Below, piece after piece: positions 1-64,000 of a stretch of 64,000 bases of DNA (positions within the stretch are counted from its first letter, which is position 1; each line of letters begins with the position of its first letter). This stretch comes from Deltaproteobacteria bacterium (GTDB lineage Bacteria; Desulfobacterota; Desulfobulbia; Desulfobulbales; Desulfurivibrionaceae), in the NCBI GenBank assembly GCA_013349295.1, contig DUZW01000012.1:1-64000 (forward strand). Reading direction: 5' to 3'. The translations under genes were made by a program, and so were the position numbers. The notes beneath the pieces were generated by a model, which was not told where the DNA came from, made no database searches, and was given only the letters and a program-made list of their open reading frames with translations.

Positions 1-177
1 CTTATCTTGCGACACACCGAGAAGATTATTCCTTCCCCGGCGTTCCGTGGCCATTTTCTTTTCCATATAATCGGAAAAATTCGAACCGGCTTTCTTGCCG
101 GCGGGGGTTTTCACCGCAACCGCCGCCGCTACTTGGGCCTTCGGGGCCTGCACAATGGGAATCATAAGTGCGTCCAC
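1..177 (-). CDS. fliK: Flagellar hook-length control protein, FliK-like (N-terminus only)
   Basis: The gene runs off the left edge, so only the first 59 codons are visible. They encode a low-complexity, Ala/Lys-rich N-terminus with no recognisable domain. The call rests on position: it follows flgB to motE on the same strand, where fliK normally lies. I chose GTG at 177 because GGAG sits six bases upstream of it. The in-frame ATG at 165 is 12 bases further in and has poorer spacing. A perfect-spacing sigma-54 promoter lies about 70 bases upstream and a terminator separates the gene from motE, so it is transcribed separately as a late flagellar gene. If FliK, it would set hook length and switch the export apparatus to filament substrates. 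Identity is an inference from context. Confidence 0.55.
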   Translation of the reverse strand, partial: MDALMIPIVQAPKAQVAAAVAVKTPAGKKAGSNFSDYMEKKMATERRGRNNLLGVSQDK

Positions 178-247
178 GGGGAACTCCTCGCTGTAAGGTT
201 GATCTTCATGTCGCGCCCGACTGGAGCGCGCTTGTCAACCAGCTAAA

Positions 248-262
248 GCAAAAGGTGTGCCA
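248..262 (-). promoter_or_regulatory. Sigma-54 promoter for the fliK-like gene
   Basis: On the minus strand the sequence reads TGGCACACCTTTTGC. The -24 GG and the -12 GC are separated by exactly ten bases, the diagnostic sigma-54 spacing, and TGGCAC matches the consensus -24 element fully. Transcription would start near 235, leaving a leader of about 58 bases before the GTG at 177. An FlrC-type activator is encoded in the same cluster. Confidence 0.85.
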
Positions 263-565
263 CTCCGAAACCATCCGCCACAAACAACACCAAAACAACA
301 CAAAAACAACTAGTTAAGAAACAGAAAGAACCGAGGATACATCCAGACAATGCCCTCCAGCGCCGCAAGAGAGGAAAAGAATTCCTTCGTAACAAAAAAT
401 GGTGTGACGAGGACCCAGGGTTGGGAAAGAATTGCCGAGGATTGACAGACAGAAGCATAGAAAGGAATAATACCGTGGCGAGGAAACGCGGGAATAACAA
501 CTTTGCGTTTCCCTCGTCCGAAAGCCCCCCACTACGTAAAACGTCAGATTTGACCCAAACAAGAC

Positions 566-600
566 AAAAAAAAAGCCCCCCGGCTAAACACCGGAAGGCT
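566..600 (-). terminator. Rho-independent terminator after the flgB-motE operon
   Basis: Read on the minus strand, a ten-pair stem (AGCCTTCCGG against CCGGGGGGCT, with two G-U pairs) and a seven-base loop are followed by a run of nine T. It ends the operon downstream of the motE-like gene. Confidence 0.85.
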
Positions 601-636
601 GAAAAATCAAAAGCAGTTATATATTCACAAGGTCCC

Positions 637-655
637 CCTCCTGCGAGACAGGAGG
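637..655 (-). repeat. Perfect hairpin in the 3' region of the motE-like gene
   Basis: CCTCCTG and CAGGAGG form a perfect seven-pair stem around a five-base loop. It lies just after the motE-like stop and before the terminator. There is no T-run after it, so it is not itself a terminator. It may stabilise the transcript end. Confidence 0.5.
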
Positions 656-691
656 CGTTACGACCAAAGCAACTGAATCGAACAATTCTCC

Positions 692-1186
692 TCAGGGCAA
701 CCCAAGAAGCCTGCTCACCCGTACCGCCTTATCCTGACTCAATTTTGGGATGATCTTTGCCACCGCCTCGGTCTTCATGGCCCTCAGGATCTCCACCGCT
801 TCAACATCTTCCATCTTGTCAAGCAAGGGAGCCACCTTGGACGGGCTCATGGCGCTGTAGACCTTGATCAGATTTTTAAACTGCTGATCCTTACCCTTGC
901 CCGCCCGGCCAAGCTGACCCTTGAGTTCTTCCTGCAAGGCATTGAGCTGGGTGAATTTTTCGTCCACCTCCTTGTTCAGGGCGGCGAGTTCTTTCTCCTT
1001 CGCAGCCAACGCCTTTTCTCTTGCGGCCAACGCCTCTTCACGCTCCTTCAATGCGGCGGAAACGGAAATCTCCTGGGAAGTGAGCCTCACCGGGGATTTC
1101 TCCTCGGTAAAAGCGGGGATGGTTACCGCCAGAGTCAACAGCACGATGAGAATTTGTATCACGGACCTGCGCTTGCGCATTTTCAT
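692..1186 (-). CDS. motE: MotE-like flagellar protein (MgtE N-domain type)
   Basis: A 164-residue protein. Residues 7-27 form a signal peptide or signal anchor. Residues about 45-95 are a strongly charged coiled coil rich in Glu/Lys/Ala heptads. Residues about 105-164 resemble the MgtE intracellular N-domain, with repeated short helices containing YSAMSPSKVAPLLDKM and ILRAMKTEAVAKII. This architecture matches the periplasmic MotE family, which acts as a chaperone or bridge for the motor stator protein MotB. It lies 37 bases after fliJ and is the last gene before the terminator, as in many flagellar operons. The family call is good; the stator role is known from other species and inferred here. 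Confidence 0.75.
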   Translation of the reverse strand: MKMRKRRSVIQILIVLLTLAVTIPAFTEEKSPVRLTSQEISVSAALKEREEALAAREKALAAKEKELAALNKEVDEKFTQLNALQEELKGQLGRAGKGKDQQFKNLIKVYSAMSPSKVAPLLDKMEDVEAVEILRAMKTEAVAKIIPKLSQDKAVRVSRLLGLP

Positions 1187-1223
1187 AATCCCGTCCAGGG
1201 GGCCAGACCACCCCTATTCCTGC

Positions 1224-1673
1224 TCATTGGAGATTTCCCTTGCGTCCGAAACGAAGCACCATCTGCTCGTCCGCCTCGTTCTGCTCTTTCTTTAATCCGG
1301 CCAGCAGAAATTTCTGATAATCCCGCTCCCTGGCCTTTTCCATGACCTTTTTGTCCCGCACCTTACCCGCCAGCTCTTCCCTGGCTTGAAGAACAGCCTT
1401 CTGCTGAGCTTCCACCTGGGCTTGCCCTGCCGCGACCTCCTGCTCCTTGCGAAAAATACCTTCCATGTATAAAGCAAAAAAGGAGGCCGGCATCTGCCGG
1501 TGTTTTTCTTCTTCAAACTCGGCAATCAATTCCTGCCGTTGCTGTTTCAGTGCGGCAAGCAGCAACTTCCGCTCCTCGAGAAGCGTGAGCTCCCTGGCCA
1601 ATTTTTGCTGGGCAAGTTCTTCCAGATTCCGGCGCAATCCCAGAACCGTTTCAAGCTTAAAATGATAGGCCAT
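1224..1673 (-). CDS. fliJ: Flagellar export chaperone FliJ
   Basis: A 149-residue, almost wholly alpha-helical coiled-coil protein beginning MAYHFKLETVLGLRR, the typical FliJ opening. FliJ is the central stalk of the export ATPase complex and helps deliver rod, hook and filament subunits. It has no catalytic motif and is recognised by size, heptad pattern and its place directly after fliI, which begins 25 bases upstream. GAGGGAG precedes the ATG at good distance. Confidence 0.85.
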   Translation of the reverse strand: MAYHFKLETVLGLRRNLEELAQQKLARELTLLEERKLLLAALKQQRQELIAEFEEEKHRQMPASFFALYMEGIFRKEQEVAAGQAQVEAQQKAVLQAREELAGKVRDKKVMEKARERDYQKFLLAGLKKEQNEADEQMVLRFGRKGNLQ

Positions 1674-1697
1674 TACTCCCTCTCAGTGGACCTTGCT

Positions 1698-3020
1698 CTA
1701 AGTGCTCTTGTCATCAGCAAAAATCGCCGCCAGCTGCCGGGCGCTTTCGGCAAAGGAAACCTTTTCTTCCACCATCTGCTTGAGGTAGCCGTTCAACCGG
1801 TCAATCATGGCAATGGCGTTGTCTATTTTCGGGTTGCTGCCCTTGGCATAGGCGCCGATATTGATCAGATCTTCCGAGCGGCGATAGGTAGACATGACCT
1901 CCAGGAATTTATGGGCGATGCGCACCTGCTCCCGCGGCACCACATCGGTCATGCACCGGCTGACGCTGCCCATGACCTCGATGGACGGGTAATGTCCCCG
2001 GCTCGCCAGATCGCGGCTCAGAATAATATGGCCGTCAACGATGGACCGCACCGCATCGGCGATGGGCTCGTTCATGTCGTCACCCTCCACGAGTACCGTA
2101 TAAATGCCGGTGATACTCCCCTTGCCCATGCAGGTGCCGGCCCGCTCCAGCAATTTGGGGAGCTGCCCGAACACGGAGGGAGTATAGCCGCGCGAGGTGG
2201 GCGGCTCGCCGATGGCCAGACCGACCTCCCGGCTGGACATGGCAAAACGGGTAACGGAATCCATCATCAAAATCACGTCGCGGCCTTTATCCCGGAAAAA
2301 CTCGGAAATGGCCGTGGCGAGATAGGCCCCGCGCATCCGCACCAAGGGCGGCTGATCCGAAGTGGCCACCACTACCACGGAACGGGCCAGCCCTTCGGGA
2401 CCGAGATCCCGCTCGATAAAATCCTTCAACTCCCGACCACGCTCACCGATGAGGGCGATAACGCTGATATCGGCGGCCGTATGCTTGGCGATCATACCGA
2501 GCAAGGTGCTTTTTCCCACCCCGGAACCGGCAAGAATCCCGATACGCTGGCCTTTGCCCAGGGTCAACAGACCGTTGATCGCCCGCACCCCCACATCCAC
2601 CGGTTCAAGGATACGCTCCCGCTCCATGGGATTCAGGGGGTCGGCGTAGAGAGGATAATGTGTCTCAGGCCGCAGAGGACCCTTGCCGTCCATGGGATTA
2701 CCCAAGCCGTCGATAACCCGACCAAGAAGGGACTCGGCCACCGGCACCCCGGCCTGCCCGCCCACCAATCGGATGGCGCTGCCCGGCTCAACCCCGCGCA
2801 TCTCACCCAGGGGCATAAGCAGAACCCTGCCTTCCCGAAAGCCAACCACCTCGGCCAGCACCTGACCCTTGCCCTTGAAAACCGAAACCTCGCAGATACT
2901 GCCCACCGGAATACCCGGCCCCAGACTCTCCAGAACCATGCCGATGACCTGATTCACCCGGCCGCCGACGCTCACCAGCGAGGTATCCCGGGCAACATGG
3001 AGACAGCGGGAAAGGTTCAT
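1698..3020 (-). CDS. fliI: Flagellum-specific ATPase FliI
   Basis: A 440-residue protein of normal length for FliI, the hexameric F1-like ATPase of the flagellar type III export gate. The Walker A motif is AGSGVGKST at 164-172, and Walker B is LMMD at 251-254 followed by SVTRFA. GERGRE and the SRGYTPSVF loop are also typical of FliI/InvC/SctN ATPases. It follows fliH after 91 non-coding bases and precedes fliJ, so the cytoplasmic export complex (FliH-FliI-FliJ) is encoded in order. The start is ATG at 3020 with AAAGGT upstream. Confidence 0.95.
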   Translation of the reverse strand: MNLSRCLHVARDTSLVSVGGRVNQVIGMVLESLGPGIPVGSICEVSVFKGKGQVLAEVVGFREGRVLLMPLGEMRGVEPGSAIRLVGGQAGVPVAESLLGRVIDGLGNPMDGKGPLRPETHYPLYADPLNPMERERILEPVDVGVRAINGLLTLGKGQRIGILAGSGVGKSTLLGMIAKHTAADISVIALIGERGRELKDFIERDLGPEGLARSVVVVATSDQPPLVRMRGAYLATAISEFFRDKGRDVILMMDSVTRFAMSSREVGLAIGEPPTSRGYTPSVFGQLPKLLERAGTCMGKGSITGIYTVLVEGDDMNEPIADAVRSIVDGHIILSRDLASRGHYPSIEVMGSVSRCMTDVVPREQVRIAHKFLEVMSTYRRSEDLINIGAYAKGSNPKIDNAIAMIDRLNGYLKQMVEEKVSFAESARQLAAIFADDKST

Positions 3021-3111
3021 GGAATTATTACCTTTGGTAATTGTTCAGACTGAAGATGTTTAGGCTGAAGGCTGAAAGTAAACGACTAAAAACCGTCAGC
3101 CCTCAATCTTC

Positions 3112-3849
3112 TTACATCTCTGTCTTGTCCGCGGCTAACGCCGCGAGAAAAGCCTGTTCAACCGCGGCATACAGCCTTGTCTTGCAGTTTTCCATGGTCG
3201 CGTCGATCTCACCGAAATCTGTTTTCAGAAAACAGCCGCCCACGTCAATGTTCGGATCCTCGACAAGCTGAATCCGGTTCTTTCCCTCGATCAGGCGAGA
3301 ATTCTCCAGGCTTGCCTTTTTCAACCGCCCGAAATCATCACCATGCAGATGGATCTGCACCGTGGAGTTTTCCACCACAAATTCCATGGCTTTTTTGAGG
3401 CAGGCCTGGATAACCAGGGGATTCACGGAAACCTCGTGGTACACCAGCCGATCCACCATGGCGGTGATCAGAGCGAGCATACTCTCCTCATGTTGCAGAA
3501 GAACCGACTCCCGCTCCCCATTCAGGGCGGTAAACAGCGCACCAAGCTCTTCCTGCTGCTTCTCATATTGGGCCAAACCTGCCGCCTTGCCTGCAGCCTC
3601 ACCCTTGGCAAAACCCTGGTCATAGGCCTCCTGCCTCAGGCTTTCCGCCTGATCCCCGGCCTGGCGAAGAATCTCCGCAGCTTCCTCCATGGCAATTTCC
3701 TGCGGAGACTTCGGCTTTTCAAGCTCCTTGGCTTCAACGCTGCCGGGCTTGGCCTGCCAGAAGTCTTCAAAGGAGAGAAACTCTTCCGTATCCATGCTTG
3801 GCGCGGTCTGCACCACGCGATCCCCTTGTAATTTTATAACCTTAGACAA
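3112..3849 (-). CDS. fliH: Flagellar assembly protein FliH
   Basis: About 245 residues. The N-terminal part is acidic and variable. A central Glu/Ala/Gln-rich helix (EEAAEILRQAGDQAESLR) carries FliH-type repeats, and the C-terminal half resembles V-ATPase subunit E. FliH binds FliI and restrains it. I prefer TTG at 3849 because GAGGA sits five bases upstream and translation then opens with MSKVIKL. A GTG at 3870 gives a slightly longer version. With either start, the gene overlaps the end of fliG, which suggests translational coupling. Confidence 0.8.
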   Translation of the reverse strand: MSKVIKLQGDRVVQTAPSMDTEEFLSFEDFWQAKPGSVEAKELEKPKSPQEIAMEEAAEILRQAGDQAESLRQEAYDQGFAKGEAAGKAAGLAQYEKQQEELGALFTALNGERESVLLQHEESMLALITAMVDRLVYHEVSVNPLVIQACLKKAMEFVVENSTVQIHLHGDDFGRLKKASLENSRLIEGKNRIQLVEDPNIDVGGCFLKTDFGEIDATMENCKTRLYAAVEQAFLAALAADKTEM

Positions 3850-4867
3850 ATTCGTCCTCGCCGCCGCCACCGCTCATGAGCTGGATCTTGCCTTCCTGCT
3901 CCAACCGCTTGGCGATCTTGATTATGGCCTGCTGGGCTGCCTCGACATCCTTTACTCGGGTCGGGCCCATGATTTCCATGTCCTCCTTGAGCATTTCCAC
4001 GGCCCGAGAAGACATGCAGCCAAACACCTTTGTCTTGAGCTCCTCAGAGGCAATCTTGAGGGCCAGTTTGAGATCGTCGGTGCTGACCTCCTTGAGGATT
4101 GTCTGAATACCCCGATCATCCACGGTCATGAGATCCTCAAAGACAAACATGAGTCTGCGGATTTCATCGGCCAGGGTTTCGCGCTGCTCTTCAATCCCTT
4201 CGAGGATTGACGCCTCAAGACCACGATCGGCATTATTCAGAATTTCCGCCACGGCCTCCACCCCGCCGAGACGTTGACCTTCCATGCCTTCGACGGAAAG
4301 CAATTCGTCCTGCAACACCCTATCCACATCCACAAGAATCTCGGGACTTACCTTGTCAAGTTCCGCCATGCGCATCATGACCTCCACCTGAACCTCCTCA
4401 CTGAATTCCATGAGAATCTGGGCCGACTGGGTCGGCTCCAGAACAGAAAGGACCAACGCCACGGTCTGAGGATGCTCGTTGCGCAGAAAGTTGACCAGAA
4501 CCTTGGGTTCGAGCTTTCTCGCTTTCTGAAAAAGGGTCAGCTTCCAGTCGGAGCGGATCTCTTCAAGGATCTCGGTGGCCTTGTCACTGGACATCGCCCG
4601 CTTCAACGCGCCTTCCAGCAGCTCATTGCCGGAAAGAAAGATGTCCGTGTCACCGCTGTCGCTCTTGAACTCATTGACCAAGGCGTTCAGGTCCTCTTTA
4701 TCGACCTTGTCGATCCTGGCCATCTGCCTGCCAACCTGCTTGATGTCCTCTGGATCGAGCCTCTGGAAAACCTGGGCGGCAAAATCCTCGCCCACGGTGA
4801 GCAGAAAGACTGCTGCTTTCTCGGGCCCGGTGAGGGATTCACCGGGCTTTTTTTCACCCTTGCTCAT
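3842..4867 (-). CDS. fliG: Flagellar motor switch protein FliG
   Basis: A 341-residue protein of standard length. It shows the N-domain (KAAVFLLTVGEDFAAQVFQ), the middle domain with EHPQ-type surface (LRNEHPQTVALVLS, about 130-145) and the C-terminal domain with charged torque helix residues (DDRGIQTILKEVSTDDLKLALK). FliG forms the rotor C-ring with FliM and FliN and contacts MotA. It starts four bases after fliF ends and overlaps fliH. GAGGGG precedes the ATG. Confidence 0.95.
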   Translation of the reverse strand: MSKGEKKPGESLTGPEKAAVFLLTVGEDFAAQVFQRLDPEDIKQVGRQMARIDKVDKEDLNALVNEFKSDSGDTDIFLSGNELLEGALKRAMSSDKATEILEEIRSDWKLTLFQKARKLEPKVLVNFLRNEHPQTVALVLSVLEPTQSAQILMEFSEEVQVEVMMRMAELDKVSPEILVDVDRVLQDELLSVEGMEGQRLGGVEAVAEILNNADRGLEASILEGIEEQRETLADEIRRLMFVFEDLMTVDDRGIQTILKEVSTDDLKLALKIASEELKTKVFGCMSSRAVEMLKEDMEIMGPTRVKDVEAAQQAIIKIAKRLEQEGKIQLMSGGGGEDEFV

Positions 4868-4870
4868 GGA

Positions 4871-6481
4871 TTACCCCTCTTCACGCAGCCAGCGCCGCAC
4901 TAAATCCGCAGCCCGGTCGGGATCGCTTTGGGCCAGGCGATAAATCCGCTCCTGATCGGTGAGCCCTCGCGGAGAAAGGGTAAGATCTTCCTCCTCGCCT
5001 GCAACTCCACCAACTGCGGGAACATGCCCACCAAGCTTGGCCACGGCTCCGGCAGCGCCGGCCTCCAACTGTTTGGCGGCAAGAAGTTTCAAGAACGGCT
5101 TGATGACAAAAAGGATCACCATCACCGTAACCAGCAGATAGACCAAGGGCATGGCCAGCCATTCCGACATTGCCTTCCATTTTTCCATGGCATCTACCTC
5201 CGGCTCGGGAACGGAGGAGAGAGCAAAGGGCAGGCTCGCAACTTCCACCTGATCGCCCCTGTCTTCGCTATAGCCAATGGCATTTTTGACCAACTTCTCC
5301 AAATTCCGCATTTCTTCAGGGCTTCTCGCCTGGTACTTTAGACTTGTCTTTCCATCCTTGTCAACGCTCTTTTCGTAGGAACCATCAACCATTACGGCAA
5401 TGGACAATCTTTTGACGGACCCGCCCTTTTCCTGAGTGTGCTTGACCTGCTTGCTGATCTCGTAATTTCGGGTAACATTGTTGCGATTGTATCCGCCTGC
5501 GGCCGTTCCTTCCCCACCCTCCTCGGCAAAGGTGGCAAGCTCGCCTTTAACCCCAGGAATTCCTTCAGGAGTCGGGCCGCCACGCTGATCGTTTTCCGTG
5601 AGCATCTGCTCGCTGCGCACCACCTGGGCCTCGGGGTCAAAACTTTCCTCGGTCCGATCAACCTTGTTAAAATCTATCTCCGCCGTAACCCGCGCCCTGG
5701 CCCGGTTAACCCCAACCACCTCCTCCAGCATGGTTTCGACCTTCTGCCGCAGGGTGTCTTCAATTTTCACCTGGTACTCCAACTGATTTCCGGTGAGTAC
5801 CCCCTCTCCTTCCGCCTGTTTCCGGAAAAGCAGACGGCCGGAGGTATCGACCAGGGTAATATTCTCCGTGGTAAGCCCGGGAACCGCGCTGGCCACCAGA
5901 TTGACAATACTCTGGATTTCATGCTGGTTGAGTTTTTCCCGACCGCGCAGCTTGACGCTGATCGAGGCGGTGGGGGGCTTCTCATCCTCGATGAACACCG
6001 ATTCCTTAGGAGCAGCGATATGAACCCTGGCCTCAACGACCTGCTGAAAATTCCTGATGGTTCTTGCCAGCTCTCCTTGTAAAGCTCTCTGATAGTTTAA
6101 CCGCTGGACAAAATCGGTCTGACCGAAGCTCGTCTGGTTGAATATCTCAAAACCAACGCCGCCCCCCCTGGGTAAGCCCTCGCCAGCCAAGGTCAACCTG
6201 ACTTCATACACCTGCGTGGCCGGAACCAGGATGGCCCCGCCATCATCGGACAACTTGTACGGGATGCGCTGCTCCTTGAGTTTCGCCACAACCTCCCCTG
6301 CATCTTCCTGGTTGAGTCCGGAAAAAAGGACCTTGTAGGAGGCATCCTTGCTGGTGGTAGTCAGACTCAACAGTCCGCCTACCACCACGGCAATCACCAC
6401 GGCGCCGAGTATTTTCTGGGTCATACTCAACCCCTTGACAATGGAAGCGATCTGCTCAAGAATTTCTTTAGGAGTAGCCAT
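4871..6481 (-). CDS. fliF: Flagellar MS-ring protein FliF
   Basis: A 536-residue protein with one N-terminal membrane segment (about 22-42) and one near the C-terminus (about 445-465), as expected of FliF. The region between them holds the two ring-building motifs of the YscJ/FliF family (ASYKVLFSGLNQEDAGEVV and the RGREKLNQHEIQSIVNLVAS region). The C-terminal tail (LAQSDPDRAADLVRRWL) is the FliG-binding segment. FliF builds the inner-membrane MS ring on which the rotor and export gate assemble. It follows fliE after 53 bases. Confidence 0.95.
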   Translation of the reverse strand: MATPKEILEQIASIVKGLSMTQKILGAVVIAVVVGGLLSLTTTSKDASYKVLFSGLNQEDAGEVVAKLKEQRIPYKLSDDGGAILVPATQVYEVRLTLAGEGLPRGGGVGFEIFNQTSFGQTDFVQRLNYQRALQGELARTIRNFQQVVEARVHIAAPKESVFIEDEKPPTASISVKLRGREKLNQHEIQSIVNLVASAVPGLTTENITLVDTSGRLLFRKQAEGEGVLTGNQLEYQVKIEDTLRQKVETMLEEVVGVNRARARVTAEIDFNKVDRTEESFDPEAQVVRSEQMLTENDQRGGPTPEGIPGVKGELATFAEEGGEGTAAGGYNRNNVTRNYEISKQVKHTQEKGGSVKRLSIAVMVDGSYEKSVDKDGKTSLKYQARSPEEMRNLEKLVKNAIGYSEDRGDQVEVASLPFALSSVPEPEVDAMEKWKAMSEWLAMPLVYLLVTVMVILFVIKPFLKLLAAKQLEAGAAGAVAKLGGHVPAVGGVAGEEEDLTLSPRGLTDQERIYRLAQSDPDRAADLVRRWLREEG

Positions 6482-6534
6482 GTTCTGTTCCTTTCCCTAC
6501 GAGTTTTAGGAGCCTTACGAAATAACCATCGCTG

Positions 6535-6834
6535 CTAAATCTGCATCCTCATGACTTCACGATATGCGTCAATGACCTTTTGCTGCACCCGGGTCATCAT
6601 CCGAAAGGAGATGCCCGATTTTTCCATGGCAATCATGGTTTCATGAATGTTGGCATGTTCCCCGGCGGCAAGCCCTTTAACAAGCAGATCCGCTTCCTGG
6701 CTCTGGCCGTTTACCTCGGCGATCGACCGGCTGAGAATCTCGGAAAAACCAGCCCCCCCAACACCTGGCGCTCCGGGGGATTTGACCGCTGATAATCCGG
6801 GCAGAGTGACCGGCTGCATGGTTACCTCTTTCAT
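6535..6834 (-). CDS. fliE: Flagellar hook-basal body protein FliE
   Basis: A 99-residue protein with the FliE C-terminal signature (MIAMEKSGISFRMMTRVQQKVIDAYREVMRMQI). FliE joins the MS ring to the proximal rod and is itself exported. The start at 6834 is preceded by GGAGG at seven bases, better than the internal ATG five codons later. It lies between flgC and fliF in the usual order. Confidence 0.93.
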   Translation of the reverse strand: MKEVTMQPVTLPGLSAVKSPGAPGVGGAGFSEILSRSIAEVNGQSQEADLLVKGLAAGEHANIHETMIAMEKSGISFRMMTRVQQKVIDAYREVMRMQI

Positions 6835-6897
6835 CTGTTTACCTCCAATTGCTTACGGTTTGCCGCACAATTAACAACACACATTTTACGCCGGCAA

Positions 6898-7335
6898 CTA
6901 CCTGCCGATATCCAAGGCCTTAAGTGCCATATTTTTGACAGCATCCAGGGCCGTAACGTTGGCTTCATAGGATCGCTTGGCGCTCATCATGTCCACCATC
7001 TGTTCAGCCACGTTGACATTGGGAAAACGAACCACTCCGTTCTCATCTGCATCTGGATGGGAAGGATCATATACCTCCTTGAACGGGGCCTTGTCTTCGG
7101 AGATCTGGACCACCTCCACCTTTCTGAGACGCTCGGTGGTGGAGTTGAGCGCATCCTGAAAATTCACCCCTTCGACGGGTTTGGCCGCAAAGACCACGGA
7201 CTTCGCCTTATACGGTCCGCCTTCCATGGTCCGGGTGGTGTTGGCATTGGCCAGGTTCATGGCCGCGATATTGAGTCGGGCCCTCTCCGCCTTGAGAGCG
7301 GAGCCGCTGATCTGCATGGCTGTTAAAGTATCCAT
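6898..7335 (-). CDS. flgC: Flagellar basal-body rod protein FlgC
   Basis: A 145-residue proximal rod protein. The N-terminal rod motif (ALKAERARLNIAAMNLANANTTRT) and the C-terminal helix (NVNVAEQMVDMMSAKRSYEANVTALDAVKNMALKALDIG) are both present, as required for rod polymerisation. It starts three bases after flgB stops and is preceded by GGAGG. Confidence 0.95.
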   Translation of the reverse strand: MDTLTAMQISGSALKAERARLNIAAMNLANANTTRTMEGGPYKAKSVVFAAKPVEGVNFQDALNSTTERLRKVEVVQISEDKAPFKEVYDPSHPDADENGVVRFPNVNVAEQMVDMMSAKRSYEANVTALDAVKNMALKALDIGR

Positions 7336-7338
7336 CCG

Positions 7339-7725
7339 TTATTTACCTCCCTCGTCAATGGCATAACGCAGTCCATCAAATTTTTTTCCTATACTCTTGG
7401 CAATCACCTGAAACATCAGCTGGTTTTCAGCCATTTTCACCATCTCCTGATCCAGGTCCACCGGTCTTTTCTCACTGGCGAATTCCCTGGTTTTGCTGGC
7501 TTCCATGGCATCCAGCTGCATGTGCCCCTTGTTTGTTCTCGCCAACTCCCCCTGGCCGCTCATCACACTCTGCATGACCTTGGCAAAATTAAAATCCTGC
7601 CCCGTATAGCCCGGTGTTTCCAAATTTGCGACATTGGACTGGATAAGCCCCTGCCGCTCCTGACGCAGGGTAAGCGCCTTACGCATGGTTTCAATGTTGC
7701 CGTCGAACAATTTATTTATGGGCAT
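7339..7725 (-). CDS. flgB: Flagellar basal-body rod protein FlgB
   Basis: A 128-residue proximal rod protein with the N-terminal motif LIQSNVANLETPGYTGQDFNF and the C-terminal rod helix (MVKMAENQLMFQVIAKSIGKK). The open frame extends upstream to 7950, but the real start is ATG at 7725. AAGGAG lies six bases before it, family homology begins there (MPINKLFDGNIE), and a sigma-54 promoter sits within the upstream extension. It is the first gene of the basal-body and export operon. Confidence 0.93.
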   Translation of the reverse strand: MPINKLFDGNIETMRKALTLRQERQGLIQSNVANLETPGYTGQDFNFAKVMQSVMSGQGELARTNKGHMQLDAMEASKTREFASEKRPVDLDQEMVKMAENQLMFQVIAKSIGKKFDGLRYAIDEGGK

Positions 7726-7768
7726 AGCATTCTCCTTATTCTTAGCCACACAACCTGCCAGATTATCA

Positions 7769-7784
7769 TGCAAAAAAAATGCCA
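7769..7784 (-). promoter_or_regulatory. Sigma-54 promoter for the flgB-motE operon
   Basis: The minus strand reads TGGCATTTTTTTTGCA, with GG and GC exactly ten bases apart, the -24/-12 arrangement of sigma-54. The predicted start is near 7758, about 33 bases before the flgB start codon. The adjacent flrC encodes a sigma-54 activator. Confidence 0.85.
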
Positions 7785-7983
7785 CTCCCAAACAAATTAT
7801 TTCACCGAGGGAAGAAAAAACCAGCAGAGAACCGTTTTTACACACAGGAAAGAAATCACCAGAAGGGTGCCGCCGGAAAAAATCTGCGGCATGACGAGGA
7901 CACAACCAAGACAACATGCTGAAATCAAAAACAAAAAATAATAACACCAAAAACAGGGACCGTCACCGACCAAGCCAAGGGGG

Positions 7984-9423
7984 TTAGTCGATCATCATGC
8001 CTTGGGAACGGTATTCATGCAATTTATTACGCAGGGTGCGGACACTGATCCCAAGAATCTCGGCCGCATGTGTCCGATTATTGTCGTTTGCCTGCAAGGC
8101 CTGCAGGATCATTTGACGCTCAACGTCCCGCAGGGTCTGCGAGCCGATTTCCACAGCCGCCGAAGTATTAGCCGCCGCCACCGCGGAATGTTCGGGAGCA
8201 GAAACAACGGTCGATGGGGCTTGACTCAAGGATGGCGGCTCGACATCATCCCAGAAATCCCAAAGCTCAAGCTCAGCCCCCTGAGAAAGAAGCATGGCCC
8301 GCTCAATCAGGTTCTCCATCTCACGCACATTACCGGGCCAGCCATAGTCGGAAAATCTGGCCCAAACAGCCGAGGAAGGTTTTTTCACCGACTTGCCATA
8401 TTGCGCGGCATATTTCCTGATGAAAAAATCAACCAGCATCGCTACATCCTCCCTCCTCTCACGCAGGGGGGGAAGTTTCAAGGGGATGACATTGAGCCGG
8501 TAGTACAAATCCTGTCGAAAAACCCCATCCTTCACCGCCTGCTCCAAGTCACGGTTGGTGGTGGCAAGCACATGTACATCAATCTTGCAAGGGGCTTTCC
8601 CCCCCAGCCGATCCACCTCTTCCTCCTGAAGAACCCGCAAAAGCTTTGCCTGGAGGTGCAAGGGAATCTCCCCGATCTCATCCAGCAGCAAAGTGCCGCC
8701 GTCAGCCAGCTCGAATTTTCCTTTTTTGGTGACAATGGCCCCGGTGAAAGCCCCTTTCTCGTGGCCGAACAGCTCGCTTTCCAGGAGTCCTTCCGGCAGG
8801 GCGGCACAGTTCAAGGCAACGAACGGTCCGTTCCGCCGGTCGCTTTCCTGATGGATAAAGCGGGCAAAAACCTCCTTGCCAGTCCCGGATTCACCGAGGA
8901 TGAGCACCGTGGCCTTGCTGGAAGCCACACTTCTCGCACGGGCCATGAGCTGCAACAGCTTGGGATTCTGGCCGATGATCGGTTTTTCAAAGGCGACAGC
9001 TTCCCCGGCTTTATGCGGCACCGGCGTGCCAATCGCTTGAGGTAACCTGCGCCCGAGGGCGAAAACCCTGGCCACCGTTTCTTCAATGACCTCAACGGGG
9101 AACGGCTTTAACAGATAATCAAAAGCCCCCTGTTTCATGGCCTCCACCGCGGTATCCACCGTGGCGAAACCCGTCATGATCACCACCGGCAGCTCGGGAC
9201 GCAGCACCTTTACCTGACGCAAGAGCTCAAGGCCATCCATTCCCGGCATCTTTATATCAGTGATCACCAGCTCAGGCGGTTGCCTGGCAATCATCTCCAG
9301 GGCCATCCGGCCATTTTCCGCGACCGCGACTTCGTGCCCATTGCGGCTCAACGCCTCAAAAAGGGCAACACGCATGTTCTGCTCGTCATCCACGATCAAT
9401 ATCTTATGCGTCTGTTCAGACAT
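7984..9423 (-). CDS. flrC: Sigma-54-dependent flagellar response regulator, FlrC/FleR type
   Basis: About 479 residues in NtrC order: receiver domain (IVDDEQ at the start, phosphoacceptor in LVITDIKMPGMDG), AAA+ sigma-54 domain with Walker A GESGTGKE and a canonical GAFTGA loop, then a Fis-type helix-turn-helix (NRTHAAEILGISVRTLRNKL). It is the likely phosphorylated activator of the flgB and fliK promoters in this window. It overlaps flrB by eight bases if ATG 9423 is used; a GTG at 9435 gives four more residues. FlrC identity comes from the flrA-flrB-flrC order. Confidence 0.88.
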   Translation of the reverse strand: MSEQTHKILIVDDEQNMRVALFEALSRNGHEVAVAENGRMALEMIARQPPELVITDIKMPGMDGLELLRQVKVLRPELPVVIMTGFATVDTAVEAMKQGAFDYLLKPFPVEVIEETVARVFALGRRLPQAIGTPVPHKAGEAVAFEKPIIGQNPKLLQLMARARSVASSKATVLILGESGTGKEVFARFIHQESDRRNGPFVALNCAALPEGLLESELFGHEKGAFTGAIVTKKGKFELADGGTLLLDEIGEIPLHLQAKLLRVLQEEEVDRLGGKAPCKIDVHVLATTNRDLEQAVKDGVFRQDLYYRLNVIPLKLPPLRERREDVAMLVDFFIRKYAAQYGKSVKKPSSAVWARFSDYGWPGNVREMENLIERAMLLSQGAELELWDFWDDVEPPSLSQAPSTVVSAPEHSAVAAANTSAAVEIGSQTLRDVERQMILQALQANDNNRTHAAEILGISVRTLRNKLHEYRSQGMMID

Positions 9424-10573
9424 CGGCTCTGGCACCTTTTTTTCGCCTGGTTCCTGTTGCCGCCCCGGATTCCGCCGGCAACAACACCCTGAAGGTGGCG
9501 CCTCGACCCGGTCCGCATTCTACCTTGATCAATCCGTGATGCGCCTCGACAATGGCATGGCTGATGGCCAACCCCAACCCACGATTCCTGCCCTTGGTCG
9601 AAAAAAACGGATCAAATATTTTTTGCAGGTTTTCCGGGACAATCCCCACCCCTCGGTCCTGCACGCTGATTTCCACCAGGGCGCCATGCTCCCTGTCCGG
9701 CGGGAGCATTCGCAAGCCCAGGGAAAACACCCCACCCACCGGCATGCTTTCAATGGCATTCAGACCAAGATTAAGCAGAAGCTGCCCAATCAAGTCCTGA
9801 TCTCCGAGCAGATAGGCCTGTTCCGCCTCAATGCGACTCTCCATGAGTATACCATGCTCCGCAGCCATTTCACGGAGAGTTTCCATACTTTTTTTGAGCA
9901 GTGCAACCATATCCAGCTCCTTCATCCGCGGGACCGGGAATCCGGAAAAGGTCACGAAATTGTCGAGCAAATGATGCATGGTGCGCACCGCCCCCAGCAT
10001 CCGGGCCGCAAGCCGCTCATTGTCCGGGTCGCCGGCCAACTCCCGTCTGAGAATCGAGGCATACAGCTCAAGACTGCCCAAGGGATTTTTCAATTCCTGG
10101 CTCATGGCCTCCGCCATCTCCTGCATGGCGGCAAAACGTTTACTCCGGTCGAGATGCATCTCCATCAGGGAAGGAAAGGTCACATCCTCTAATGAAAGGA
10201 AAAAACCGGCCACATGCAAGAATGGGCTTTGCAAATCATTGCGGCTGATGAGGATACAGCGTTTTTCCGTCCCGCCAGGGAGTGCCTGCATCTCGCAAAG
10301 CAGGCGCCCCCCGGAAATACTTAGGGCCGCCAGTTCATGACTCAGTCCGAATTTTTGGGAGAGCAAACCCCAGCAGGTTTTGTTCTGGAGAGAACACCCT
10401 GCAAGAGCGAGAAGATGGGAAGCCTTCTGGTTGACAGCCAGCAGATTTCCCTGCCGGTCGGCAAGCAAAATCCCGCCCGGCAGACTTTCAATCATGGCAA
10501 AAAAGAATTCCCGCAAATGCTCCGGGGTATCAAAAGTCGGTTGCTCCATCACAGGAACCAGCCTGAAGGGCAT
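9416..10573 (-). CDS. flrB: Flagellar sensor histidine kinase, FlrB/FleS type
   Basis: A soluble kinase of about 385 residues. It has an N-terminal PAS-like domain (EHLREFFFAMIESLPGGILLADRQGN), a dimerisation and phosphoacceptor helix with H in EAMSQELKNPLGSLELYA (the usual H-E is altered, see oddity), and an ATPase domain with N-box LLLNLGLNAIES and G-box DRGVGI and GLGLAISHAIVEAHHG. No membrane segments are visible, in keeping with FlrB/FleS. Oddity: the expected SHELKNPL motif reads SQELKNPL, so the phosphorylatable His appears replaced by Gln. The start is uncertain (ATG 10573, ATG 10549 or TTG 10633). It overlaps the end of the upstream TPR gene only if TTG 10633 is used. Confidence 0.82.
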   Translation of the reverse strand: MPFRLVPVMEQPTFDTPEHLREFFFAMIESLPGGILLADRQGNLLAVNQKASHLLALAGCSLQNKTCWGLLSQKFGLSHELAALSISGGRLLCEMQALPGGTEKRCILISRNDLQSPFLHVAGFFLSLEDVTFPSLMEMHLDRSKRFAAMQEMAEAMSQELKNPLGSLELYASILRRELAGDPDNERLAARMLGAVRTMHHLLDNFVTFSGFPVPRMKELDMVALLKKSMETLREMAAEHGILMESRIEAEQAYLLGDQDLIGQLLLNLGLNAIESMPVGGVFSLGLRMLPPDREHGALVEISVQDRGVGIVPENLQKIFDPFFSTKGRNRGLGLAISHAIVEAHHGLIKVECGPGRGATFRVLLPAESGAATGTRRKKGARADV

Positions 10574-10589
10574 GTACCCGCCATCACTT

Positions 10590-12671
10590 TCACCGCCTCC
10601 CTCCCCTCGGTTTTCTCCCAAGATCAATTTCAATCTGATTCAGGATCATTTTCGCCTTTTTCTTGAGAAGCTCGTCCGGCCCGACCTGCGCCTTTTGAAG
10701 ATGTTCGCGCCCTTTTTCGGTCTCCCCCCCCTTACGGAACAAATCGCCCAACTGCAGGTGAATCTGTTGGGCGGCCTTGCTGTCCTTCGGCATATCCCCG
10801 TTGACTCCGGCCAAGTAAACGTCAATGGCCGAGTCGGCACCCTGGCCGGCCAGCCCCGAACCAAACTCTTCATACCAGCCCTGCAAGGCTTCAGGCTCCA
10901 GCCATTGCTTCTGCCTGGAACGCGAAAGAACCTCAATCCCCTCGGCATACAGGCCGAGAGCGGCCAGCATCCGCAACCGCGCTTCCACATAGACCTTTAT
11001 CTTTGCCGGAACAGGGGAAGCCGCCGTTGCCTTGGCGTAACTGGCGAGAGCCTCGTTCTTTTTGCCTTGAGCCTCATTGAGCCTGCCGGTCAAGTAATCA
11101 AACTCCGCGAGGTATTCGCTATCCTTATAGATGTCCCGAACATAGCGAAGCACCCGGTCGGCAGCGGTAAAATTTTTCTGGCGAAGATAAACCTCGGTCC
11201 TCCGGCTATAGAGATCGGCTTTATCTTCATCGGCCAAGGACAACCCCTGAGCCCGAAAATAAACTACGGAAGCCTGATCAAGCAAGGATAAGGCCTCGAG
11301 CGCCTGCCCGACCAGATAGAGAAAACGCCCGTTGTCCAGGCCGCTGACATGCCGGTATTGGGAAACATACAAATGGTAAAGCTTCTCGTATTCCTTCTTC
11401 GCCAGAAACCCTTCCCCGAGGTAGAGTAAAATCCTGCCGGAAAAATCGTCTTTCTTTCCCGAGGCAAGCCCCGGCTTATCATGGTGCAGATAACTTCCGC
11501 CAAGATCAGCGGCGGACTCCCCGTTATTGCGGGCCTGATAGCGAAGAAACAGCGCGCGCCGGGCATCCTGGGCAATGGGCTCGTCGGGATAAGCCTCGAT
11601 CACCGCCAAAAAAGGCTTGTCCCCTTCCGGATCGGTCAGGTCTGAGGTCAGTTGCCCCTTGATCGTTCTCCGCTCCGGACTATCCATGTACTCAGCCCGC
11701 CGAAAGCGTGCCAACACCGCAACTCGATCCTCACGCATTCCATCTTCCAGAATACGTTCATAAAGCTTCAGGGCTGTAAGCCTATCGCCTCCCCTCAGAT
11801 AACTCTCGCCCAACTCGAAAAGAATCTCCCCCCGGTCGAAAGAATTCTCAGCCAGGTTCAGATAGTGAAACAGGGATCTCCGGGCATCCTTCTCCTTGCC
11901 TAACCGCAAATAAACCAAGCCAAGCTTACGCAACAGTTCCGGGTCCCGATGGTGATAATCCGGATATTTCTCAAAAAGAGTGGCAAAAGTTTGCAAGGCC
12001 CCGACAGGATCCTTGTTGGCGGCCATGATTTCTCCTAAACCCATCAAAGCCTTGGCCCTGACATCCTCACCTCCGGATTCCGAAACTTTCTTATAGATGT
12101 CCAGTGCTTCAGACACCCGCCCCAAGGCATAAAGCGTATCCGCCTTCGCCAGCAGCGCCCGATCCCGCAGGGGAGAGTTGGGATAACGTTCGAAGAAGAG
12201 CTTGAAGTAGATGAGCGCCTCACGATAGAAACGCATCCGGTAATGGGCGTATCCAACCTCAAAATACGCCTCGTCAGCTCTTTTTGACTTTGAAAAATCA
12301 GCGCTGTATCTCCGAAAAACATCGCGAACCCTGTTCCATTCGGGTGTTGCGCTCTTCAGGGTCAACTGCTTCAGGCTTTGCGCTGCCTGCCAGAGCGCCT
12401 CTTCCGCCTGGTCCGTTTCACGAAATTTATCGTAGTACCGCTGATACGCCTGGGCAGCCTTGGCCAAATCCCCGCCCTTTGCCGCCTCCACCGCCTCCTG
12501 CCAGACCTCTGCGGGTGTCTCCACCGGCACTGCGGCCTGCGGGGGAGGCGGAGGCACGTCCTCCTTGGCCCAACTCTGTGCCGGCAAACCTCCTCCCACC
12601 AGAAGGCTAATGCCGAAAAAAAACCACAGCGGCACGGCAAGAAGAGATTGGGGTAAATGAATTTTTTTCAT
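10590..12671 (-). CDS. Secreted tetratricopeptide-repeat protein inside the flr operon
   Basis: About 693 residues. A signal peptide (roughly residues 1-36, ending near AQSWA) is followed by a long array of TPR or TolA-binding-like repeats, such as EALWQAAQSLKQL, ADEAYFEVGYAHYRM and DRALLAKADTLYALGRVSEA, continuing to the C-terminus. No enzymatic motif is seen. It is probably a periplasmic or outer-membrane-facing scaffold. Its position between flrA and flrB, on the same strand with short gaps, suggests a link with flagellar control or motor assembly, but no function is established. I start it at ATG 12671 because the signal peptide begins there; the open frame extends to 12749. Confidence 0.75.
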   Translation of the reverse strand: MKKIHLPQSLLAVPLWFFFGISLLVGGGLPAQSWAKEDVPPPPPQAAVPVETPAEVWQEAVEAAKGGDLAKAAQAYQRYYDKFRETDQAEEALWQAAQSLKQLTLKSATPEWNRVRDVFRRYSADFSKSKRADEAYFEVGYAHYRMRFYREALIYFKLFFERYPNSPLRDRALLAKADTLYALGRVSEALDIYKKVSESGGEDVRAKALMGLGEIMAANKDPVGALQTFATLFEKYPDYHHRDPELLRKLGLVYLRLGKEKDARRSLFHYLNLAENSFDRGEILFELGESYLRGGDRLTALKLYERILEDGMREDRVAVLARFRRAEYMDSPERRTIKGQLTSDLTDPEGDKPFLAVIEAYPDEPIAQDARRALFLRYQARNNGESAADLGGSYLHHDKPGLASGKKDDFSGRILLYLGEGFLAKKEYEKLYHLYVSQYRHVSGLDNGRFLYLVGQALEALSLLDQASVVYFRAQGLSLADEDKADLYSRRTEVYLRQKNFTAADRVLRYVRDIYKDSEYLAEFDYLTGRLNEAQGKKNEALASYAKATAASPVPAKIKVYVEARLRMLAALGLYAEGIEVLSRSRQKQWLEPEALQGWYEEFGSGLAGQGADSAIDVYLAGVNGDMPKDSKAAQQIHLQLGDLFRKGGETEKGREHLQKAQVGPDELLKKKAKMILNQIEIDLGRKPRGGRR

Positions 12672-12756
12672 GATTTCTTTCACGGGAGTCTGGGTCAAGC
12701 GTTGTTGCCGCTTACCAGGCCACGCGCCATACAAAAGAAAGGAGCGCACCCTTTTT

Positions 12757-14145
12757 CTACGCCTCGGCAGAAGACGAAACCAACTTGAATCGTTTCATCT
12801 TCTCAATAAGAGTGGTCCGATTCACATTTAAAAGTTTGGCGGCCCTGTTCTTAACCCATCCCGTCTGTTCAAGGGCCTGCAAGATCAAACGTTTTTCAAA
12901 TTCGCCAAGCACATCATTAAGAAAAAAACCTTGCTCGGGAAGTTCCTCAAACCGCTCGACCGGGGCCGAGCCGACTCCGCCTTCCAGCAAGCGCTCCGGC
13001 AAATCAGCCACGGAAAGCACGTCCGTGTTTGCAAGAATCACCATCCGCTCCAGCATGTTTTCAAGTTCCCGAACATTACCTGGCCAGGCGTAGTGGGTAA
13101 ACCTGACCAGGACCTCATCCGCCACCCCTTTTATTTTTTTCTTTCGAAGCCGGTTGAATCTGGCCACGAAATGCTCGACCAACAGAGGAATATCCTGGAC
13201 CCGCTCACGCAGGGGCGGCGCATCGATGGGAATCACATTGAGGCGATAATAAAGGTCTTCCCGAAAACGCCCAGCCTGGACCTCCTCCTCAAGATTTCTA
13301 TTGGTCGCGGCAATCACCCGAAAATCAGAACTGATGGTTTTGGTGCCGCCGATCCGCTCAAACTCTTTTTCCTGGAGAACCCGCAACAGTTTCACCTGGA
13401 GCATGGGACTCATCTCGGAAATCTCATCAAGAAAGACCGTCCCCCCGTTGGCCAGCTCAAAACGACCAAGCCGGGTCCGAATCGCGTGGGTAAACGCCCC
13501 TTTTTCATGGCCGAACAGTTCACTTTCCAGCAGTTCACCGGGGATAGCCCCGCAATTCACCGGCACAAAAGGACCGGAGCCGCGAATCCCTTCATAATGG
13601 AGGGCTTGGGCGATAAGTTCTTTGCCGGTGCCGGATTCACCTCGGACCAAAACGGTGGTTTCGGCATCGCAGACTTTTTTGATCAAAGAAAAAACCCGGC
13701 GCATGACGCTGCTGTTGCCGATGATGGCAGCGCAGCCTTTCTCGCTCTTTGCCGGCGACTGACCTGCAGGAGGACTCTGCAGGCTCACCCCGGCCTTCTC
13801 CAGGGCTCCATCAAGGCGGCTATCACTCACAGGCGCCTCGAGATAATCAACGGCCCCGGCCTGCAAGGCGACAACCGCATCATTGACGGAGGGTTCGCTA
13901 GCCGCCACGATAACCGCCGCCGAAGCAGCAGTATCCTGAAGAACAGCAAGAAATGCTTCATGGGGCTGAAGCGAGGATACCGCCAGAAGAATCGCCTGGC
14001 ACTGGTTTTGCTCAAGCCAGCGACGGGCTTCCGCCTCGGAACGGACAACAGCCAAAGCCGGATCTTTTTTCTGAAGAGCCTTAACCAGCTCGGAAGAACG
14101 ACCGGAAGCATCAAGAAGCAGAAGGAGCAGGGGATTGTGCGTCAT
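12757..14145 (-). CDS. flrA: Flagellar master regulator, FlrA/FleQ type
   Basis: A 462-residue sigma-54 activator. The N-terminal domain has receiver-like folding but lacks the acidic pocket and the phosphoacceptor Asp (the site reads ILLAVSS), as in FleQ/FlrA. The AAA+ domain has Walker A GESGTGKE and Walker B GTVFLDEIS. The sigma-54-contact loop reads GAFTHA instead of GAFTGA. A C-terminal Fis-type helix (KNRAAKLLNVNRTTLIEKM) binds DNA. It heads the flr gene set and has a sigma-70 promoter of its own, consistent with the top tier of a flagellar hierarchy. Confidence 0.85.
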   Translation of the reverse strand: MTHNPLLLLLLDASGRSSELVKALQKKDPALAVVRSEAEARRWLEQNQCQAILLAVSSLQPHEAFLAVLQDTAASAAVIVAASEPSVNDAVVALQAGAVDYLEAPVSDSRLDGALEKAGVSLQSPPAGQSPAKSEKGCAAIIGNSSVMRRVFSLIKKVCDAETTVLVRGESGTGKELIAQALHYEGIRGSGPFVPVNCGAIPGELLESELFGHEKGAFTHAIRTRLGRFELANGGTVFLDEISEMSPMLQVKLLRVLQEKEFERIGGTKTISSDFRVIAATNRNLEEEVQAGRFREDLYYRLNVIPIDAPPLRERVQDIPLLVEHFVARFNRLRKKKIKGVADEVLVRFTHYAWPGNVRELENMLERMVILANTDVLSVADLPERLLEGGVGSAPVERFEELPEQGFFLNDVLGEFEKRLILQALEQTGWVKNRAAKLLNVNRTTLIEKMKRFKLVSSSAEA

Positions 14146-14201
14146 ACCACCATCATGAATTTCTTATTTTCTTTTAATAAATCTCAGAGCTTATCTTCTT
14201 T

Positions 14202-14231
14202 TGTATACATTATTCACAAAAAAAGTGTCAA
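14202..14231 (-). promoter_or_regulatory. Sigma-70 promoter for flrA
   Basis: On the minus strand a perfect -35 TTGACA (14231-14226) and a -10 TATACA (14207-14202) are 18 bases apart. Transcription would begin near 14195, about 50 bases before the flrA start. The surrounding 190 bases between flrA and ftsE are very AT-rich and probably also hold the divergent ftsE promoter, which I could not place with confidence. Confidence 0.75.
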
Positions 14232-14342
14232 TTTTTTTTCACATGCGATATTTTATCAGCAATTATAAAAATGTTGTGTATTATTGTGGCTTGACCACTA
14301 TCCTGAGGTCGATTCTTCCGTCCGACTGAAAAAGGTTTTTAC

Positions 14343-15071
14343 ATGCTGAGAGATGCAAGCAACGACAAACCCCTGGTTGAGCTGGTGAACGTCACCAAAA
14401 TTTATCCGCCTGATGTTGTCGCCGTTGAAGACGTTTCCCTGCGGATTTACAAGGGAGAAATCCTTTATCTCACCGGCATGAGCGGCGCAGGCAAAACAAC
14501 CCTGATCAAACTGATCTGCCGCCTTGAAACACCCACCCGCGGGCTCATTGAGGTGGCCGGTCGCGACCTTTCCCAAATAAGCACGGCCGGCATCCAGCGC
14601 ATGCGTCAAAAAATCGGCGTTGCCTACCAGGAATTCAGACTGCTTGACAAACAAACCGTTTTGCAAAACATTGCCATGGCCATGGAGGTGACTTACGCAA
14701 GCACCAAGGCCATTCGGGCACGGGTCGACGAACTGCTGTCCCTGCTCAACCTCTCCGACAAACGGGACAAGCTCGCCGGCGAACTCTCCCGCGGCGAACA
14801 GCAACGGGTGGCTCTGGCGCGGGCCGCCGCCAACGGGCCGAGCCTGCTGTTGGCCGATGAACCGACCGGCAACCTTGACCCGGCGGCGACGGAGCTGGTC
14901 ATCAACCTTTTCCGGCACCTGAACGAAAAAAATGGTTCGACCATTGTTGTCGCCACCCACGATGAATCGATTTACGCGGAAACCGAACACCGAGTCATGG
15001 CGCTCAGCAACGGACAACTTTCCGCCCTCCCCAACCATGCGCCACGACAGATCGAACTTTTTGAAGCGTAA
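14343..15071 (+). CDS. ftsE: Cell-division ATP-binding protein FtsE
   Basis: A 242-residue ABC ATPase with Walker A GMSGAGKTT, signature LSRGEQQRVALARA and Walker B LLLADEPTGNLD. It pairs with FtsX, encoded 61 bases downstream, to form the FtsEX complex that couples ATP hydrolysis at the septum to activation of murein hydrolases. Its length is slightly above the usual 220-230 residues owing to a C-terminal tail. The CDS is divergent from flrA. Confidence 0.93.
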   Translation: MLRDASNDKPLVELVNVTKIYPPDVVAVEDVSLRIYKGEILYLTGMSGAGKTTLIKLICRLETPTRGLIEVAGRDLSQISTAGIQRMRQKIGVAYQEFRLLDKQTVLQNIAMAMEVTYASTKAIRARVDELLSLLNLSDKRDKLAGELSRGEQQRVALARAAANGPSLLLADEPTGNLDPAATELVINLFRHLNEKNGSTIVVATHDESIYAETEHRVMALSNGQLSALPNHAPRQIELFEA

Positions 15072-15132
15072 CCGCCGTTGACTCCAAACCTCACCGGCAA
15101 AACCGCTTTTCTTTCCTAAGGAGCAGCAGTCC

Positions 15133-16020
15133 ATGCATTTTCTGGCCTACATTTTACGCCAAACAGGAAAAAACCTCAGACAAACCTGGGGGACACAGGT
15201 CATGACCCTGCTGACCGTGACCCTTTCCGTGCTTATTTTTGCCTTTTTCTTCCTCGTCTACACCAACATGCTCAGGGCCAGCACACGGCTTGGCGACGAT
15301 GTCCGCCTCATTGTTTATCTGGACCAGGAAATTCCCGCATCCACGCGCCCGGAACTCGAAAAAAAGATCCGCGGTTTCGGTCCGGTGGAAAAAATCGTTT
15401 TCGTCTCCCGGGCCGAGGCCTTTGCCAGGCTCAGCACCCAACTGGGCAAGGAAAAGGATGTATTAAACGATCTGGGCCCCGACTTTCTTCCGCCTTCCAT
15501 CGAAGTGTATCCCCTAAAAAACCTGGGGGACCTGACCAAGATCAGCCAATTTTCCGATTTCCTCCTGACCCTGCCCCACGCAGCCAAGGTCCAGTCCGGC
15601 AGCGACTGGCTCCGCCGTTTTGGTTATTTCACCAATCTTCTTCAGGTCGTGGTTTTGCTGAGCGGAAGCCTGCTCATCATCAGCATGACCTTTATCGTTT
15701 CATATACACTCCGACTCACCGTGCTTTCCAGGCAGGGCGAACTTGAAATTCTCAGGCTGCTTGGCGCCACCAGCGCTTATATTCGCCTGCCGCTCCTGCT
15801 CGAAGGCATGCTGCAAGGACTTCTGGGCTCCGGTCTGGGGCTTGCCGCACTGTACATTCTCTATCAATGGATCGCCAACCGGTTCAGCGGCCCAGGCTTT
15901 CTCAGCCTCTTTGATTTCGCTTTTTTCCCCCCGGAGATTACGACCGCGATCCTTCTGGCCGGCGTCCTTTTATGCACGGCCGGCAGCCTTTTTTCAATCC
16001 GCAGATTTATCCGCATCTGA
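15133..16020 (+). CDS. ftsX: Cell-division permease FtsX
   Basis: A 295-residue protein with one N-terminal membrane segment (about 21-44), a periplasmic domain (about 50-165) and three C-terminal segments, the four-helix FtsX topology. The conserved cytoplasmic stretch LSRQGELEILRLLGATSAYIRLPLLLEG is the FtsX/MacB coupling region. AAGGAG precedes the ATG. It is the membrane partner of FtsE and recruits the EnvC-like protein encoded four bases downstream. Confidence 0.92.
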   Translation: MHFLAYILRQTGKNLRQTWGTQVMTLLTVTLSVLIFAFFFLVYTNMLRASTRLGDDVRLIVYLDQEIPASTRPELEKKIRGFGPVEKIVFVSRAEAFARLSTQLGKEKDVLNDLGPDFLPPSIEVYPLKNLGDLTKISQFSDFLLTLPHAAKVQSGSDWLRRFGYFTNLLQVVVLLSGSLLIISMTFIVSYTLRLTVLSRQGELEILRLLGATSAYIRLPLLLEGMLQGLLGSGLGLAALYILYQWIANRFSGPGFLSLFDFAFFPPEITTAILLAGVLLCTAGSLFSIRRFIRI

Positions 16021-16023
16021 CGC

Positions 16024-17337
16024 ATGATTTCGATTCTTCGCCGCCCATATTGTATTCTCTGCATCTTGACTCTGACCCTGACCATCTGCCTTGGTCAACG
16101 CCTTTGTCAAGCAGCGGAACCGACCCCCGTGGACTCCAAGATTATCGAGGAGCAGAAAAGGATCCAACGCCTGAAAAAAGGGATCGAAGATCAAAAATCC
16201 CGGGTGCAGACCACCAATAAAAAGGAAACTTCACTGATCACTGAACTGGACCGACTGAACGGACATATCCAGAGTGAAGCCGACAAGCTCACAAGGCTCA
16301 AGAAAGACCTTAGCAAGCATGAAGAACTCATGGCGGCCAAACAGGATGAAGCCGCCAAAGCAAAAGAGGCCAAGGAACAGGCAAAGCGCCATGTGAAAAA
16401 ACGGCTTAATTCCTTTTACCGGATGGGAGAGATCGGTGTGATGAACGTCGTCTTTTCCGCCAGCGAGCTTCCTGACCTCCTTGCCTTTCGCGAGTATTTC
16501 GACGCCCTGCTCAAGCGGGACCAGGACGTTATTCGTGAATACAGGAAAAAGGTGGAGACCCTCGAAAAAGCGCAGACCAGCCTTCACCAGGAAAAAATGG
16601 CCATGGTTGAAACCATTGCCAAGGTCAAAGGCCAGGAAGAGCAACTGGCTTCCACCCGAGAGGAAAGAATTCATCTGTTGCAAAAGGTGAAAACCGAGAA
16701 AAAACTCTACCAACTGGCGCTGAATGAACTCGAAGGAGCGGCGGACAGACTTACCAACACCCTGGAACAGCTCAAAGCCGAAGCAGCTAAGGCAGCAGCA
16801 GCCAAAAACGAAGCGGCCAAAGCCCAGTCGAAAGATGCATCGTCAAAGGAAATCCGTTTAACCACCACCCATAAAACCCGCCCGGACACCGCCGACTTTG
16901 CCTCTCAGAAAGGTCGTCTCTCGCCTCCTGTCCGAGGAACGGTTACAACCCTGTTCGGCAAGAGCGTTCAGGAAAAATTCGGCATTACCACCTTTGCCAA
17001 CGGCATTGACATTAAAACAGCACCCGGCACGGAAATAACCGCTATTTACGACGGCAAGGTAATCTACGCCAAATTCCTGCGCGGCTACGGCAACCTGCTC
17101 ATCATCGACCATGGCCAGCAATACCTCAGTCTGGTTTCCCGGGCCGCGAAATTTTTTAAAGAAGAAGGCGACACGGTCACAAGGGGCGAGGTGGTTGGCG
17201 TAATGAGTGAACAGGAAGGATTGCTGGGAGAGGGACTCCATTTCGAGATCCGCAATGGAACGAAACCGGAAAACCCCCTGCTTTGGGTGAATAATGCCAA
17301 GCTCACCATCAAGACGACAAAAAAACCGGCCCGCTGA
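16024..17337 (+). CDS. envC: EnvC-like murein hydrolase activator (degenerate LytM/M23 domain)
   Basis: A 437-residue protein with a signal peptide (about 1-29), a long periplasmic coiled coil (about 35-265, including NGHIQSEADKLTRLKKDL) and a C-terminal M23-fold domain (about 300-425). The zinc-binding residues of active LytM enzymes are incomplete: the first site reads FANGID rather than H-x3-D, and the last reads LHFEIR rather than HxH. This is the pattern of EnvC, which activates amidases and does not cut itself. Gene order ftsE-ftsX-envC supports the role. It begins three bases after ftsX. Confidence 0.88.
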   Translation: MISILRRPYCILCILTLTLTICLGQRLCQAAEPTPVDSKIIEEQKRIQRLKKGIEDQKSRVQTTNKKETSLITELDRLNGHIQSEADKLTRLKKDLSKHEELMAAKQDEAAKAKEAKEQAKRHVKKRLNSFYRMGEIGVMNVVFSASELPDLLAFREYFDALLKRDQDVIREYRKKVETLEKAQTSLHQEKMAMVETIAKVKGQEEQLASTREERIHLLQKVKTEKKLYQLALNELEGAADRLTNTLEQLKAEAAKAAAAKNEAAKAQSKDASSKEIRLTTTHKTRPDTADFASQKGRLSPPVRGTVTTLFGKSVQEKFGITTFANGIDIKTAPGTEITAIYDGKVIYAKFLRGYGNLLIIDHGQQYLSLVSRAAKFFKEEGDTVTRGEVVGVMSEQEGLLGEGLHFEIRNGTKPENPLLWVNNAKLTIKTTKKPAR

Positions 17338-17460
17338 TCTTCGCCTTGCCGGCAGAGATAAATCATTGTTTCCCGGCATGAAACATGCTAAATTACATAA
17401 ATTGCCTTCAATACAGACAACAAGCAAGCCTACTTTGACATTTTCGGCTAAGGACCATAC

Positions 17461-18840
17461 ATGAAAAGCTTGACAAAACGGTCGGTTATTAAAAGCGTTG
17501 CCATCTCTTTCTGCGTAATCACCGGATCGTTACTCGCCTGGAATTACTCTACCGTCACCGCAACAACCCAAGACACCTACGAAAGCCTTGAGGCTTTTTC
17601 CAGCGTGCTCAATCTGGTCCAGGAAAATTACGTTGAGGAGGTTGACAGCAAGAAGGCCATTGAAGGCGCGATCAAGGGCATGCTCAACACCCTGGATCCT
17701 CACTCTTCCTACATGAAACCCGATGATTACAAGGAATTACAGGTAGAAACCCAGGGAAGTTTCACAGGCATCGGCATAGAAATAACCATGAAGGACAACA
17801 TCCTCACGGTTGTCTCCCCCATCGAAGGAACACCGGCCTTTGCCAAAGGACTTAAGGCCGGCGACAAAATCGTCAAGATCGGTGACGAATTGACCCAGGA
17901 TCTGAGTCTCATGGAGGCGGTAAAACGGCTGCGGGGCCCGAAAGGCTCGGAGGTGACCATCTCCATCCATCGCAAGGGCTGGGCCGACATCAAGGAAATC
18001 ACCCTGATCCGCGATATCATTCCCATCCACAGCGTGAAATCAAAACTGCTGGAACCGGGATATGCCTACATCCGCATCATCAACTTTCAGGCACAGACCA
18101 CCCCTGATTTCAAAAAATCCCTCACCGACATGGAGAAGGAAGGAAAAATAAAAGGGCTCATCGTGGATCTGCGGAATAACCCGGGCGGGCTTCTTGACCA
18201 GTCCGTGAAGATTGCCGATATCTTTGTCGACGAGGGCGTGATTGTCTCCACCAAGGGCAGGATCAAGGAGCAAAACACCGTATTCTACGCCCGCGACAAT
18301 AACCCAAAATATAAATTTCCCCTGGTGGTGCTGGTGAACGAAGGCAGTGCCAGCGCCTCGGAGATCGTAGCCGGCGCACTACAGGATCATAAAAAAGCGG
18401 TAATCATCGGCGCGCAGACCTTTGGCAAAGGCTCGGTGCAGACCATTATACCCATGGAAAACGGCGCCGGCCTCAGATTGACCACGGCAAGATATTACAC
18501 CCCCAGTGGCCGTTCGATCCAGGCTACGGGTATTACCCCGGATATCGTCGTTGCCTCTGCCACGACGGCCATGTCGCCAGAAAACGAGAGCAAAGAGGAC
18601 GAGCAGGATAAAAAACCAAAATACCTGCGGGAAAAGGACCTGAAGCATCACATCGGCAATGGCCTGAACGATGAGGTGACGCAAAAAGACGAAACAACAA
18701 AAAGCGAGGAGAAACCGAAATCCAAGGTAAAAGCCCCGACAACCAAAGAAAAGCCGGAGCCCGATGATTTGAGCAAGGATCAGCAGTTGAACACCGCGCT
18801 CACGCTACTCAAAGGATTGAACGTTTTCGGCAAGAAATAA
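17461..18840 (+). CDS. ctpA: Carboxy-terminal processing protease, CtpA/S41 family
   Basis: A 459-residue protein with an N-terminal signal or anchor (about 8-28), a PDZ domain (about 95-175, GIGIEITMKDNILTVVSPIEG) and an S41 peptidase core. The catalytic Ser lies in NEGSASASEIVAGAL and the Lys in QTFGKGSVQT, forming the Ser-Lys dyad. A Lys/Glu/Asp-rich tail of about 80 residues follows. Such proteases trim envelope proteins including murein hydrolases, which fits its place after envC. It lies 123 bases after envC, and a terminator follows. Confidence 0.92.
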   Translation: MKSLTKRSVIKSVAISFCVITGSLLAWNYSTVTATTQDTYESLEAFSSVLNLVQENYVEEVDSKKAIEGAIKGMLNTLDPHSSYMKPDDYKELQVETQGSFTGIGIEITMKDNILTVVSPIEGTPAFAKGLKAGDKIVKIGDELTQDLSLMEAVKRLRGPKGSEVTISIHRKGWADIKEITLIRDIIPIHSVKSKLLEPGYAYIRIINFQAQTTPDFKKSLTDMEKEGKIKGLIVDLRNNPGGLLDQSVKIADIFVDEGVIVSTKGRIKEQNTVFYARDNNPKYKFPLVVLVNEGSASASEIVAGALQDHKKAVIIGAQTFGKGSVQTIIPMENGAGLRLTTARYYTPSGRSIQATGITPDIVVASATTAMSPENESKEDEQDKKPKYLREKDLKHHIGNGLNDEVTQKDETTKSEEKPKSKVKAPTTKEKPEPDDLSKDQQLNTALTLLKGLNVFGKK

Positions 18841-18892
18841 GCACGACAAGAAATAGAATTCACATGATCCAGCCATCATGGCTGACCATTGC

Positions 18893-18937
18893 ATAAAAAA
18901 AAAGGAGAAGGCTCAGGCCCTCTCCTTTTTTTTATTC
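18893..18937 (+). terminator. Bidirectional rho-independent terminator
   Basis: A GC-rich stem built from GGAGAAGGC and GCCCTCTCC with a TCAG loop is flanked by an A-run on the left and a T-run on the right. It can therefore stop the plus-strand ctpA transcript and the minus-strand fumarase transcript, whose genes converge here. Confidence 0.85.
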
Positions 18938-18975
18938 AGGCTTCGTTACGACCCCCTGCACCAACAATGGACCGG

Positions 18976-19566
18976 TTATTTCTCACAACAGCTTGCCGCG
19001 CCGACCAGCGCATAGTAGTCACGACCGGCCAGATCATTGATCACCACCGCAGGAAAGTTTTCCACCTCAAACCGGAAAAGAGCCTCCGGTCCTGCATCGG
19101 CAAAAGCCACCAACTCTGATTTTTTAATACATTTGGACAAAAATGCCCCGGCCCCGCCGATGGCGGCAAGATACAGCGCACCGTGCGCCAGCATCGCCTG
19201 ACGTACCTCGGCGGAACGGGCGCCCTTGCCCATGGTCGCCGCAAGCCCCAACGCAAGCAGGCGCGGGGTGTAGCTGTCCATCCGGTAACTGGTGGTGGGG
19301 CCGGCCGCGCCGATTACCCGCCCTGGCCTGGCCGGACTCGGACCGACATAATAGAGCAGCTGACCCGCAAGATCCACCGGCAACTCCTTTCCCTCATCCA
19401 GCAGAGCGCAGAGTCGGCGATGGGTTTGATCCCGCCCGGTGTACAGCGTACCGCTCAGGCTTACCAGTTGGCCGGCCTTGAGCGAGGCCAAGGCTTCCGG
19501 AGTAAAAGGCAGAGACACCTCGATCAGATTATCAAAAAAAGCAGGTTCACCGCGCAGTAACGACAT
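18976..19566 (-). CDS. Class I fumarate hydratase, beta subunit
   Basis: A 196-residue protein matching the C-terminal domain of class I fumarase and L-tartrate dehydratase. Hallmarks are GPTTSYRMDSYTP, ATMGKGAR and the terminal EVENFPAVVINDLAGRDYY. With the alpha subunit encoded upstream it forms a [4Fe-4S] enzyme interconverting fumarate and malate in the cytoplasm. The tartrate dehydratase alternative cannot be excluded from sequence alone. The two genes are separated by 134 bases, longer than usual for a tight operon. Confidence 0.88.
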   Translation of the reverse strand: MSLLRGEPAFFDNLIEVSLPFTPEALASLKAGQLVSLSGTLYTGRDQTHRRLCALLDEGKELPVDLAGQLLYYVGPSPARPGRVIGAAGPTTSYRMDSYTPRLLALGLAATMGKGARSAEVRQAMLAHGALYLAAIGGAGAFLSKCIKKSELVAFADAGPEALFRFEVENFPAVVINDLAGRDYYALVGAASCCEK

Positions 19567-19700
19567 GATCCGTGAATTCCTCGTAAGCGTTCAGCTTCTA
19601 AGCCGTTGAGCAAAAATAACGTGAACATCGAGTCCTGCCAAGACGGCATAAGGCACCGTAACGGCGAGGCAGAATAGTACAAGCTGTTTTCGCACGGCTC

Positions 19701-20537
19701 CTAAATTACGATTTCCTTATGCCGATGGGCATGACACTGAATATTGATTGCCACCGGCAGGCTGGCGATATGACAGGGAAAGGTCTCCATATGCACAGCC
19801 AGGGCCGTGGTGATTCCGCCGAAACCGTGAACCCCCTGTCCTTGGGCATTGATCTCCCGCAGCATCCTCTCTTCAAGGGCAGCCACATCCGCCCGGTCGC
19901 TTCTCATGCCAACCGGACGAAGCAGGGCCTTTTTGGCCAACAGGGCCGCCTTTTCAAAAGACCCCCCAAGGCCAACTCCGACAATCATCGGCGGACACGG
20001 GTTTGAGCCGGCGGCCAGCACCCTGTCGATCACATGACGGACCACTCCTTCCGTTCCGGAGGCAGGAGGCAACATGACCAGACTGCTCATGTTTTCACTG
20101 CCGCACCCCTTGGGCAGAAAACGGATAGTGAGGCGGTCCCCCGGGACCATATCCAAATGGACGACAGCCGGGGTATTGGTCCCGGTATTCTTGCGGGTCA
20201 AAGGATCACAGACCGATTTGCGCAGATACCCTTCTTCATAGCCGAGCCGCACCCCCTCCTGCAACGCCTCGTTAAGGTCGCCTCGTACATGAACCTCCTG
20301 GCCGAGTTCAAGAAAGAGGATGCCGGTACCGGTATCCTGGCACACCGGAATCCGATCCCGACTGGCAATATCGGCATTGGTGAGAAGAAGTTCCAGAATA
20401 TTCCCGGCAAGTTCTCCTGTTTCCCGGTCCCGCGCTACAAGGAGGGCATCCAGGATATCCGGCTCCAGGTCATGGGCTGCGGCAATGGCCAGATCACGGA
20501 CGACCTTGCTGATTTCACTGCTGTCAATCTCTCGCAT
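19701..20537 (-). CDS. Class I fumarate hydratase, alpha subunit
   Basis: A 278-residue subunit carrying the three cysteines that bind the catalytic [4Fe-4S] cluster, seen in [15 protein letters not shown] and [20 protein letters not shown] and [12 protein letters not shown] are also family hallmarks. Two-subunit class I fumarases are oxygen-sensitive and common in anaerobes, where the enzyme serves the TCA cycle or fumarate respiration. The stop codon leaves 134 bases before the beta gene. Confidence 0.9.
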
Positions 20538-20700
20538 GTTTCTAAAAACCGCTCAAGGGTTAATAATCTCGTAAACGTCTCGGAATGGCTCGACAAAAAT
20601 CGTCAGACACAAAGCGCACAACTTACGGGGATTGCTGACGACACAGGTAGGCAGCAGTGGACGGGATAAATACGGGGCAACGCAGCATCTGACGACGCCA

Positions 20701-21291
20701 TCAGGGAGTAAGCCTGCGGTTGCGCAGGGCAAGACTCTGCTGTTTAAAGGTATGCTGGATAATTTTTTCCCGGTCCTCATCAAGCAGAAAAACAAACTCC
20801 AGGGCAACCCGGAATTTGCAGCCGGTCTCTTCCTCTTCAGAAGCCGGATCGCAGGCAATGACCTTGCAAAAGGAATACACATAGATGTAGGCAGGAAGCA
20901 GGACAAGATGGATCTCGACAATCTCATCCAGAACGGCCGGAGTATCGGTAAAAAAGGCAATACCATTGGCGCTGAGATTGGACTTGCGCATGACCAGGGC
21001 ATCCAGGGGACTTTCTCCCCCACTGACCTGCTTCAGCATCATGTTCATCTTGTTGTCCAGATGCTGCAAATAATTTGCCAGATCCGCATCCCGCTCCCTG
21101 AGCTTGGCCAGGGCGCTCTGGGCGCCAATGAACAGCTGGATATCGGCAAGCCCTTCCTGATTGTAAGGAGAAATCCCCTGCTGAAAATCCCTGACAACAG
21201 CCTGCATCTTTTCCGAGGGAACCGGATGAACTGCCAGCATCACCCTGTCCGTGACCCGAACCGACTGCCTGCGATTTAAAGAGTCCGTCAT
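20701..21291 (-). CDS. PilZ-domain protein, probable c-di-GMP effector
   Basis: About 196 residues. The N-terminal half is helical and has no recognised fold. A PilZ-like signature is split: RRQSVR near residues 7-12 gives an RxxxR motif, and SNLSANGIAFFTD (about 120-132) gives the N-x-S-x-x-G motif, followed by beta strands. PilZ proteins bind cyclic di-GMP and often tune motility or exopolysaccharide. The large insert between the two motifs is unusual. I start at ATG 21291; the open frame extends to 21330. It is divergent from nothing nearby and follows panB on the same strand. Confidence 0.7.
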   Translation of the reverse strand: MTDSLNRRQSVRVTDRVMLAVHPVPSEKMQAVVRDFQQGISPYNQEGLADIQLFIGAQSALAKLRERDADLANYLQHLDNKMNMMLKQVSGGESPLDALVMRKSNLSANGIAFFTDTPAVLDEIVEIHLVLLPAYIYVYSFCKVIACDPASEEEETGCKFRVALEFVFLLDEDREKIIQHTFKQQSLALRNRRLTP

Positions 21292-21383
21292 GCCTGCACC
21301 TGCCCCGTCAAATGATTTTCCTTGCAACAACAGAAACTCCGCCGTCTTTTACAACCCGCCAGGCCCATAATATGCCCGTTGAT

Positions 21384-22229
21384 TCAACTATCCTGCTTGA
21401 GCAGATCTTCCACTTCACCCTGCATGACAAAGCTGTGATCAGCATCCGGATACACCCCTGCCTTGACCTCGTCCCGAAAAGCGGCAATGGCCCCGGCGAC
21501 TTGGGGAGCCATCACCGCGTAGCGCTTCACGAAACTGGGCACGAATTTTTCAAACATGCCCAAAAGATCATGACTGACCAGCACCTGCCCGTCGCACCGC
21601 ACCCCGGCCCCGATGCCGATGGTGGGGATGGCAACGCTTGCGGTGATGGCTGCGGCCAGCTTATCCGGAATACATTCCAGGACAAGGGCAAAAGCTCCGG
21701 CCTCGGCCAACCCCTTGGCCTCCGCCAACAACCGCCGGGCCGATTCGGCATCACGGCCCTGCACCTTGTATCCCCCCAACGCTCCGGCTGTCTGCGGGGT
21801 CAGACCGATATGACCCATCACCGGAATCCCGGCCCGAACCATAGCGGCCACCGTCTCGCAAACTTCAAGACCACCCTCAAGCTTCACGGCGTCACAGCCC
21901 GCTTCTTTCAGGAAACGGCCGCCGTTGGCTATCGCCTCCCGCACATCAACCTGATAGGAGAGAAAGGGCATATCGCCCACCAGAAGCGCCCGCTCGACCC
22001 CATGCTTTACCGCCCGCGAGTGATGCAGCATCTCCTCCATGGTCACCGGCACCGTGGAATCATAACCAAGTATCACCATACCCAGGGAATCACCGACCAG
22101 GACGATTTCAACCCCGCTCCGGTCCAGGAGTCGGCCGAAACTGGCGTCATAGGCCGTCAACATGACGATTTTCTCCCCGGACCCTTTCATGTCGGTGATA
22201 TCGCGGACTGTCAGTTTTTTTCCGATCAT
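21384..22229 (-). CDS. panB: 3-methyl-2-oxobutanoate hydroxymethyltransferase PanB
   Basis: A 281-residue enzyme that transfers a hydroxymethyl group from methylenetetrahydrofolate to 2-oxoisovalerate, giving ketopantoate for coenzyme A synthesis. Family motifs include MLTAYDASFGRLLD, VLVGDSLGMVILGYD, GHIGLTPQTAGALGGYKVQG and TIGIGAGVRCDGQVLVSHDLLG. Its length is normal. It lies 53 bases after ruvB, and AAGGA precedes the ATG. Confidence 0.95.
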   Translation of the reverse strand: MIGKKLTVRDITDMKGSGEKIVMLTAYDASFGRLLDRSGVEIVLVGDSLGMVILGYDSTVPVTMEEMLHHSRAVKHGVERALLVGDMPFLSYQVDVREAIANGGRFLKEAGCDAVKLEGGLEVCETVAAMVRAGIPVMGHIGLTPQTAGALGGYKVQGRDAESARRLLAEAKGLAEAGAFALVLECIPDKLAAAITASVAIPTIGIGAGVRCDGQVLVSHDLLGMFEKFVPSFVKRYAVMAPQVAGAIAAFRDEVKAGVYPDADHSFVMQGEVEDLLKQDS

Positions 22230-22282
22230 ACGCTCATGTCCTTGTCAGCCGGTTCGCTCACTAAAGCGATCCACCGCTGCTG

Positions 22283-23332
22283 CTAAAAAGGCAAACCGGG
22301 GACTTCGCCGTTGCCGACTTCCGCATCCTGCCTTTTGGTAAATGGTCTGCCGAAATGCTCATAAGCCGCCGGGGTTGCCATCCTGCCCCTGGGAGTGCGC
22401 ATCAACAGACCCATCTGGATGAGAAAGGGTTCGTAGACATCCTCCAGGGTGGTCTTCTCCTCGCAGGCCATGGTGGCCAAAGTTTCCAACCCGATGGGGC
22501 CGCCTTGAAACTTGTCGATAATGGTGAGAAGAATCCGCCGGTCCATCTCATCAAGACCTTCCTGGTCAACACCCAGCATGTTCAGAGCCTCATCCGCCAC
22601 CTGGGCCGTGATGCTGCCCTGGGCCTTCACCTCGGCAAAATCCCGCAGCCGCTTGAGAAGACGATTGGCTATCCTCGGGGTGCCTCGTGAACGGCGACCG
22701 ATCTCCAAGGCTCCGCCCTCATCCATGGGTACACCCAGGAGGCCGGCCGACCGTTTGACAATGGTCACCAACTCGGCCGGCGTATAAAAATCAAGACGCA
22801 GCACCATGCCGAAGCGGTCGCGCAACGGCGGCGTCAAAAGTCCGGTACGGGTTGTCGCCCCCACCAGGGTGAAGCGCGGCAGATCCATCTTGACGCTGCG
22901 AGCCCCAGGCCCCTGACCGATGACCAGATCCAGCTGATAATCCTCCATGGCCGGATAAAGAATCTCCTCCACCACATGGTTGAGGCGGTGAATCTCGTCG
23001 ATAAAAAGCACATCGCCTTCCTGTAGGCTGGTAAGGATGGCGGCAAGATCACCGGCCCGCTCGATCACCGGCCCGGAGGTGACCCTGATGTTGGCGCCCA
23101 TCTCGTTGGCGATGACATACGCAAGGGTGGTCTTGCCCAAACCGGGGAAGCCATGCAACAGAACATGGTCCAGGGCCTCACCCCTGGCCCGTGCTGCCTT
23201 GAGGGCAATGCCGAGATTGCTTTTCAGCTGTTCCTGGCCGATGTACTGGTCAAGCAATTTCGGTCGCAGCGCATGGTCAACCGGCTCAACCTCGACCGCC
23301 ACGGGAGAAACCAACCGTTCTTCGTGATTCAC
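22283..23332 (-). CDS. ruvB: Holliday junction branch-migration motor RuvB
   Basis: A 349-residue AAA+ ATPase with Walker [10 protein letters not shown], Walker [10 protein letters not shown] and the RuvB arginine-finger region [18 protein letters not shown], followed by the winged-helix C-terminal domain ([15 protein letters not shown]). It drives branch migration with RuvA. The GTG start at 23332 overlaps the ruvA stop by four bases (GTGA), which indicates translational coupling. Confidence 0.96.
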
Positions 23333-23946
23333 GCCATGGCCCTCAAGGTTTGCCGGAGCAGTTCTTCAAGCCGCATGGCCGCAAAGGCCTCAGCTCCTGC
23401 CTGCTGCCGGACCGCAGCAAGCGCTTCTCTGGCCCGAACCGCGGGATAGCCTAAATTCAGCAGGGCTGAAATCACATCATGCACCCGCTCGTCTTCTCCC
23501 GGTACGACAGGGGCAGGAGAAGAAGCAGAGAGCGCTTCGGGTACGAACTGGACCTTGTCTTTCAATTCCAGACAAAGCCGCTCCGCCGTTTTCTTGCCCA
23601 CTCCCGGCAACCGGGTAAGGCGGGCCAGATCATCATGCAGGATGGCCCGGGCCATTTCCGCAGGAGAAATACCGGCGAGAATGTGCATGGCCAGCTTCGG
23701 CCCGATTCCGGAAACAGTATTCAACAACTGGAACATCTCCTTTTCCGAGGTTTCAAGAAAGCCATAGAGGTTGAAGGCGTCCTCACGAACCACCGTCTGG
23801 ATATGGAGAAAAACCTCCTCCCCCACCCCCGGCAACCGACCCTGGCCGCTCTGGGGAAAAAAAACCTCATAACCCACTCCGCCCACGTCAACAATGAGGG
23901 CTTCGGGTAGTTTCTTAAACAGCATTCCTCGCAGGCAGGCAATCAT
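23329..23946 (-). CDS. ruvA: Holliday junction-binding protein RuvA
   Basis: About 205 residues. It has an OB-fold N-domain ([12 protein letters not shown]), two helix-hairpin-helix motifs ([17 protein letters not shown] and [19 protein letters not shown]) and the C-terminal three-helix domain that binds RuvB ([19 protein letters not shown]). The true start is ATG 23946, matching the family N-terminus; the open frame continues to 23988. It overlaps ruvB by four bases. Confidence 0.95.
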
Positions 23947-24130
23947 TATGGTGTCTATTATGGAAGAATTTTGTTGAAACCGCAACAACCGCGATTTCCA
24001 CGGTTATTGCTACGGAGCGTATGATGTTATGTCGTGGACCTGTGGCCTTCCGGGGCTATTACTAAACCATCAGTTTTGGCAAGAAGAGAAGCAAAAGCCC
24101 GTTGGATCACCAACGTTTTGGTGACACACC

Positions 24131-24646
24131 TCAGCGGGGCATGTTGTTGCAATGACTGGCCCGGCAGATGGCTACGGCCAGGGCGTCGGCTGCGTCCTGA
24201 CTGGGCGAGGCGACAAGTTTGAGCAAAACCCGAACCATCTGCTGCACCTGCTCCTTCGGCGCCTGACCGTACCCGGCCACCGCCTGTTTCACTACGGTGG
24301 GGCTGTATTCCTCCAGCAGCAAGCCATGCTGCCTGGCGGCCAGGATCAGCACCCCGCGAGCGTGGCCGAGCTTTAAAGCCGAGCGAGGATTGATGGCGGT
24401 GAAGATATCCTCCACCCCCGCCAGCTGCGGCTTATAAGCACCGATTACCTCGCCGATGCCGTCGTAAATCTCCTGAAGCCGCTCGGGGAACGGCTTTTTT
24501 TCCGAGGTTCTGATCACCCCGCAGGTGACAAAGGTAAGGGCATGGCCCTGCCGATCGATCACCCCGTAGCCGGTAGCGCGCGAGCCGGGATCAATCCCGA
24601 GAATGCGGACGGTTTCCGATCCTGCCTTACCCTTGCCTTGGCGCAT
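24131..24646 (-). CDS. ruvC: Holliday junction resolvase RuvC
   Basis: A 171-residue RNase H-fold endonuclease with acidic active-site residues in LGIDPGSRATGYG, VEDIFTAINPRSALKLG and SQDAADALAVAICRASH. It resolves junctions bound by RuvAB. About twelve residues precede the usual start because no initiator lies nearer; ATG 24646 begins four bases after the yebC stop. A gap of about 180 bases separates it from ruvA, so ruvAB may have its own promoter. Confidence 0.94.
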   Translation of the reverse strand: MRQGKGKAGSETVRILGIDPGSRATGYGVIDRQGHALTFVTCGVIRTSEKKPFPERLQEIYDGIGEVIGAYKPQLAGVEDIFTAINPRSALKLGHARGVLILAARQHGLLLEEYSPTVVKQAVAGYGQAPKEQVQQMVRVLLKLVASPSQDAADALAVAICRASHCNNMPR

Positions 24647-24649
24647 AGC

Positions 24650-25399
24650 CTAGGAAATTTTTTCCATCAGTTCATCGGGGATATCGAAGTTGGCATGCAC
24701 CTTCTGCACGTCGTCGAAATCCTCCAGGTTGTCGATAAGCTTCATCAACGAAATGGCCGTCTTTTCCTCGGCCACCTCCACGGTATTCTTGGGGATCATG
24801 GAGATATCGGCCTCGACAAAGGTAACCCCGGCATTCTCCAACGCCTCCCGCACCGTATTGAAATCCTCGGGCGCGGTCAGGATCTGAAAGATATCACCGT
24901 CATCGACCATATCCTCGGCTCCGGACTCCAAGGCCAACTCCAGGAGCTTTTCCTCATCCATCGAACCCTTTTCCACCAGCAGGGAGCCCTTCTTGTCGAA
25001 CATGTAGGAAACACAGCCGGTCTCACCCATGTTGCCGCCGGACTTGCCGAAGAAGAAACGCACCTCGCCCACGGTCCGATTCCGATTGTCGGTAAGACAA
25101 TCGACCAGCACCGCCACCCCGCCCGGCCCGTAGCCTTCGTAAGTGATCTCCTCGTAGTTCGCCCCTTCCAGCCCGCCGACTCCCTTCTTAATGGCCCGCT
25201 CGATATTGTCCTTGGGCATGTTTACGGCCCGGGCCGAAACGATCCCGGCACGCAGCCGGGGATTGGCCTCGGGGTCGCCGCCGCCCATGCGGGCAGCCAC
25301 GGCAATTTCCTTGGCAAGCTTGGTGAACATCTTGCCGCGCTTCGCATCCTGCGCGCCTTTACGATGTTTGGTATTAGCCCATTTTGAATGTCCGGCCAT
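24650..25399 (-). CDS. yebC: YebC/TACO1-family transcription or translation factor
   Basis: A 249-residue protein with the family opening [22 protein letters not shown] and conserved [20 protein letters not shown] and FDKKGSL motifs. YebC proteins have been described as DNA-binding regulators and as factors that relieve ribosome stalling. The yebC-ruvCAB neighbourhood is widespread in bacteria. Its length is normal. Confidence 0.94.
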
Positions 25400-25412
25400 G
25401 GTCCTTTTTCTC

Positions 25413-25548
25413 CTGAAAATTAAAAATTAAAAGTGAAAAATGAAAAGTGTAATCTCTGCCAAGTCAGCAGAGATCACCATGAGAGTTGCCTCCAGGCTCC
25501 ATAACTGTTCACTCTGCATTTTTCATTTTTCATTCTGCATTTTCCTAA
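25413..25548. repeat. AT-rich flanking repeats around a perfect hairpin
   Basis: Reiterated AAAAATGAAAA-type units at 25413-25449 face TTTTTCATTTTTCAT-type units at 25517-25546 in inverse orientation. Between them, ATCTCTGC at 25452-25459 and GCAGAGAT at 25467-25474 form a perfect eight-pair stem with a seven-base loop. The right arm forms the last codons of rlmE. No coding gene fits the rest. It resembles a small dispersed intergenic repeat. Confidence 0.55.
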
Positions 25549-26134
25549 ATCCCATCCCCAGCACAAAAACCTCACGGCTTTCCGGACGGGAGCTTTTCGG
25601 CTTCACGATCTTGGTCAGGTTGAAATGGGGGCGCACCTCATCCACAAACGCCTTGAAATCCTCACCCTCAAACACCTTGCAATAAAAATTACCGCCCAGG
25701 CGCAACATCTCTTGGACGATTTCCAGAACCTTGCGGGAAAGGTCCAGCGAGTGCTGCTGATCCGCCCACTTGTTGCCGGTGGTGCGCGGGGCCATGTCGC
25801 TGATGATCACCGCGAACTCCGGACAGATAGCGCGCACCCGACCCAACACCTCGGCGGAAGTGATGTCTCCATGAAGAAAGGTAAACTTACCGCTGTTGCC
25901 CTTGGTGTTGATCTGCCCGAAGTTAAGGTCGACCCCGACCACCAGCCCCTGCGGGCCAACAACCTGGGCCGCATACATCGACCAGCTCCCCGGCTGGCAG
26001 CCCAGGTCGAGTACCGTATCGCCCTTTTTCAGCAACCCGTACTTCTTCTGGGCCTCCTCCAGCTTGTACACCGAGCGGGCGGGATAGCCTTCTTTCTTGG
26101 CCTTTTTGAAGTAATGATCCTGAACTTCTTTCAC
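25523..26134 (-). CDS. rlmE: 23S rRNA (uridine-2'-O)-methyltransferase RlmE
   Basis: About 203 residues of the FtsJ/RrmJ family, which methylates the 2'-OH of the A-loop uridine on the large subunit. The K-D-K-E catalytic residues are visible in ARSVYKLEE, IISDMAPRT, NFYCKVFEG and RPESREVF, and the SAM site is VLDLGCQPGSWS. I prefer GTG at 26134 since GAGGTG lies six bases upstream; an open frame extends to 26203. The last residues (KMQNEK) are encoded by the AT-rich repeat described separately. Confidence 0.93.
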   Translation of the reverse strand: MKEVQDHYFKKAKKEGYPARSVYKLEEAQKKYGLLKKGDTVLDLGCQPGSWSMYAAQVVGPQGLVVGVDLNFGQINTKGNSGKFTFLHGDITSAEVLGRVRAICPEFAVIISDMAPRTTGNKWADQQHSLDLSRKVLEIVQEMLRLGGNFYCKVFEGEDFKAFVDEVRPHFNLTKIVKPKSSRPESREVFVLGMGFRKMQNEK

Positions 26135-26583
26135 ACGCCTGCCACCTCGGTTGGGGTCTGCACCGTTGCCGTGGTGCCCAACAAAAATATCGCTAAAAAA
26201 CAATAATATTTAGCCCATTTATCCCTTCTTGACAAGCATAAACCCCGCACGATTGAGGATGGCGTTTATGGACTTGACAGAGGTATTTTTTGCACAAGGG
26301 AGTAAATATTGAGCCGGGCATGCGTTCCATGCTTTCCTGAGTTGACAATCAGCCGGGGAGTATGGGATGTTCCTTGAAACTGCTCGAATGAAAACAGTCC
26401 CGGTTGCTGCCTCGGAGCTTGGAGGATGCAATGGATTTATTCGACAAACTGACCGACTGAAAATCTGCCGCACAAACAAGAACAAAAGCCGGTCTGACAG
26501 AAAGGGAGTGCATCCTTATTATCACCGTTCACAGTTGCCTCTTCCTGCCGGCACTCTACCCCTATCAAACCGGGTAAAAAAGC
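26135..26583. other. Divergent intergenic region rlmE / metallophosphoesterase
   Basis: About 450 bases between divergent genes. It contains three TTGACA hexamers (near 26229, 26271 and 26344), but none has a convincing -10 at the correct distance. Short open frames here have no ribosome site or coding character. I see no gene. Confidence 0.5.
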
Positions 26584-27750
26584 ATGACCCCTTTCCTGCT
26601 CATTTATCTCTCCATCTATCCCCTGGTCCACTACTATACTTTCCGTAAGATTCAAGCGGCCTTTTTCCCCGGAAAAAAAGCCCGAACAGGCATAGCCCTG
26701 TTCATGGCAACCATGATCGCGACACCCATCATGGTCCGACTGGCGGAAAAGGCTGGGATTGAAACAGGGACCCGGTTCTGGGCCCATGCAAGCTCTAGCT
26801 GGATGGGGCTGGTTTTCCTTTTCATCTCCCTTGCCGGGGCGGTTGATCTGTTCCGCTTTGCCATCCTGGCTGCGGAAAAAACTCTAAAAATCAGGCTTGC
26901 CAGACCACAGCCATCGCCGTTCCAACTGCTTGCACTGCAAGCGATACTGGTGTTTGCTGTTTACGGCTACGGCCTGTTCGAGGCAGCAGATATCCGTTTG
27001 GAACGAATCGAGATCGCCAGTCCAAAGATTACGGCGCAAATCGGCAAGATACGGATTGCCCAGATCTCGGACGTGCATCTGGGGCTTCTTATTAAGGAGG
27101 GCAGACTCACAAGGATTATTGCCCGGATAAAGGAGGCACAACCCGACATTCTGGTTTCAACCGGCGACCTGCTCGACGGCCAACTCAACCACCTCACCAC
27201 GGAAACGGAACTGCTGGCAGCGGTCAAGCCGCCTCTGGGAAAGATCGCCATTACCGGCAACCATGAATTCATCGCCGGCCTGGAGGATGCCTTGGCGTTT
27301 ACGAAAAAATCAGGGTTTACCATGCTGCGCGATCAGGGGGTTGCAATCGGCGGCATCAATTATGTCGGAGTGGACGACCCGGTAATCAAATCATTGGACC
27401 AAGAGCATACACCGTCGGAGCACGATCTTCTTTCTGCCCAGCCCAAGGAAAATTTCACCGTTCTTCTCAAGCACCGCCCGGATATTAATCCGAACAGTCT
27501 CGGCCTGTTCGATCTCCAGCTTTCCGGCCACACCCACAAGGGCCAAATTTTCCCCTTCAACCTGCTCACTTGGTTTTTCTATCCCCAACCTGCCGGTCAG
27601 CTCACCGAACTCCACAGCGGCTTTCTCTACCTGAGTCCGGGTACCGGCACCTGGGGCCCGCCCATCCGCTTTCTGGCGCCGCCGGAGGTGACCATCATCG
27701 ACCTGGTACCCCCAAAACAAGGCCGGTCATCTTTCTTGCACAATCGGTGA
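26584..27750 (+). CDS. Membrane-anchored metallophosphoesterase
   Basis: A 388-residue protein with about four N-terminal membrane segments (roughly 4-22, 37-55, 70-98 and 116-133) followed by a calcineurin-like phosphoesterase domain (about 150-380). The metal-binding motifs are QISDVHLG, STGDLLDG, TGNHEF and LSGHTHKGQ, and a full set is present. Similar proteins (YaeI/YkoQ type) are thought to act on lipid-linked or nucleotide phosphates, but the substrate here cannot be told. It stands alone, divergent from rlmE. Confidence 0.85.
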   Translation: MTPFLLIYLSIYPLVHYYTFRKIQAAFFPGKKARTGIALFMATMIATPIMVRLAEKAGIETGTRFWAHASSSWMGLVFLFISLAGAVDLFRFAILAAEKTLKIRLARPQPSPFQLLALQAILVFAVYGYGLFEAADIRLERIEIASPKITAQIGKIRIAQISDVHLGLLIKEGRLTRIIARIKEAQPDILVSTGDLLDGQLNHLTTETELLAAVKPPLGKIAITGNHEFIAGLEDALAFTKKSGFTMLRDQGVAIGGINYVGVDDPVIKSLDQEHTPSEHDLLSAQPKENFTVLLKHRPDINPNSLGLFDLQLSGHTHKGQIFPFNLLTWFFYPQPAGQLTELHSGFLYLSPGTGTWGPPIRFLAPPEVTIIDLVPPKQGRSSFLHNR

Positions 27751-27978
27751 CACCAACAAACTTCGCCACTAGAGCAGCCACCGGCCTGCCGCCCTTTTCA
27801 TCTTTATTCTCCCGAGCGGGCAAAACCCTGCGGAACCTGTTGACGCCCGGCCCCTTTTTTCCCTAGAGTAAGTAAAACATCCGTTTTTCTTTCTGCCGTG
27901 CCTGCCAGGCTCGCACCTGGCCGTGCAACACTGCAGGCGGTGTGGAAACTGCCGGCAAATCCTTAAGGGAGAACACTC

Positions 27979-30432
27979 TTGCCACGTTCCGGACCAAAAA
28001 AAAATCAACTCAAACAGTTTGAAACCATCCGCCGGGAACTGAAAAAGATTGTTCTCGACCAAAACGACGCCATCGACGAGGTGGTGGACGCCTTCATCCA
28101 CATGGCCTTCCGCCCGCCCAAGGAAGCGCCGCCCAAGGCGATCTTCACCTTTCTTGGCCCTCCGGGCGTGGGCAAGATTTATCTGGCCCGGGTTCTCTGC
28201 TCCATGCTGAATGAGTATAAGGGCTTCAAGCACTTCGACTTGGAGCGTTACAGCGATCCGGAAAGCGGCGACCAGCTTCTTGCCCCCCAGATGATCGGCC
28301 AGGAAATCCAGGAAGGCGAATTGATCCGCTTTCTCCGCGCCACCCCCTGCGCCATCATCCTCTTTGAATCCATTGAAATGGCGAGCAACCAGCTGCAGAT
28401 GGCGCTGCTCGACCTGATCAGCAAAGAGGAGCCGGACAGCGGCATCAACTGCCGGGAGGTGATCTTCATCTTTACCTCCACCCTGGGCAGCGCCCTATAC
28501 CAGGGCAAGGAATTCCTGGCCACCTTCCGGCGCAGCAAGGCCCGAGCCCAAAGTCTGATCATGGATGCCATTGCCAAGGAAAAGAAGGTGGCAGGCGAGA
28601 TCATCCAGGACGCCATCGCCCCGAAGCTCTTGGCCACCCTGGCCCAAAACTATATCGTTCTCTTCAACCGGCTGGGCATCAACGCCATGGTCCGCATCGG
28701 CACGGATTCAATGCTGCAGCTGGGCAAGCATTTTCACAAAAAGGGGATTGACCTTGAGTTCCCCGACCTCAACGGGTTGGTTGCCCTTCTGGTGCTCTCC
28801 CTTGGCCCGGCGATTACCGCAAAAAAGGTGAAGCAAAAACTGCCCGACGAGGTACTTTTCAAAATCACCCGCAGCTTAAGGCAATTGTCCACCTCTCCGG
28901 CCCGTATTATCTTCAAGTTGACCAAAAAGGCCGAAGCTTCCCTGCACAAACTCTCCGAGGCGGGCGACCAGCTCCTGCCCATGATCTACAAAAACAACCA
29001 GACCGTGGAGCTGACCTGGAAGGAATACCAACGGGCGGAGAGCCTCATCTTCAGTCTGGTCAAGGCGGAAACCCGCGCCCTGCCCATGGGCAAGGGGTTA
29101 TTGCGCAGCGAACGACCGGCCATCGAATTTTCCGATATTGGTTTCGAGAGCATCGCCGGCAACCGCCAGACCAAAACCACCCTGAAACAAATCATCAACA
29201 CCCTGAAAAATCCGGAACTGGTGAAAAAATTTTCCATCAGCATGCCCAAAGGCATGTTGCTCCATGGCCCACCCGGAGTCGGCAAAACACTGTTAAGCAA
29301 AGCCTTTGCCAGGGAGACCGGTCGTCCCTATATTTATGTCTCACGCACCGAGCTGTTTGACTCCGAGTACATCCGGCTGGTCTATCTCAAGGCACGGGAA
29401 TATGCGCCCAGCATCGTTTTTCTCGACGGCATCGACATCAAGGGACTCATGGAAGGGATGTTGACCGGTGTGCCTTCCGATCAGATTGCCCTTGAAATCG
29501 ACGCGCTTTCCGACGATCCGGAGGAGTCGGTGTTCACCGTGATTACGGCGATGAGCCGGGAGGAAGTCCCCCCCCTGCTCATCGAGCCGGAACGCATCGA
29601 TACCTTTGTCGAGGTGCCGGAACTTGATCGGGAGGCGCGGCGCTTCTTCATCGAGCAGATCCTGAAAAAACCCAACGACGGCAAGATCGATGTGGACAAG
29701 GTGGTGCGCTACATCTCCGGCATGAACGGCTACGAGCTGCAGCGCATCGGCAAGGAGGCCTCCCTCCATGCCATCCGCCACGGACTTGACTGCATCAGCG
29801 AAGAAATCCTCATCGAGCAGATCAACATCATCAAATACGGCTCAAAACTTGAAAAAAGGCATATCAGGAACCTGGAAGAGGATCTGCGCATGACCGCCTT
29901 CCACGAGGCCGGGCATGCGGTGCTCTCCTTCCTGTTGCTCCCGGATGTGAAAATCGAGCAGGTCACCATTGCTCCGCGGTTGCGGACCTTGGGTTTCATC
30001 TCCTACAGCTTCGAGGATTTCCCCAGCAACCTCTCAAAAGAGGAGGTGTTCAACAATATCAGCGTGCTCATGGCCGGAAGAATAGCCGGCATGAAAAAAT
30101 TCGGTCCAAAAGGCATGGACACCGGGGCGACCAGCGACCTTGAAGCGGCGACCCACCAGGCCTACACCGCCATCGCCAGCCTGGGGATGGATGAGGAGCT
30201 GGGCTTTGTCCATGCCGACACCCTGAGCCGCAACGTGAACAAGGAGATGTTCCGGGAGGTGGTGGAACGCCAGGTCCGTCTTTGGATCGACAAAGCCACA
30301 AGAAAGGCCGGGGAACTGGTGGAAACCAACTGGCCTGAAATTGAAACCCTGGCCAATATCCTGATCCGGCAGGAAATTGTCGATGGCGGAGAGCTTGAAA
30401 AGATCATGCAGAAAAAAAGAGGAGCGAAATAA
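27979..30432 (+). CDS. Soluble M41 (FtsH-type) zinc peptidase with two degenerate AAA domains
   Basis: An 817-residue protein with no membrane segments. Residues about 20-200 resemble a Clp-type AAA domain: Walker A-like GPPGVGKI at 60-67, Walker B replaced by IILFES at 126-131. Residues about 380-620 resemble the FtsH AAA domain: GPPGVGKT at 430-437, but Walker B reads FLDGID (483-484, Glu lost), the pore-loop FVG is absent, and the arginine-finger region is EPERID. Residues about 625-810 form an M41 peptidase with HEAGH at 642-646 and the third zinc ligand Asp at 720, so the peptidase looks intact. The start is TTG at 27979 behind GGGAG. It is not a normal FtsH; a separate classical FtsH lies at 38466. 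Confidence 0.85.
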   Translation: MPRSGPKKNQLKQFETIRRELKKIVLDQNDAIDEVVDAFIHMAFRPPKEAPPKAIFTFLGPPGVGKIYLARVLCSMLNEYKGFKHFDLERYSDPESGDQLLAPQMIGQEIQEGELIRFLRATPCAIILFESIEMASNQLQMALLDLISKEEPDSGINCREVIFIFTSTLGSALYQGKEFLATFRRSKARAQSLIMDAIAKEKKVAGEIIQDAIAPKLLATLAQNYIVLFNRLGINAMVRIGTDSMLQLGKHFHKKGIDLEFPDLNGLVALLVLSLGPAITAKKVKQKLPDEVLFKITRSLRQLSTSPARIIFKLTKKAEASLHKLSEAGDQLLPMIYKNNQTVELTWKEYQRAESLIFSLVKAETRALPMGKGLLRSERPAIEFSDIGFESIAGNRQTKTTLKQIINTLKNPELVKKFSISMPKGMLLHGPPGVGKTLLSKAFARETGRPYIYVSRTELFDSEYIRLVYLKAREYAPSIVFLDGIDIKGLMEGMLTGVPSDQIALEIDALSDDPEESVFTVITAMSREEVPPLLIEPERIDTFVEVPELDREARRFFIEQILKKPNDGKIDVDKVVRYISGMNGYELQRIGKEASLHAIRHGLDCISEEILIEQINIIKYGSKLEKRHIRNLEEDLRMTAFHEAGHAVLSFLLLPDVKIEQVTIAPRLRTLGFISYSFEDFPSNLSKEEVFNNISVLMAGRIAGMKKFGPKGMDTGATSDLEAATHQAYTAIASLGMDEELGFVHADTLSRNVNKEMFREVVERQVRLWIDKATRKAGELVETNWPEIETLANILIRQEIVDGGELEKIMQKKRGAK

Positions 30433-30476
30433 GACGACTTTCAATCTGCTCAAGGGTTCAGAAGGATAGAAAAACC

Positions 30477-31418
30477 ATGCATCGGATCATTGTCACAGGC
30501 GCGACCGGCCAAATCGGTTCGGAACTGGTGCCGGCCCTGCGTGAACGATATGGAGCGGCCAATGTCATCGCCGTAGGCCACAAGAAAACACCGCCACCGG
30601 AACTGCTTGAGCTCGGGCCCTATGCGGCGCTGGACATCCGTGAGCAAAGCGCCCTCGCCGCCTTGGTCGAACTGGAGCGGATCGACACCATCTACCACCT
30701 GGCCGCCCTGCTCTCCGCCACGGCCGAGGCAAATCCTCTGCACGCCTGGGAGATCAACATGGGCGGACTCCTCAATGTGCTGGAGGTGGCCCGCCTTAAC
30801 AACTGCGCTGTCTTCCATCCCAGCTCCATCGGTGCCTTCGGCCCCTCCACCCCGCCCGATCATACCCCGCAGGTGACCATCCAGCGACCCAACACCATGT
30901 ACGGCGTGACGAAAGTAAGCGGCGAACTGCTCTGCGACTATTACCACAGCCGCTTCGGGTTAGACATCCGGGGCCTTCGCTTTCCCGGCCTCATCTCCCA
31001 CAAGACCCCGCCCGGTGGCGGCACCACCGACTATGCGGTCGAGATCTTTCCCGCCGCCCTTACGGAAAAAAAATACACCTGTTTTCTGAAAAAAGGCACC
31101 TATCTGGACATGATGTACATGCCGGACGCCATCCGGGCCGCCATGGAGATCATGGAAGCGGAACCGGGCCGCTTACGCCATCGCAACGCCTACAACCTCA
31201 CGGCCATGAGTTTTGCCCCGGAGGAGCTGGCTGCGGAGATTTCTCTCCATATCCCGGGCTTTACCATCTCCTATCAGCCGGACCCTGTTCGCCAGGCCAT
31301 TGCCGATTCCTGGCCCAACAGCCTGGACGACAGCGCCGCCCGCGCGGATTGGGGCTGGCAGCCAAGATTCGGCCTTGCGGAAATGACTGCGGAGATGCTG
31401 GCTGCCCTTTCCGGCTGA
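30477..31418 (+). CDS. NAD-dependent epimerase/dehydratase, probable L-threonine 3-dehydrogenase
   Basis: A 313-residue extended SDR protein. The NAD-binding glycine motif is TGATGQIGSEL, and the catalytic triad is visible as Ser in HPSSIGAFG and the YxxxK motif in YGVTKVSGE. The sequence follows SDR-type threonine dehydrogenases (MYMPDAIRAAMEIMEA, NAYNLTAMSFAPEELA) rather than sugar epimerases. The next gene encodes a 2-amino-3-ketobutyrate CoA ligase, so the pair would convert threonine to glycine and acetyl-CoA. The family is certain; the substrate is supported by the neighbour. Confidence 0.85.
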   Translation: MHRIIVTGATGQIGSELVPALRERYGAANVIAVGHKKTPPPELLELGPYAALDIREQSALAALVELERIDTIYHLAALLSATAEANPLHAWEINMGGLLNVLEVARLNNCAVFHPSSIGAFGPSTPPDHTPQVTIQRPNTMYGVTKVSGELLCDYYHSRFGLDIRGLRFPGLISHKTPPGGGTTDYAVEIFPAALTEKKYTCFLKKGTYLDMMYMPDAIRAAMEIMEAEPGRLRHRNAYNLTAMSFAPEELAAEISLHIPGFTISYQPDPVRQAIADSWPNSLDDSAARADWGWQPRFGLAEMTAEMLAALSG

Positions 31419-31462
31419 AGCAGAGCAGAAAAAAGCCAACCCCTCCCCAAGGAGCCGCCCAC

Positions 31463-32692
31463 ATGTCGCTTAGGAAAATAAAACCGCTATTTGCCGACAA
31501 GCTTGCCGCCTTGGACATACAAGCTGCCCGCAAGGGCCGGGAACGGGTGACCACCGCCATCATCCCGGCAAAGGAAGGCTTCGGACCCCGCTGCCACCTG
31601 GCTGGCCACGGCGACCGGAAGTTTCTACGGATGAACTCCAACTCCTACCTGGGTCTCTCCCAGCACCCGGCAGTGATTGGGGCGGCAGAGGAAGCGGCCC
31701 GCCGTTTCGGCGCAGGACCGGGAGCGGTGCGCTTTATCAGCGGCACCTGCCTGGCGCACACGGAACTGGAAGAAAAGCTGGCCCGCTTCCATGGCCGCGA
31801 GGCGGCGATGATCATGAGTTCCGCCTATGCCACGGTCATGGGAGTGCTGCCCCAGCTGATCACGGAAGAAACCCTGGTGGTGAGCGATGCACTGAACCAC
31901 AACTGCATCATCAACGCCATCCGCCTGGCACAACCGAGAGCCAAGGCGGTATACCGCCATCTGGACATGGAGGATCTCACCGCAAGACTATCGGATTTCC
32001 GTGGCCGGGCAAAACGGGTGGTCGTAGTCACCGACGGCGTCTTCAGCATGCGGGGCGACCACGCGCCCTTGGCCGAGCTGACCGCGCTCTGCCTGGGGCT
32101 TGAAGATGACTTTCCCGAGGGCATCATCACGGTGGCCGACGACTCGCACGGAGTCGGAGCCTTTGGCCCAAGCGGTCGCGGCAGCGAGGAGCACACCAAC
32201 AGCCGGGTGGATATCCTGATCGGTACTCTGGGCAAGGGTTTTGGCATCAACGGCGGCTATGTGGTGGGCGATTCACTTTTTATCGATTACCTGCGAGAAA
32301 CCGCACCCTTCTATATCTACTCAAACCCCATCACCCCGGCGGAGGCGGCAGCGGCAAGCAAGGCCCTCGATATCGTGGACAGCAGCGCAGGCGTGCTCCT
32401 GCTTGAAAAATTGCAAAGCTCAAGAAAATTATTTACCCACGGCCTTGAAAGCCTTGGCTATGAAAGTATCGCCGGGGATCACCCCATTGTACCGCTCATT
32501 ATCCGCGACACCGCAAAAACCGCCAGACTCGTGACCCACCTTTTTGCACACGACATCCTGGCCACCGGCCTCAACTATCCGGTGGTCCCCAAGGGCGACG
32601 AAGAAATCCGCTTCCAGCTCAATGCCGGCCACACCGAAAAAGATATCGAGTTCCTCCTTGGGGCACTGAAGTCCTTTACGGGGAAGAGATAG
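31463..32692 (+). CDS. kbl: 2-amino-3-ketobutyrate CoA ligase-like PLP enzyme
   Basis: About 409 residues of the alpha-oxoamine synthase family. It shows NSNSYLGLSQHPAVI, RFISGTCLAHTELEEKLA, VADDSHGVGAFG and the PLP-binding Lys in GTLGKGFGINGGY. With the upstream dehydrogenase it would cleave 2-amino-3-ketobutyrate with CoA to glycine and acetyl-CoA. The start is ATG 31463 with AAGGAG eight bases upstream; an open frame extends to 31349 inside the previous gene. Other family members (8-amino-7-oxononanoate synthase, serine palmitoyltransferase) are less likely given the partner. Confidence 0.88.
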   Translation: MSLRKIKPLFADKLAALDIQAARKGRERVTTAIIPAKEGFGPRCHLAGHGDRKFLRMNSNSYLGLSQHPAVIGAAEEAARRFGAGPGAVRFISGTCLAHTELEEKLARFHGREAAMIMSSAYATVMGVLPQLITEETLVVSDALNHNCIINAIRLAQPRAKAVYRHLDMEDLTARLSDFRGRAKRVVVVTDGVFSMRGDHAPLAELTALCLGLEDDFPEGIITVADDSHGVGAFGPSGRGSEEHTNSRVDILIGTLGKGFGINGGYVVGDSLFIDYLRETAPFYIYSNPITPAEAAAASKALDIVDSSAGVLLLEKLQSSRKLFTHGLESLGYESIAGDHPIVPLIIRDTAKTARLVTHLFAHDILATGLNYPVVPKGDEEIRFQLNAGHTEKDIEFLLGALKSFTGKR

Positions 32693-32751
32693 CCCCTCGC
32701 CGAACAGGACAATCCACCTACCCTATCCCTTTGCCGCCTATAACAATTGCC

Positions 32752-32780
32752 TTGCAATGTATATAGCCAAACAGTAATAT
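32752..32780 (+). promoter_or_regulatory. Sigma-70 promoter of the arsR operon
   Basis: TTGCAA at 32752-32757 and TAATAT at 32775-32780 are 17 bases apart. The AT-rich sequence over and after the -10 (ATATAGTTGAACAT) resembles the kind of operator bound by ArsR repressors, so the operon may be autoregulated. The operator is an inference. Confidence 0.6.
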
Positions 32781-32820
32781 AGTTGAACATTCTCCGACAA
32801 CCTCCAACAGGGATAGCGCG

Positions 32821-33168
32821 ATGCAGGATTTCATCAAGGTCATGAAGGCCCTTTCCGACCCGAATCGGGTCAAGGTTCTGAAAATGCTCCAGCTGAAAAA
32901 GAAGATGTGCGTCTGCGAGATACGGGCGGTGCTCAACCTCGCCCAACCCACCGTATCCAAACACCTCAAGGTTCTGGAAGAGGCTGGGCTCATAGTGGGC
33001 AAAAAGGAAAAGCTCTGGGTCAACTACCGGCTCAATACCACCTGCGCTTCTCCCCATGGAGCCGCCATGCTCACCCAGCTTAAAAAATGGCTGAACGAAG
33101 ATCCGGAGATAGCGGAAATCCATGCACTCCTGCCCTCCATCGACCGCAAGGTTCTTTGTCGAATATAG
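32821..33168 (+). CDS. arsR: ArsR-family metalloregulator
   Basis: A 115-residue winged-helix repressor with ALSDPNRVKVLKML and the recognition helix LNLAQPTVSKHLKVLEEAGL. The CVCE sequence after helix 3 holds the paired Cys typical of As(III)-sensing ArsR proteins. Metal binding would release DNA and induce the arsenite efflux gene downstream. It is the first gene of the operon, 32 bases before acr3. Confidence 0.92.
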   Translation: MQDFIKVMKALSDPNRVKVLKMLQLKKKMCVCEIRAVLNLAQPTVSKHLKVLEEAGLIVGKKEKLWVNYRLNTTCASPHGAAMLTQLKKWLNEDPEIAEIHALLPSIDRKVLCRI

Positions 33169-33199
33169 CTGACAAAACAACTTAACGGAGACTCAGAAA

Positions 33200-34285
33200 A
33201 TGTCCCCAGGCAAACACCTCTCCTTTTTCGACCGTTTCCTCACCCTTTGGATATTCCTCGCCATGCTTTTCGGAGTCATGGCAGGATATTTCTCCCCCGG
33301 CCTCAAGGATCTGATCAATTCCTTTCAGGTGGGAACCACCAATATCCCCATCGCCATCGGCCTGATCCTTATGATGTATCCACCCCTTGCCAAGGTGCGT
33401 TACGAAAAACTGCACGAGGTCTTCCGCAACGGCAGGATTCTACTGCTCTCGCTGGCACAGAACTGGCTCATCGGCCCGATCCTCATGTTTGCTCTTGCCG
33501 TCGCCTTTCTCTCGGCCCAACACGAATACATGGTGGGCCTCATCCTCATCGGCCTGGCACGCTGCATCGCCATGGTCATCGTCTGGAACGATCTGGCCGA
33601 GGGCGACCGGGAATACTGCGCGGGGCTGGTCGCCTTCAACTCCATCTTCCAGATTCTTTTCTTTTCGCTCTATGCCTGGATCTTCCTCAGCGTCATTCCC
33701 GGCTGGTTGGGGCTGCAAGGTGCAGTTGTCGATATCTCCATGGGCCAGATCGCCGAATCGGTCTTTATCTATCTCGGCATCCCTTTTATCGCCGGCATCC
33801 TCACCCGCTTCATCGGCATCAAAACAAAGGGCGAAACATGGCTTGAGGAAAAGCTGCTGCCGAAAATCAGCCCCCTCACCCTTATCTTTCTCCTCTTCAC
33901 CATCGTGGTCATGTTTTCCCTCAAGGGCGAATACATTGTCCAACTGCCCCTTGACGTGGTGCGCATCGCCATTCCGCTCTCCATCTATTTTCTGGTGATG
34001 TTCCTGCTTTCCTTTTTCCTCTCCATGAAGGCCGGCGCCACCTACGAACAGTCCGCCACCCTCTCCTTCACCGCGGCCAGCAACAATTTCGAACTGGCCA
34101 TCGCCGTGGCCATCGCCGTGTTCGGCATCGATTCAGGCCAGGCCTTCGCCGCGGTGATCGGACCGCTGGTCGAGGTGCCGATACTGATAAGCCTTGTCAA
34201 CGTGGCTTTACGGTTCAGAAAAAAATATTTCCCAGTTGCCAGGCATACCCCTGCCGGCCTCTGTCATTTTTCCGGCAAACCCTGA
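33200..34285 (+). CDS. acr3: Arsenite efflux permease, Acr3 type
   Basis: A 361-residue membrane protein with about ten helices of the bile acid/Na+ symporter fold. Family motifs include [37 protein letters not shown] with the conserved Cys needed for transport, and [20 protein letters not shown] near the C-terminus. It exports arsenite using the membrane potential. It follows arsR and is followed by a Cys-rich DUF2703 gene. Confidence 0.95.
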
Positions 34286-34334
34286 ATCCAAAACCGATTC
34301 AGAATGCACGAAACAAACTTTTACGGAGAAAGAA

Positions 34335-34718
34335 ATGAAAAAAGTCGTAGTAGAATGGCGGCATCTGGATAAAGAGGGAAAAACCTGTGACCGTTGCGCG
34401 GAGACCGGGATGGGTATCGCCACGCTGGTGCATGCCCTGCAGGAGGAATGCCGAGCAAAAGGCGTCGAGATCATTTTCACCGAAACCAAGGTAAGCGAGG
34501 CGGAAATCAAACAATCAAATCTCATCCTCATCAACGGCGCCCCGCTGGAAACCTTGCTGCCCCAAACGACGGCCTCGGAAAGCTGCTGCTGCTCCTGCGG
34601 CGAACTCACCGGCAAGGAAGAATCGTGTCGGACAATAATCAGACACGGCCGGGTTTATGAAACCATTCCCTCGGAATTCATCAGGGAGGCGATTTGCAAG
34701 GTGGCCCAATGCTGCTGA
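34335..34718 (+). CDS. DUF2703 Cys-rich protein in arsenic operon
   Basis: A 127-residue cytoplasmic protein, thioredoxin-like by family. Cysteines cluster in CDRCAETG near the N-terminus, CCCSCGELTGKEESC in the middle and AQCC at the end. This density suggests metal or metalloid binding. DUF2703 genes recur beside arsenic genes; the role is unknown and could be arsenite handling or chaperoning. The start is ATG 34335 with CGGAG upstream; the open frame extends back into acr3. Confidence 0.8.
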   Translation: MKKVVVEWRHLDKEGKTCDRCAETGMGIATLVHALQEECRAKGVEIIFTETKVSEAEIKQSNLILINGAPLETLLPQTTASESCCCSCGELTGKEESCRTIIRHGRVYETIPSEFIREAICKVAQCC

Positions 34719-34811
34719 TGCAGAAAAGCCTGAGCCATCTAGCCATCGAGGGAAATTTCCCAAAAAACGTCCCTCTGCGACGGGTAGCAGGTCCCTCTCG
34801 CGCCAACATTA

Positions 34812-34857
34812 ACAAAACAAACCGCCCGGGAAGGTTCCGGGGGCAGCCTTGTTTTTA
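34812..34857 (+). terminator. Bidirectional terminator after the ars operon
   Basis: A GC-rich core (GCCCGG against CCGGGGGC, loop GAAGGTT) is extended by AAAACAA on the left and TTGTTTT on the right, ending in a T-run. It closes the ars operon before the kinase gene. Confidence 0.7.
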
Positions 34858-34954
34858 AAAAAGATTTCTCTTTCGCTGGTGGAAAACATGCTATATTGAT
34901 TTAACAAATTACAGCCTCTCTTTTCTCGAAAAAGTTTTATCTCCCGGCGCCTTG

Positions 34955-37615
34955 ATGACTCAACGAGAAACACCATCAACGACACAGGAAGATTTCAAAG
35001 CCGTGTTTCGGCGCTCGCTCCTCCTTAAATCCTCCCTTGGACTTTTCGCCGTCAGCATCCTTCTCGTTCTCGCCTGCCTTCTCCCCCTCACCCAACGGCT
35101 CAAAAGCGAACAGGAAAAGCTTCTTTTCTTCGCGGTTACATCGCGCACCTCCACCGTGGAAATTTTTCTGGCAAAAGCCATCGAAACGACCAAACAGATT
35201 ACCAGCCGCAGCAAAATCCGGGAGATGCTTGAACAGTACAATCGTGAGGAAATCACCCTTGCTGAACTGGAGAATTTCACCCGACCCAAGCTCGATGACG
35301 CCATCAACCTTTCAGGGAACGGGATCGGGGTCAGACGTTTTGATGCCCACAACAACCTTACCGTTTCCGCAGGCTTCCCCATCCCTGCGCGACACTGGGT
35401 CTTTCCAACCGCAGGGGAAGATTTTGTCATCAAGGGGCCGGAAATAATCGACAACAAGCTTTATCTCCTTGTCAGCGCCCCCATCCTGACCAAAGACCAC
35501 CAACGAGTGGGCACCGACATAGTCCTCTTCACCACCGACAAAATTCAGGAAATCACCCAGGACACCTCCGGCTTCGGCAAAACCGGAGAAATGATTCTGG
35601 GCCGCCTTGCTCAAAACGGAGCACAGAGTTTTTACCCCCTGCGGAACATTCACCACCCAAAAAAGGTCGACGAGTTATTCCTCAAAAAGGAAATCGACCA
35701 GGCCTTTACCGCTGTTGCCGAAGCCGAGACCAACTCTTTACCGTTGATAATCCGTGAAGGCCACGCCCTCAAGGTTGGAGACAGGATAAAACACACCGAC
35801 TGGATAATTCTTTGCAACATCGACAAGGACGAACTCTACGCGCCCATCAACACCTTGATTGCCTATCTTATCCTTTTTGTCGCGGCCTTGCTGATCCTCG
35901 GCCTGTACGGCATGAAGCGCCTGCTCGTGCCCCTGGCCGACAAAGCCATCGTCCATAGCGAAAAATTGCATCAGGAGCTTCTGGAAAAGCAAGAGGCCCT
36001 GAAACAGCGCGAACAGGCGGAAAAAGCATTAGGGGAGGAAAAGGAACAACTGGCCGTTACCCTACGGAGCATCGCCGACTGCGTGATCACCACCGACCCA
36101 ATGGAAAACATCGAACTTTTCAACTGCGCAGCACAAGAACTGCTGGGCTACACTCCGGATGAGGCCAAGGGCAGACCCCTCAGTGTCATCGTCCCGCTTT
36201 TTTCCGCAACAACCCAAACCGCCATTGCACCGCCATACACTCATGCATTGAACGATATCTCCCCCTTCCCTGCAGAAACAAAGGTATTGCTTCACACCAA
36301 GGACGGCACGGAGAAAAAGGCGATCGTCAAGCACAGCCCCATGCTTGGCGCCGAATATGCCGAACGGGGCAATGTCTGGGTAATCCGCGACATTACCGAG
36401 CAGGAGAAGCTGGAAAACCGTATCCGGCAGACCCAGAAGATGGAGGCCATCGGCACCCTTGCCGCCGGAATCGCCCATGACTTCAACAACATTCTCACCG
36501 CACTGCTCGGCTACGGAGAGCTCATCAGAAATGCTCTCGACAAGAAGAGCAAAGAGTATCACTGGCAAGAAGAGGTAATCACCGCCACCAACAGGGCACA
36601 CGACCTTGTAAAACAGATCCTCACCTTTTCCCGGCAAACCGAACAGGAAAAAATGCCCCTTGATCTGAGCCATGTCGTCAAGGAAGCCGTCAAACTCTTA
36701 CGAGCCTCCATCCCCGCCACCATAGAAATTCACCAGGAGATCCAGAGCAACTGCGGGATGGTCCTTGCCGACCCCACCCAGATCCATCAAGTCGTCATGA
36801 ATCTCTGCACCAACGCATTCCATGCCATGGGAGATGCCCCCGGCGTACTGAGCATCTCATTAATGCCTGTCCGGCAGGCGGACAAAAAATACCTTCCGGC
36901 CGGTTTCAAGATGAAGCCCGGCGAGTATGTTTTACTTGAAGTCAGCGACACCGGACAAGGCATTGCCCCCGCCATCATCGAGCACATCTTCGATCCATAT
37001 TTCACCACCAAGAAAAAGGGGCACGGTACAGGCCTGGGACTTGCCGTGGTCCAGGGCATTGTCAAGAGTTACGAAGGCGCGATTAACGTCTTGAGCGAAA
37101 AAGGCAAAGGCACCACCTTCCAGATATTCCTCCCCAAAATAGCCGACCAGGAAACACTGCAGGCAACTTACCCGTCCCCTGCCGAAAAAAAGGCATTTCC
37201 ACAGGGGAGCGAGCATCTCCTGCTGGTTGACGACGAAAAACCCATTGCCGACCTGATGGCCGAACTCCTTCAGAGCTTCGGCTACCGGGTGACAGCCTTC
37301 ACCGATCCGCATCAGGCGTTGGCCGCTTTTGTGAACGCACCGCAACACTTTGCCCTGCTGATCACGGACATCAGCATGCCCAAACTCACCGGCCTTGAGT
37401 TGGCCAAAAAATGCAAAGAAGTAAGGGCTGACCTCCCGGTCCTGCTCTGCTCTGGAACCATGGACCTCACAACAGACATGCATGACGCGGGAATTGAGAT
37501 AAACGGCTACCTCACAAAGCCGCTGCTTACCGAAAAACTCCTCCTTACGGTTCGCCGGGCCCTCGACTCGGTCCCCCCTCCTGTTGTCGTGCCTCCCCAT
37601 CCTGCAGCGAACTGA
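34955..37615 (+). CDS. Hybrid sensor histidine kinase (Cache-like, PAS, HisKA, HATPase, REC)
   Basis: About 886 residues. Two membrane segments (about 28-47 and 302-322) enclose a periplasmic sensor region of double-Cache character. Then follow a short coiled coil, a PAS domain (about 360-470), a dimerisation helix with the phospho-His in AAGIAHDFNNILTALLGYGEL near residue 507, an ATPase domain (NLCTNAFHAMG, DTGQGIAP, GTGLGLAVVQGIV) and a C-terminal receiver (phospho-Asp in LLITDISMPKLTGLEL near 805). The input signal is unknown. ATG 34955 and a TTG three bases earlier are both possible starts. The gene stands alone between a terminator and a long intergenic region. Confidence 0.88.
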   Translation: MTQRETPSTTQEDFKAVFRRSLLLKSSLGLFAVSILLVLACLLPLTQRLKSEQEKLLFFAVTSRTSTVEIFLAKAIETTKQITSRSKIREMLEQYNREEITLAELENFTRPKLDDAINLSGNGIGVRRFDAHNNLTVSAGFPIPARHWVFPTAGEDFVIKGPEIIDNKLYLLVSAPILTKDHQRVGTDIVLFTTDKIQEITQDTSGFGKTGEMILGRLAQNGAQSFYPLRNIHHPKKVDELFLKKEIDQAFTAVAEAETNSLPLIIREGHALKVGDRIKHTDWIILCNIDKDELYAPINTLIAYLILFVAALLILGLYGMKRLLVPLADKAIVHSEKLHQELLEKQEALKQREQAEKALGEEKEQLAVTLRSIADCVITTDPMENIELFNCAAQELLGYTPDEAKGRPLSVIVPLFSATTQTAIAPPYTHALNDISPFPAETKVLLHTKDGTEKKAIVKHSPMLGAEYAERGNVWVIRDITEQEKLENRIRQTQKMEAIGTLAAGIAHDFNNILTALLGYGELIRNALDKKSKEYHWQEEVITATNRAHDLVKQILTFSRQTEQEKMPLDLSHVVKEAVKLLRASIPATIEIHQEIQSNCGMVLADPTQIHQVVMNLCTNAFHAMGDAPGVLSISLMPVRQADKKYLPAGFKMKPGEYVLLEVSDTGQGIAPAIIEHIFDPYFTTKKKGHGTGLGLAVVQGIVKSYEGAINVLSEKGKGTTFQIFLPKIADQETLQATYPSPAEKKAFPQGSEHLLLVDDEKPIADLMAELLQSFGYRVTAFTDPHQALAAFVNAPQHFALLITDISMPKLTGLELAKKCKEVRADLPVLLCSGTMDLTTDMHDAGIEINGYLTKPLLTEKLLLTVRRALDSVPPPVVVPPHPAAN

Positions 37616-37869
37616 TGCGGCCCCCCGGTCTCAAGAGGAAACCGATGGAAGGCCACCATGATCAGTATCCGATCGTGGTCAATCTCACACTCCTGCGCAG
37701 AGGCAGGATAGACACCCTGCCCTTCTTATCAACAGACACAGGCGCCCTTGATTGACCGGACGCAGTATTAACATCTCAAATTGTCAAGATTACGAAATCA
37801 ACAAAGTACCGCTATCTGAACAATCATACATCCCAGAATACTTACACATACAGTTGTCACAGAACTATT

Positions 37870-37888
37870 TAAAATCATTATCATTTTC
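37870..37888 (-). promoter_or_regulatory. Fur-box-like site
   Basis: By eye, the minus strand matches the 19-base Fur consensus GATAATGATAATCATTATC at about 15 of 19 positions, with an intact AATGATAAT core. It ends three bases upstream of the -35 hexamer at 37892, so a bound Fur could affect RNA polymerase access. Regulation by iron is inferred. Confidence 0.5.
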
Positions 37889-37891
37889 CTA

Positions 37892-37921
37892 TTGACAACC
37901 CGCACATCAAGATCTTATTAT
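37892..37921 (+). promoter_or_regulatory. Sigma-70 promoter for the small peptide gene
   Basis: A perfect TTGACA at 37892-37897 and TATTAT at 37916-37921 are 18 bases apart. Transcription would start near 37929, giving a leader of about 130 bases before the peptide start at 38058. Confidence 0.7.
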
Positions 37922-38057
37922 CTATTCAAGTAAAGAGATTAATCTTCCGAAAATATGAGTGGGGCTGTTGCCTAAATAAATTGGGTTTTTACGCCGTAAG
38001 CGGCACTCAAAATACATTTGTGTCTAAAAGCTGATAACTCAACAGGGAGGAGAGACA

Positions 38058-38273
38058 ATGAAAAAAATTTCCAGCATGGTAAAAGTACGGGCACAGGCAT
38101 CTTCTAAAAGCAATGTTAATACCGGAAGCGCCGCCACCCCGTTTATTGGTGGAATGGGTATTGCTTCAGTAGCTATTGGCCTGTGGTCAGTTGCATGTCT
38201 TGTCAGCGCGGTGATTTCCGGCGGCCCGGTTGGTCTGGTTCGCGGCCTGTCTCAGGCACTCGGCATCATTTAA
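38058..38273 (+). CDS. Small glycine-rich hydrophobic peptide, unknown function
   Basis: A 71-residue peptide. The first 25 residues are basic and polar (MKKISSMVKVRAQASSK). The remainder is a hydrophobic helix-forming segment with small-residue spacing (PFIGGMGIASVAIGLWSV, then VSAVISGGPVGLVRGLSQA). It could be a single-span membrane protein or a precursor peptide. A very strong ribosome site (GGAGGAG) precedes the ATG, and promoter and terminator flank it, so it is likely an abundant product of its own transcript. I do not recognise its family. Confidence 0.6.
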   Translation: MKKISSMVKVRAQASSKSNVNTGSAATPFIGGMGIASVAIGLWSVACLVSAVISGGPVGLVRGLSQALGII

Positions 38274-38301
38274 GGAACAGACTCCGGATTCAGTTTATTA
38301 C

Positions 38302-38368
38302 AAAGGCTGCAGTTAGTTAGCCTTTGAGGCCCGGTCGCGCACCTCTTGCGCTGCCGGGCCTTTTCTTT
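38302..38368 (+). terminator. Hairpin and terminator after the small peptide gene
   Basis: Two structures in series: a seven-pair hairpin (AAAGGCT/AGCCTTT, 38302-38325), then a strong stem (GGCCCGG/CCGGGCC, 38328-38360, continued by GCGCA/TGCGC) followed by TTTTCTTT. It should end most transcripts here; some readthrough into ftsH is possible. Confidence 0.85.
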
Positions 38369-38370
38369 GT

Positions 38371-38389
38371 ATAGTATAAAAAATACTAT
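38371..38389. repeat. AT-rich inverted repeat upstream of ftsH
   Basis: ATAGTAT and ATACTAT flank a five-base A-run, forming a perfect seven-base inverted repeat just after the terminator and about 75 bases before ftsH. It may be an operator, but no regulator is identified. Confidence 0.4.
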
Positions 38390-38465
38390 TGCGGACTAAT
38401 CATGGGGGTGGAATGAAACGAGAGACTAGAAACCTGTTATTGCGTACAATATCGAGGAGCTGCTG

Positions 38466-40304
38466 ATGCGCAATTCCCAGCGCGCGCTATTTATTTTTTC
38501 ATTCATCATACTCCTTGCCGGGCTTTGCACCTTTTTTTGGTGGATCGAAACGCGGTTGCCTGTCATCAGCTATAATGATTTTCTAGCTCATCTGGACAGC
38601 GGCGATGTAACCGAACTCCATATCAATGGTAACGAGATCGCCATCACTGACACTGGCGGTCGCCGTTACGCTGCCTACACCCCTGATATCCCCGGGCTCA
38701 TGCCCCTTTTGTTGGAAAAACATCTCCCGGTGACAATAGAGCCGGACCGATCCGCTATGTTGGTGAATATTTTCACCATTACCCTGCCCTTGGCTCTCAT
38801 TGCTCTTTTCTGGCTGCTTTATCAAAAAGCGAGTACGTCCGCCGACGATGACTCTGATTTTGCAGGGAAAAAGGCGATCGTCTTGGACAACAGCAACAAA
38901 AAGGTCACCTTCAGGGATGTGGCCGGAATCCCGGAAGTAAAGGATGAGCTGCTCCAAATCGTTGACTTTCTGCAACGTCCCAAAAAATACTTGAAACTAG
39001 GCGCGACAATCCCCAAGGGGGTCCTGCTGATAGGATCACCCGGCACGGGAAAGACTTTGCTTGCCCGCGCCATTGCCGGTGAGGCAGGGGTGCCTTTTTT
39101 CAGCATCAGCGGCTCTGATTTCGTCGAGATGTTCGTCGGCGTGGGAGCTTCCCGGGTCCGTGATCTTTTCAAGGAAGCGAAAAAGAAAACACCCTGTATC
39201 ATTTTTATCGATGAAATCGATGCGGTTGGCGGCCACCGAGGCGGTGGCGGCGCAGGCGCAGGCGGCCTCGAGGAGCGGGCGCAAACGCTGAACGCACTTT
39301 TGGTTGAAATGGACGGCTTTGGGCGCGAAGTCAATATCATTGTTATTGCCGCGACCAACCGGCCGGACATTCTGGATCCGGCCCTGCTGCGCCCCGGTCG
39401 CTTTGACCGGCAGGTAACCCTGCTGCCGCCGGATGTGAAGGGACGGGTGAAAATCCTCCAGGTTCACACGCAGAAAGTGCCGCTTGCAAGTGGCGTCGCA
39501 CTTGAGGATATCGCTCGCGCCACCCCGGGCTTTACCGGAGCGCAGCTGGCCAATCTGGTTAATGAAGCGGCGTTAACCGCGGCACAAGAAGACAAAGAAC
39601 AGATTGAGATCTCCGACTTTGAGACGGCAAAGGATCGCATTCTCATGGGGGCGGAACGCAAAGGGCTGGTGATCAGCGACTCTGATCGACAAACCATGGC
39701 GTATCACGAGGTTGGGCATGCCATTGTTGCCCATTTCCTGCCAAATTCCGATCCATTGCATAAAATCACCATCATTCCCCGCGGCAGAGCCATGGGGCAT
39801 ACCCAGCAGACACCGCTTGGCGATCGACACTCTTACTCAAAGGAATACCTTCAGAATCGGATTACCATCTTCCTGGGTGGGCGTGCGGCGGAAGAGGTTG
39901 CCCTGCAGCAACAAACCACCGGAGCAGAAGATGATTTGCGACGCGCCACGGAAATAGCCACTAAAATGGTCTGTCGCTGGGGGATGAATGAAGTGATTGG
40001 ACCGATGGCCTATGTCGGCGGAGAAGAAGGCTTTCTCGGCGAACAGGCAGGTGTCGGCGCCCATAGTGAAGAGACTGCGCGCCTCGTTGATCACGAGGTC
40101 AAGAAACTGCTGGAAGTTTGCTATGCGCAAGCCTTGGAAATCCTCAAACGTGAGGAAAACGCCCTGCGCGATTTGTCTGAGGTGCTGCTGCAGACGGAAA
40201 CCATTGATCGGGAAGAGATGGATATTATTCTCCGCTGTGCCAACAAAAAACAGCAGGCAGTTGAGACTGAGAACGCATGCCGTCCACCGACGGAAAAGAG
40301 CTGA
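38466..40304 (+). CDS. ftsH: ATP-dependent zinc metalloprotease FtsH
   Basis: A 612-residue membrane protease with two N-terminal segments (about 8-27 and 98-118) around a small periplasmic domain. The AAA domain is intact: GSPGTGKT at 190-197, IIFIDE at 245-250, pore loop [10 protein letters not shown] and arginine fingers in LRPGRFDRQ. The zinc motif is HEVGH at 414-418 where most relatives have HEAGH; the helix context is unchanged, so activity is likely. FtsH degrades misassembled membrane proteins and short-lived regulators. It is followed 158 bases later by a multihaem cytochrome gene. GAGGAG precedes the ATG. Confidence 0.92.
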
Positions 40305-40462
40305 TTCTTTCGCGCCCCAAGTTTTTCTCTCCAAAGCCTCTGCGCTTACAGCGTCAGATGTAACCGGAAGAGGAAGTTCAGATACCTTTGAGCACCAATT
40401 GCAATTGCGTAACCCATGAAAATTGCAGCGTGCGAAATTCTTTCAGGTGAATAAATAAGCAT

Positions 40463-41947
40463 ATGGCAGATCTCGATAATTTTTTTAAAAAATTGGCCAA
40501 AGGGGTTGCCCAGAGTCGCTTAGCGGTTACGGGTGCCGTAATCAGCGGCGTCATTCTTCCGGTTTTGTTGCTGTTCACGCTTCTTGACGTATCGGGAGCC
40601 GTTCGGAATCCCTATTTCGGCTTCATCAACTATGTGGTTCTGGCCCCACTCTTTCTGCTCGGCCTGTTGCTGGTGTCCATCGGCATGCTTCTGCGGAAGG
40701 ATGATGAGGATATCGGTCTTTTCACTTACGAATACATCAAAGAGCAGTTGACGCTCCCCGGACGGTTTACCCGTATCAGAAAGCTCATTTTCCTTGTCGG
40801 CGGTCTTGGCGGCGGCACTCTTTTCCTGGTCGGACTCATTTCATACAGCGGCATTCAGTACACCAACTCGGTCTCGTTTTGCGGGCAATTCTGCCATACG
40901 GTGATGGAGCCGCAGTACACTGCCTTTCGTAATTCTCCCCACTCCCAAGTTTCCTGTGCCCAATGCCATCTCGGCACAGAGAGTTCGTGGTCTGCCGGGG
41001 CAAAACTCTCGGGGATCAAACAGATATTCGCCGTTGCCTTCAACGCTTACAGCCGACCCATAACCGGATTAAGCAGCAATCTGCGACCCACCAGGGAGAC
41101 CTGCGAGGAATGTCACCGCCCGGATAAATTCCATGGCGATAAGCTGTATGTGAAGGATCAGTTTCTTAGTGACAAAGAAAACACCCATGTGCAGACCTTA
41201 TTGTTGATGAAGGTCGGTTCCGGCGGCTATCAAGGACGCAAGGCACAGGGGATACACTGGCATGTATCCCCGAACAACAGAGTTTCCTACCGAACGACTG
41301 ACCCGAAGAAGGAGAAGATATCCGAGGTGCGACTGCGCAGGGAGGATGGAAGCGAAACAGTATACTTGTCCGAATCGCCGAAGGCGGGAGAAGAGAATGG
41401 CGAAATGCGGGTGATGGACTGTATGGACTGCCACAACCGACCGACCCACGTCTTCCTCAATGCGGATGAAGCCTTGGATCAGAAATTGCTGGTCGGCGAG
41501 ATACCGACAACACTTCCCCACATCAAAAAAGTTGGACTGAATGCCATTCAGCAAGAATATGCCTCGCTCGATGCAGCTCGACGAGAAATCAGTGATCATC
41601 TGCGGAATTGGTATGAAAAAAATTATCCTCAAATCGCCGCAACCCGCCAGGATGAGCTGCGACAGGCAACGGCCGGAATTTTTCAAGCCTATCGGGAAAA
41701 TGTTTTTCCAGCCATGCGGGTCACTTGGTCCACCTATCGCAACTTCATCGGCCACCGCGATAATTCCGGCTGCTTTCGTTGCCATGATGGCCTCCATAAA
41801 AGCGCAAATGGCCAAGTTATCACCAAGGATTGCGACGCCTGCCATATCATTCTGGCCGAAGCCGATCCAGCGCCGGACGTCAACAAACTGCTGCAAGAAA
41901 ATCTTCGGAAGGGAAAAAATCTTGTCAAGGACGACGGAAAACCGTGA
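40463..41947 (+). CDS. NapC/NirT-type multihaem cytochrome c, probable quinol dehydrogenase
   Basis: A 494-residue protein with about three N-terminal hydrophobic segments (20-41, 53-77, 108-128) followed by a periplasmic haem domain. Five CXXCH sites lie at 165-169, 214-218, 320-324, 437-441 and 457-461. A sixth site at 140-145 has three residues between the cysteines (CGQFCH). The first two sites and SFCGQFCHTVMEPQY match the NapC/NirT family, which oxidises menaquinol and passes electrons to periplasmic partners. The size and single large haem domain recall inner-membrane ImcH-type cytochromes of metal reducers. The partner acceptor is unknown. Confidence 0.85.
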   Translation: MADLDNFFKKLAKGVAQSRLAVTGAVISGVILPVLLLFTLLDVSGAVRNPYFGFINYVVLAPLFLLGLLLVSIGMLLRKDDEDIGLFTYEYIKEQLTLPGRFTRIRKLIFLVGGLGGGTLFLVGLISYSGIQYTNSVSFCGQFCHTVMEPQYTAFRNSPHSQVSCAQCHLGTESSWSAGAKLSGIKQIFAVAFNAYSRPITGLSSNLRPTRETCEECHRPDKFHGDKLYVKDQFLSDKENTHVQTLLLMKVGSGGYQGRKAQGIHWHVSPNNRVSYRTTDPKKEKISEVRLRREDGSETVYLSESPKAGEENGEMRVMDCMDCHNRPTHVFLNADEALDQKLLVGEIPTTLPHIKKVGLNAIQQEYASLDAARREISDHLRNWYEKNYPQIAATRQDELRQATAGIFQAYRENVFPAMRVTWSTYRNFIGHRDNSGCFRCHDGLHKSANGQVITKDCDACHIILAEADPAPDVNKLLQENLRKGKNLVKDDGKP

Positions 41948-42430
41948 TTCATCCGCATCTTTTTCCGTAGCATTCTTTTCTGAGAGAGGGTGCTCCGTAC
42001 TGTAACTTCTGCACGGAGCGCTCCACTTTTCCTGCCCCATATTTCAACGCATGATACGAGCCTGCCCAGGAATACCTGGGCAGGAAACTCTAATTCTCTC
42101 GCTCCTCGCACACTGCACCGATACTCTATTTTGTGCCTGTCGGTTGCCGAAACGGCATATTTACGTTCATACAGCTTGATTCATGCCGTCTTGCAAGAGG
42201 TTGCAATCAAACTTTTTGCCGGCAACCTTGGCCTGCTCCTTTGAAATTCCTGCCATGGTCGTGGTGCGCACTCCCCTTTAACTCAGGCAGCCCTGCGGGG
42301 GGGATTGGTATAATTTTACCAGCCGTTATTGCAGGAATACTTCGACTCCGGCCAAGAAACATGTAAGACTGTAACCGGTTTTGTTGTCACCACCCTTCCC
42401 TCATCAATAAAAGCGAGCAAAAGCGCCCCC
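41948..42430. other. Intergenic region after the cytochrome gene
   Basis: About 480 bases with two hairpins and no convincing gene. An open frame from 42329 is joined to the antiporter, but its first 34 codons have no ribosome site or family similarity. Confidence 0.5.
42061..42084. repeat. Perfect ten-pair hairpin
   Basis: CCTGCCCAGG and CCTGGGCAGG surround an AATA tetraloop. No T-run follows in either direction. It could still end the ftsH-cytochrome transcript weakly or protect its 3' end. Confidence 0.5.
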
Positions 42431-44257
42431 ATGCTGATAGATAAAGTTTTCATCCTGGCCGCTGTTGTTTTCGTCGGCATCCTCTGTCAGTGGTTTGCCT
42501 GGCGGGTAAAACTGCCTGCCATTCTTTTTCTCCTTTTTGCCGGGATCATTGCCGGACCACTCACCGGCTGGCTCAACTCCGATGCTCTTTTCGGCGATCT
42601 GCTCTTTCCCTTTATCTCCCTTTCCGTTGCCGTGATCCTTTTTGAAGGCAGCCTCACCCTGCGCTTCCACCAGATTGCCGGACTTGGCCGGGTGGTTCGC
42701 AATATGATCTCCTTCGGACTCCTGGTCACTTGGCTGATCACCGCCACCGCCACCCGCCTGGTCTTTGACTTCCCCTGGTCGCTGGCCCTGCTTTTCGGCG
42801 CAATCACCTCGGTGACCGGCCCGACCGTGATCGTGCCCATGCTGCGAACGGTCAAGCCCAGCGCCGCAGTGGCCAATATCCTGCGCTGGGAGGGTATTGT
42901 CATCGATCCCATCGGCGCAACCCTGGCCGTTCTGGTTTATGAGTTCATCCTCTCCGGCAGCAGCGGCAACGCCATGAGCCACACCCTTCTTGCCTTTGCC
43001 AGGCTTATCGGTATCGGCCTGCTCCTCGGCTCCTTGGCCGGCTATATTTACGGCAACATCCTCCGGCGTCATTGGCTGCCGGAGTTTCTCCATAATGTTG
43101 CCACCTTGGGGCTGGTCATCTTTGTCTTTGCCGTTTCCAACAGTATTCAGCACGAATCAGGCCTGCTCAGCGTAACGGTCATGGGCATTTGGCTTGCCAA
43201 CATGCGTGATGTCTCCCTTGAGGAGATTCTGGATTTCAAAGAGAGCCTCAGCGTTTTGCTCATCTCCGTGCTTTTTATCGTGCTGGCCGCTCGGCTTGAT
43301 TTCCAACGTTTTCTCCATCTGGGCTGGCAGGTAGGCTTCATCTTTCTCTCCATTCAGTTTCTCTCAAGGCCCTTGAGTGTGATGATCTCCGCTCTTGGCT
43401 CAAAGCTGAGCTGGCCTGAGCGACATCTGCTTGCCTGGATTGCGCCTCGCGGCATCGTGGCCGCCGCCATCTCCGCCCTCTTCGCCATCAAGCTCGCAGC
43501 AGCCGGTCACAACGAAGCGGAATTACTGGTGCCGCTGACCTTTTCGGTAATCATCGGCACCGTGGTTTTGCAGAGCGCCACCGCCCGTTTCATCGCCAAA
43601 AAGCTCGGGGTGGCTGAGCCCGAGCCCAGAGGATTTCTGATCATCGGCGCCAATCCGGTGGCGAGAGTCATCGGCAAGGCATTGCAGCAAGCAGAATTCC
43701 GTGTCTTGCTGGTGGACAGCAGCTGGGATAACATCAGCAAGGCCAGGATGGAAGGCTTGCCGACCTATTACGGTGAACCGGTTTCCGAGCATGCGGACCG
43801 CAATCTCGATCTGGTCGGGATCGGCAAACTGCTCGCCCTTTCGCCACGCGGGGCGCTCAACACCCTTTCCTGCATGCATTACCGGATGGAGTTGGGCTCA
43901 AAGGCTGTTTTTGCAATCCAGGCAGCGGCGGATCTGGAGATGACCAAGGAGCGAAAGGCGATTTCCCGCCGGCACTGGCAGGTCCTCTTTGGACCGGAGG
44001 TTACCTTTTCCAGCCTGGCCAAGGCCCTGACCCATGATGGCTGGGAGATGCGCAGCACCACACTCAGCCAGGCCTTTGATTTTATCGCCTATCAACAGCT
44101 GTACGAACAGAGGTCGGTCCCGCTTTTTGCCGTCACCCCGAAAGGGCAGATCGAAGTGTTCAGCGTGGAGGAGCGATTGAATCCGCAACCGGGTTGGACC
44201 ATTATCGGCCTGGTGACGGAGCCGGAGGCAAGAGAGAAGGCGACACTTGCAGAATGA
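42431..44257 (+). CDS. Cation/proton antiporter with RCK-type cytoplasmic domain
   Basis: About 608 residues. The N-terminal 400 residues hold about twelve membrane helices of the CPA1/CPA2 exchanger fold, including FEGSLTLRF, TSVTGPTVIVPMLR, EGIVIDPIGATLAV and WIAPRGIVAAAISALFA. The C-terminal region starts with a Rossmann-like RCK_N domain (GFLIIGANPVARVIGKALQQA). Such NhaP/KefB-like proteins exchange Na+ or K+ for protons, with the nucleotide-binding domain as gate. I start at ATG 42431 where homology begins, although the ribosome site is weak; 42329 is the longest option. Confidence 0.85.
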   Translation: MLIDKVFILAAVVFVGILCQWFAWRVKLPAILFLLFAGIIAGPLTGWLNSDALFGDLLFPFISLSVAVILFEGSLTLRFHQIAGLGRVVRNMISFGLLVTWLITATATRLVFDFPWSLALLFGAITSVTGPTVIVPMLRTVKPSAAVANILRWEGIVIDPIGATLAVLVYEFILSGSSGNAMSHTLLAFARLIGIGLLLGSLAGYIYGNILRRHWLPEFLHNVATLGLVIFVFAVSNSIQHESGLLSVTVMGIWLANMRDVSLEEILDFKESLSVLLISVLFIVLAARLDFQRFLHLGWQVGFIFLSIQFLSRPLSVMISALGSKLSWPERHLLAWIAPRGIVAAAISALFAIKLAAAGHNEAELLVPLTFSVIIGTVVLQSATARFIAKKLGVAEPEPRGFLIIGANPVARVIGKALQQAEFRVLLVDSSWDNISKARMEGLPTYYGEPVSEHADRNLDLVGIGKLLALSPRGALNTLSCMHYRMELGSKAVFAIQAAADLEMTKERKAISRRHWQVLFGPEVTFSSLAKALTHDGWEMRSTTLSQAFDFIAYQQLYEQRSVPLFAVTPKGQIEVFSVEERLNPQPGWTIIGLVTEPEAREKATLAE

Positions 44258-44318
44258 GACAGCGGTCAATCATTACGGGCAGGCAATCCTAAATAATTTT
44301 CATTAGCTAGGACAGCCC

Positions 44319-45416
44319 CTATTCTTTTGCCAAGATGATCCGCTCTTCCTCAAAATCGGCAAACTTCAGTGCGGTCTGCCGGAAGCTTTCCGCGATCTCA
44401 AAAAAGGTATCCACCAAAAGCGGGTCAAAATGGGTACCGCGTCCGTCCTTGATGATGGCAACCGCTTTGGCATGGGGGAAGGGCGGCTTATAGACCCGCT
44501 TCGAGATCAAGGCGTCGTAGACATCGGCAAGAGCCATCAAACGACCTGAAAGAGGAATCTCCTCGCCCTTGATTCCAAGCGGGTAACCGCTGCCGTCCCA
44601 TTTTTCGTGATGGGAATAAGCAATCTCCATGGCATAACCGAGAAAAGAGCTTTCCCCCAGCTCCCGCACCCCACCCGCCAGTGCATCACGACCGTAGCTG
44701 GTATGTTTCTTTATCTCCTCGAACTCTTCGTCGGTGAGTTTGCCCGGTTTGAGGAGGATGGCGTCCGGCACCCCCACCTTGCCCACATCGTGGAGAGGAG
44801 CCGTTTTATACAACAGTTCAATAGCCCGGGTGTCGAGTATTGAAGCAAAACGCGGCAGTTCGGCAAGTTTTTCGGCCAGAAGCCGGACATAGGTCTGGGT
44901 GCGGCGAATATGACCGCCGGTCTCCGGGTCACGGGCCTCGGCGAGATTGGCCAGGGTAAAGATGGTGACATCCCGGGTAAGGGTAAGTTCCCTGGTCCGG
45001 TCGGCGACCAGTTCTTCAAGATGGTCGCGATGGCGCTTGAGCTCGAGGTGGTTGGCCACCCGTGCCTTGACCAGATCGGGTTGAAATGGCTTGGCAATAT
45101 AATCCAGCGCTCCCAAAGCGAGCCCTTTGGATTCCTCCTCGTAGCTGTCAAGAGCGGTGATAAAAAGAACCGGGATGGCGGCAGTGGCCGGATCCGCCTT
45201 GAGCAGCCGACACACCTCATAGCCGTCCATCCTCGGCATCATCACGTCGAGCAGGATTAAATCCGGCCGCGGTTCCTGCCGGGCCAGAGCCAGCGCCTTT
45301 TCCCCGTCCTTGGCGGCAATGATTGCATACTCCCCGCCCAGAGATCCCATCAAGACATCGATATTCTCTGGCACATCGTCGGCTATGAGAATTTTCGGTT
45401 TTACCTGCTTCATCAT
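44319..45416 (-). CDS. Response regulator with HD-GYP domain
   Basis: A 365-residue protein with an N-terminal receiver (ILIADDVPEN, phospho-Asp in LILLDVMMPRMDGYEV) and an HD-GYP domain (metal site LHDVGKVGVPDAILL near residue 207, GYP in HEKWDGSGYPLG near 275). HD-GYP proteins hydrolyse cyclic di-GMP. It overlaps the preceding kinase gene by four bases (ATGA), so the two are co-translated. It is the last gene of the signalling operon and its likely output. Confidence 0.92.
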   Translation of the reverse strand: MMKQVKPKILIADDVPENIDVLMGSLGGEYAIIAAKDGEKALALARQEPRPDLILLDVMMPRMDGYEVCRLLKADPATAAIPVLFITALDSYEEESKGLALGALDYIAKPFQPDLVKARVANHLELKRHRDHLEELVADRTRELTLTRDVTIFTLANLAEARDPETGGHIRRTQTYVRLLAEKLAELPRFASILDTRAIELLYKTAPLHDVGKVGVPDAILLKPGKLTDEEFEEIKKHTSYGRDALAGGVRELGESSFLGYAMEIAYSHHEKWDGSGYPLGIKGEEIPLSGRLMALADVYDALISKRVYKPPFPHAKAVAIIKDGRGTHFDPLLVDTFFEIAESFRQTALKFADFEEERIILAKE

Positions 45417-46537
45417 TCCTCCTTGCCACCGTCCGTTCCGGGGACCAACTCCGCAACCGGCAAGCGCACCGTGATTCGGGTGCCGATTGCATCGCTGCTC
45501 TCCATCTTAATTTCTCCCTTCATGGTTTCCGCCATCAGCCGCGCCGAATAGGTGCCGATCCCGCTACCGCCTTGCTTGCCGGAGGTGGTATACTTGTCGA
45601 AAAAAGTGTGCCGCATCTGCTCCGGCACCACGCCGGGGTTCTGGATGCTGATCACCCCACGATCCCCTTCCAGGGCAAGGGCAATGGTGACGCGGCCTGA
45701 TGTCGGCGCCGCCTCGATAGCGTTCTTGACCAGATTGGAAAGCATGGAGTAACAGAGCATCTCCTCGCCGCAGGCGGCAATTTTCTCCCCCAGCACCTCG
45801 ACGACATTCCCCTTGCCTGCGGCAAGAGGGGCAAGATCACCCACCACCCGGTGTACCACCGCCGCCAATTGCAGCGTGGTCGGTCGATAGTCATAGGTGC
45901 CGCTTTCCATCTTGAAAAGATCGAGGGATCGGTTGATCATCTCCAGCATCATGAGGCCGGAAGAATGGATCAGATCCAGCCAGTATCGTTGCTTGTCGGT
46001 GATGTTCCCGTCATCGCGCATCAAGCAGCTAAAACCGATCACCGGATTAAGAGGGGTCTTGAGATCGTGGCGCATGATGCGATCCACGTCATCGCGCAAC
46101 TTAGCGGCATCGGAGAGTTCCTGTACCTGAGCAGCCAGTTGCCGTTTGGCACGAACCAAATTGAGATGCGCCGCCACCCGTGCCTGGACCAGCGGCATGG
46201 AAATAGGTTTGTGGATGTAATCCACCGCCCCGGCCGCCAGCCCACGCAGCTCGCTCTCCTCGTCGGAAAGGGCGGTGAGAAAGATCACCGGGATATCGCG
46301 GGTCGCCTGGTTGCTCTGCAGTCGGGCGCACACCTCATAGCCATCCATGCCAGGCATCATGACGTCGAGAAGAATGATATCAGGCGGCGTCGGTCCCGTG
46401 ACGAGCCGGAGCGCCTTTTCGCCATCCCGGGCCGCCACCACGGCATACTTGCCACTCAGGGCCTCCATGAGAATGTCAAGATTTTCCGGGATGTCATCGA
46501 CGATGAGCACCTTGTCCCTGTTCCGCGGTTCATCCAT
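45413..46537 (-). CDS. REC-histidine kinase
   Basis: About 374 residues: an N-terminal receiver (VLIVDDIPENLDILMEAL, Asp in ILLDVMMPGMDGYEV), a coiled coil, a dimerisation helix with the phospho-His in IMRHDLKTPLNPVIGFS, and an ATPase domain (NLVKNAIEAAPTSG, GGSGIGTYSARLMAE). No membrane segment is present. It can both receive a phosphoryl group and pass it on. I start at ATG 46537 behind GAGGAG; ATG 46555 is an alternative that would overlap haemerythrin by four bases. Confidence 0.88.
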   Translation of the reverse strand: MDEPRNRDKVLIVDDIPENLDILMEALSGKYAVVAARDGEKALRLVTGPTPPDIILLDVMMPGMDGYEVCARLQSNQATRDIPVIFLTALSDEESELRGLAAGAVDYIHKPISMPLVQARVAAHLNLVRAKRQLAAQVQELSDAAKLRDDVDRIMRHDLKTPLNPVIGFSCLMRDDGNITDKQRYWLDLIHSSGLMMLEMINRSLDLFKMESGTYDYRPTTLQLAAVVHRVVGDLAPLAAGKGNVVEVLGEKIAACGEEMLCYSMLSNLVKNAIEAAPTSGRVTIALALEGDRGVISIQNPGVVPEQMRHTFFDKYTTSGKQGGSGIGTYSARLMAETMKGEIKMESSDAIGTRITVRLPVAELVPGTDGGKEE

Positions 46538-46551
46538 GCCCTCGTTTCTCC

Positions 46552-46956
46552 TCATGATAAAAGAAAATCGGCAAACTGTTTGTCTTCCTGGGAGGTGTGA
46601 ACCAGAAACCACTGAACGAGAAAAGCAACAATATGACCTCCCTCCTCTGCCGATGATCGCGAGCGCAGCTTCCATTCCTTGGCATGAAGCTGCTCGACCA
46701 GCTCCAAGTGCTGTCGTCGGTGCTCTTCAAGATTTGGATACGCGGCCCGCAACATTATGTTCTCTTCACTGATAAAATGGAAACGTGCATATGCGTTCAA
46801 CTCGCTGAACAGCGCCAGCAGATACTTCTGGTTGTCGTTCCGCTCCAGTTCAATGGAGAGCCGGTTGATCAGACTCAGGAAAAACCGGTGCTGCTGGTCG
46901 ATCTCCTCGACCCCGATCTCAAATTTGGCATCCCAGATGAGCGGTTGGTTCAGCAT
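46552..46956 (-). CDS. Bacteriohaemerythrin
   Basis: A 134-residue di-iron protein. Ligands are visible in order: His in IDQQHRFF (23), HFISE (60 and 64), HRRQH (79 and 83) and HTSQED (120 and 125). The set is complete, so it should bind oxygen (or sense it) through a non-haem di-iron site. It starts one base after the hybrid kinase ends, and the REC-kinase follows, so it probably delivers oxygen or redox information to this signalling operon. GGAG precedes ATG 46956; 46971 is the longest open start. Confidence 0.92.
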   Translation of the reverse strand: MLNQPLIWDAKFEIGVEEIDQQHRFFLSLINRLSIELERNDNQKYLLALFSELNAYARFHFISEENIMLRAAYPNLEEHRRQHLELVEQLHAKEWKLRSRSSAEEGGHIVAFLVQWFLVHTSQEDKQFADFLLS

Positions 46957-46957
46957 C

Positions 46958-49900
46958 TCACTCTCCCTCATCTTCCAGGACTTGCACCATGCCCATAATC
47001 ACACCCCGTGCTTCATCGCTATCGTATTCCGCCAGGGCACGGCCAAGCTTATCCCCCTCGTTTTCCAGCCGGGTACCGGCCAAAAGGGCTTTCAGTTCCG
47101 CAAAACAATTATGCGCCTCGCCCAGGTCACTGACCAGAAGCGACTCAAGTCTCTGGAGCAATGCGCCCACGTGAACCGCATCAACCGCCTCTGTCCCCGC
47201 CCCGTCCAGAGCTTGAGCCCTTGCCTGGGCGGCAAGCAGCGGCTGCAAGCCACCAAGCACCAAATCGAGTTGTTCGGCAAACCGCGCCAAGAGTTCGGAC
47301 ACATCCTCATCCCCTGCGGCGAGCTGATCCTCGAGGCCGCGCGCAGCCTCAAAGAGCGGTTCGGCGCCCAGATTGCCGGCCACGCCCTTAATACCGTGGG
47401 CAATAATCCGCGCCTCATCCCGCTGCCCTGCTTCCAGTGCCGCGCGGATTCCAGCCATGGTCTCGCTGTTGCTCGCGGCAAATCGGAGCAATAACTTTTG
47501 ATAGAGCGCCCGGTTATTCTCCACCCTTCTCAGGCCATTGGTCATATCGATGCCGGGCAAGGCCTGGGGCAAATCCACCGTGACCTGGCCTGCCGGAGCG
47601 AGCAGCGGTGTTGCTTCTGTATACTCCCCGCCGGGCTGTATCCAGCGGAGCAAGGCCGCGTGCAACTCCGCCACCTCAATGGGCTTGACCAGATGATCAT
47701 TCATCCCCATCTCCAGGCAACGCGTACGCTCCTCGCTCATGGCGTGGGCGGTCATGGCGACGATGGGCAGATCGCGCCATTCCTCCCGTTGCCGGATGAG
47801 GCGGCTGGCTTCATACCCATCCATCTCCGGCATCTGCAGATCCATCAACACCAGAGCAAAATGCTCCCGTTCCAAGGCCGCCAATGCTTCGAGGCCGTTA
47901 TTGGCCACGGTTGCGGTGATCCCCACCCCCCGCAGCAGCTCAACCGTAATCTCCTGGTTGATCTCATTGTCCTCCACCAGCAACACCCGGGCCCCGGCAA
48001 TGGAGGTAAGATCGGCGATCTGGCCCGGCTTCCCTTCTTCTGCCTCAGCCAGGGAGACCACCTCGAAGGGGAGGGAGAAACGGAAAGTACTGCCGACCCC
48101 ATGGCTGCTCTCCACCGTCAACTCGCCGCCCATCAACTCCACCAGCTGGCGGGTGATGGCAAGCCCCAGACCGGTGCCGCCGAACTTGCGGGTGGTGGAG
48201 CTGTCCGCCTGTTCAAAGGGCAAGAACAACCGCTCCTGCTGTTCAGGGGTTATACCTATGCCGGTGTCACTGACCAGAAACTCAAGACGCACCCGTTCGC
48301 TCACCTCGCCAATGGGCCTGACCAGAAGGGATACTTCCCCCTGGGGTGTAAACTTGACCGCATTGCTGATCAGATTGAGCAACACCTGATTGAGGCGGAC
48401 CCGATCGCCGAGAAGTCCATTCGGGATATCCTCACCAATCGAAAATCGCAGCGCCAACCCCTTTTCTTTGGTGAGATCGCCCACCACATCCGCGAGATCC
48501 GTAACCACCCGGCGCAGAGAAAAGGGATGGTGCTCAACCGAGAGCTTGCCCGCTTCGATCTTGGAAAAGTCGAGGATATCGTTGATGATCCCGAGCAGAT
48601 TTTCACCGGCGCGCACCACCTTGACCATGTAGCCGCGCTGTTTGGGATTGAGTTCGGTCTCAAGAACCAGACGACTCAGATTGATCACCGCGTTCATCGG
48701 GGTCCTGATCTCGTGGCTCATGTTGGCGAGAAACCGGCTCTTGGCGCGGTCCGCAGCCTCGGCCTTCTCCTTGGCCTCGAGCAGTTGTCGCTCCACCTCC
48801 TTGCGTTCGGAGATATTCTTGATGTAACCGAAACTGCACTGCTTGCCCTTATAGGAGATCAAATTCAGGGAGACCTCCACCGGCACCAGCTTACCGGCCT
48901 TGACCCGATGTACGGTTTCAATGACCATGCCGGGGTGGGCCCGCATCGCAGCCAGGTGGGTGTCGAGATCTCCGACGGTGAAATTCGGATCCCAGTCCGG
49001 AATCCGCCAGCTGAGAATCTCCTCGCGCTCCACTCCGTAGTGGCGAACCGCAGCCTCATTGACATATGCCATTCGAAAGCCGTCCTCGACATCGAGCAGA
49101 TACATGGGATCGGCGCTCTTCTCGATCATCAACCGATAGAGTTCCAGGTCTTCCCTGGCCTTCTCCCGTTCGGTGATGTCGAGCGCCACCCCCACCATGG
49201 TCAGGGGCTTGCCCTCCTCGTTTCGCATCACCCGGCCACGCTCCTGCACCAGCCGTTCAGTGCCGTCATCCCGGACCAGCCGGTACTCGACGCCATATTC
49301 CTCACCCGGGGTCCGCAGGGCATGATCCACAGCTTCCTCGACCATTTCGCGGTCCTCCGGGTGGATCGCCTTCAGAAAACGGAGGTAGTCCGGAGAGATG
49401 TGGAGGGGATCCCAGCCGAAGATGCGATAAATCCCGTCGGACCAACGCAAGCCGTTACCGGCGACATCCCTCTCCCAGTGACCGAGTTGCGCGATCTCCT
49501 GGGCCTGTTTCAAGCGCTCTTCGCTGGCCTGCAACTCAGCGGTGCGTGCGTGAACCAGCTCTTCAAGATGGGAGCGGTACTGTTCGAGTTCATCGGCAAG
49601 CGTTTTTTGTTCGGTGATGTCCTCACTGATGGAGAGGTAGTGGGAGACCTGCCCGTCCGCTTGCCGAACCGGTGAGATCAACATCTGATTGATGACCTCC
49701 CTCCCCTCCCGAGTACGATTGATCACCTCGCCGCGCCAGGTGCGTCCGGCGGTGATGGTACCCCACATAGCATCGAAGGTCTCGGCAGGGGTCTTGCCGG
49801 AAGAGAGAATCTGGGTGGTCTTGCCGATGGCCTCCTCGGCGTGGTAACCGGTGGCGGCAACAAAGGCCTGATTGACGTATTCGATCCGCCCGTCCAGATC

Positions 49901-50833
49901 GGTGATCACAATACTGCTGGGGCTTTGCTCCACGGCCTGGGAAAGCTTTTGCAGTTCCGCTCCGGCCAGATGCCGCTCCTCAACAGCGGTGCGAAAGGCG
50001 AGGACCGCCGTCGCCATCTCCTTGAACTCAGAAAAACCGGTACGCCGCATCGCTTCCATCTCGGGCAGGGCCTGCGGCATACCGCTCTGCCCGGCCAGCT
50101 GGTGCAGGGCGTCGGCAATCGCACTCAGCCGCAGGCTCAAAAAACGGCCCGAAGCCAGTGCCAGCGTCAGCATCAGCACAAAACCCGCCCCGCTGATCAT
50201 GAGAACGAAGGCAAAAACATCCGTAAAGGCCGCGACCCCCTCGTCACTGTGCTTCAGGGCGGCCTGGGAAATTTTGGCGGTAATGGCATGCCGCTGTTTG
50301 ACAAAATCGACGAAATACTCCTGGGCCTTGGCGAGATACCCCGCCGCCATGGGCGGGTCGATGGCGGCGATGTCGGTGGCCATGACCATGAAATTACGAT
50401 AGTTGTCAAAATCCTCGACCATGAGTCGGGCATCATCTCCACCCATCTCCACCACATGCGGCAGCGAGCTCAATTTCCTCGTCCGCTGCTCCAGGGTTGC
50501 CAGTACCTCGACGAGCTCGGAGTGGAGGCGGTAGATCGCCGCTTCGTCAAGCTCACCGGACGCCGCCCCTTGCAGGCTGCGGGCCGCCATCTGGTGCATG
50601 GCCGCCATCCGCTCCCCAAGTTGGGCGGAGTCAGTGAGGATCTGCAGATCCTCCCGCTCATGGGCGTACCGGGCTCGGTTCTCCTGCCGCAGCGAATTGA
50701 GCGACCAGAGTGTGACCAGGCCGCCGAGCATGGCGGCAAGCACCACAGGCAGGAGAAAGAGCAGGAGAAAGACCCGACGCGTCCTTGGCGGCGGGGCAGG
50801 GCTGTTTCTGCCGGGAGAAGCGACGTGATCCAT
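46958..50833 (-). CDS. Large hybrid sensor histidine kinase with three PAS domains, REC and Hpt
   Basis: A 1291-residue membrane kinase. Two membrane segments (about 24-46 and 205-228) enclose a helical periplasmic sensor. Three PAS/PAC units follow (about 285-410, 430-560, 560-690), then HisKA with H near 707 ([16 protein letters not shown]), ATPase ([24 protein letters not shown]), a receiver ([13 protein letters not shown], Asp in [16 protein letters not shown] near 996) and a C-terminal Hpt domain with His in [14 protein letters not shown] near 1146. This is a complete phosphorelay that likely feeds the REC proteins downstream. It follows the phosphatase-fold gene with one base between. 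Confidence 0.92.
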
Positions 50834-50834
50834 G

Positions 50835-51476
50835 CTATTTCACCAGTTCCGCCCACTGATCGGGCGGAATAGAGGCCACATACTCAAAGCCCTTCGCGCC
50901 CAGCGGCTTAAAGACAACGACAACCGCCTCCGGGGTGGGAAAATAGCCGATGACGTCCATCAGGTTCGGGGCATGGGCAACAATCACCCGGTTGCTTCCG
51001 GCCGGAACCGGCGCAGAAAGAAGACGGCGGGTGTTTTCGATCCGGGGCACCTTCTCGGCTGCGGTCAGGTTCGAGGTGTACATCAGATTGTTATTGAGCT
51101 GATACCCTTTGCCAAAGGCCGCCTCGGCGGTTTCCCTGGTTCTGCACATGGGGCTTGCCAGCACTTCGCCCACCGGAATCCCACCCTTGCGGATCGCAGC
51201 CCCAACCCGCGTTGCCAACTGCCGACCCGCCTCGGTGAGCGGCCGCTGGGTCGAACAATCGTTGAGATCAACCGTGGGCACCCGATCCGGCTTCGAGGTA
51301 TCGGTAAGCCCGTGGCGCATATAGAGCACAAACCCGCCCAGCCGCAGCTGCGCAATGGTCTCGGCGGTAGCGGGCTTCACCGTGAAGGAAGGCTCTTCCG
51401 CAGCAAAAATCTCCCTCGGAGTCAAGGCCATCATCACCACAACGACAAACAAACAGTTCAACCATCTGTTCCGCAT
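50835..51476 (-). CDS. Secreted histidine-phosphatase-fold protein
   Basis: About 213 residues. The signal peptide spans about 1-26 and is followed by a branch of the histidine phosphatase superfamily: catalytic LYMRHGLTD, a second Arg/Glu set in [15 protein letters not shown] and the final His in [12 protein letters not shown]. Members are periplasmic or lipoprotein phosphatases of uncertain substrate. It heads the operon with the hybrid kinase, so it may act as a sensory or accessory protein. I start at ATG 51476 since the signal peptide begins there; the open frame reaches 51596. Confidence 0.8.
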
Positions 51477-51861
51477 TTCACGAACCTCACAACAAGTACT
51501 TGCAACGTTTAAAGCCCACACACGGACAGAAATTACAGCTCCAGATCCATGGGGCCCGCCTTGGCACACAGCCCAAACCCGACAAAAAACCGACAAAACC
51601 GATCAGCCTCTCACCGGTCAAGCAATTTATTCAATCAATCGATTTTTGCCAAGCAACATAATGATGATCGCATGTCGTTGGGAAAAAAACAACACCATGC
51701 CATGAAAAGAAACCCGGATCTCACAGAGGATTCTTTATATCCTCATTGAGATCTGGTATTTTCCAAGGTTGTTGCTGCAGTTGCTGTTATCACCCGAAGC
51801 CGGCAAGGGGGGTCAACCTTGATCCCCTCGGACTTGCCTGCTCACATGAAAGGATACGATT
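51477..51861. other. Divergent intergenic region with inverted repeat
   Basis: About 385 bases between divergent genes. The one clear structure is the inverted repeat at 51717-51753. I see no coding sequence. Confidence 0.5.
51717..51753. repeat. Imperfect inverted repeat (14-base arms)
   Basis: Two 14-base arms at 51717-51730 and 51740-51753 match at twelve positions around a nine-base AT-rich loop. It could be a terminator or an operator; the following bases are moderately T-rich. Confidence 0.45.
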
Positions 51862-52281
51862 ATGAATCTGCGTCTGCTGCTCCTGTTTATTGTTTTCTGC
51901 GTTGCCCTCCCCGGCGCCGCCCGGGCCAAGGAAGTCCGGCTCAAACAAGGGGAGGTCTACAGCAACCGAGATCTCGTCGTGATCTGCGAAGGGAGCCAAT
52001 CCGGGGATTCAAACCAGACCCTGAAGGTGCATGAGTGTCAGTACTGGGACGATTTTGCCAAAAAATGCCACTTTGAAAAAATCATCCATTCCTATAATGA
52101 TCTGGAATGCGTCGAAGAATGCCAGCATTGGGACTCCTTCAACAATCGCTGCGAGTACCGGAGCAAATGTACCTTTTACCCCCGCCAGGAGGCCTTTATC
52201 CTGACCACCTGTGCCGATTTTGATGATTACAGCCGCAAGTGCCTGAAGATCAAGGAGGAAAAAATCAGCGCTGGTAAGTGA
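51862..52281 (+). CDS. Small secreted protein with three Cys-flanked repeats
   Basis: A 139-residue protein. Signal peptide about 1-22 (cut near ARA). Three tandem copies of a short motif follow: ECQYWDDFAKKC, ECQHWDSFNNRC and TCADFDDYSRKC, each C-x2-[WF]-D-x-[FY]-x2-[KR]-C in shape. Further Cys residues lie between them. Disulfides or metal binding at each unit are plausible. I do not recognise a family and assign no function. It is followed by 330 non-coding bases. Confidence 0.7.
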   Translation: MNLRLLLLFIVFCVALPGAARAKEVRLKQGEVYSNRDLVVICEGSQSGDSNQTLKVHECQYWDDFAKKCHFEKIIHSYNDLECVEECQHWDSFNNRCEYRSKCTFYPRQEAFILTTCADFDDYSRKCLKIKEEKISAGK

Positions 52282-52613
52282 TAATGCAAATAACGGCTAT
52301 CGCTCAGGGCGACATCCTCCCCTCGGCACACGCCATATCTCCGTGGCCAAAAGGATTCCTGCTCCTTTACCGGGCTGCTCTTCACGGTCGCCATCCGGTT
52401 TCACCTGCTCCTCGCCGCCGCAGCCTTCGGAGCCTTGTTCAAGAAAACTGAACTCCTCCGGGGTGTTCCCGTTGACGCCTTGGCAGCCATTCCGCTTTTG
52501 TAAAATAAGCCTTTTCGTCTGATCTGGACAAAACGATTCACCATCAGGTATAGAAAAGAAACCATTCCGCCCGGCTGACCGTTACCTGGATTATCTCCCC
52601 CCGGAGGGCTTTC
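52282..52613. other. Intergenic region after the Cys-repeat gene
   Basis: About 330 bases. A stop-free frame at 52294-52503 encodes a hydrophobic stretch (FTVAIRFHLLLAAAAFGALF) without a start codon, possibly the tail of a lost membrane protein. No intact gene is visible. Confidence 0.4.
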
Positions 52614-52769
52614 ATGTCACGCCTGATCTGTTACTGTTTTGGCTACACCGAAGAGGAGTTGCAAGAGGATGTCCTGCGCCATGGCCGTTCGCTGATCATG
52701 GAGCGCATTGTCTCGGAGAAAAAAGACGGCCACTGCCGGTGCGCGGAGAAAAACCCCGCAGGCCGCTGA
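52614..52769 (+). CDS. Small BFD-like [2Fe-2S] protein
   Basis: A 51-residue protein beginning MSRLICYCFGYTEEEL and ending with a CRCAEKNPAGR segment. The CYC and CRC pairs around a helical middle match the small [2Fe-2S]-binding proteins of the bacterioferritin-associated ferredoxin type. CCGGAGG precedes the ATG at seven bases. The permease gene begins 68 bases later, so the two may be co-expressed. The fold call is by motif only. Confidence 0.7.
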   Translation: MSRLICYCFGYTEEELQEDVLRHGRSLIMERIVSEKKDGHCRCAEKNPAGR

Positions 52770-52837
52770 TGCCTGGCCGAGGTCCGCCAGGTGGTGGACG
52801 CAATATCAAAAAACAGTTCCGCCCAGGAGAAGCGCTG

Positions 52838-53791
52838 ATGTATTTCCCTGTTGCCGATATCGAGGTCAGCCCGCTGCTGCCGCCCCTGATCGCCTTTGGG
52901 ATCTCTTTTTTCACCTCCATGGGCGGGGTGAGCGGGGCCTTCTTGTTGCTGCCCTTTCAGGTCAGCGTGCTCGGTTTCACCAGTCCGGCGGTCAGCTCGA
53001 CCAACCAGTTGTTCAATATCGTGGCCATTCCCAGCGGCGTATACCGGTATATCAAGGAAGGGAGGATGCTCTGGCCCCTGACCTGGGTGGTGATTATCGG
53101 CACCCTGCCCGGCGTTCTTGTCGGGGCAATCCTCCGGATCAAATACCTGCCCGACCCGAAAAACTTCAAGCTCTTTGCCGGACTGGTCCTGCTCTATATG
53201 GGCGGCAGGTTATTGCAGGATCTGCTCTTCAAAAAAAGAAAAGCGGACATGCCCACGGTTGAAGAGCGATTCCAGCAGCGGCACAAAAATCAGAGCCGGG
53301 CACCCGGGAGCGAAGCCGCATCGCCCGATAACTTGCCCCGGGTCACGGTTTGCCGATGGACCCCGACCCGGATCGTCTTCGAGTTTTACGGGGAAACCTT
53401 CACGGTCAACGCCGTGGGCCTCATGGCTTTAAGCCTGGTGGTCGGCATGGTGGGAGGGGTCTATGGCATCGGCGGCGGCGCGATCATCGCCCCGTTTTTG
53501 GTGAGCTTCTTCGGGCTGCCGGTCTATACCGTGGCCGGGGCCTCCCTGATGGGGACCTTTGTCACCTCGGTGGCCGGGGTGCTCTTTTATCAGCTCCTTG
53601 CGCCCCACTACCCCGGCATGGTCATCGCCCCGGATTGGCTGCTGGGCTTTCTCTTCGGGATCGGCGGCTTTGCGGGCATGTATTGCGGGGCACGGCTGCA
53701 AAAGTTCGTGCCGGCCAAATTCATCAAATGGATTTTGGTGACGTGCCTGCTTCTCACGGCGGGCAAGTATATCTGGTCATTCCTCTGTTAA
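52838..53791 (+). CDS. TauE/SafE-family permease
   Basis: A 317-residue membrane protein with about eight helices in two halves separated by a polar loop (about 125-180). Each half carries family motifs: PLIAFGISFFTSMGGVSGAF and LVVGMVGGVYGIGGGAIIAP. The family exports sulfite, sulfoacetate or related organosulfur anions. In a sulfur-metabolising anaerobe, sulfite or thiosulfate is plausible but not shown. ATG 52838 has AGGAG upstream; the open frame extends to 52739 without a better start. Confidence 0.88.
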   Translation: MYFPVADIEVSPLLPPLIAFGISFFTSMGGVSGAFLLLPFQVSVLGFTSPAVSSTNQLFNIVAIPSGVYRYIKEGRMLWPLTWVVIIGTLPGVLVGAILRIKYLPDPKNFKLFAGLVLLYMGGRLLQDLLFKKRKADMPTVEERFQQRHKNQSRAPGSEAASPDNLPRVTVCRWTPTRIVFEFYGETFTVNAVGLMALSLVVGMVGGVYGIGGGAIIAPFLVSFFGLPVYTVAGASLMGTFVTSVAGVLFYQLLAPHYPGMVIAPDWLLGFLFGIGGFAGMYCGARLQKFVPAKFIKWILVTCLLLTAGKYIWSFLC

Positions 53792-53817
53792 GGTCTTAGC
53801 GACGAGCACGACCTTAA
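53788..53817. repeat. Perfect eight-base inverted repeat at the permease stop
   Basis: TTAAGGTC (53788-53795) and GACCTTAA (53810-53817) flank a 14-base loop. The left arm includes the stop codon of the permease. There is no T-run. Confidence 0.4.
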
Positions 53818-53947
53818 GGCAAAGTCGGTTCGATGGATCGCCGGCAATGGCGTTCGCCGTTGCACGCTTTACCCGCCGCGGCAGATGGTTTCTACTCTTG
53901 AGCATGGGTAGAAGTTTTTTTATTTCTCCCCCCAGAGGAATCCCCCT

Positions 53948-55150
53948 TTGAAAACGGAAAAAACCTTTTTCGGCCTCGGCAAAAACGTCTTTTTCACAGG
54001 GCTTGTCAGCTTTTTCATGGACGTGAGTTCCGAGATGATCTACCCGCTCATCCCCCTCTTTCTGGCCAACGCGCTGGGAGTCAACAAATCCATGATCGGC
54101 TTGATCGAGGGGATTGCCGAATCAACGGCCAGCCTGCTCAAGGTCTTTTCCGGCTGGTTTTCCGACCGGATCGAACAACGCAAGAGCCTGATGGCCATCG
54201 GCTATGCAATCTCCACCCTGAGCCGGCCGCTCATGGCCATCGCCGCGGTCTGGCAACAGGCCCTGGCCTCTCGCTCCATCGATCGGCTCGGCAAGGGAAT
54301 CCGCACTGCCCCTCGGGATGCGATCATTGCCGAATCCACCCCCTCATCCCACCTGGCCCGGGCCTTCAGCTTCCACCGTGCCATGGATACCATGGGCGCG
54401 GTGGTCGGCCCCGCCATCACCCTTTTTCTCCTTGGGATTTTCAGCAACGATTACCGGAAGATCTTCTGGTTCTCCATGGTGCCGGGAGTGATTGCAGTCA
54501 TCCTGATTATCCTCTTCATTCAGGAAAAGAAAAAAGGGCCGACACCACAAACGGTGCGACCCAGGCTGAGCTTCAGGAATTTTGACTGGAAGGTGAAATG
54601 TTTTATCGCCATCGCGACCCTGTTCGCCCTGGGCAATTCCAGCGACGCCTTCCTGATCTTGCGGGCGGAGCAGATCGGCATCCCGACGGTGATGATTCCG
54701 GCGGTGTATCTGCTGTTCAACCTCGTCTACTCCCTGTCATCTATTCCGGCAGGGATAGTGGCGGACAAATTCGGCAAAAAAAGGATCATCCTGTTGGGAT
54801 TCGTGCTCTTTGCCGGGCTCTATTACGGCTTTGCCGTCAGCCGGACCGCCTCGGCCATCTGGACGCTCTTTGCTCTGTACGGGCTGTTCATGGGGTTGAC
54901 CGAAGGCATTCAAAAGGCGTTTCTGGCCACCATCATTCCCCTTGACTTCAAGGCCACCGCCTTTGGGGTTTACGCCGCCGCCGTGGGGACGGCCATGTTA
55001 CCGGCCAGCCTCATCGCCGGCTGGCTGTGGGATCACCTCTCCCCTGCCGCCACTTTCTACTTCGGCGCTGCAACGGCAGCCCTGTCGGCGCTCCTCTTCC
55101 TCGCGCTGATTATCGCGATCAGGCATTCGGAGCGATTAACAACCGCGTGA
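53948..55150 (+). CDS. MFS transporter
   Basis: A 400-residue protein with about twelve membrane helices. The signature between helices 2 and 3 is FSGWFSDRIEQRKSLM, and between helices 8 and 9 GIVADKFGKKRIILLG, both MFS type. DRLGKGIRTAPRDAIIAEST marks a widespread subfamily of unknown substrate found in anaerobes. The start is TTG at 53948, with AGAGGAA upstream. It ends about 100 bases before a convergent DUF190 gene. Confidence 0.85.
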   Translation: MKTEKTFFGLGKNVFFTGLVSFFMDVSSEMIYPLIPLFLANALGVNKSMIGLIEGIAESTASLLKVFSGWFSDRIEQRKSLMAIGYAISTLSRPLMAIAAVWQQALASRSIDRLGKGIRTAPRDAIIAESTPSSHLARAFSFHRAMDTMGAVVGPAITLFLLGIFSNDYRKIFWFSMVPGVIAVILIILFIQEKKKGPTPQTVRPRLSFRNFDWKVKCFIAIATLFALGNSSDAFLILRAEQIGIPTVMIPAVYLLFNLVYSLSSIPAGIVADKFGKKRIILLGFVLFAGLYYGFAVSRTASAIWTLFALYGLFMGLTEGIQKAFLATIIPLDFKATAFGVYAAAVGTAMLPASLIAGWLWDHLSPAATFYFGAATAALSALLFLALIIAIRHSERLTTA

Positions 55151-55256
55151 ATCATACCGAAAATCAAAGCAAACCCGCCGGTAGCTTGGAGGAAAATCGC
55201 CTGGTGTCTCGCCGCACCGTAAGCGGTCCGCCGGTGCAGGTGCCAGCGACCCCTTC

Positions 55257-55595
55257 CTATGTATCCTTGCTCCGGTAAGTGATCACCCGAACCTTTTCCA
55301 GGGTGACCATCCCCTTGCCGATCATCCCATCCAGTTCTGGCAGAAAGGCGGCAATCCGCTCAGGCTTATCGACGATCTCGATGACCAGGGGCAGATCCTC
55401 AGACAGCCGCAGGATCTTGGCGGTGTGGATGCGGCTGTTCCTGCCAAAGCCCATGATCCCACGGGTGACCGTGGCCCCGGCCAGGCCGCGCTTGCGCGCC
55501 TCTTCGACAATTATTTCGTACAGCGGCCGCTGTCCGAGCTTGGTGGTTTCGCCGATAAAGATGCGGAGCAGTTCCGCTTCCAAGGGGAGTTCCAT
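55257..55595 (-). CDS. DUF190 protein (PII-like fold)
   Basis: A 112-residue protein with the DUF190 signature (LLRIFIGETTKLGQRPLYEIIVEEARKRGLAGATVTRG and RLSEDLPLVIEIVD). DUF190 proteins have a PII-like trimeric fold and are often encoded next to crcB fluoride channels, as here. A regulatory function on the channel is suspected but unproven. I start at ATG 55595, seven bases after GGAGG; earlier ATGs are too near the Shine-Dalgarno sequence. Confidence 0.85.
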   Translation of the reverse strand: MELPLEAELLRIFIGETTKLGQRPLYEIIVEEARKRGLAGATVTRGIMGFGRNSRIHTAKILRLSEDLPLVIEIVDKPERIAAFLPELDGMIGKGMVTLEKVRVITYRSKDT

Positions 55596-55614
55596 GGTCA
55601 TGCCTCCTTTTTTA

Positions 55615-55766
55615 GTAACCATTCAGCTCAAGCCGAAAAACCGGCTGAAAGATTCCAGATGTAACTATTCAGCAGTGCCACAGATGCGAGGAAGAGGTCT
55701 GCGAAGTGTGCTATTGCACATGAGCAGGCCGATGACAAAGCAGATGTGGTGCTGCTGGATAGTTAC
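55615..55766. repeat. Palindromic repeat element between crcB and DUF190
   Basis: Two near-complementary 26-base arms (55661-55686 and 55741-55766) enclose an inner imperfect stem (GGTCTGC/GCAGGCC around 55696-55730) with a GTGTGC/GCACAT tip, making a 106-base hairpin. A second, partial copy of the outer arm (GTAACCATTCAGC) lies at 55615-55627 in the same direction as GTAACTATTCAGC. It fits a REP- or MITE-like element inserted in this operon. Confidence 0.6.
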
Positions 55767-55767
55767 T

Positions 55768-56145
55768 TTAGATCAACCTGCCCAGAGCCATGCCCACAAA
55801 AAAAAGCACCAGCCCAACCCCGTTCTGCAGCAAGATATTGCCCAAGCCGTACCAATGTTCACCATCGGCAAAAAGATGGCCGGTTTCTGCCATATAGGTC
55901 GAAAAAGTAGTAAAGGCGCCCATGAAGCCGGTGAGCACCACAATCCGCAGCTCGCCGGTACCGAGAAAACGCTCGCTGGTCAGGGTCCAGACCAGGCCGA
56001 AGAGCAGACAACCCAAAGCATTTACCGAAACAGTCCCCCAGGGGAAGCTTATCCCTGCCACCCGCTGCACCAAGCCGGAAAGACCGTACCGGGCCAGGGT
56101 ACCGCAGGCCCCGGCCACGGCGAGATAGATCATCTTTTGCCACAT
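55768..56145 (-). CDS. crcB: Fluoride channel CrcB/Fluc
   Basis: A 125-residue membrane protein with four helices. GACGTLARYGLS, FPWGTVSVNALGCLLFGL and TGFMGAFTTFSTYM are CrcB hallmarks. It forms dimeric fluoride-exporting channels that protect enolase and phosphatases. The ATG at 56145 overlaps the rsmI stop (TGATG), giving tight coupling to rsmI. No fluoride riboswitch is visible upstream. Confidence 0.93.
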   Translation of the reverse strand: MWQKMIYLAVAGACGTLARYGLSGLVQRVAGISFPWGTVSVNALGCLLFGLVWTLTSERFLGTGELRIVVLTGFMGAFTTFSTYMAETGHLFADGEHWYGLGNILLQNGVGLVLFFVGMALGRLI

Positions 56146-57038
56146 CAGCTCTGCTCCTTCCACACCGCCAGGGCCTTCTGGTATACCTCGGAGCGGGAAA
56201 GATCCAGATCCTTGGCAATGCTCGCCACCGCGTCTTTCAGGCTGACCCCGGGCTGCGCCCGATACCAGCGCAACAGATCCTCAAGATTATCCGGACGCAC
56301 CGAAGCCGAGGCGCGCACTCCTTCGATGAGCACCACGAATTCCCCTTTGATGGACTCCCGCCCCTTGAAATCGGCCAAAAGTTGCGACAGCTGCCCGTGG
56401 GCAATCTCCTCATACACCTTGGTGAGTTCCCTGCCGATAACCACCCGCCGTTCCCCCAATTCCGCCAGGCAATCGGCAAGACTTGCGGTTATTCGCCGGG
56501 GCGACTCATAAAAAACCAGGGCATGGGCTTCGTTCTTCAGGCCCCGCAGCAATTTCCGCCGCTCGCTCCCCTTGGAGGGCAGAAAGGCCAGAAAAAGATG
56601 AGAAGGTTCCGTCAAGCCGGCAACGCTGAGGATGGTCGCCAAGGCGGAAACACCGGGGACCGGCACCACCCCAATGTCATGTTCATAGGCACTGTGCACC
56701 AGAATCCCGCCCGGATCGGAGATCCCCGGAGTTCCGGCATCGGAAACCAGGGCCACCTGCTGACCGGCAAGCAAGCGGGTCACAATCTCCTGGGATCGGC
56801 TCGCCTCTTTTTCCTTATAATAACTGAGGAGGGGGGTATGGATATCGAAATGGCTGAGGAGTTTTCTGGTATGCCGGGTATCCTCGGCGGCGATCAGATC
56901 TACCTCCTGGAGGATGCGCAAGGCCCGAAGGGTGATATCCTCCAGATTGCCGATGGGGGTAGCCACCACGAACAGGGTGCCTGGCTTGCTGCTGCCGCCG
57001 GGGAAGGGATTGCCCTCTTTTCCGCTGGTCTGCCTCAT
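56145..57038 (-). CDS. rsmI: 16S rRNA (cytidine-2'-O)-methyltransferase RsmI
   Basis: A 297-residue SAM-dependent methyltransferase of the tetrapyrrole methylase fold. Its hallmarks are LFVVATPIGNLEDITLRAL, AAEDTRHTRKLLSHFDI, VALVSDAGTPGISDPG and YESPRRI. It methylates C1402 of 16S rRNA together with RsmH. The start overlaps the upstream kinase stop by four bases (ATGA). Its length is normal. Confidence 0.94.
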   Translation of the reverse strand: MRQTSGKEGNPFPGGSSKPGTLFVVATPIGNLEDITLRALRILQEVDLIAAEDTRHTRKLLSHFDIHTPLLSYYKEKEASRSQEIVTRLLAGQQVALVSDAGTPGISDPGGILVHSAYEHDIGVVPVPGVSALATILSVAGLTEPSHLFLAFLPSKGSERRKLLRGLKNEAHALVFYESPRRITASLADCLAELGERRVVIGRELTKVYEEIAHGQLSQLLADFKGRESIKGEFVVLIEGVRASASVRPDNLEDLLRWYRAQPGVSLKDAVASIAKDLDLSRSEVYQKALAVWKEQS

Positions 57039-57817
57039 GCTTGCATGGACTCCGGGGGAACATACAGATGGAAGCTGGTGCGACCGGGGCTGCTCTCGCA
57101 GGTAATTTCCCCGCCGCAGCGGCTACTAAGCTTTTTGGCCAGATACAGCCCAAGGCCGAGATGGCCCTCCCTGGTGGAATAAAACGGTTCGAAGAGATGC
57201 GCCTCGGCCTCGGGCGTCAAGCCGGGGCCGTTGTCCCGCACCAGCACCCCGATGCCCTCGCCTTGCCTGACGGATTCGACCACAACCTCCGCTCCTTCCA
57301 CCCCCTGTACAGCTTCCAGGGCGTTTGCCAGCAGAACATGCATGATCTGGTGCAGCTCAAGCTGAAAACGCGTCAGGGAAGGCAACGCCTCGGCCAAGAT
57401 CATTTCCTTGCGCACCTTATGTTTAAAGATCGAATCGGCAGCCAAAAACTCCACCTCGGTCTCGATAACGGAATTGACCGTATAGGCAACCCCGCCGGGA
57501 AGCTGCCGGAAATCCGGAAGGATCAGGGAGCGCTGGAGAATCTGCTGGCTCTGCCGCACCTTTTCCTGCATCTGGACAAGAGAATTTGCCCTCCGGGAAA
57601 GAAGATCGCGCAGGGTGTCCACCTCCAGCGACGGGCTGGACTGGCGCATCTGCTCAAGCAGCGCCATCGCCTTGTCCAGCATCATCCCGGAGAGATCCGT
57701 ATGCAGGGAAAAAACCTGAATGATCCCGCCGAGGTTATGAATAATCCCGCGAAACATCCGCCCCAGCGCGGCATCCTGACTCTGAGCCAGATACGCATCT
57801 TCCCACTTTTCTGCCTG
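57035..57817 (-). CDS. Small sensor histidine kinase-like protein
   Basis: About 260 residues. The N-terminal helical region has an H-box candidate (RMFRGIIHNLGGIIQVFSLH) and an ATPase domain follows (LANALEAVQGVEGAE, DNGPGLTPEAEAHLFEPF, HLGLGLYLAKKLS). No membrane segment or receiver is visible, so the signal must arrive from the cytoplasm or a partner. It is the first gene of the rsmI-crcB operon. I start at ATG 57817; the open frame extends to 57835. Confidence 0.78.
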   Translation of the reverse strand, partial: QAEKWEDAYLAQSQDAALGRMFRGIIHNLGGIIQVFSLHTDLSGMMLDKAMALLEQMRQSSPSLEVDTLRDLLSRRANSLVQMQEKVRQSQQILQRSLILPDFRQLPGGVAYTVNSVIETEVEFLAADSIFKHKVRKEMILAEALPSLTRFQLELHQIMHVLLANALEAVQGVEGAEVVVESVRQGEGIGVLVRDNGPGLTPEAEAHLFEPFYSTREGHLGLGLYLAKKLSSRCGGEITCESSPGRTSFHLYVPPESMQA

Positions 57818-57976
57818 CATAACCCACCCTATCAAGTAAAAAACGCCCCGCGCGAGCAGGATGATTCCTGCCCAGCCATTATCTGCTACAGCTTACCCGG
57901 AATCGCGGTAAAAAATCCAGGCTATTGTAGGCAAGGCTGGAAAACATGCCTTCCCTCTGCTGGCCGCAAACAAGAC

Positions 57977-58001
57977 AATGGTGTACACTAACTGCACCAT
58001 T
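57977..58001 (+). promoter_or_regulatory. Hairpin upstream of the first U32-like gene
   Basis: AATGGTG and CACCATT form a perfect seven-pair stem with an 11-base loop, 38 bases before the start codon. The second copy of the gene keeps the left arm but not the right. It may be an operator or a leader structure. Confidence 0.4.
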
Positions 58002-58038
58002 CCGACTGCCGGAACATAGCACCAGAGGGGGAACCCAG

Positions 58039-59103
58039 ATGCTCCTGCTTGATGTCCCATTCCTGCCCGACCCGCATTATGTGGAGTTTCTTGCCGAACT
58101 CCAGCCTGCGCTCCATTCCGTGCACTTCAGCCTTTTTCTCGATATCCTCCCCGATGGCCGCCATCGGAGCGGCGATATCCCGACATTTGCCGAGCTGGCC
58201 GCAGCCCTGTCCCGGCTGCCAACCCCGAAAAAATACGGCCTTCTGAACAGCCGCTTCCACCATCCCCACCTCTATGGCGACAAGACCGCCCTGCACCGGA
58301 TTATCAAGTCGCTCGACACCCTGGTTACGGCCGGAACCCTCCACGGCATCACCATTGTCGACTTCTACCTGCTGCAGGCCATTTCCGATACCAGCCCGGA
58401 GGTGGCCTCACAGCTCGAAGCGGTGCCGGGGGTCAACTGCATGCTGGACTCCTTCGACCGGATTCAGGCATACTGCCGGGCCATTTCCCGCACCCACTTT
58501 AAACTTCCGGCCAAACTCAATCTTGATCGTGGCCTCAACCGACGAATCGCCAAGCTCAAGGAAATCTCGGCTGCCTGCCGCCGACACCTCCCCGGCGTCA
58601 AGCTCACCCTCCTGGCCAACGAGGGGTGCCTGGACCTCTGCCCCTTCAAGCTCACCCATGACGCCCAGATCGCTTTTGCCAACAGCGGCCTGACCTCCAA
58701 CCAAACCCATGCAGTCAACCAGGACCTCGGCTGCATCCGGGAACTCACCGCGCATCCGGCGGAACTGTTCAAATCGCCCTTTATCCGCCCCGAGGATCTG
58801 CATCATTATGAGGGAGTGGCGGAGGTGATCAAGCTCTGCGGCCGCACCCTGGGCCTAGGTTTTCTGCAACGGGTGGTGCGGGGTTATGCGGATCGGAGGT
58901 ATGCGGGGAATCTGCTGGATCTGATGGATGCCATGGAGTGGCTGGCCAAGCGGCTGCATGTGGCCAATGGGGAATTGCCTGCGGATTTTTGGGACAGGCT
59001 CACCAGTTGCGACAAGAACTGCCAAGCCTGCACATACTGCCGCGAGCTGCTGGAGAAGAGTGGTCGGCCGTTAGCTTTTCAACTTGAGGATTTGCGGCCA
59101 TGA
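58039..59103 (+). CDS. U32-like TIM-barrel protein with Fe-S cysteines
   Basis: A 354-residue cytoplasmic protein. Distant similarity to the peptidase U32 family is suggested by the barrel-like pattern and the motifs NEGCLDLCPFKLTHDAQ and FIRPEDLHHYE followed by IKLCGR. Four cysteines, at 197, 201, 232 and 267, are arranged as in U32 proteins that hold a [4Fe-4S] cluster. A second cluster motif ends the protein: CDKNCQACTYC (324-334). U32 members act in oxygen-independent hydroxylation of RNA or quinones, so an oxidoreductase or hydroxylase role is possible; nothing here proves it. I start at ATG 58039, where both copies agree. Family assignment is by eye. Confidence 0.65.
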   Translation: MLLLDVPFLPDPHYVEFLAELQPALHSVHFSLFLDILPDGRHRSGDIPTFAELAAALSRLPTPKKYGLLNSRFHHPHLYGDKTALHRIIKSLDTLVTAGTLHGITIVDFYLLQAISDTSPEVASQLEAVPGVNCMLDSFDRIQAYCRAISRTHFKLPAKLNLDRGLNRRIAKLKEISAACRRHLPGVKLTLLANEGCLDLCPFKLTHDAQIAFANSGLTSNQTHAVNQDLGCIRELTAHPAELFKSPFIRPEDLHHYEGVAEVIKLCGRTLGLGFLQRVVRGYADRRYAGNLLDLMDAMEWLAKRLHVANGELPADFWDRLTSCDKNCQACTYCRELLEKSGRPLAFQLEDLRP

Positions 59104-59203
59104 AAAAATAGTTAGGATGCAAATGGGCTCCCTGGTTTATTTTTCATATTGCCCCACCTGACCACCGGTGGTACTCTCTGAAATACAATAGGAGGCACAA
59201 CCA

Positions 59204-59482
59204 ATGACACGTCCACCCAAAATTATTCCCATCTCGGACCTCCGCCAGGATGCAAGCGGCATCCTCAAGCGCATGACGGCATCCCACGACCCACTGTTCA
59301 TTACCCAACGCGGCCGGGCAACTGCCGTGATGGTCAGCATGCAGGATTACGAGCAGACGCAGCACGAACTTGAAATCCTGCGGCTGCTGGCCCGTGGGGA
59401 AAAAGAAATCGAAGCAGGAAACGGGTTCGACCTAAAAACCGTGTTGGCCGAAGCAGATACCCTGCTGGCGGAACAGCCTTGA
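59204..59482 (+). CDS. Antitoxin, Phd/YefM type
   Basis: A 92-residue protein with the Phd/YefM DNA-binding start (IIPISDLRQDASGILKRM and PLFITQRGRATAVMVSMQDYE) and an acidic C-terminal tail that would wrap the toxin. The next gene begins inside its stop codon. It lies between two copies of a U32-like gene, so the pair may have arrived by insertion. Confidence 0.9.
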   Translation: MTRPPKIIPISDLRQDASGILKRMTASHDPLFITQRGRATAVMVSMQDYEQTQHELEILRLLARGEKEIEAGNGFDLKTVLAEADTLLAEQP

Positions 59483-59784
59483 AAATCGTTTTTACGCCCT
59501 CGGCGCGAGACCAGTTTTTACGCGCCCTTGCCTATATCCGCCGCGAAAAGCCGTCAGCGGCGGTTTCGTTTCGGCACAAAGCGGAGAAAGCGCTGTCGCG
59601 GCTCCAGGACTTCCCGAACTCCGGGCGCACGCTCCCGGAGTTTCCAGACAGCCATTACCGCGAGGTAATTGTCCCCCCGTATCGTTTCTTCTACAGGGTC
59701 AAAGGGAATGTGGTGTGGATTGTTGCCGTGTGGCATAGCGCACAGGTGCCGGACACTCCCGATGCAAAGGTAAAAGACGAGTAA
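59479..59784 (+). CDS. Toxin, RelE/ParE superfamily
   Basis: A 101-residue protein with the RelE/ParE fold pattern: a start rich in hydrophobic strands (KIVFTPSARDQFLRALAYI), a central helix pair and a strand-rich end (YREVIVPPYRFFYRV, VWIVAVWHSAQ). The absence of RelE catalytic residues favours a ParE-type gyrase poison, but this is uncertain. The start is TTG, overlapping the antitoxin stop by three bases (TTGA). Together they form a complete type II toxin-antitoxin module. Confidence 0.88.
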   Translation: MKIVFTPSARDQFLRALAYIRREKPSAAVSFRHKAEKALSRLQDFPNSGRTLPEFPDSHYREVIVPPYRFFYRVKGNVVWIVAVWHSAQVPDTPDAKVKDE

Positions 59785-59803
59785 GGAAATCACCAGAAAA
59801 TAT

Positions 59804-61022
59804 GGGGAATGTCCCGAATGGCAATGGTGTACATTAAGGCATACGATCCGCATTGCCCGAACACAGCGCCAGCCGGGGAACCCAGATGCTCCTGCTTGAT
59901 GTCCCATTCCTGCCCGACCCGCATTATGTGGAGTTTCTTGCCGAACTCCAGCCTGCGCTGCATTCCGTGCATTTCAGCCTGTATATCGACAACATCCCTG
60001 ATGGCCGCCACCGGTCCAGCCTCGCCCCCGCGTTTGCCGACCTCCCCCTGCCCTGGCCAGACTGCCCAAGCCCAAAAAATACGCCCTATTGAACAGCCGG
60101 TTCCACCATCCCCGCCTCTATACCGACAAGAGCGCTTTGCAAAAAATCATCCATGCGCTGGACACCCTGCTCGCTGCGGACGCCCTCCACGGCATCACCA
60201 TTGTCGATTTCTATCTTCTGCAGGCACTCTCCGACACGAGCCCGGAGGTGGCCGCCCAACTTGAGGCAGTACCCGGAGTCAACTGCATGCTGGACTCCTT
60301 TGCCAAAGTGCAGGGTTGCCTTGAAGCCATTGCCCGCACCGCTTTCAAACCCCCAAGCAAACTCAACCTGGACCGCTCCCTCAACCGCAACCTTCCGGAA
60401 CTTGCGGCAATCTCCCAACAATGCCGCCAACACTTCCCGCACGTCAAACTGACCCTCCTGGCCAACGAGGGCTACCTGGACCGCTGCCCCTTCAAGCTGA
60501 CCCACGACGCCCAGATCGCCTTTGCCAACACGGGCCTTATCGCCAACGAAACCCATGGGGCCAACCAGGAACTCGGCTGCATCCGGGAACTCGCCGCGCA
60601 TCCGGCGGAGCTGTTCAAGTCGCCCTTTATCCGGCCGGAGGATTTGGAGAAGTATGAGGGAATGGTGGAGGTGATCAAGCTCTGCGGCCGCACCCTGGGA
60701 CCCGGTTTTCTGCAACGGGTGGTGCGGGGTTATGCGGAGCGGAGCTATGCAGGTAATCTGCTGAATCTGATGGATACCATGGAGTGGCTGGCCAAACGGC
60801 TCTATGTGGCCAATGAGGAATTGCCTGGGGATTTTTGGGGCCGGCTTACGGGTTGCGACAAGAACTGCCAGATCTGTTGGTACTGCCGGGAGCTGCTGGA
60901 AAAGAGTGGTCGGACGTTAGCGTTTCAGCTTGAGGATTTGCGGCAATGAGAAAAACTGGGGAGTGTCCCTAGTTTGTCCAGAATTGATGATCTGCGGCAA
61001 GGAAAAATTGGGAAGTGTCCCT
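59804..61022. repeat. Short GGGA-x-TGTCCC repeats
   Basis: Near-palindromic units occur at 59804-59815 (GGGGAATGTCCC), 60959-60970 (GGGGAGTGTCCC) and 61011-61022 (GGGAAGTGTCCC). The last two are preceded by the same GCGGCAA-x-GAAAAA sequence, so a 40-base block at the end of the second U32-like copy is directly repeated (about 60936 and 60989). Such units resemble REP sequences. Confidence 0.55.
59886..60949 (+). pseudogene. Second copy of the U32-like gene, frameshifted
   Basis: The sequence repeats the whole of the 58039-59103 gene, including about 60 bases upstream. Residues 1-32 are identical. A single-base loss in the C-run near 60042-60048 puts the reading frame out; the first frame stops at 60092 while the rest of the homologue continues in another frame from about 60089. 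The distal part is intact to 60949 and keeps the C-terminal cluster motif. The first cluster Cys is also changed (NEGCLDLC becomes NEGYLDRC). A sequencing error in the C-run could mimic the shift, but not the Cys change. Confidence 0.8.
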
Positions 61023-61207
61023 CATTTCCCATGGCAATCCCCTTCTCTGACCAGGACCTTCTGTTTAGCAGATTCCTCAAAAAAATGGCCCTTGTTCAGC
61101 CCCGCCCCCTTGACAGACGAATCCGGCTTGGGCATACTCCGCATCGATTGAAAACAGCGACGAAATTCGTCGTCCTCAGTGACCATGGACCCACAGAGAG
61201 CAACACC

Positions 61208-63022
61208 ATGAGTAAAGTCAAGAAAGTCCCGCCCATGCCGGCCCCGCTCCTTTACGGGAATTGTTTGAAAAGCTACACCTACGACCAGGACAAGCTCTGT
61301 TCGCCCACCGAGACCGTCGAGCGCCTGAAGAAAAAGCTCAAGGAGATCAATCTCGACATTCTCCAAGATGTCCAACGGGTCGACACCGGTCGCCTGGACA
61401 TCCCCGTCTATTTCAGCGTCTGCGGCAAGGAGGCCTTCGAGGTCATCCGCAACAAGAAACAGCTGGGCAAGGGTTGCACCCCGGAACAGTCCCAGGCCAG
61501 CGCCTGCATGGAACTGGTCGAACGGTTCAGCTTTTTCAGCTTTAGGCAGGTGCCGACCAATTTTGCCCTGGCCTCTTACGCCGAGCTGAAGGAACAGGGG
61601 CTGCCGCTCATGCCGCTTAGATACCTCATTCAGTCGGTGCATGACGAGAAGATCAGCGAAGAGATGCTGGAGGAGCTGATCGCCGATATTCCCATCCGTT
61701 GGGCCTGGGGCACCAACCTCAACCGGGGCGAGACGGTGCTCATCCCCTATTCCTGGTTCTACGCGATCAACGAGTTCAACGGCCCCTCGGCCGGCAACTC
61801 TTACGAGGAGGCGATTCTGCAGGGGCTCTGCGAAATTGTCGAGCGCCATGTCTCGGCCGTTGTCACCCGTGAGGAGATCAAGGCCCCGGCCATTGACCCC
61901 GCCTCGATCACCGACCCGGTGGCCGCCGAGCTCATCCATAAATTCACCCGCCACGGCATCCAGGTCTATCTCAACGATTTCACGCTGGACACCGGCATTC
62001 CCACGGTGAGCGCCATGGCCATGGACCCCTCCACCTTTCCGGATACCAGCGAAATCGTCTACACCGCAGGCACCACCCCGGAACCCAATAAGGCGCTGAT
62101 CCGCGCCCTGACCGAGGTGGCCCAGATGTCCGGCGACTTCCACTCCGGGTCCAACTACGAGGCCAGCGGCCTGCCCAAACCCTTGTCGCTCGACGAGGTA
62201 GATTATATCGTCAACCCCGGCCGCACAGTCCGGATCGACGAGCTGCCCAACCTTAGCGACAACAACATGAAGGTCGAGATCGACCGCTGCCTGGCCGCCT
62301 TGAAAAACCTGGACATGGAGGTATTCGTCATCGATACCCGCCATCCGGACCTGCAGATCCCGGCGATCTACACCATCGTTCCCGGCGCCCATTTCCGGGA
62401 GCGGTCCAACAGCCGCAATGCCGGGTTGTTCGCCGCCAAACTGGCCCATGAGCTGATCAGCAACGCCGACGCCCAGCTCGCACAACTCGACCGCATGAGC
62501 AAGATCATGCCCAATGCCTATTTCATCGAGTTCTACCTCGGCAAGAAAAAGGCCCAGATCGGCATGATGGACGAGGCCATCGCCCATTTCAACCGAGCCC
62601 TGACCCTCGATCCCGAGGCCGAGGACCTCCCCTACATCTATGCCTTCATGGGCGAGACCTTAAAAGACATGGGCGAATACGAGGAGGCGATCCGAGTCCT
62701 GCGCTTGGGTGCGGAGCATGATGACGAGCGCCAGGACCTCCACAACATGCTCGGCTTCTGCCACTTCAAACTGGATGATTATGAAACCGCGGTCACCCAT
62801 TTTACCCGCAGCATTGAAATCGACCCCTCCCAGGCCATCGAGTTTGCCAATTTAGGGGTCAATCTGCGGAGACTCAACCGCAAGGAAGAGGCGATCCGGC
62901 ACTTCAAGATCGCCCTGGCCATGGAACCGTATCTTGAAATGGCCCGCAAGCATCTCGATGAACTGTACGACGAAAGCAACCTGAACGCGGAAAAAAGCTC
63001 GGTGAGCATCAGTCCCATGTAA
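61208..63022 (+). CDS. YcaO-domain protein with C-terminal TPR
   Basis: About 604 residues. The N-terminal YcaO domain (about 55-400) carries the three ATP- and Mg-binding segments: SQASACMELVERFSFF (E102, E105), GLCEIVERHVSAVV (E209, E212) and PNKALIRALTEVAQ (R299, E303). TPR repeats fill about 455-595 (AIAHFNRALTLDPEAED, ETAVTHFTRSIEIDPSQAI). YcaO enzymes activate amide oxygens with ATP for azoline, amidine or thioamide formation; the C-terminal TPR recalls the non-azoline E. coli YcaO. I start at ATG 61208; the open frame reaches 60974 but that part has no family character. A JAMM protease gene follows. Confidence 0.88.
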   Translation: MSKVKKVPPMPAPLLYGNCLKSYTYDQDKLCSPTETVERLKKKLKEINLDILQDVQRVDTGRLDIPVYFSVCGKEAFEVIRNKKQLGKGCTPEQSQASACMELVERFSFFSFRQVPTNFALASYAELKEQGLPLMPLRYLIQSVHDEKISEEMLEELIADIPIRWAWGTNLNRGETVLIPYSWFYAINEFNGPSAGNSYEEAILQGLCEIVERHVSAVVTREEIKAPAIDPASITDPVAAELIHKFTRHGIQVYLNDFTLDTGIPTVSAMAMDPSTFPDTSEIVYTAGTTPEPNKALIRALTEVAQMSGDFHSGSNYEASGLPKPLSLDEVDYIVNPGRTVRIDELPNLSDNNMKVEIDRCLAALKNLDMEVFVIDTRHPDLQIPAIYTIVPGAHFRERSNSRNAGLFAAKLAHELISNADAQLAQLDRMSKIMPNAYFIEFYLGKKKAQIGMMDEAIAHFNRALTLDPEAEDLPYIYAFMGETLKDMGEYEEAIRVLRLGAEHDDERQDLHNMLGFCHFKLDDYETAVTHFTRSIEIDPSQAIEFANLGVNLRRLNRKEEAIRHFKIALAMEPYLEMARKHLDELYDESNLNAEKSSVSISPM

Positions 63023-63099
63023 CCGGACGATCAGAGCGCGGTAGAGGAACTCAAACAAAAGCTAATCATTTCCGAACATTACGGCAGCGGACAACAGTC

Positions 63100-63504
63100 A
63101 TGACTTTAAAAATAACCCAGAAGATCGTCAACGCAGTCCTTGCCCACGGCCGGCGGGCCGAACCCAACGAGGCTTGTGGCTATCTGGCCGCAAAGGACGG
63201 GGTGATTAACCGAATCTTCGAATTGACCAACATCGATGAGGCGCCCGACCATTACTCCATGGACCCGGTCGAACAGTTTGCCACGGTCCGCCAGATCCGG
63301 GCCGAAGGCTTGCAGCTGGCGGCCGCCTACCACACCCATCCGGAGACCCCTGCCCGCCCATCGGTGGAGGATATCCGCCTGGCCAACGATCCCAACATCG
63401 TCTACCTTATCGGCAGCCTGATGGCCGGAGTGGAACCGGTGCTCGCCTATAAGATCAAAAAGGGCGTGGTTACAGAGGTTCTCCTCACCATTGTGCGCAA
63501 CTGA
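63100..63504 (+). CDS. JAMM/MPN metalloprotease
   Basis: A 134-residue protein containing the full JAMM motif: Glu in PNEACGYLA (24), His-x-His in AAYHTHPET (78 and 80), Ser 88 and Asp 91, so zinc binding and peptidase activity are expected. Bacterial relatives such as Mec trim C-terminal extensions from sulfur-carrier proteins or cleave cysteine adducts. Adjacent YcaO and rhodanese genes suggest a sulfur-transfer or peptide-modification context. It begins 77 bases after the YcaO stop. Confidence 0.9.
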   Translation: MTLKITQKIVNAVLAHGRRAEPNEACGYLAAKDGVINRIFELTNIDEAPDHYSMDPVEQFATVRQIRAEGLQLAAAYHTHPETPARPSVEDIRLANDPNIVYLIGSLMAGVEPVLAYKIKKGVVTEVLLTIVRN

Positions 63505-63524
63505 TCGCCAGCGCTTCCGGTCAC

Positions 63525-63569
63525 AAAAAAAACGGCCGCCTCTTGGTATTGCGGATAGCCGTTTTTTTT
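63525..63569 (+). terminator. Bidirectional terminator after the JAMM gene
   Basis: AACGGC and GCCGTT, extended by CGC/GCG, form a stem flanked by an A-run and a T-run. It closes the YcaO-JAMM transcript. Confidence 0.8.
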
Positions 63570-63786
63570 AACTGCGTCGTCATCGGAAACTAAGTCTTTA
63601 GTTCGTCGACAAATCACCAACCGTAACTCATGCGGGCAATCTGCCACGAAAACCGCCACCCTTCCTTGCCTCATTCTTTTTCCCGATCAACACCAGGCAA
63701 TTATTTCGTTATTACCTATTGGCCTTCCCCTCCTCCCTGCTGGTACATACATACCCTCAACTTTTACCCCAAACGGAGGAATACCC

Positions 63787-64000
63787 ATGCTCAAACGAAT
63801 CGCATTATCCCTGGCCTTTACCCTGCTGGCTGCCGCGCCTGCCCTGGCGACCAACTACATCACTCCCGCAAACCTCAAGAAAATGCTGGACGAAAAGCAG
63901 GAGGTAATCCTGGTGGATATTCAGCCCGCCGACCAGTTCGAGAAACACCATCTGCCGGGTGCCATCGAAACCAACGCCTTCCCCACCAAAAGCGACGAGG
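63787..64000 (+). CDS. Secreted rhodanese-domain protein (N-terminus only)
   Basis: Seventy-one codons are visible before the window ends. A signal peptide (about 1-22, cut near ALA) is followed by a rhodanese fold start (ITPANLKKMLDEKQEVILVDIQPADQFEKHHLPGAIETNAFP). The catalytic Cys loop lies beyond the window. Periplasmic rhodaneses handle sulfane sulfur. An ATG with GGAGG upstream marks the start. Confidence 0.85.
   Translation, partial: MLKRIALSLAFTLLAAAPALATNYITPANLKKMLDEKQEVILVDIQPADQFEKHHLPGAIETNAFPTKSDE

Follow-up and report, generated by a model that had tools for sequence, protein, structure and literature searches.

AAA proteases are thought to require ATP for feeding their cutting chamber. 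Among relatives of FtsH, the plant FtsHi proteins are pseudo-proteases that have lost one of the two activities. A described departure from ATP dependence is found in the Lon family: MtaLonC is a soluble Lon with a degenerate AAA module that forms a hexamer without ATPase activity, has six nucleotides bound per hexamer, and needs no ATP to degrade unfolded proteins, while folded ones are not degraded (PMC3391209). The gene analysed here lies in a 64,000-nucleotide stretch of deltaproteobacterial DNA (the window, meaning that whole stretch), and its product has the sequence features of a LonC-like protein, namely an intact protease, AAA domains without a full catalytic set, and no membrane segment. 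The protease belongs to a different family, M41, and is preceded by two AAA domains, D1 and D2. The gene and its domains, together with the FtsH gene used for comparison, are as follows.

27979..30432, plus strand: complete open reading frame of 817 amino acids for the tandem-AAA M41 protease, with a TTG start codon
27965..27971, plus strand: Shine-Dalgarno-like AAGGGAG, 7 nt 5′ of the TTG start, read from the sequence
28006..28878, plus strand: D1, AAA domain of HSP100/ClpB NBD2 type (residues 10-300; AAA_2, profile search, AlphaFold and Foldseek)
28879..29124, plus strand: fast-evolving linker or beta region joining D1 and D2 (residues 301-382)
29125..29853, plus strand: D2, FtsH-type AAA domain, ATPase-degenerate (residues 383-625; Pfam AAA, dN/dS, Foldseek)
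29872..30414, plus strand: M41 metalloprotease domain (residues 632-812; PF01434, 107.1 bits)
38466..40304, plus strand: classical membrane FtsH of 612 amino acids, for comparison only and outside the system (TIGR01241, 725.5 bits, cut-off 600)

The first-pass annotation described a soluble M41 peptidase joined to two degenerate AAA domains, and the profile matches bear this out. In particular, Peptidase_M41 matches residues 634-809 well above the Pfam cut-off of 29.9 bits, while AAA (76.1 bits, residues 426-547) and AAA_2 (53.3 bits, residues 52-199) also exceed their cut-offs, and both AAA domains have lost motifs. The protein scores 211.1 bits against the FtsH model TIGR01241, below the curated cut-off of 600. 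Five M41 genes are present in the genome: the tandem-AAA gene and four higher-scoring genes with open frames of 613-634 amino acids, one of which is the classical FtsH that the annotation had correctly placed 8 kb away, inside the window. Hydropathy, used as the only predictor and averaged over 19 residues, reveals no convincing membrane segment, as had been claimed; the maximum is 1.59, at residues 261-279 within D1, whereas the neighbouring FtsH reaches 2.42 at its residues 7-25.

The best Foldseek matches of a full-length structure model (pLDDT 82.5, pTM 0.67) include structures of FtsH, AFG3L2, and YME1. Whole-chain TM scores against FtsH are low (0.24-0.71, normalized by target length), and the placement of the domains relative to each other is therefore uncertain. 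The solved structures that score best against the protein are VCP/Cdc48, FtsH, AFG3L2, and Afg2 chains, and no close family member is present among these best 60 of 311 structure matches. Separately, the AAA-M41 part (P0001, residues 387-814) matches phrog_30773, a PHROGs family of unknown function with a profile length of 666, at 174 bits, indicating that FtsH-like M41 proteins exist among sequences filed as phage.

The zinc site consists of two elements.

29902..29916, plus strand: zinc motif HEAGH (residues 642-646)
30136..30138, plus strand: Asp720, the third zinc ligand by alignment with FtsH

Both are intact, as first annotated, and the His, Glu, His, and Asp residues are retained in 89 of 90 family members. 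By its sequence, the window protein is an M41 metalloprotease with an intact zinc site and is predicted to be proteolytic.

A profile of the N-terminal part searched against solved structures found ClpB, ClpC, and Hsp104, and an AlphaFold model of D1 (pLDDT 86.9, pTM 0.83) has the ClpB C-terminal domain as its best Foldseek match (4fcv, E 2.2e-16). As judged by profile and modelled fold, D1 is homologous to HSP100 NBD2. Its nucleotide-binding motifs are altered at two positions.

28156..28179, plus strand: D1 Walker A, GPPGVGKI (Thr replaced by Ile)
28351..28377, plus strand: D1 Walker B region, AIILFESIE, with DE lost (ClpB has LFDE there)

The catalytic Walker A and Walker B residues of HSP100/Clp proteins are thus absent, with GKI and ES in their place; the missing Walker B DE of a Clp-like N-terminal domain had been recognized in the first pass. 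Sensor 1 of D1 is altered as well, and the segment aligned with the ClpB GYVG loop reads APQMIGQ, without an aromatic pore loop.

D2 is altered at more positions, with Walker A spared.

29266..29289, plus strand: D2 Walker A, GPPGVGKT, intact (residues 430-437)
29359..29367, plus strand: site of a six-residue deletion, where FtsH pore loop 1 (FVG) is gone
29416..29436, plus strand: D2 Walker B, VFLDGID (residues 480-486), with Glu484 replaced by Gly and Asp483 kept
29539..29607, plus strand: D2 sensor 1 and second region of homology (SRH), with ATN and the first arginine lost and Arg539 kept

The loss of the Walker B glutamate, the FVG pore loop, and an arginine finger had been claimed for this domain, and alignment of the Walker B and pore-loop columns with FtsH confirms it: residue 484 is Gly, the pore-loop deletion spans six residues, and the first SRH arginine is Glu536, with the second, Arg539, retained. 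The pore-loop-1 segment has 3 residues in 90/90 family members versus 9 in 27/27 FtsH-like controls, and phmmer alignments to VCP-like ATPases have a gap at the same spot. This loss of pore loop 1 in D2 removes grip. Several further alterations had gone unmentioned: the D1 Walker A change; sensor 1 of both domains (TAM in place of ATN in D2); the DGF motif, which is missing from the D2 sequence; and the length of the stretch after the D2 Walker B (17-23 residues in the family versus 25-31 in controls), within which the second pore loop lies.

A survey for the two-AAA/M41 layout, which the first-pass annotation had suggested, revealed a real family, with members in Campylobacterota as well as in the window's phylum. 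Motifs were counted in 90 members, aligned by MAFFT L-INS-i with 27 FtsH-like proteins (the zinc site is intact in 25 and lost in the other two, which are membrane paralogs); the members include close relatives, so that the counts are non-independent, and 12 partial or split copies were left out (L005, L016, L017, L049, L051, L065, L067, L068, L077, L106, L107, and L148). Pore loop 1 is absent from all 90, whereas the FtsH-like controls keep the pore loop and Walker B in 27/27 and the zinc site in 25/27. Residue 484 is Glu in 10 members, Asp in 41, Gly in 37, Ser in 1, and Asn in 1. Retention of the zinc site in 89/90, while Glu484 is retained in 10/90 and pore loop 1 in 0/90, supports loss of the motor.

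The family divides into four groups: motif-intact proteins (n = 5; D2 DE in 5, sensor ATN in 5, both SRH arginines in 5, zinc site in 4); full-length proteins of the window's phylum (n = 35; D2 DE in 1, ATN in 0, first arginine in 0, second arginine in 35, zinc site in 35, D2 Walker A in 34); Campylobacterota-type full-length proteins (n = 22; D2 DE in 4, ATN in 0, first arginine in 3, second arginine in 22, zinc site in 22); and a short form without D1 (n = 28 rows, one of which, L090, is a full form cut by a contig end; D2 DE in 0, ATN in 0, second arginine in 1, zinc site in 28). Missing pore loops had been counted as a sign of a dead motor; since the five relatives with intact D2 ATPase motifs also lack pore loop 1, its loss cannot serve as such a sign alone. 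Two sequence variations were observed in passing. One short form (L149, 742-2826) carries a long extension at its N terminus that matches no Pfam family at E 0.001. In Campylobacterota full-length proteins such as L072, L075, L078, and L115, the Walker B DE has become ED in parallel in two separate domains, D1 (FEDIE, LEDIE) and D2 (LEDID).

The order of events was read from a tree of 45 D2-M41 rows, built with the motif columns removed and rooted on classical FtsH. L146/L147 branch first. Next comes an open fork that includes L152 and L116/L122; the D2 ATPase motifs of all five are intact, and the 30 decayed rows form a single clade (support 100/100). The branch above L146/L147 has a support of 93/90, and two further trees give the same branching order. 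The tree implies that the ancestor was ATP-driven and that the motor decayed later, with the protease retained. At the position of the ClpB GYVG loop, the D1 segments of the five motif-intact members read RFWG, AGYK, AGYK, FKYS, and AGWK (QMIG in the window protein), and four of the five keep the D1 Walker B DE and the sensor-1 Asn. These aromatic residues and the D1 DE suggest that the ancestor was likely a soluble M41 protease with tandem AAA domains, driven by D1, whose D2 already lacked pore loop 1. D1 had been regarded as an odd extra; instead, the family started out with the tandem layout, and the short form arose from it by dropping D1. To explain which members have Glu484, at least three changes must be placed on the tree. 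One loss and two regains would be consistent with this; if regain never happens, the Glu must have been lost separately three or four times.

One family member departs in the other direction. L122 (844-3534), the second family copy in Sulfurovum sp. AR, has intact D2 motifs and YEAGR in place of HEAGH, and the same genome carries a short form, L119, that is ATPase-dead with an intact zinc site. Among the 24 positives of its phylum, no other genome has two matches at the threshold used, and it is conceivable that L122 and L119 act as a complementary pair in this one genome. The family was also compared with Campylobacterota membrane FtsH paralogs of 480-560 amino acids, which we take to be HP0286 and Cj0377, and identity with them was rejected: L130 (1033-2712) and L131 (1189-2637) are in the opposite state, with AAA motifs, Walker B, and pore loop kept and HEXXH lost (YQGAK, YQAAK). 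Presence of the tandem form in the phylum of the Clostridia genome G354 was likewise rejected. Matches to the motif-intact query L146 occurred there in 21 of 199 genomes, and each of the 23 matches listed covers the D2-M41 part only, like classical FtsH.

Selection was estimated by the Nei-Gojobori method from 16 close orthologs (120 pairs; 119 for the linker). Median dN/dS is 0.073 for D2, 0.132 for M41, 0.155 for D1, and 0.208 for the linker; all parts are under purifying selection, with the lowest ratio in the dead D2. D2 evolves more slowly than M41, the opposite of what decay would produce, which argues for a maintained structural or regulatory role of D2, and conservation of the dead D2 above all other parts among close orthologs indicates that the gene is not dying.

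The family is patchily distributed. It is present in 19 of 58 relatives, 9 of 17 genomes of the window's genus, 42 of 242 genomes of its order (43 before removal of G679, a classical FtsH with 34% identity over residues 373-810), 4 of 297 genomes sampled from its phylum (its own genome included), and 24 of 249 genomes of the phylum of G346 (Sulfurovum sp. AR); many of the surveyed genomes are incomplete assemblies, so that absence from any single genome is uncertain. A scan of genome contigs assigned 72 of 74 loci to the family, some loci being fragments of a single gene (the exceptions are L108 and L109). The limit to two phyla, the window's own and Campylobacterota, holds for the sampled genomes alone. 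Split or partial copies occur in five genomes of the order (G016, G652, G691, G736, and G753), and matches in three others (G006, G627, and G671) have one stop inside the matched range. Presence in 9 of 17 genomes of the genus and the five broken copies mark the gene as accessory, and its patchy presence and broken copies in relatives as dispensable. Two copies from related genomes, L065 and L068, have differing indels at codons 446-447 in the window's numbering (+2 and −4 relative to the window), a product of decay, assembly error, or a hotspot.

The reading we favour, with moderate confidence, is that the window protein is a soluble chambered M41 metalloprotease in which peptide cleavage and an AAA-ring scaffold survive and ATP-driven unfolding has been lost. 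On the anatomy, conservation, history, and selection described above, we would expect assembly, nucleotide binding, and ATP-independent cleavage to proceed as follows. By analogy with FtsH and LonC, six subunits would stack a double AAA ring on a ring of M41 domains; D2, with Walker A, Asp483, and Arg539 kept, would bind ATP without turnover and thereby stabilize the ring; and unfolded or pre-fragmented polypeptides would diffuse through the loop-less pore and be cut without ATP. The protein would then be to M41 what LonC is to Lon, its ATP-independent counterpart. The first-pass annotation had proposed an FtsH-related protease of the cytoplasm whose ATP-driven unfolding may be weak, which would change its substrate range; predicted weak or even absent unfolding fits the sequence and a pattern conserved across the family. 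Several observations count against the favoured reading: conservation of Arg539, Walker A, and an acidic residue 492 in the window's group could mean a working nucleotide cycle; L111 and L132-L135, within the decayed clade, still have the D2 DE, so that some family members may still hydrolyse ATP; the whole-chain TM scores against FtsH are low; the gene, patchy and broken in some relatives, is dispensable; and the neighbours in 76 stretches give no substrate hint conserved across groups.

More tentatively, the D2 ring may be an ATP-locked, non-hydrolysing, nucleotide-sensing gate on the M41 chamber, which would make the protein an energy-sensing, motor-less protease derived from an HSP100-FtsH hybrid with D1 as the original motor. 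This possibility draws on D2 being the most conserved part, on the retention of its Walker A, Asp483, and Arg539, and on the removal of its pore loop.

The strongest rival to a general ATP-independent protease is a site-specific processing or regulatory protease, in which the AAA rings would be a partner-binding scaffold and M41 would make a limited cut; we consider it rather unlikely. The high conservation of D2 would suit it, as would the patchy presence in the order, appropriate to a specialized job. It would also suit the 27 D2-M41 columns that are fixed (≥95%) in the family and occur in <20% of FtsH-like controls, several of which are at the lid-protease junction (E608, I610, N616, K619, and Y620), as expected of a specific interface. 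Against it, neighbour clustering of the 76 stretches, with 11 cluster representatives inspected, found no operon or partner gene conserved across groups, and these representatives read as unrelated genes by sequence (uracil phosphoribosyltransferase, P-type ATPase, antiporter, permease, polysaccharide genes, and others). A linkage is present in the window's own group: at 30477-32692, an epimerase-like gene lies 45 bp downstream of the protease gene and is followed by a Kbl/BioF-like acyltransferase gene. Of 75 loci searched, L009, L039, L052, and L046 (from the L012 genome) also have the epimerase-like gene 3′ of the protease gene; the Kbl/BioF-like gene comes next in L046 and L052, and partly so in L012 and L009. 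This linkage is a local exception within that group. Further along the window, at 32821-34285, are genes for an ArsR-type regulator and then an ACR3 arsenite efflux transporter (454 bits).

It is less probable still that the protein is an ATP-driven unfoldase after all, with unusual residues standing in for canonical ones. D2 Walker A, Asp483, and Arg539 are retained in the window's group, Glu484 is present in ten family members, and residue 492 is acidic in 34/35 of the window's group, all of which would fit a working motor. However, in the window protein Glu484, the sensor-1 Asn, the first SRH arginine, the DGF motif, and pore loop 1 are all gone from D2, and D1 has neither the Walker A Thr nor the DE of Walker B. 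Nor does residue 492 behave as a substitute: it is acidic in only 6/22 Campylobacterota full-length proteins and in 0/28 short-form rows, and L111 and L132 have Glu492 alongside Glu484, indicating that Glu492 was not acquired upon loss of Glu484. A displaced catalytic glutamate had been named as the observation that would overturn the annotation; residue 492, from its distribution, does not look like a replacement for Glu484, there is no family-wide replacement, and the residue may have a role specific to the window's group.

We regard as improbable to a high degree a peptidase fed by a separate unfoldase docked on D1, as ClpX and ClpA feed ClpP. A gated, motor-less M41 chamber could in principle be served by another AAA protein, but no unfoldase gene is a recurrent neighbour in the 76 stretches; the one cluster of about 858 amino acids (six loci) reads by sequence as a P-type ATPase, not ClpB. 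Scarcely credible is a functionless, decaying paralog redundant with the four classical FtsH proteins, which the split or partial copies in five genomes (two with indels at codons 446-447) might suggest, but which dN/dS well under 1 in all domains (120 pairs) and a zinc site kept in 89/90 members across two phyla contradict.

Two other assignments were rejected. Membership of a defence system was considered, and the PADLOC matches are AAA proteins that align with P-loop regions only (best 56.5 bits, residues 394-455). A plasmid-borne gene was considered, and no plasmid match was found at E 1e-60. The titles and abstract openings found by searching an open-licence paper library, a scope that leaves most subscription journals outside, contain no description of the architecture.

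Returning to the favoured reading of a motor-less, chambered M41 protease, the family provides a natural series within one architecture: motif-intact proteins, proteins with a D2 DE and without D1 catalytic motifs, motor-dead proteins, and short forms without D1. One member adds the reverse loss, a broken zinc site with intact D2 motifs. Comparing the series would separate the role of the ring as a scaffold from its role as a motor. It would also reveal whether M41, like Lon, gave rise to chambered proteolysis that is independent of ATP.

Comparison with known systems places the window protein among several families. With FtsH, m-AAA, and i-AAA proteases (TIGR01241, M41), it shares an FtsH-type AAA domain joined to M41 and the HEXXH motif with its Asp; unlike them, it has no membrane anchor recognizable by hydropathy and no D2 pore loop 1 or Walker B Glu, and it has an added HSP100-type AAA domain. 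With ClpB, ClpC, and Hsp104, it shares D1, homologous to NBD2 in sequence and fold, whereas its D1 lacks the catalytic residues and is fused to an FtsH-type AAA domain and M41. FtsHi and the L130/L131 paralogs are likewise FtsH relatives with one activity lost, but in reverse, with the AAA domain intact and the zinc site lost. LonC (MtaLonC, TTC1975) is likewise soluble, with an intact protease and a degenerate AAA module (PMC3391209), a likeness read from the sequence of the window protein; it differs in having a Lon protease domain and one AAA module, in contrast to M41 and two AAA domains.
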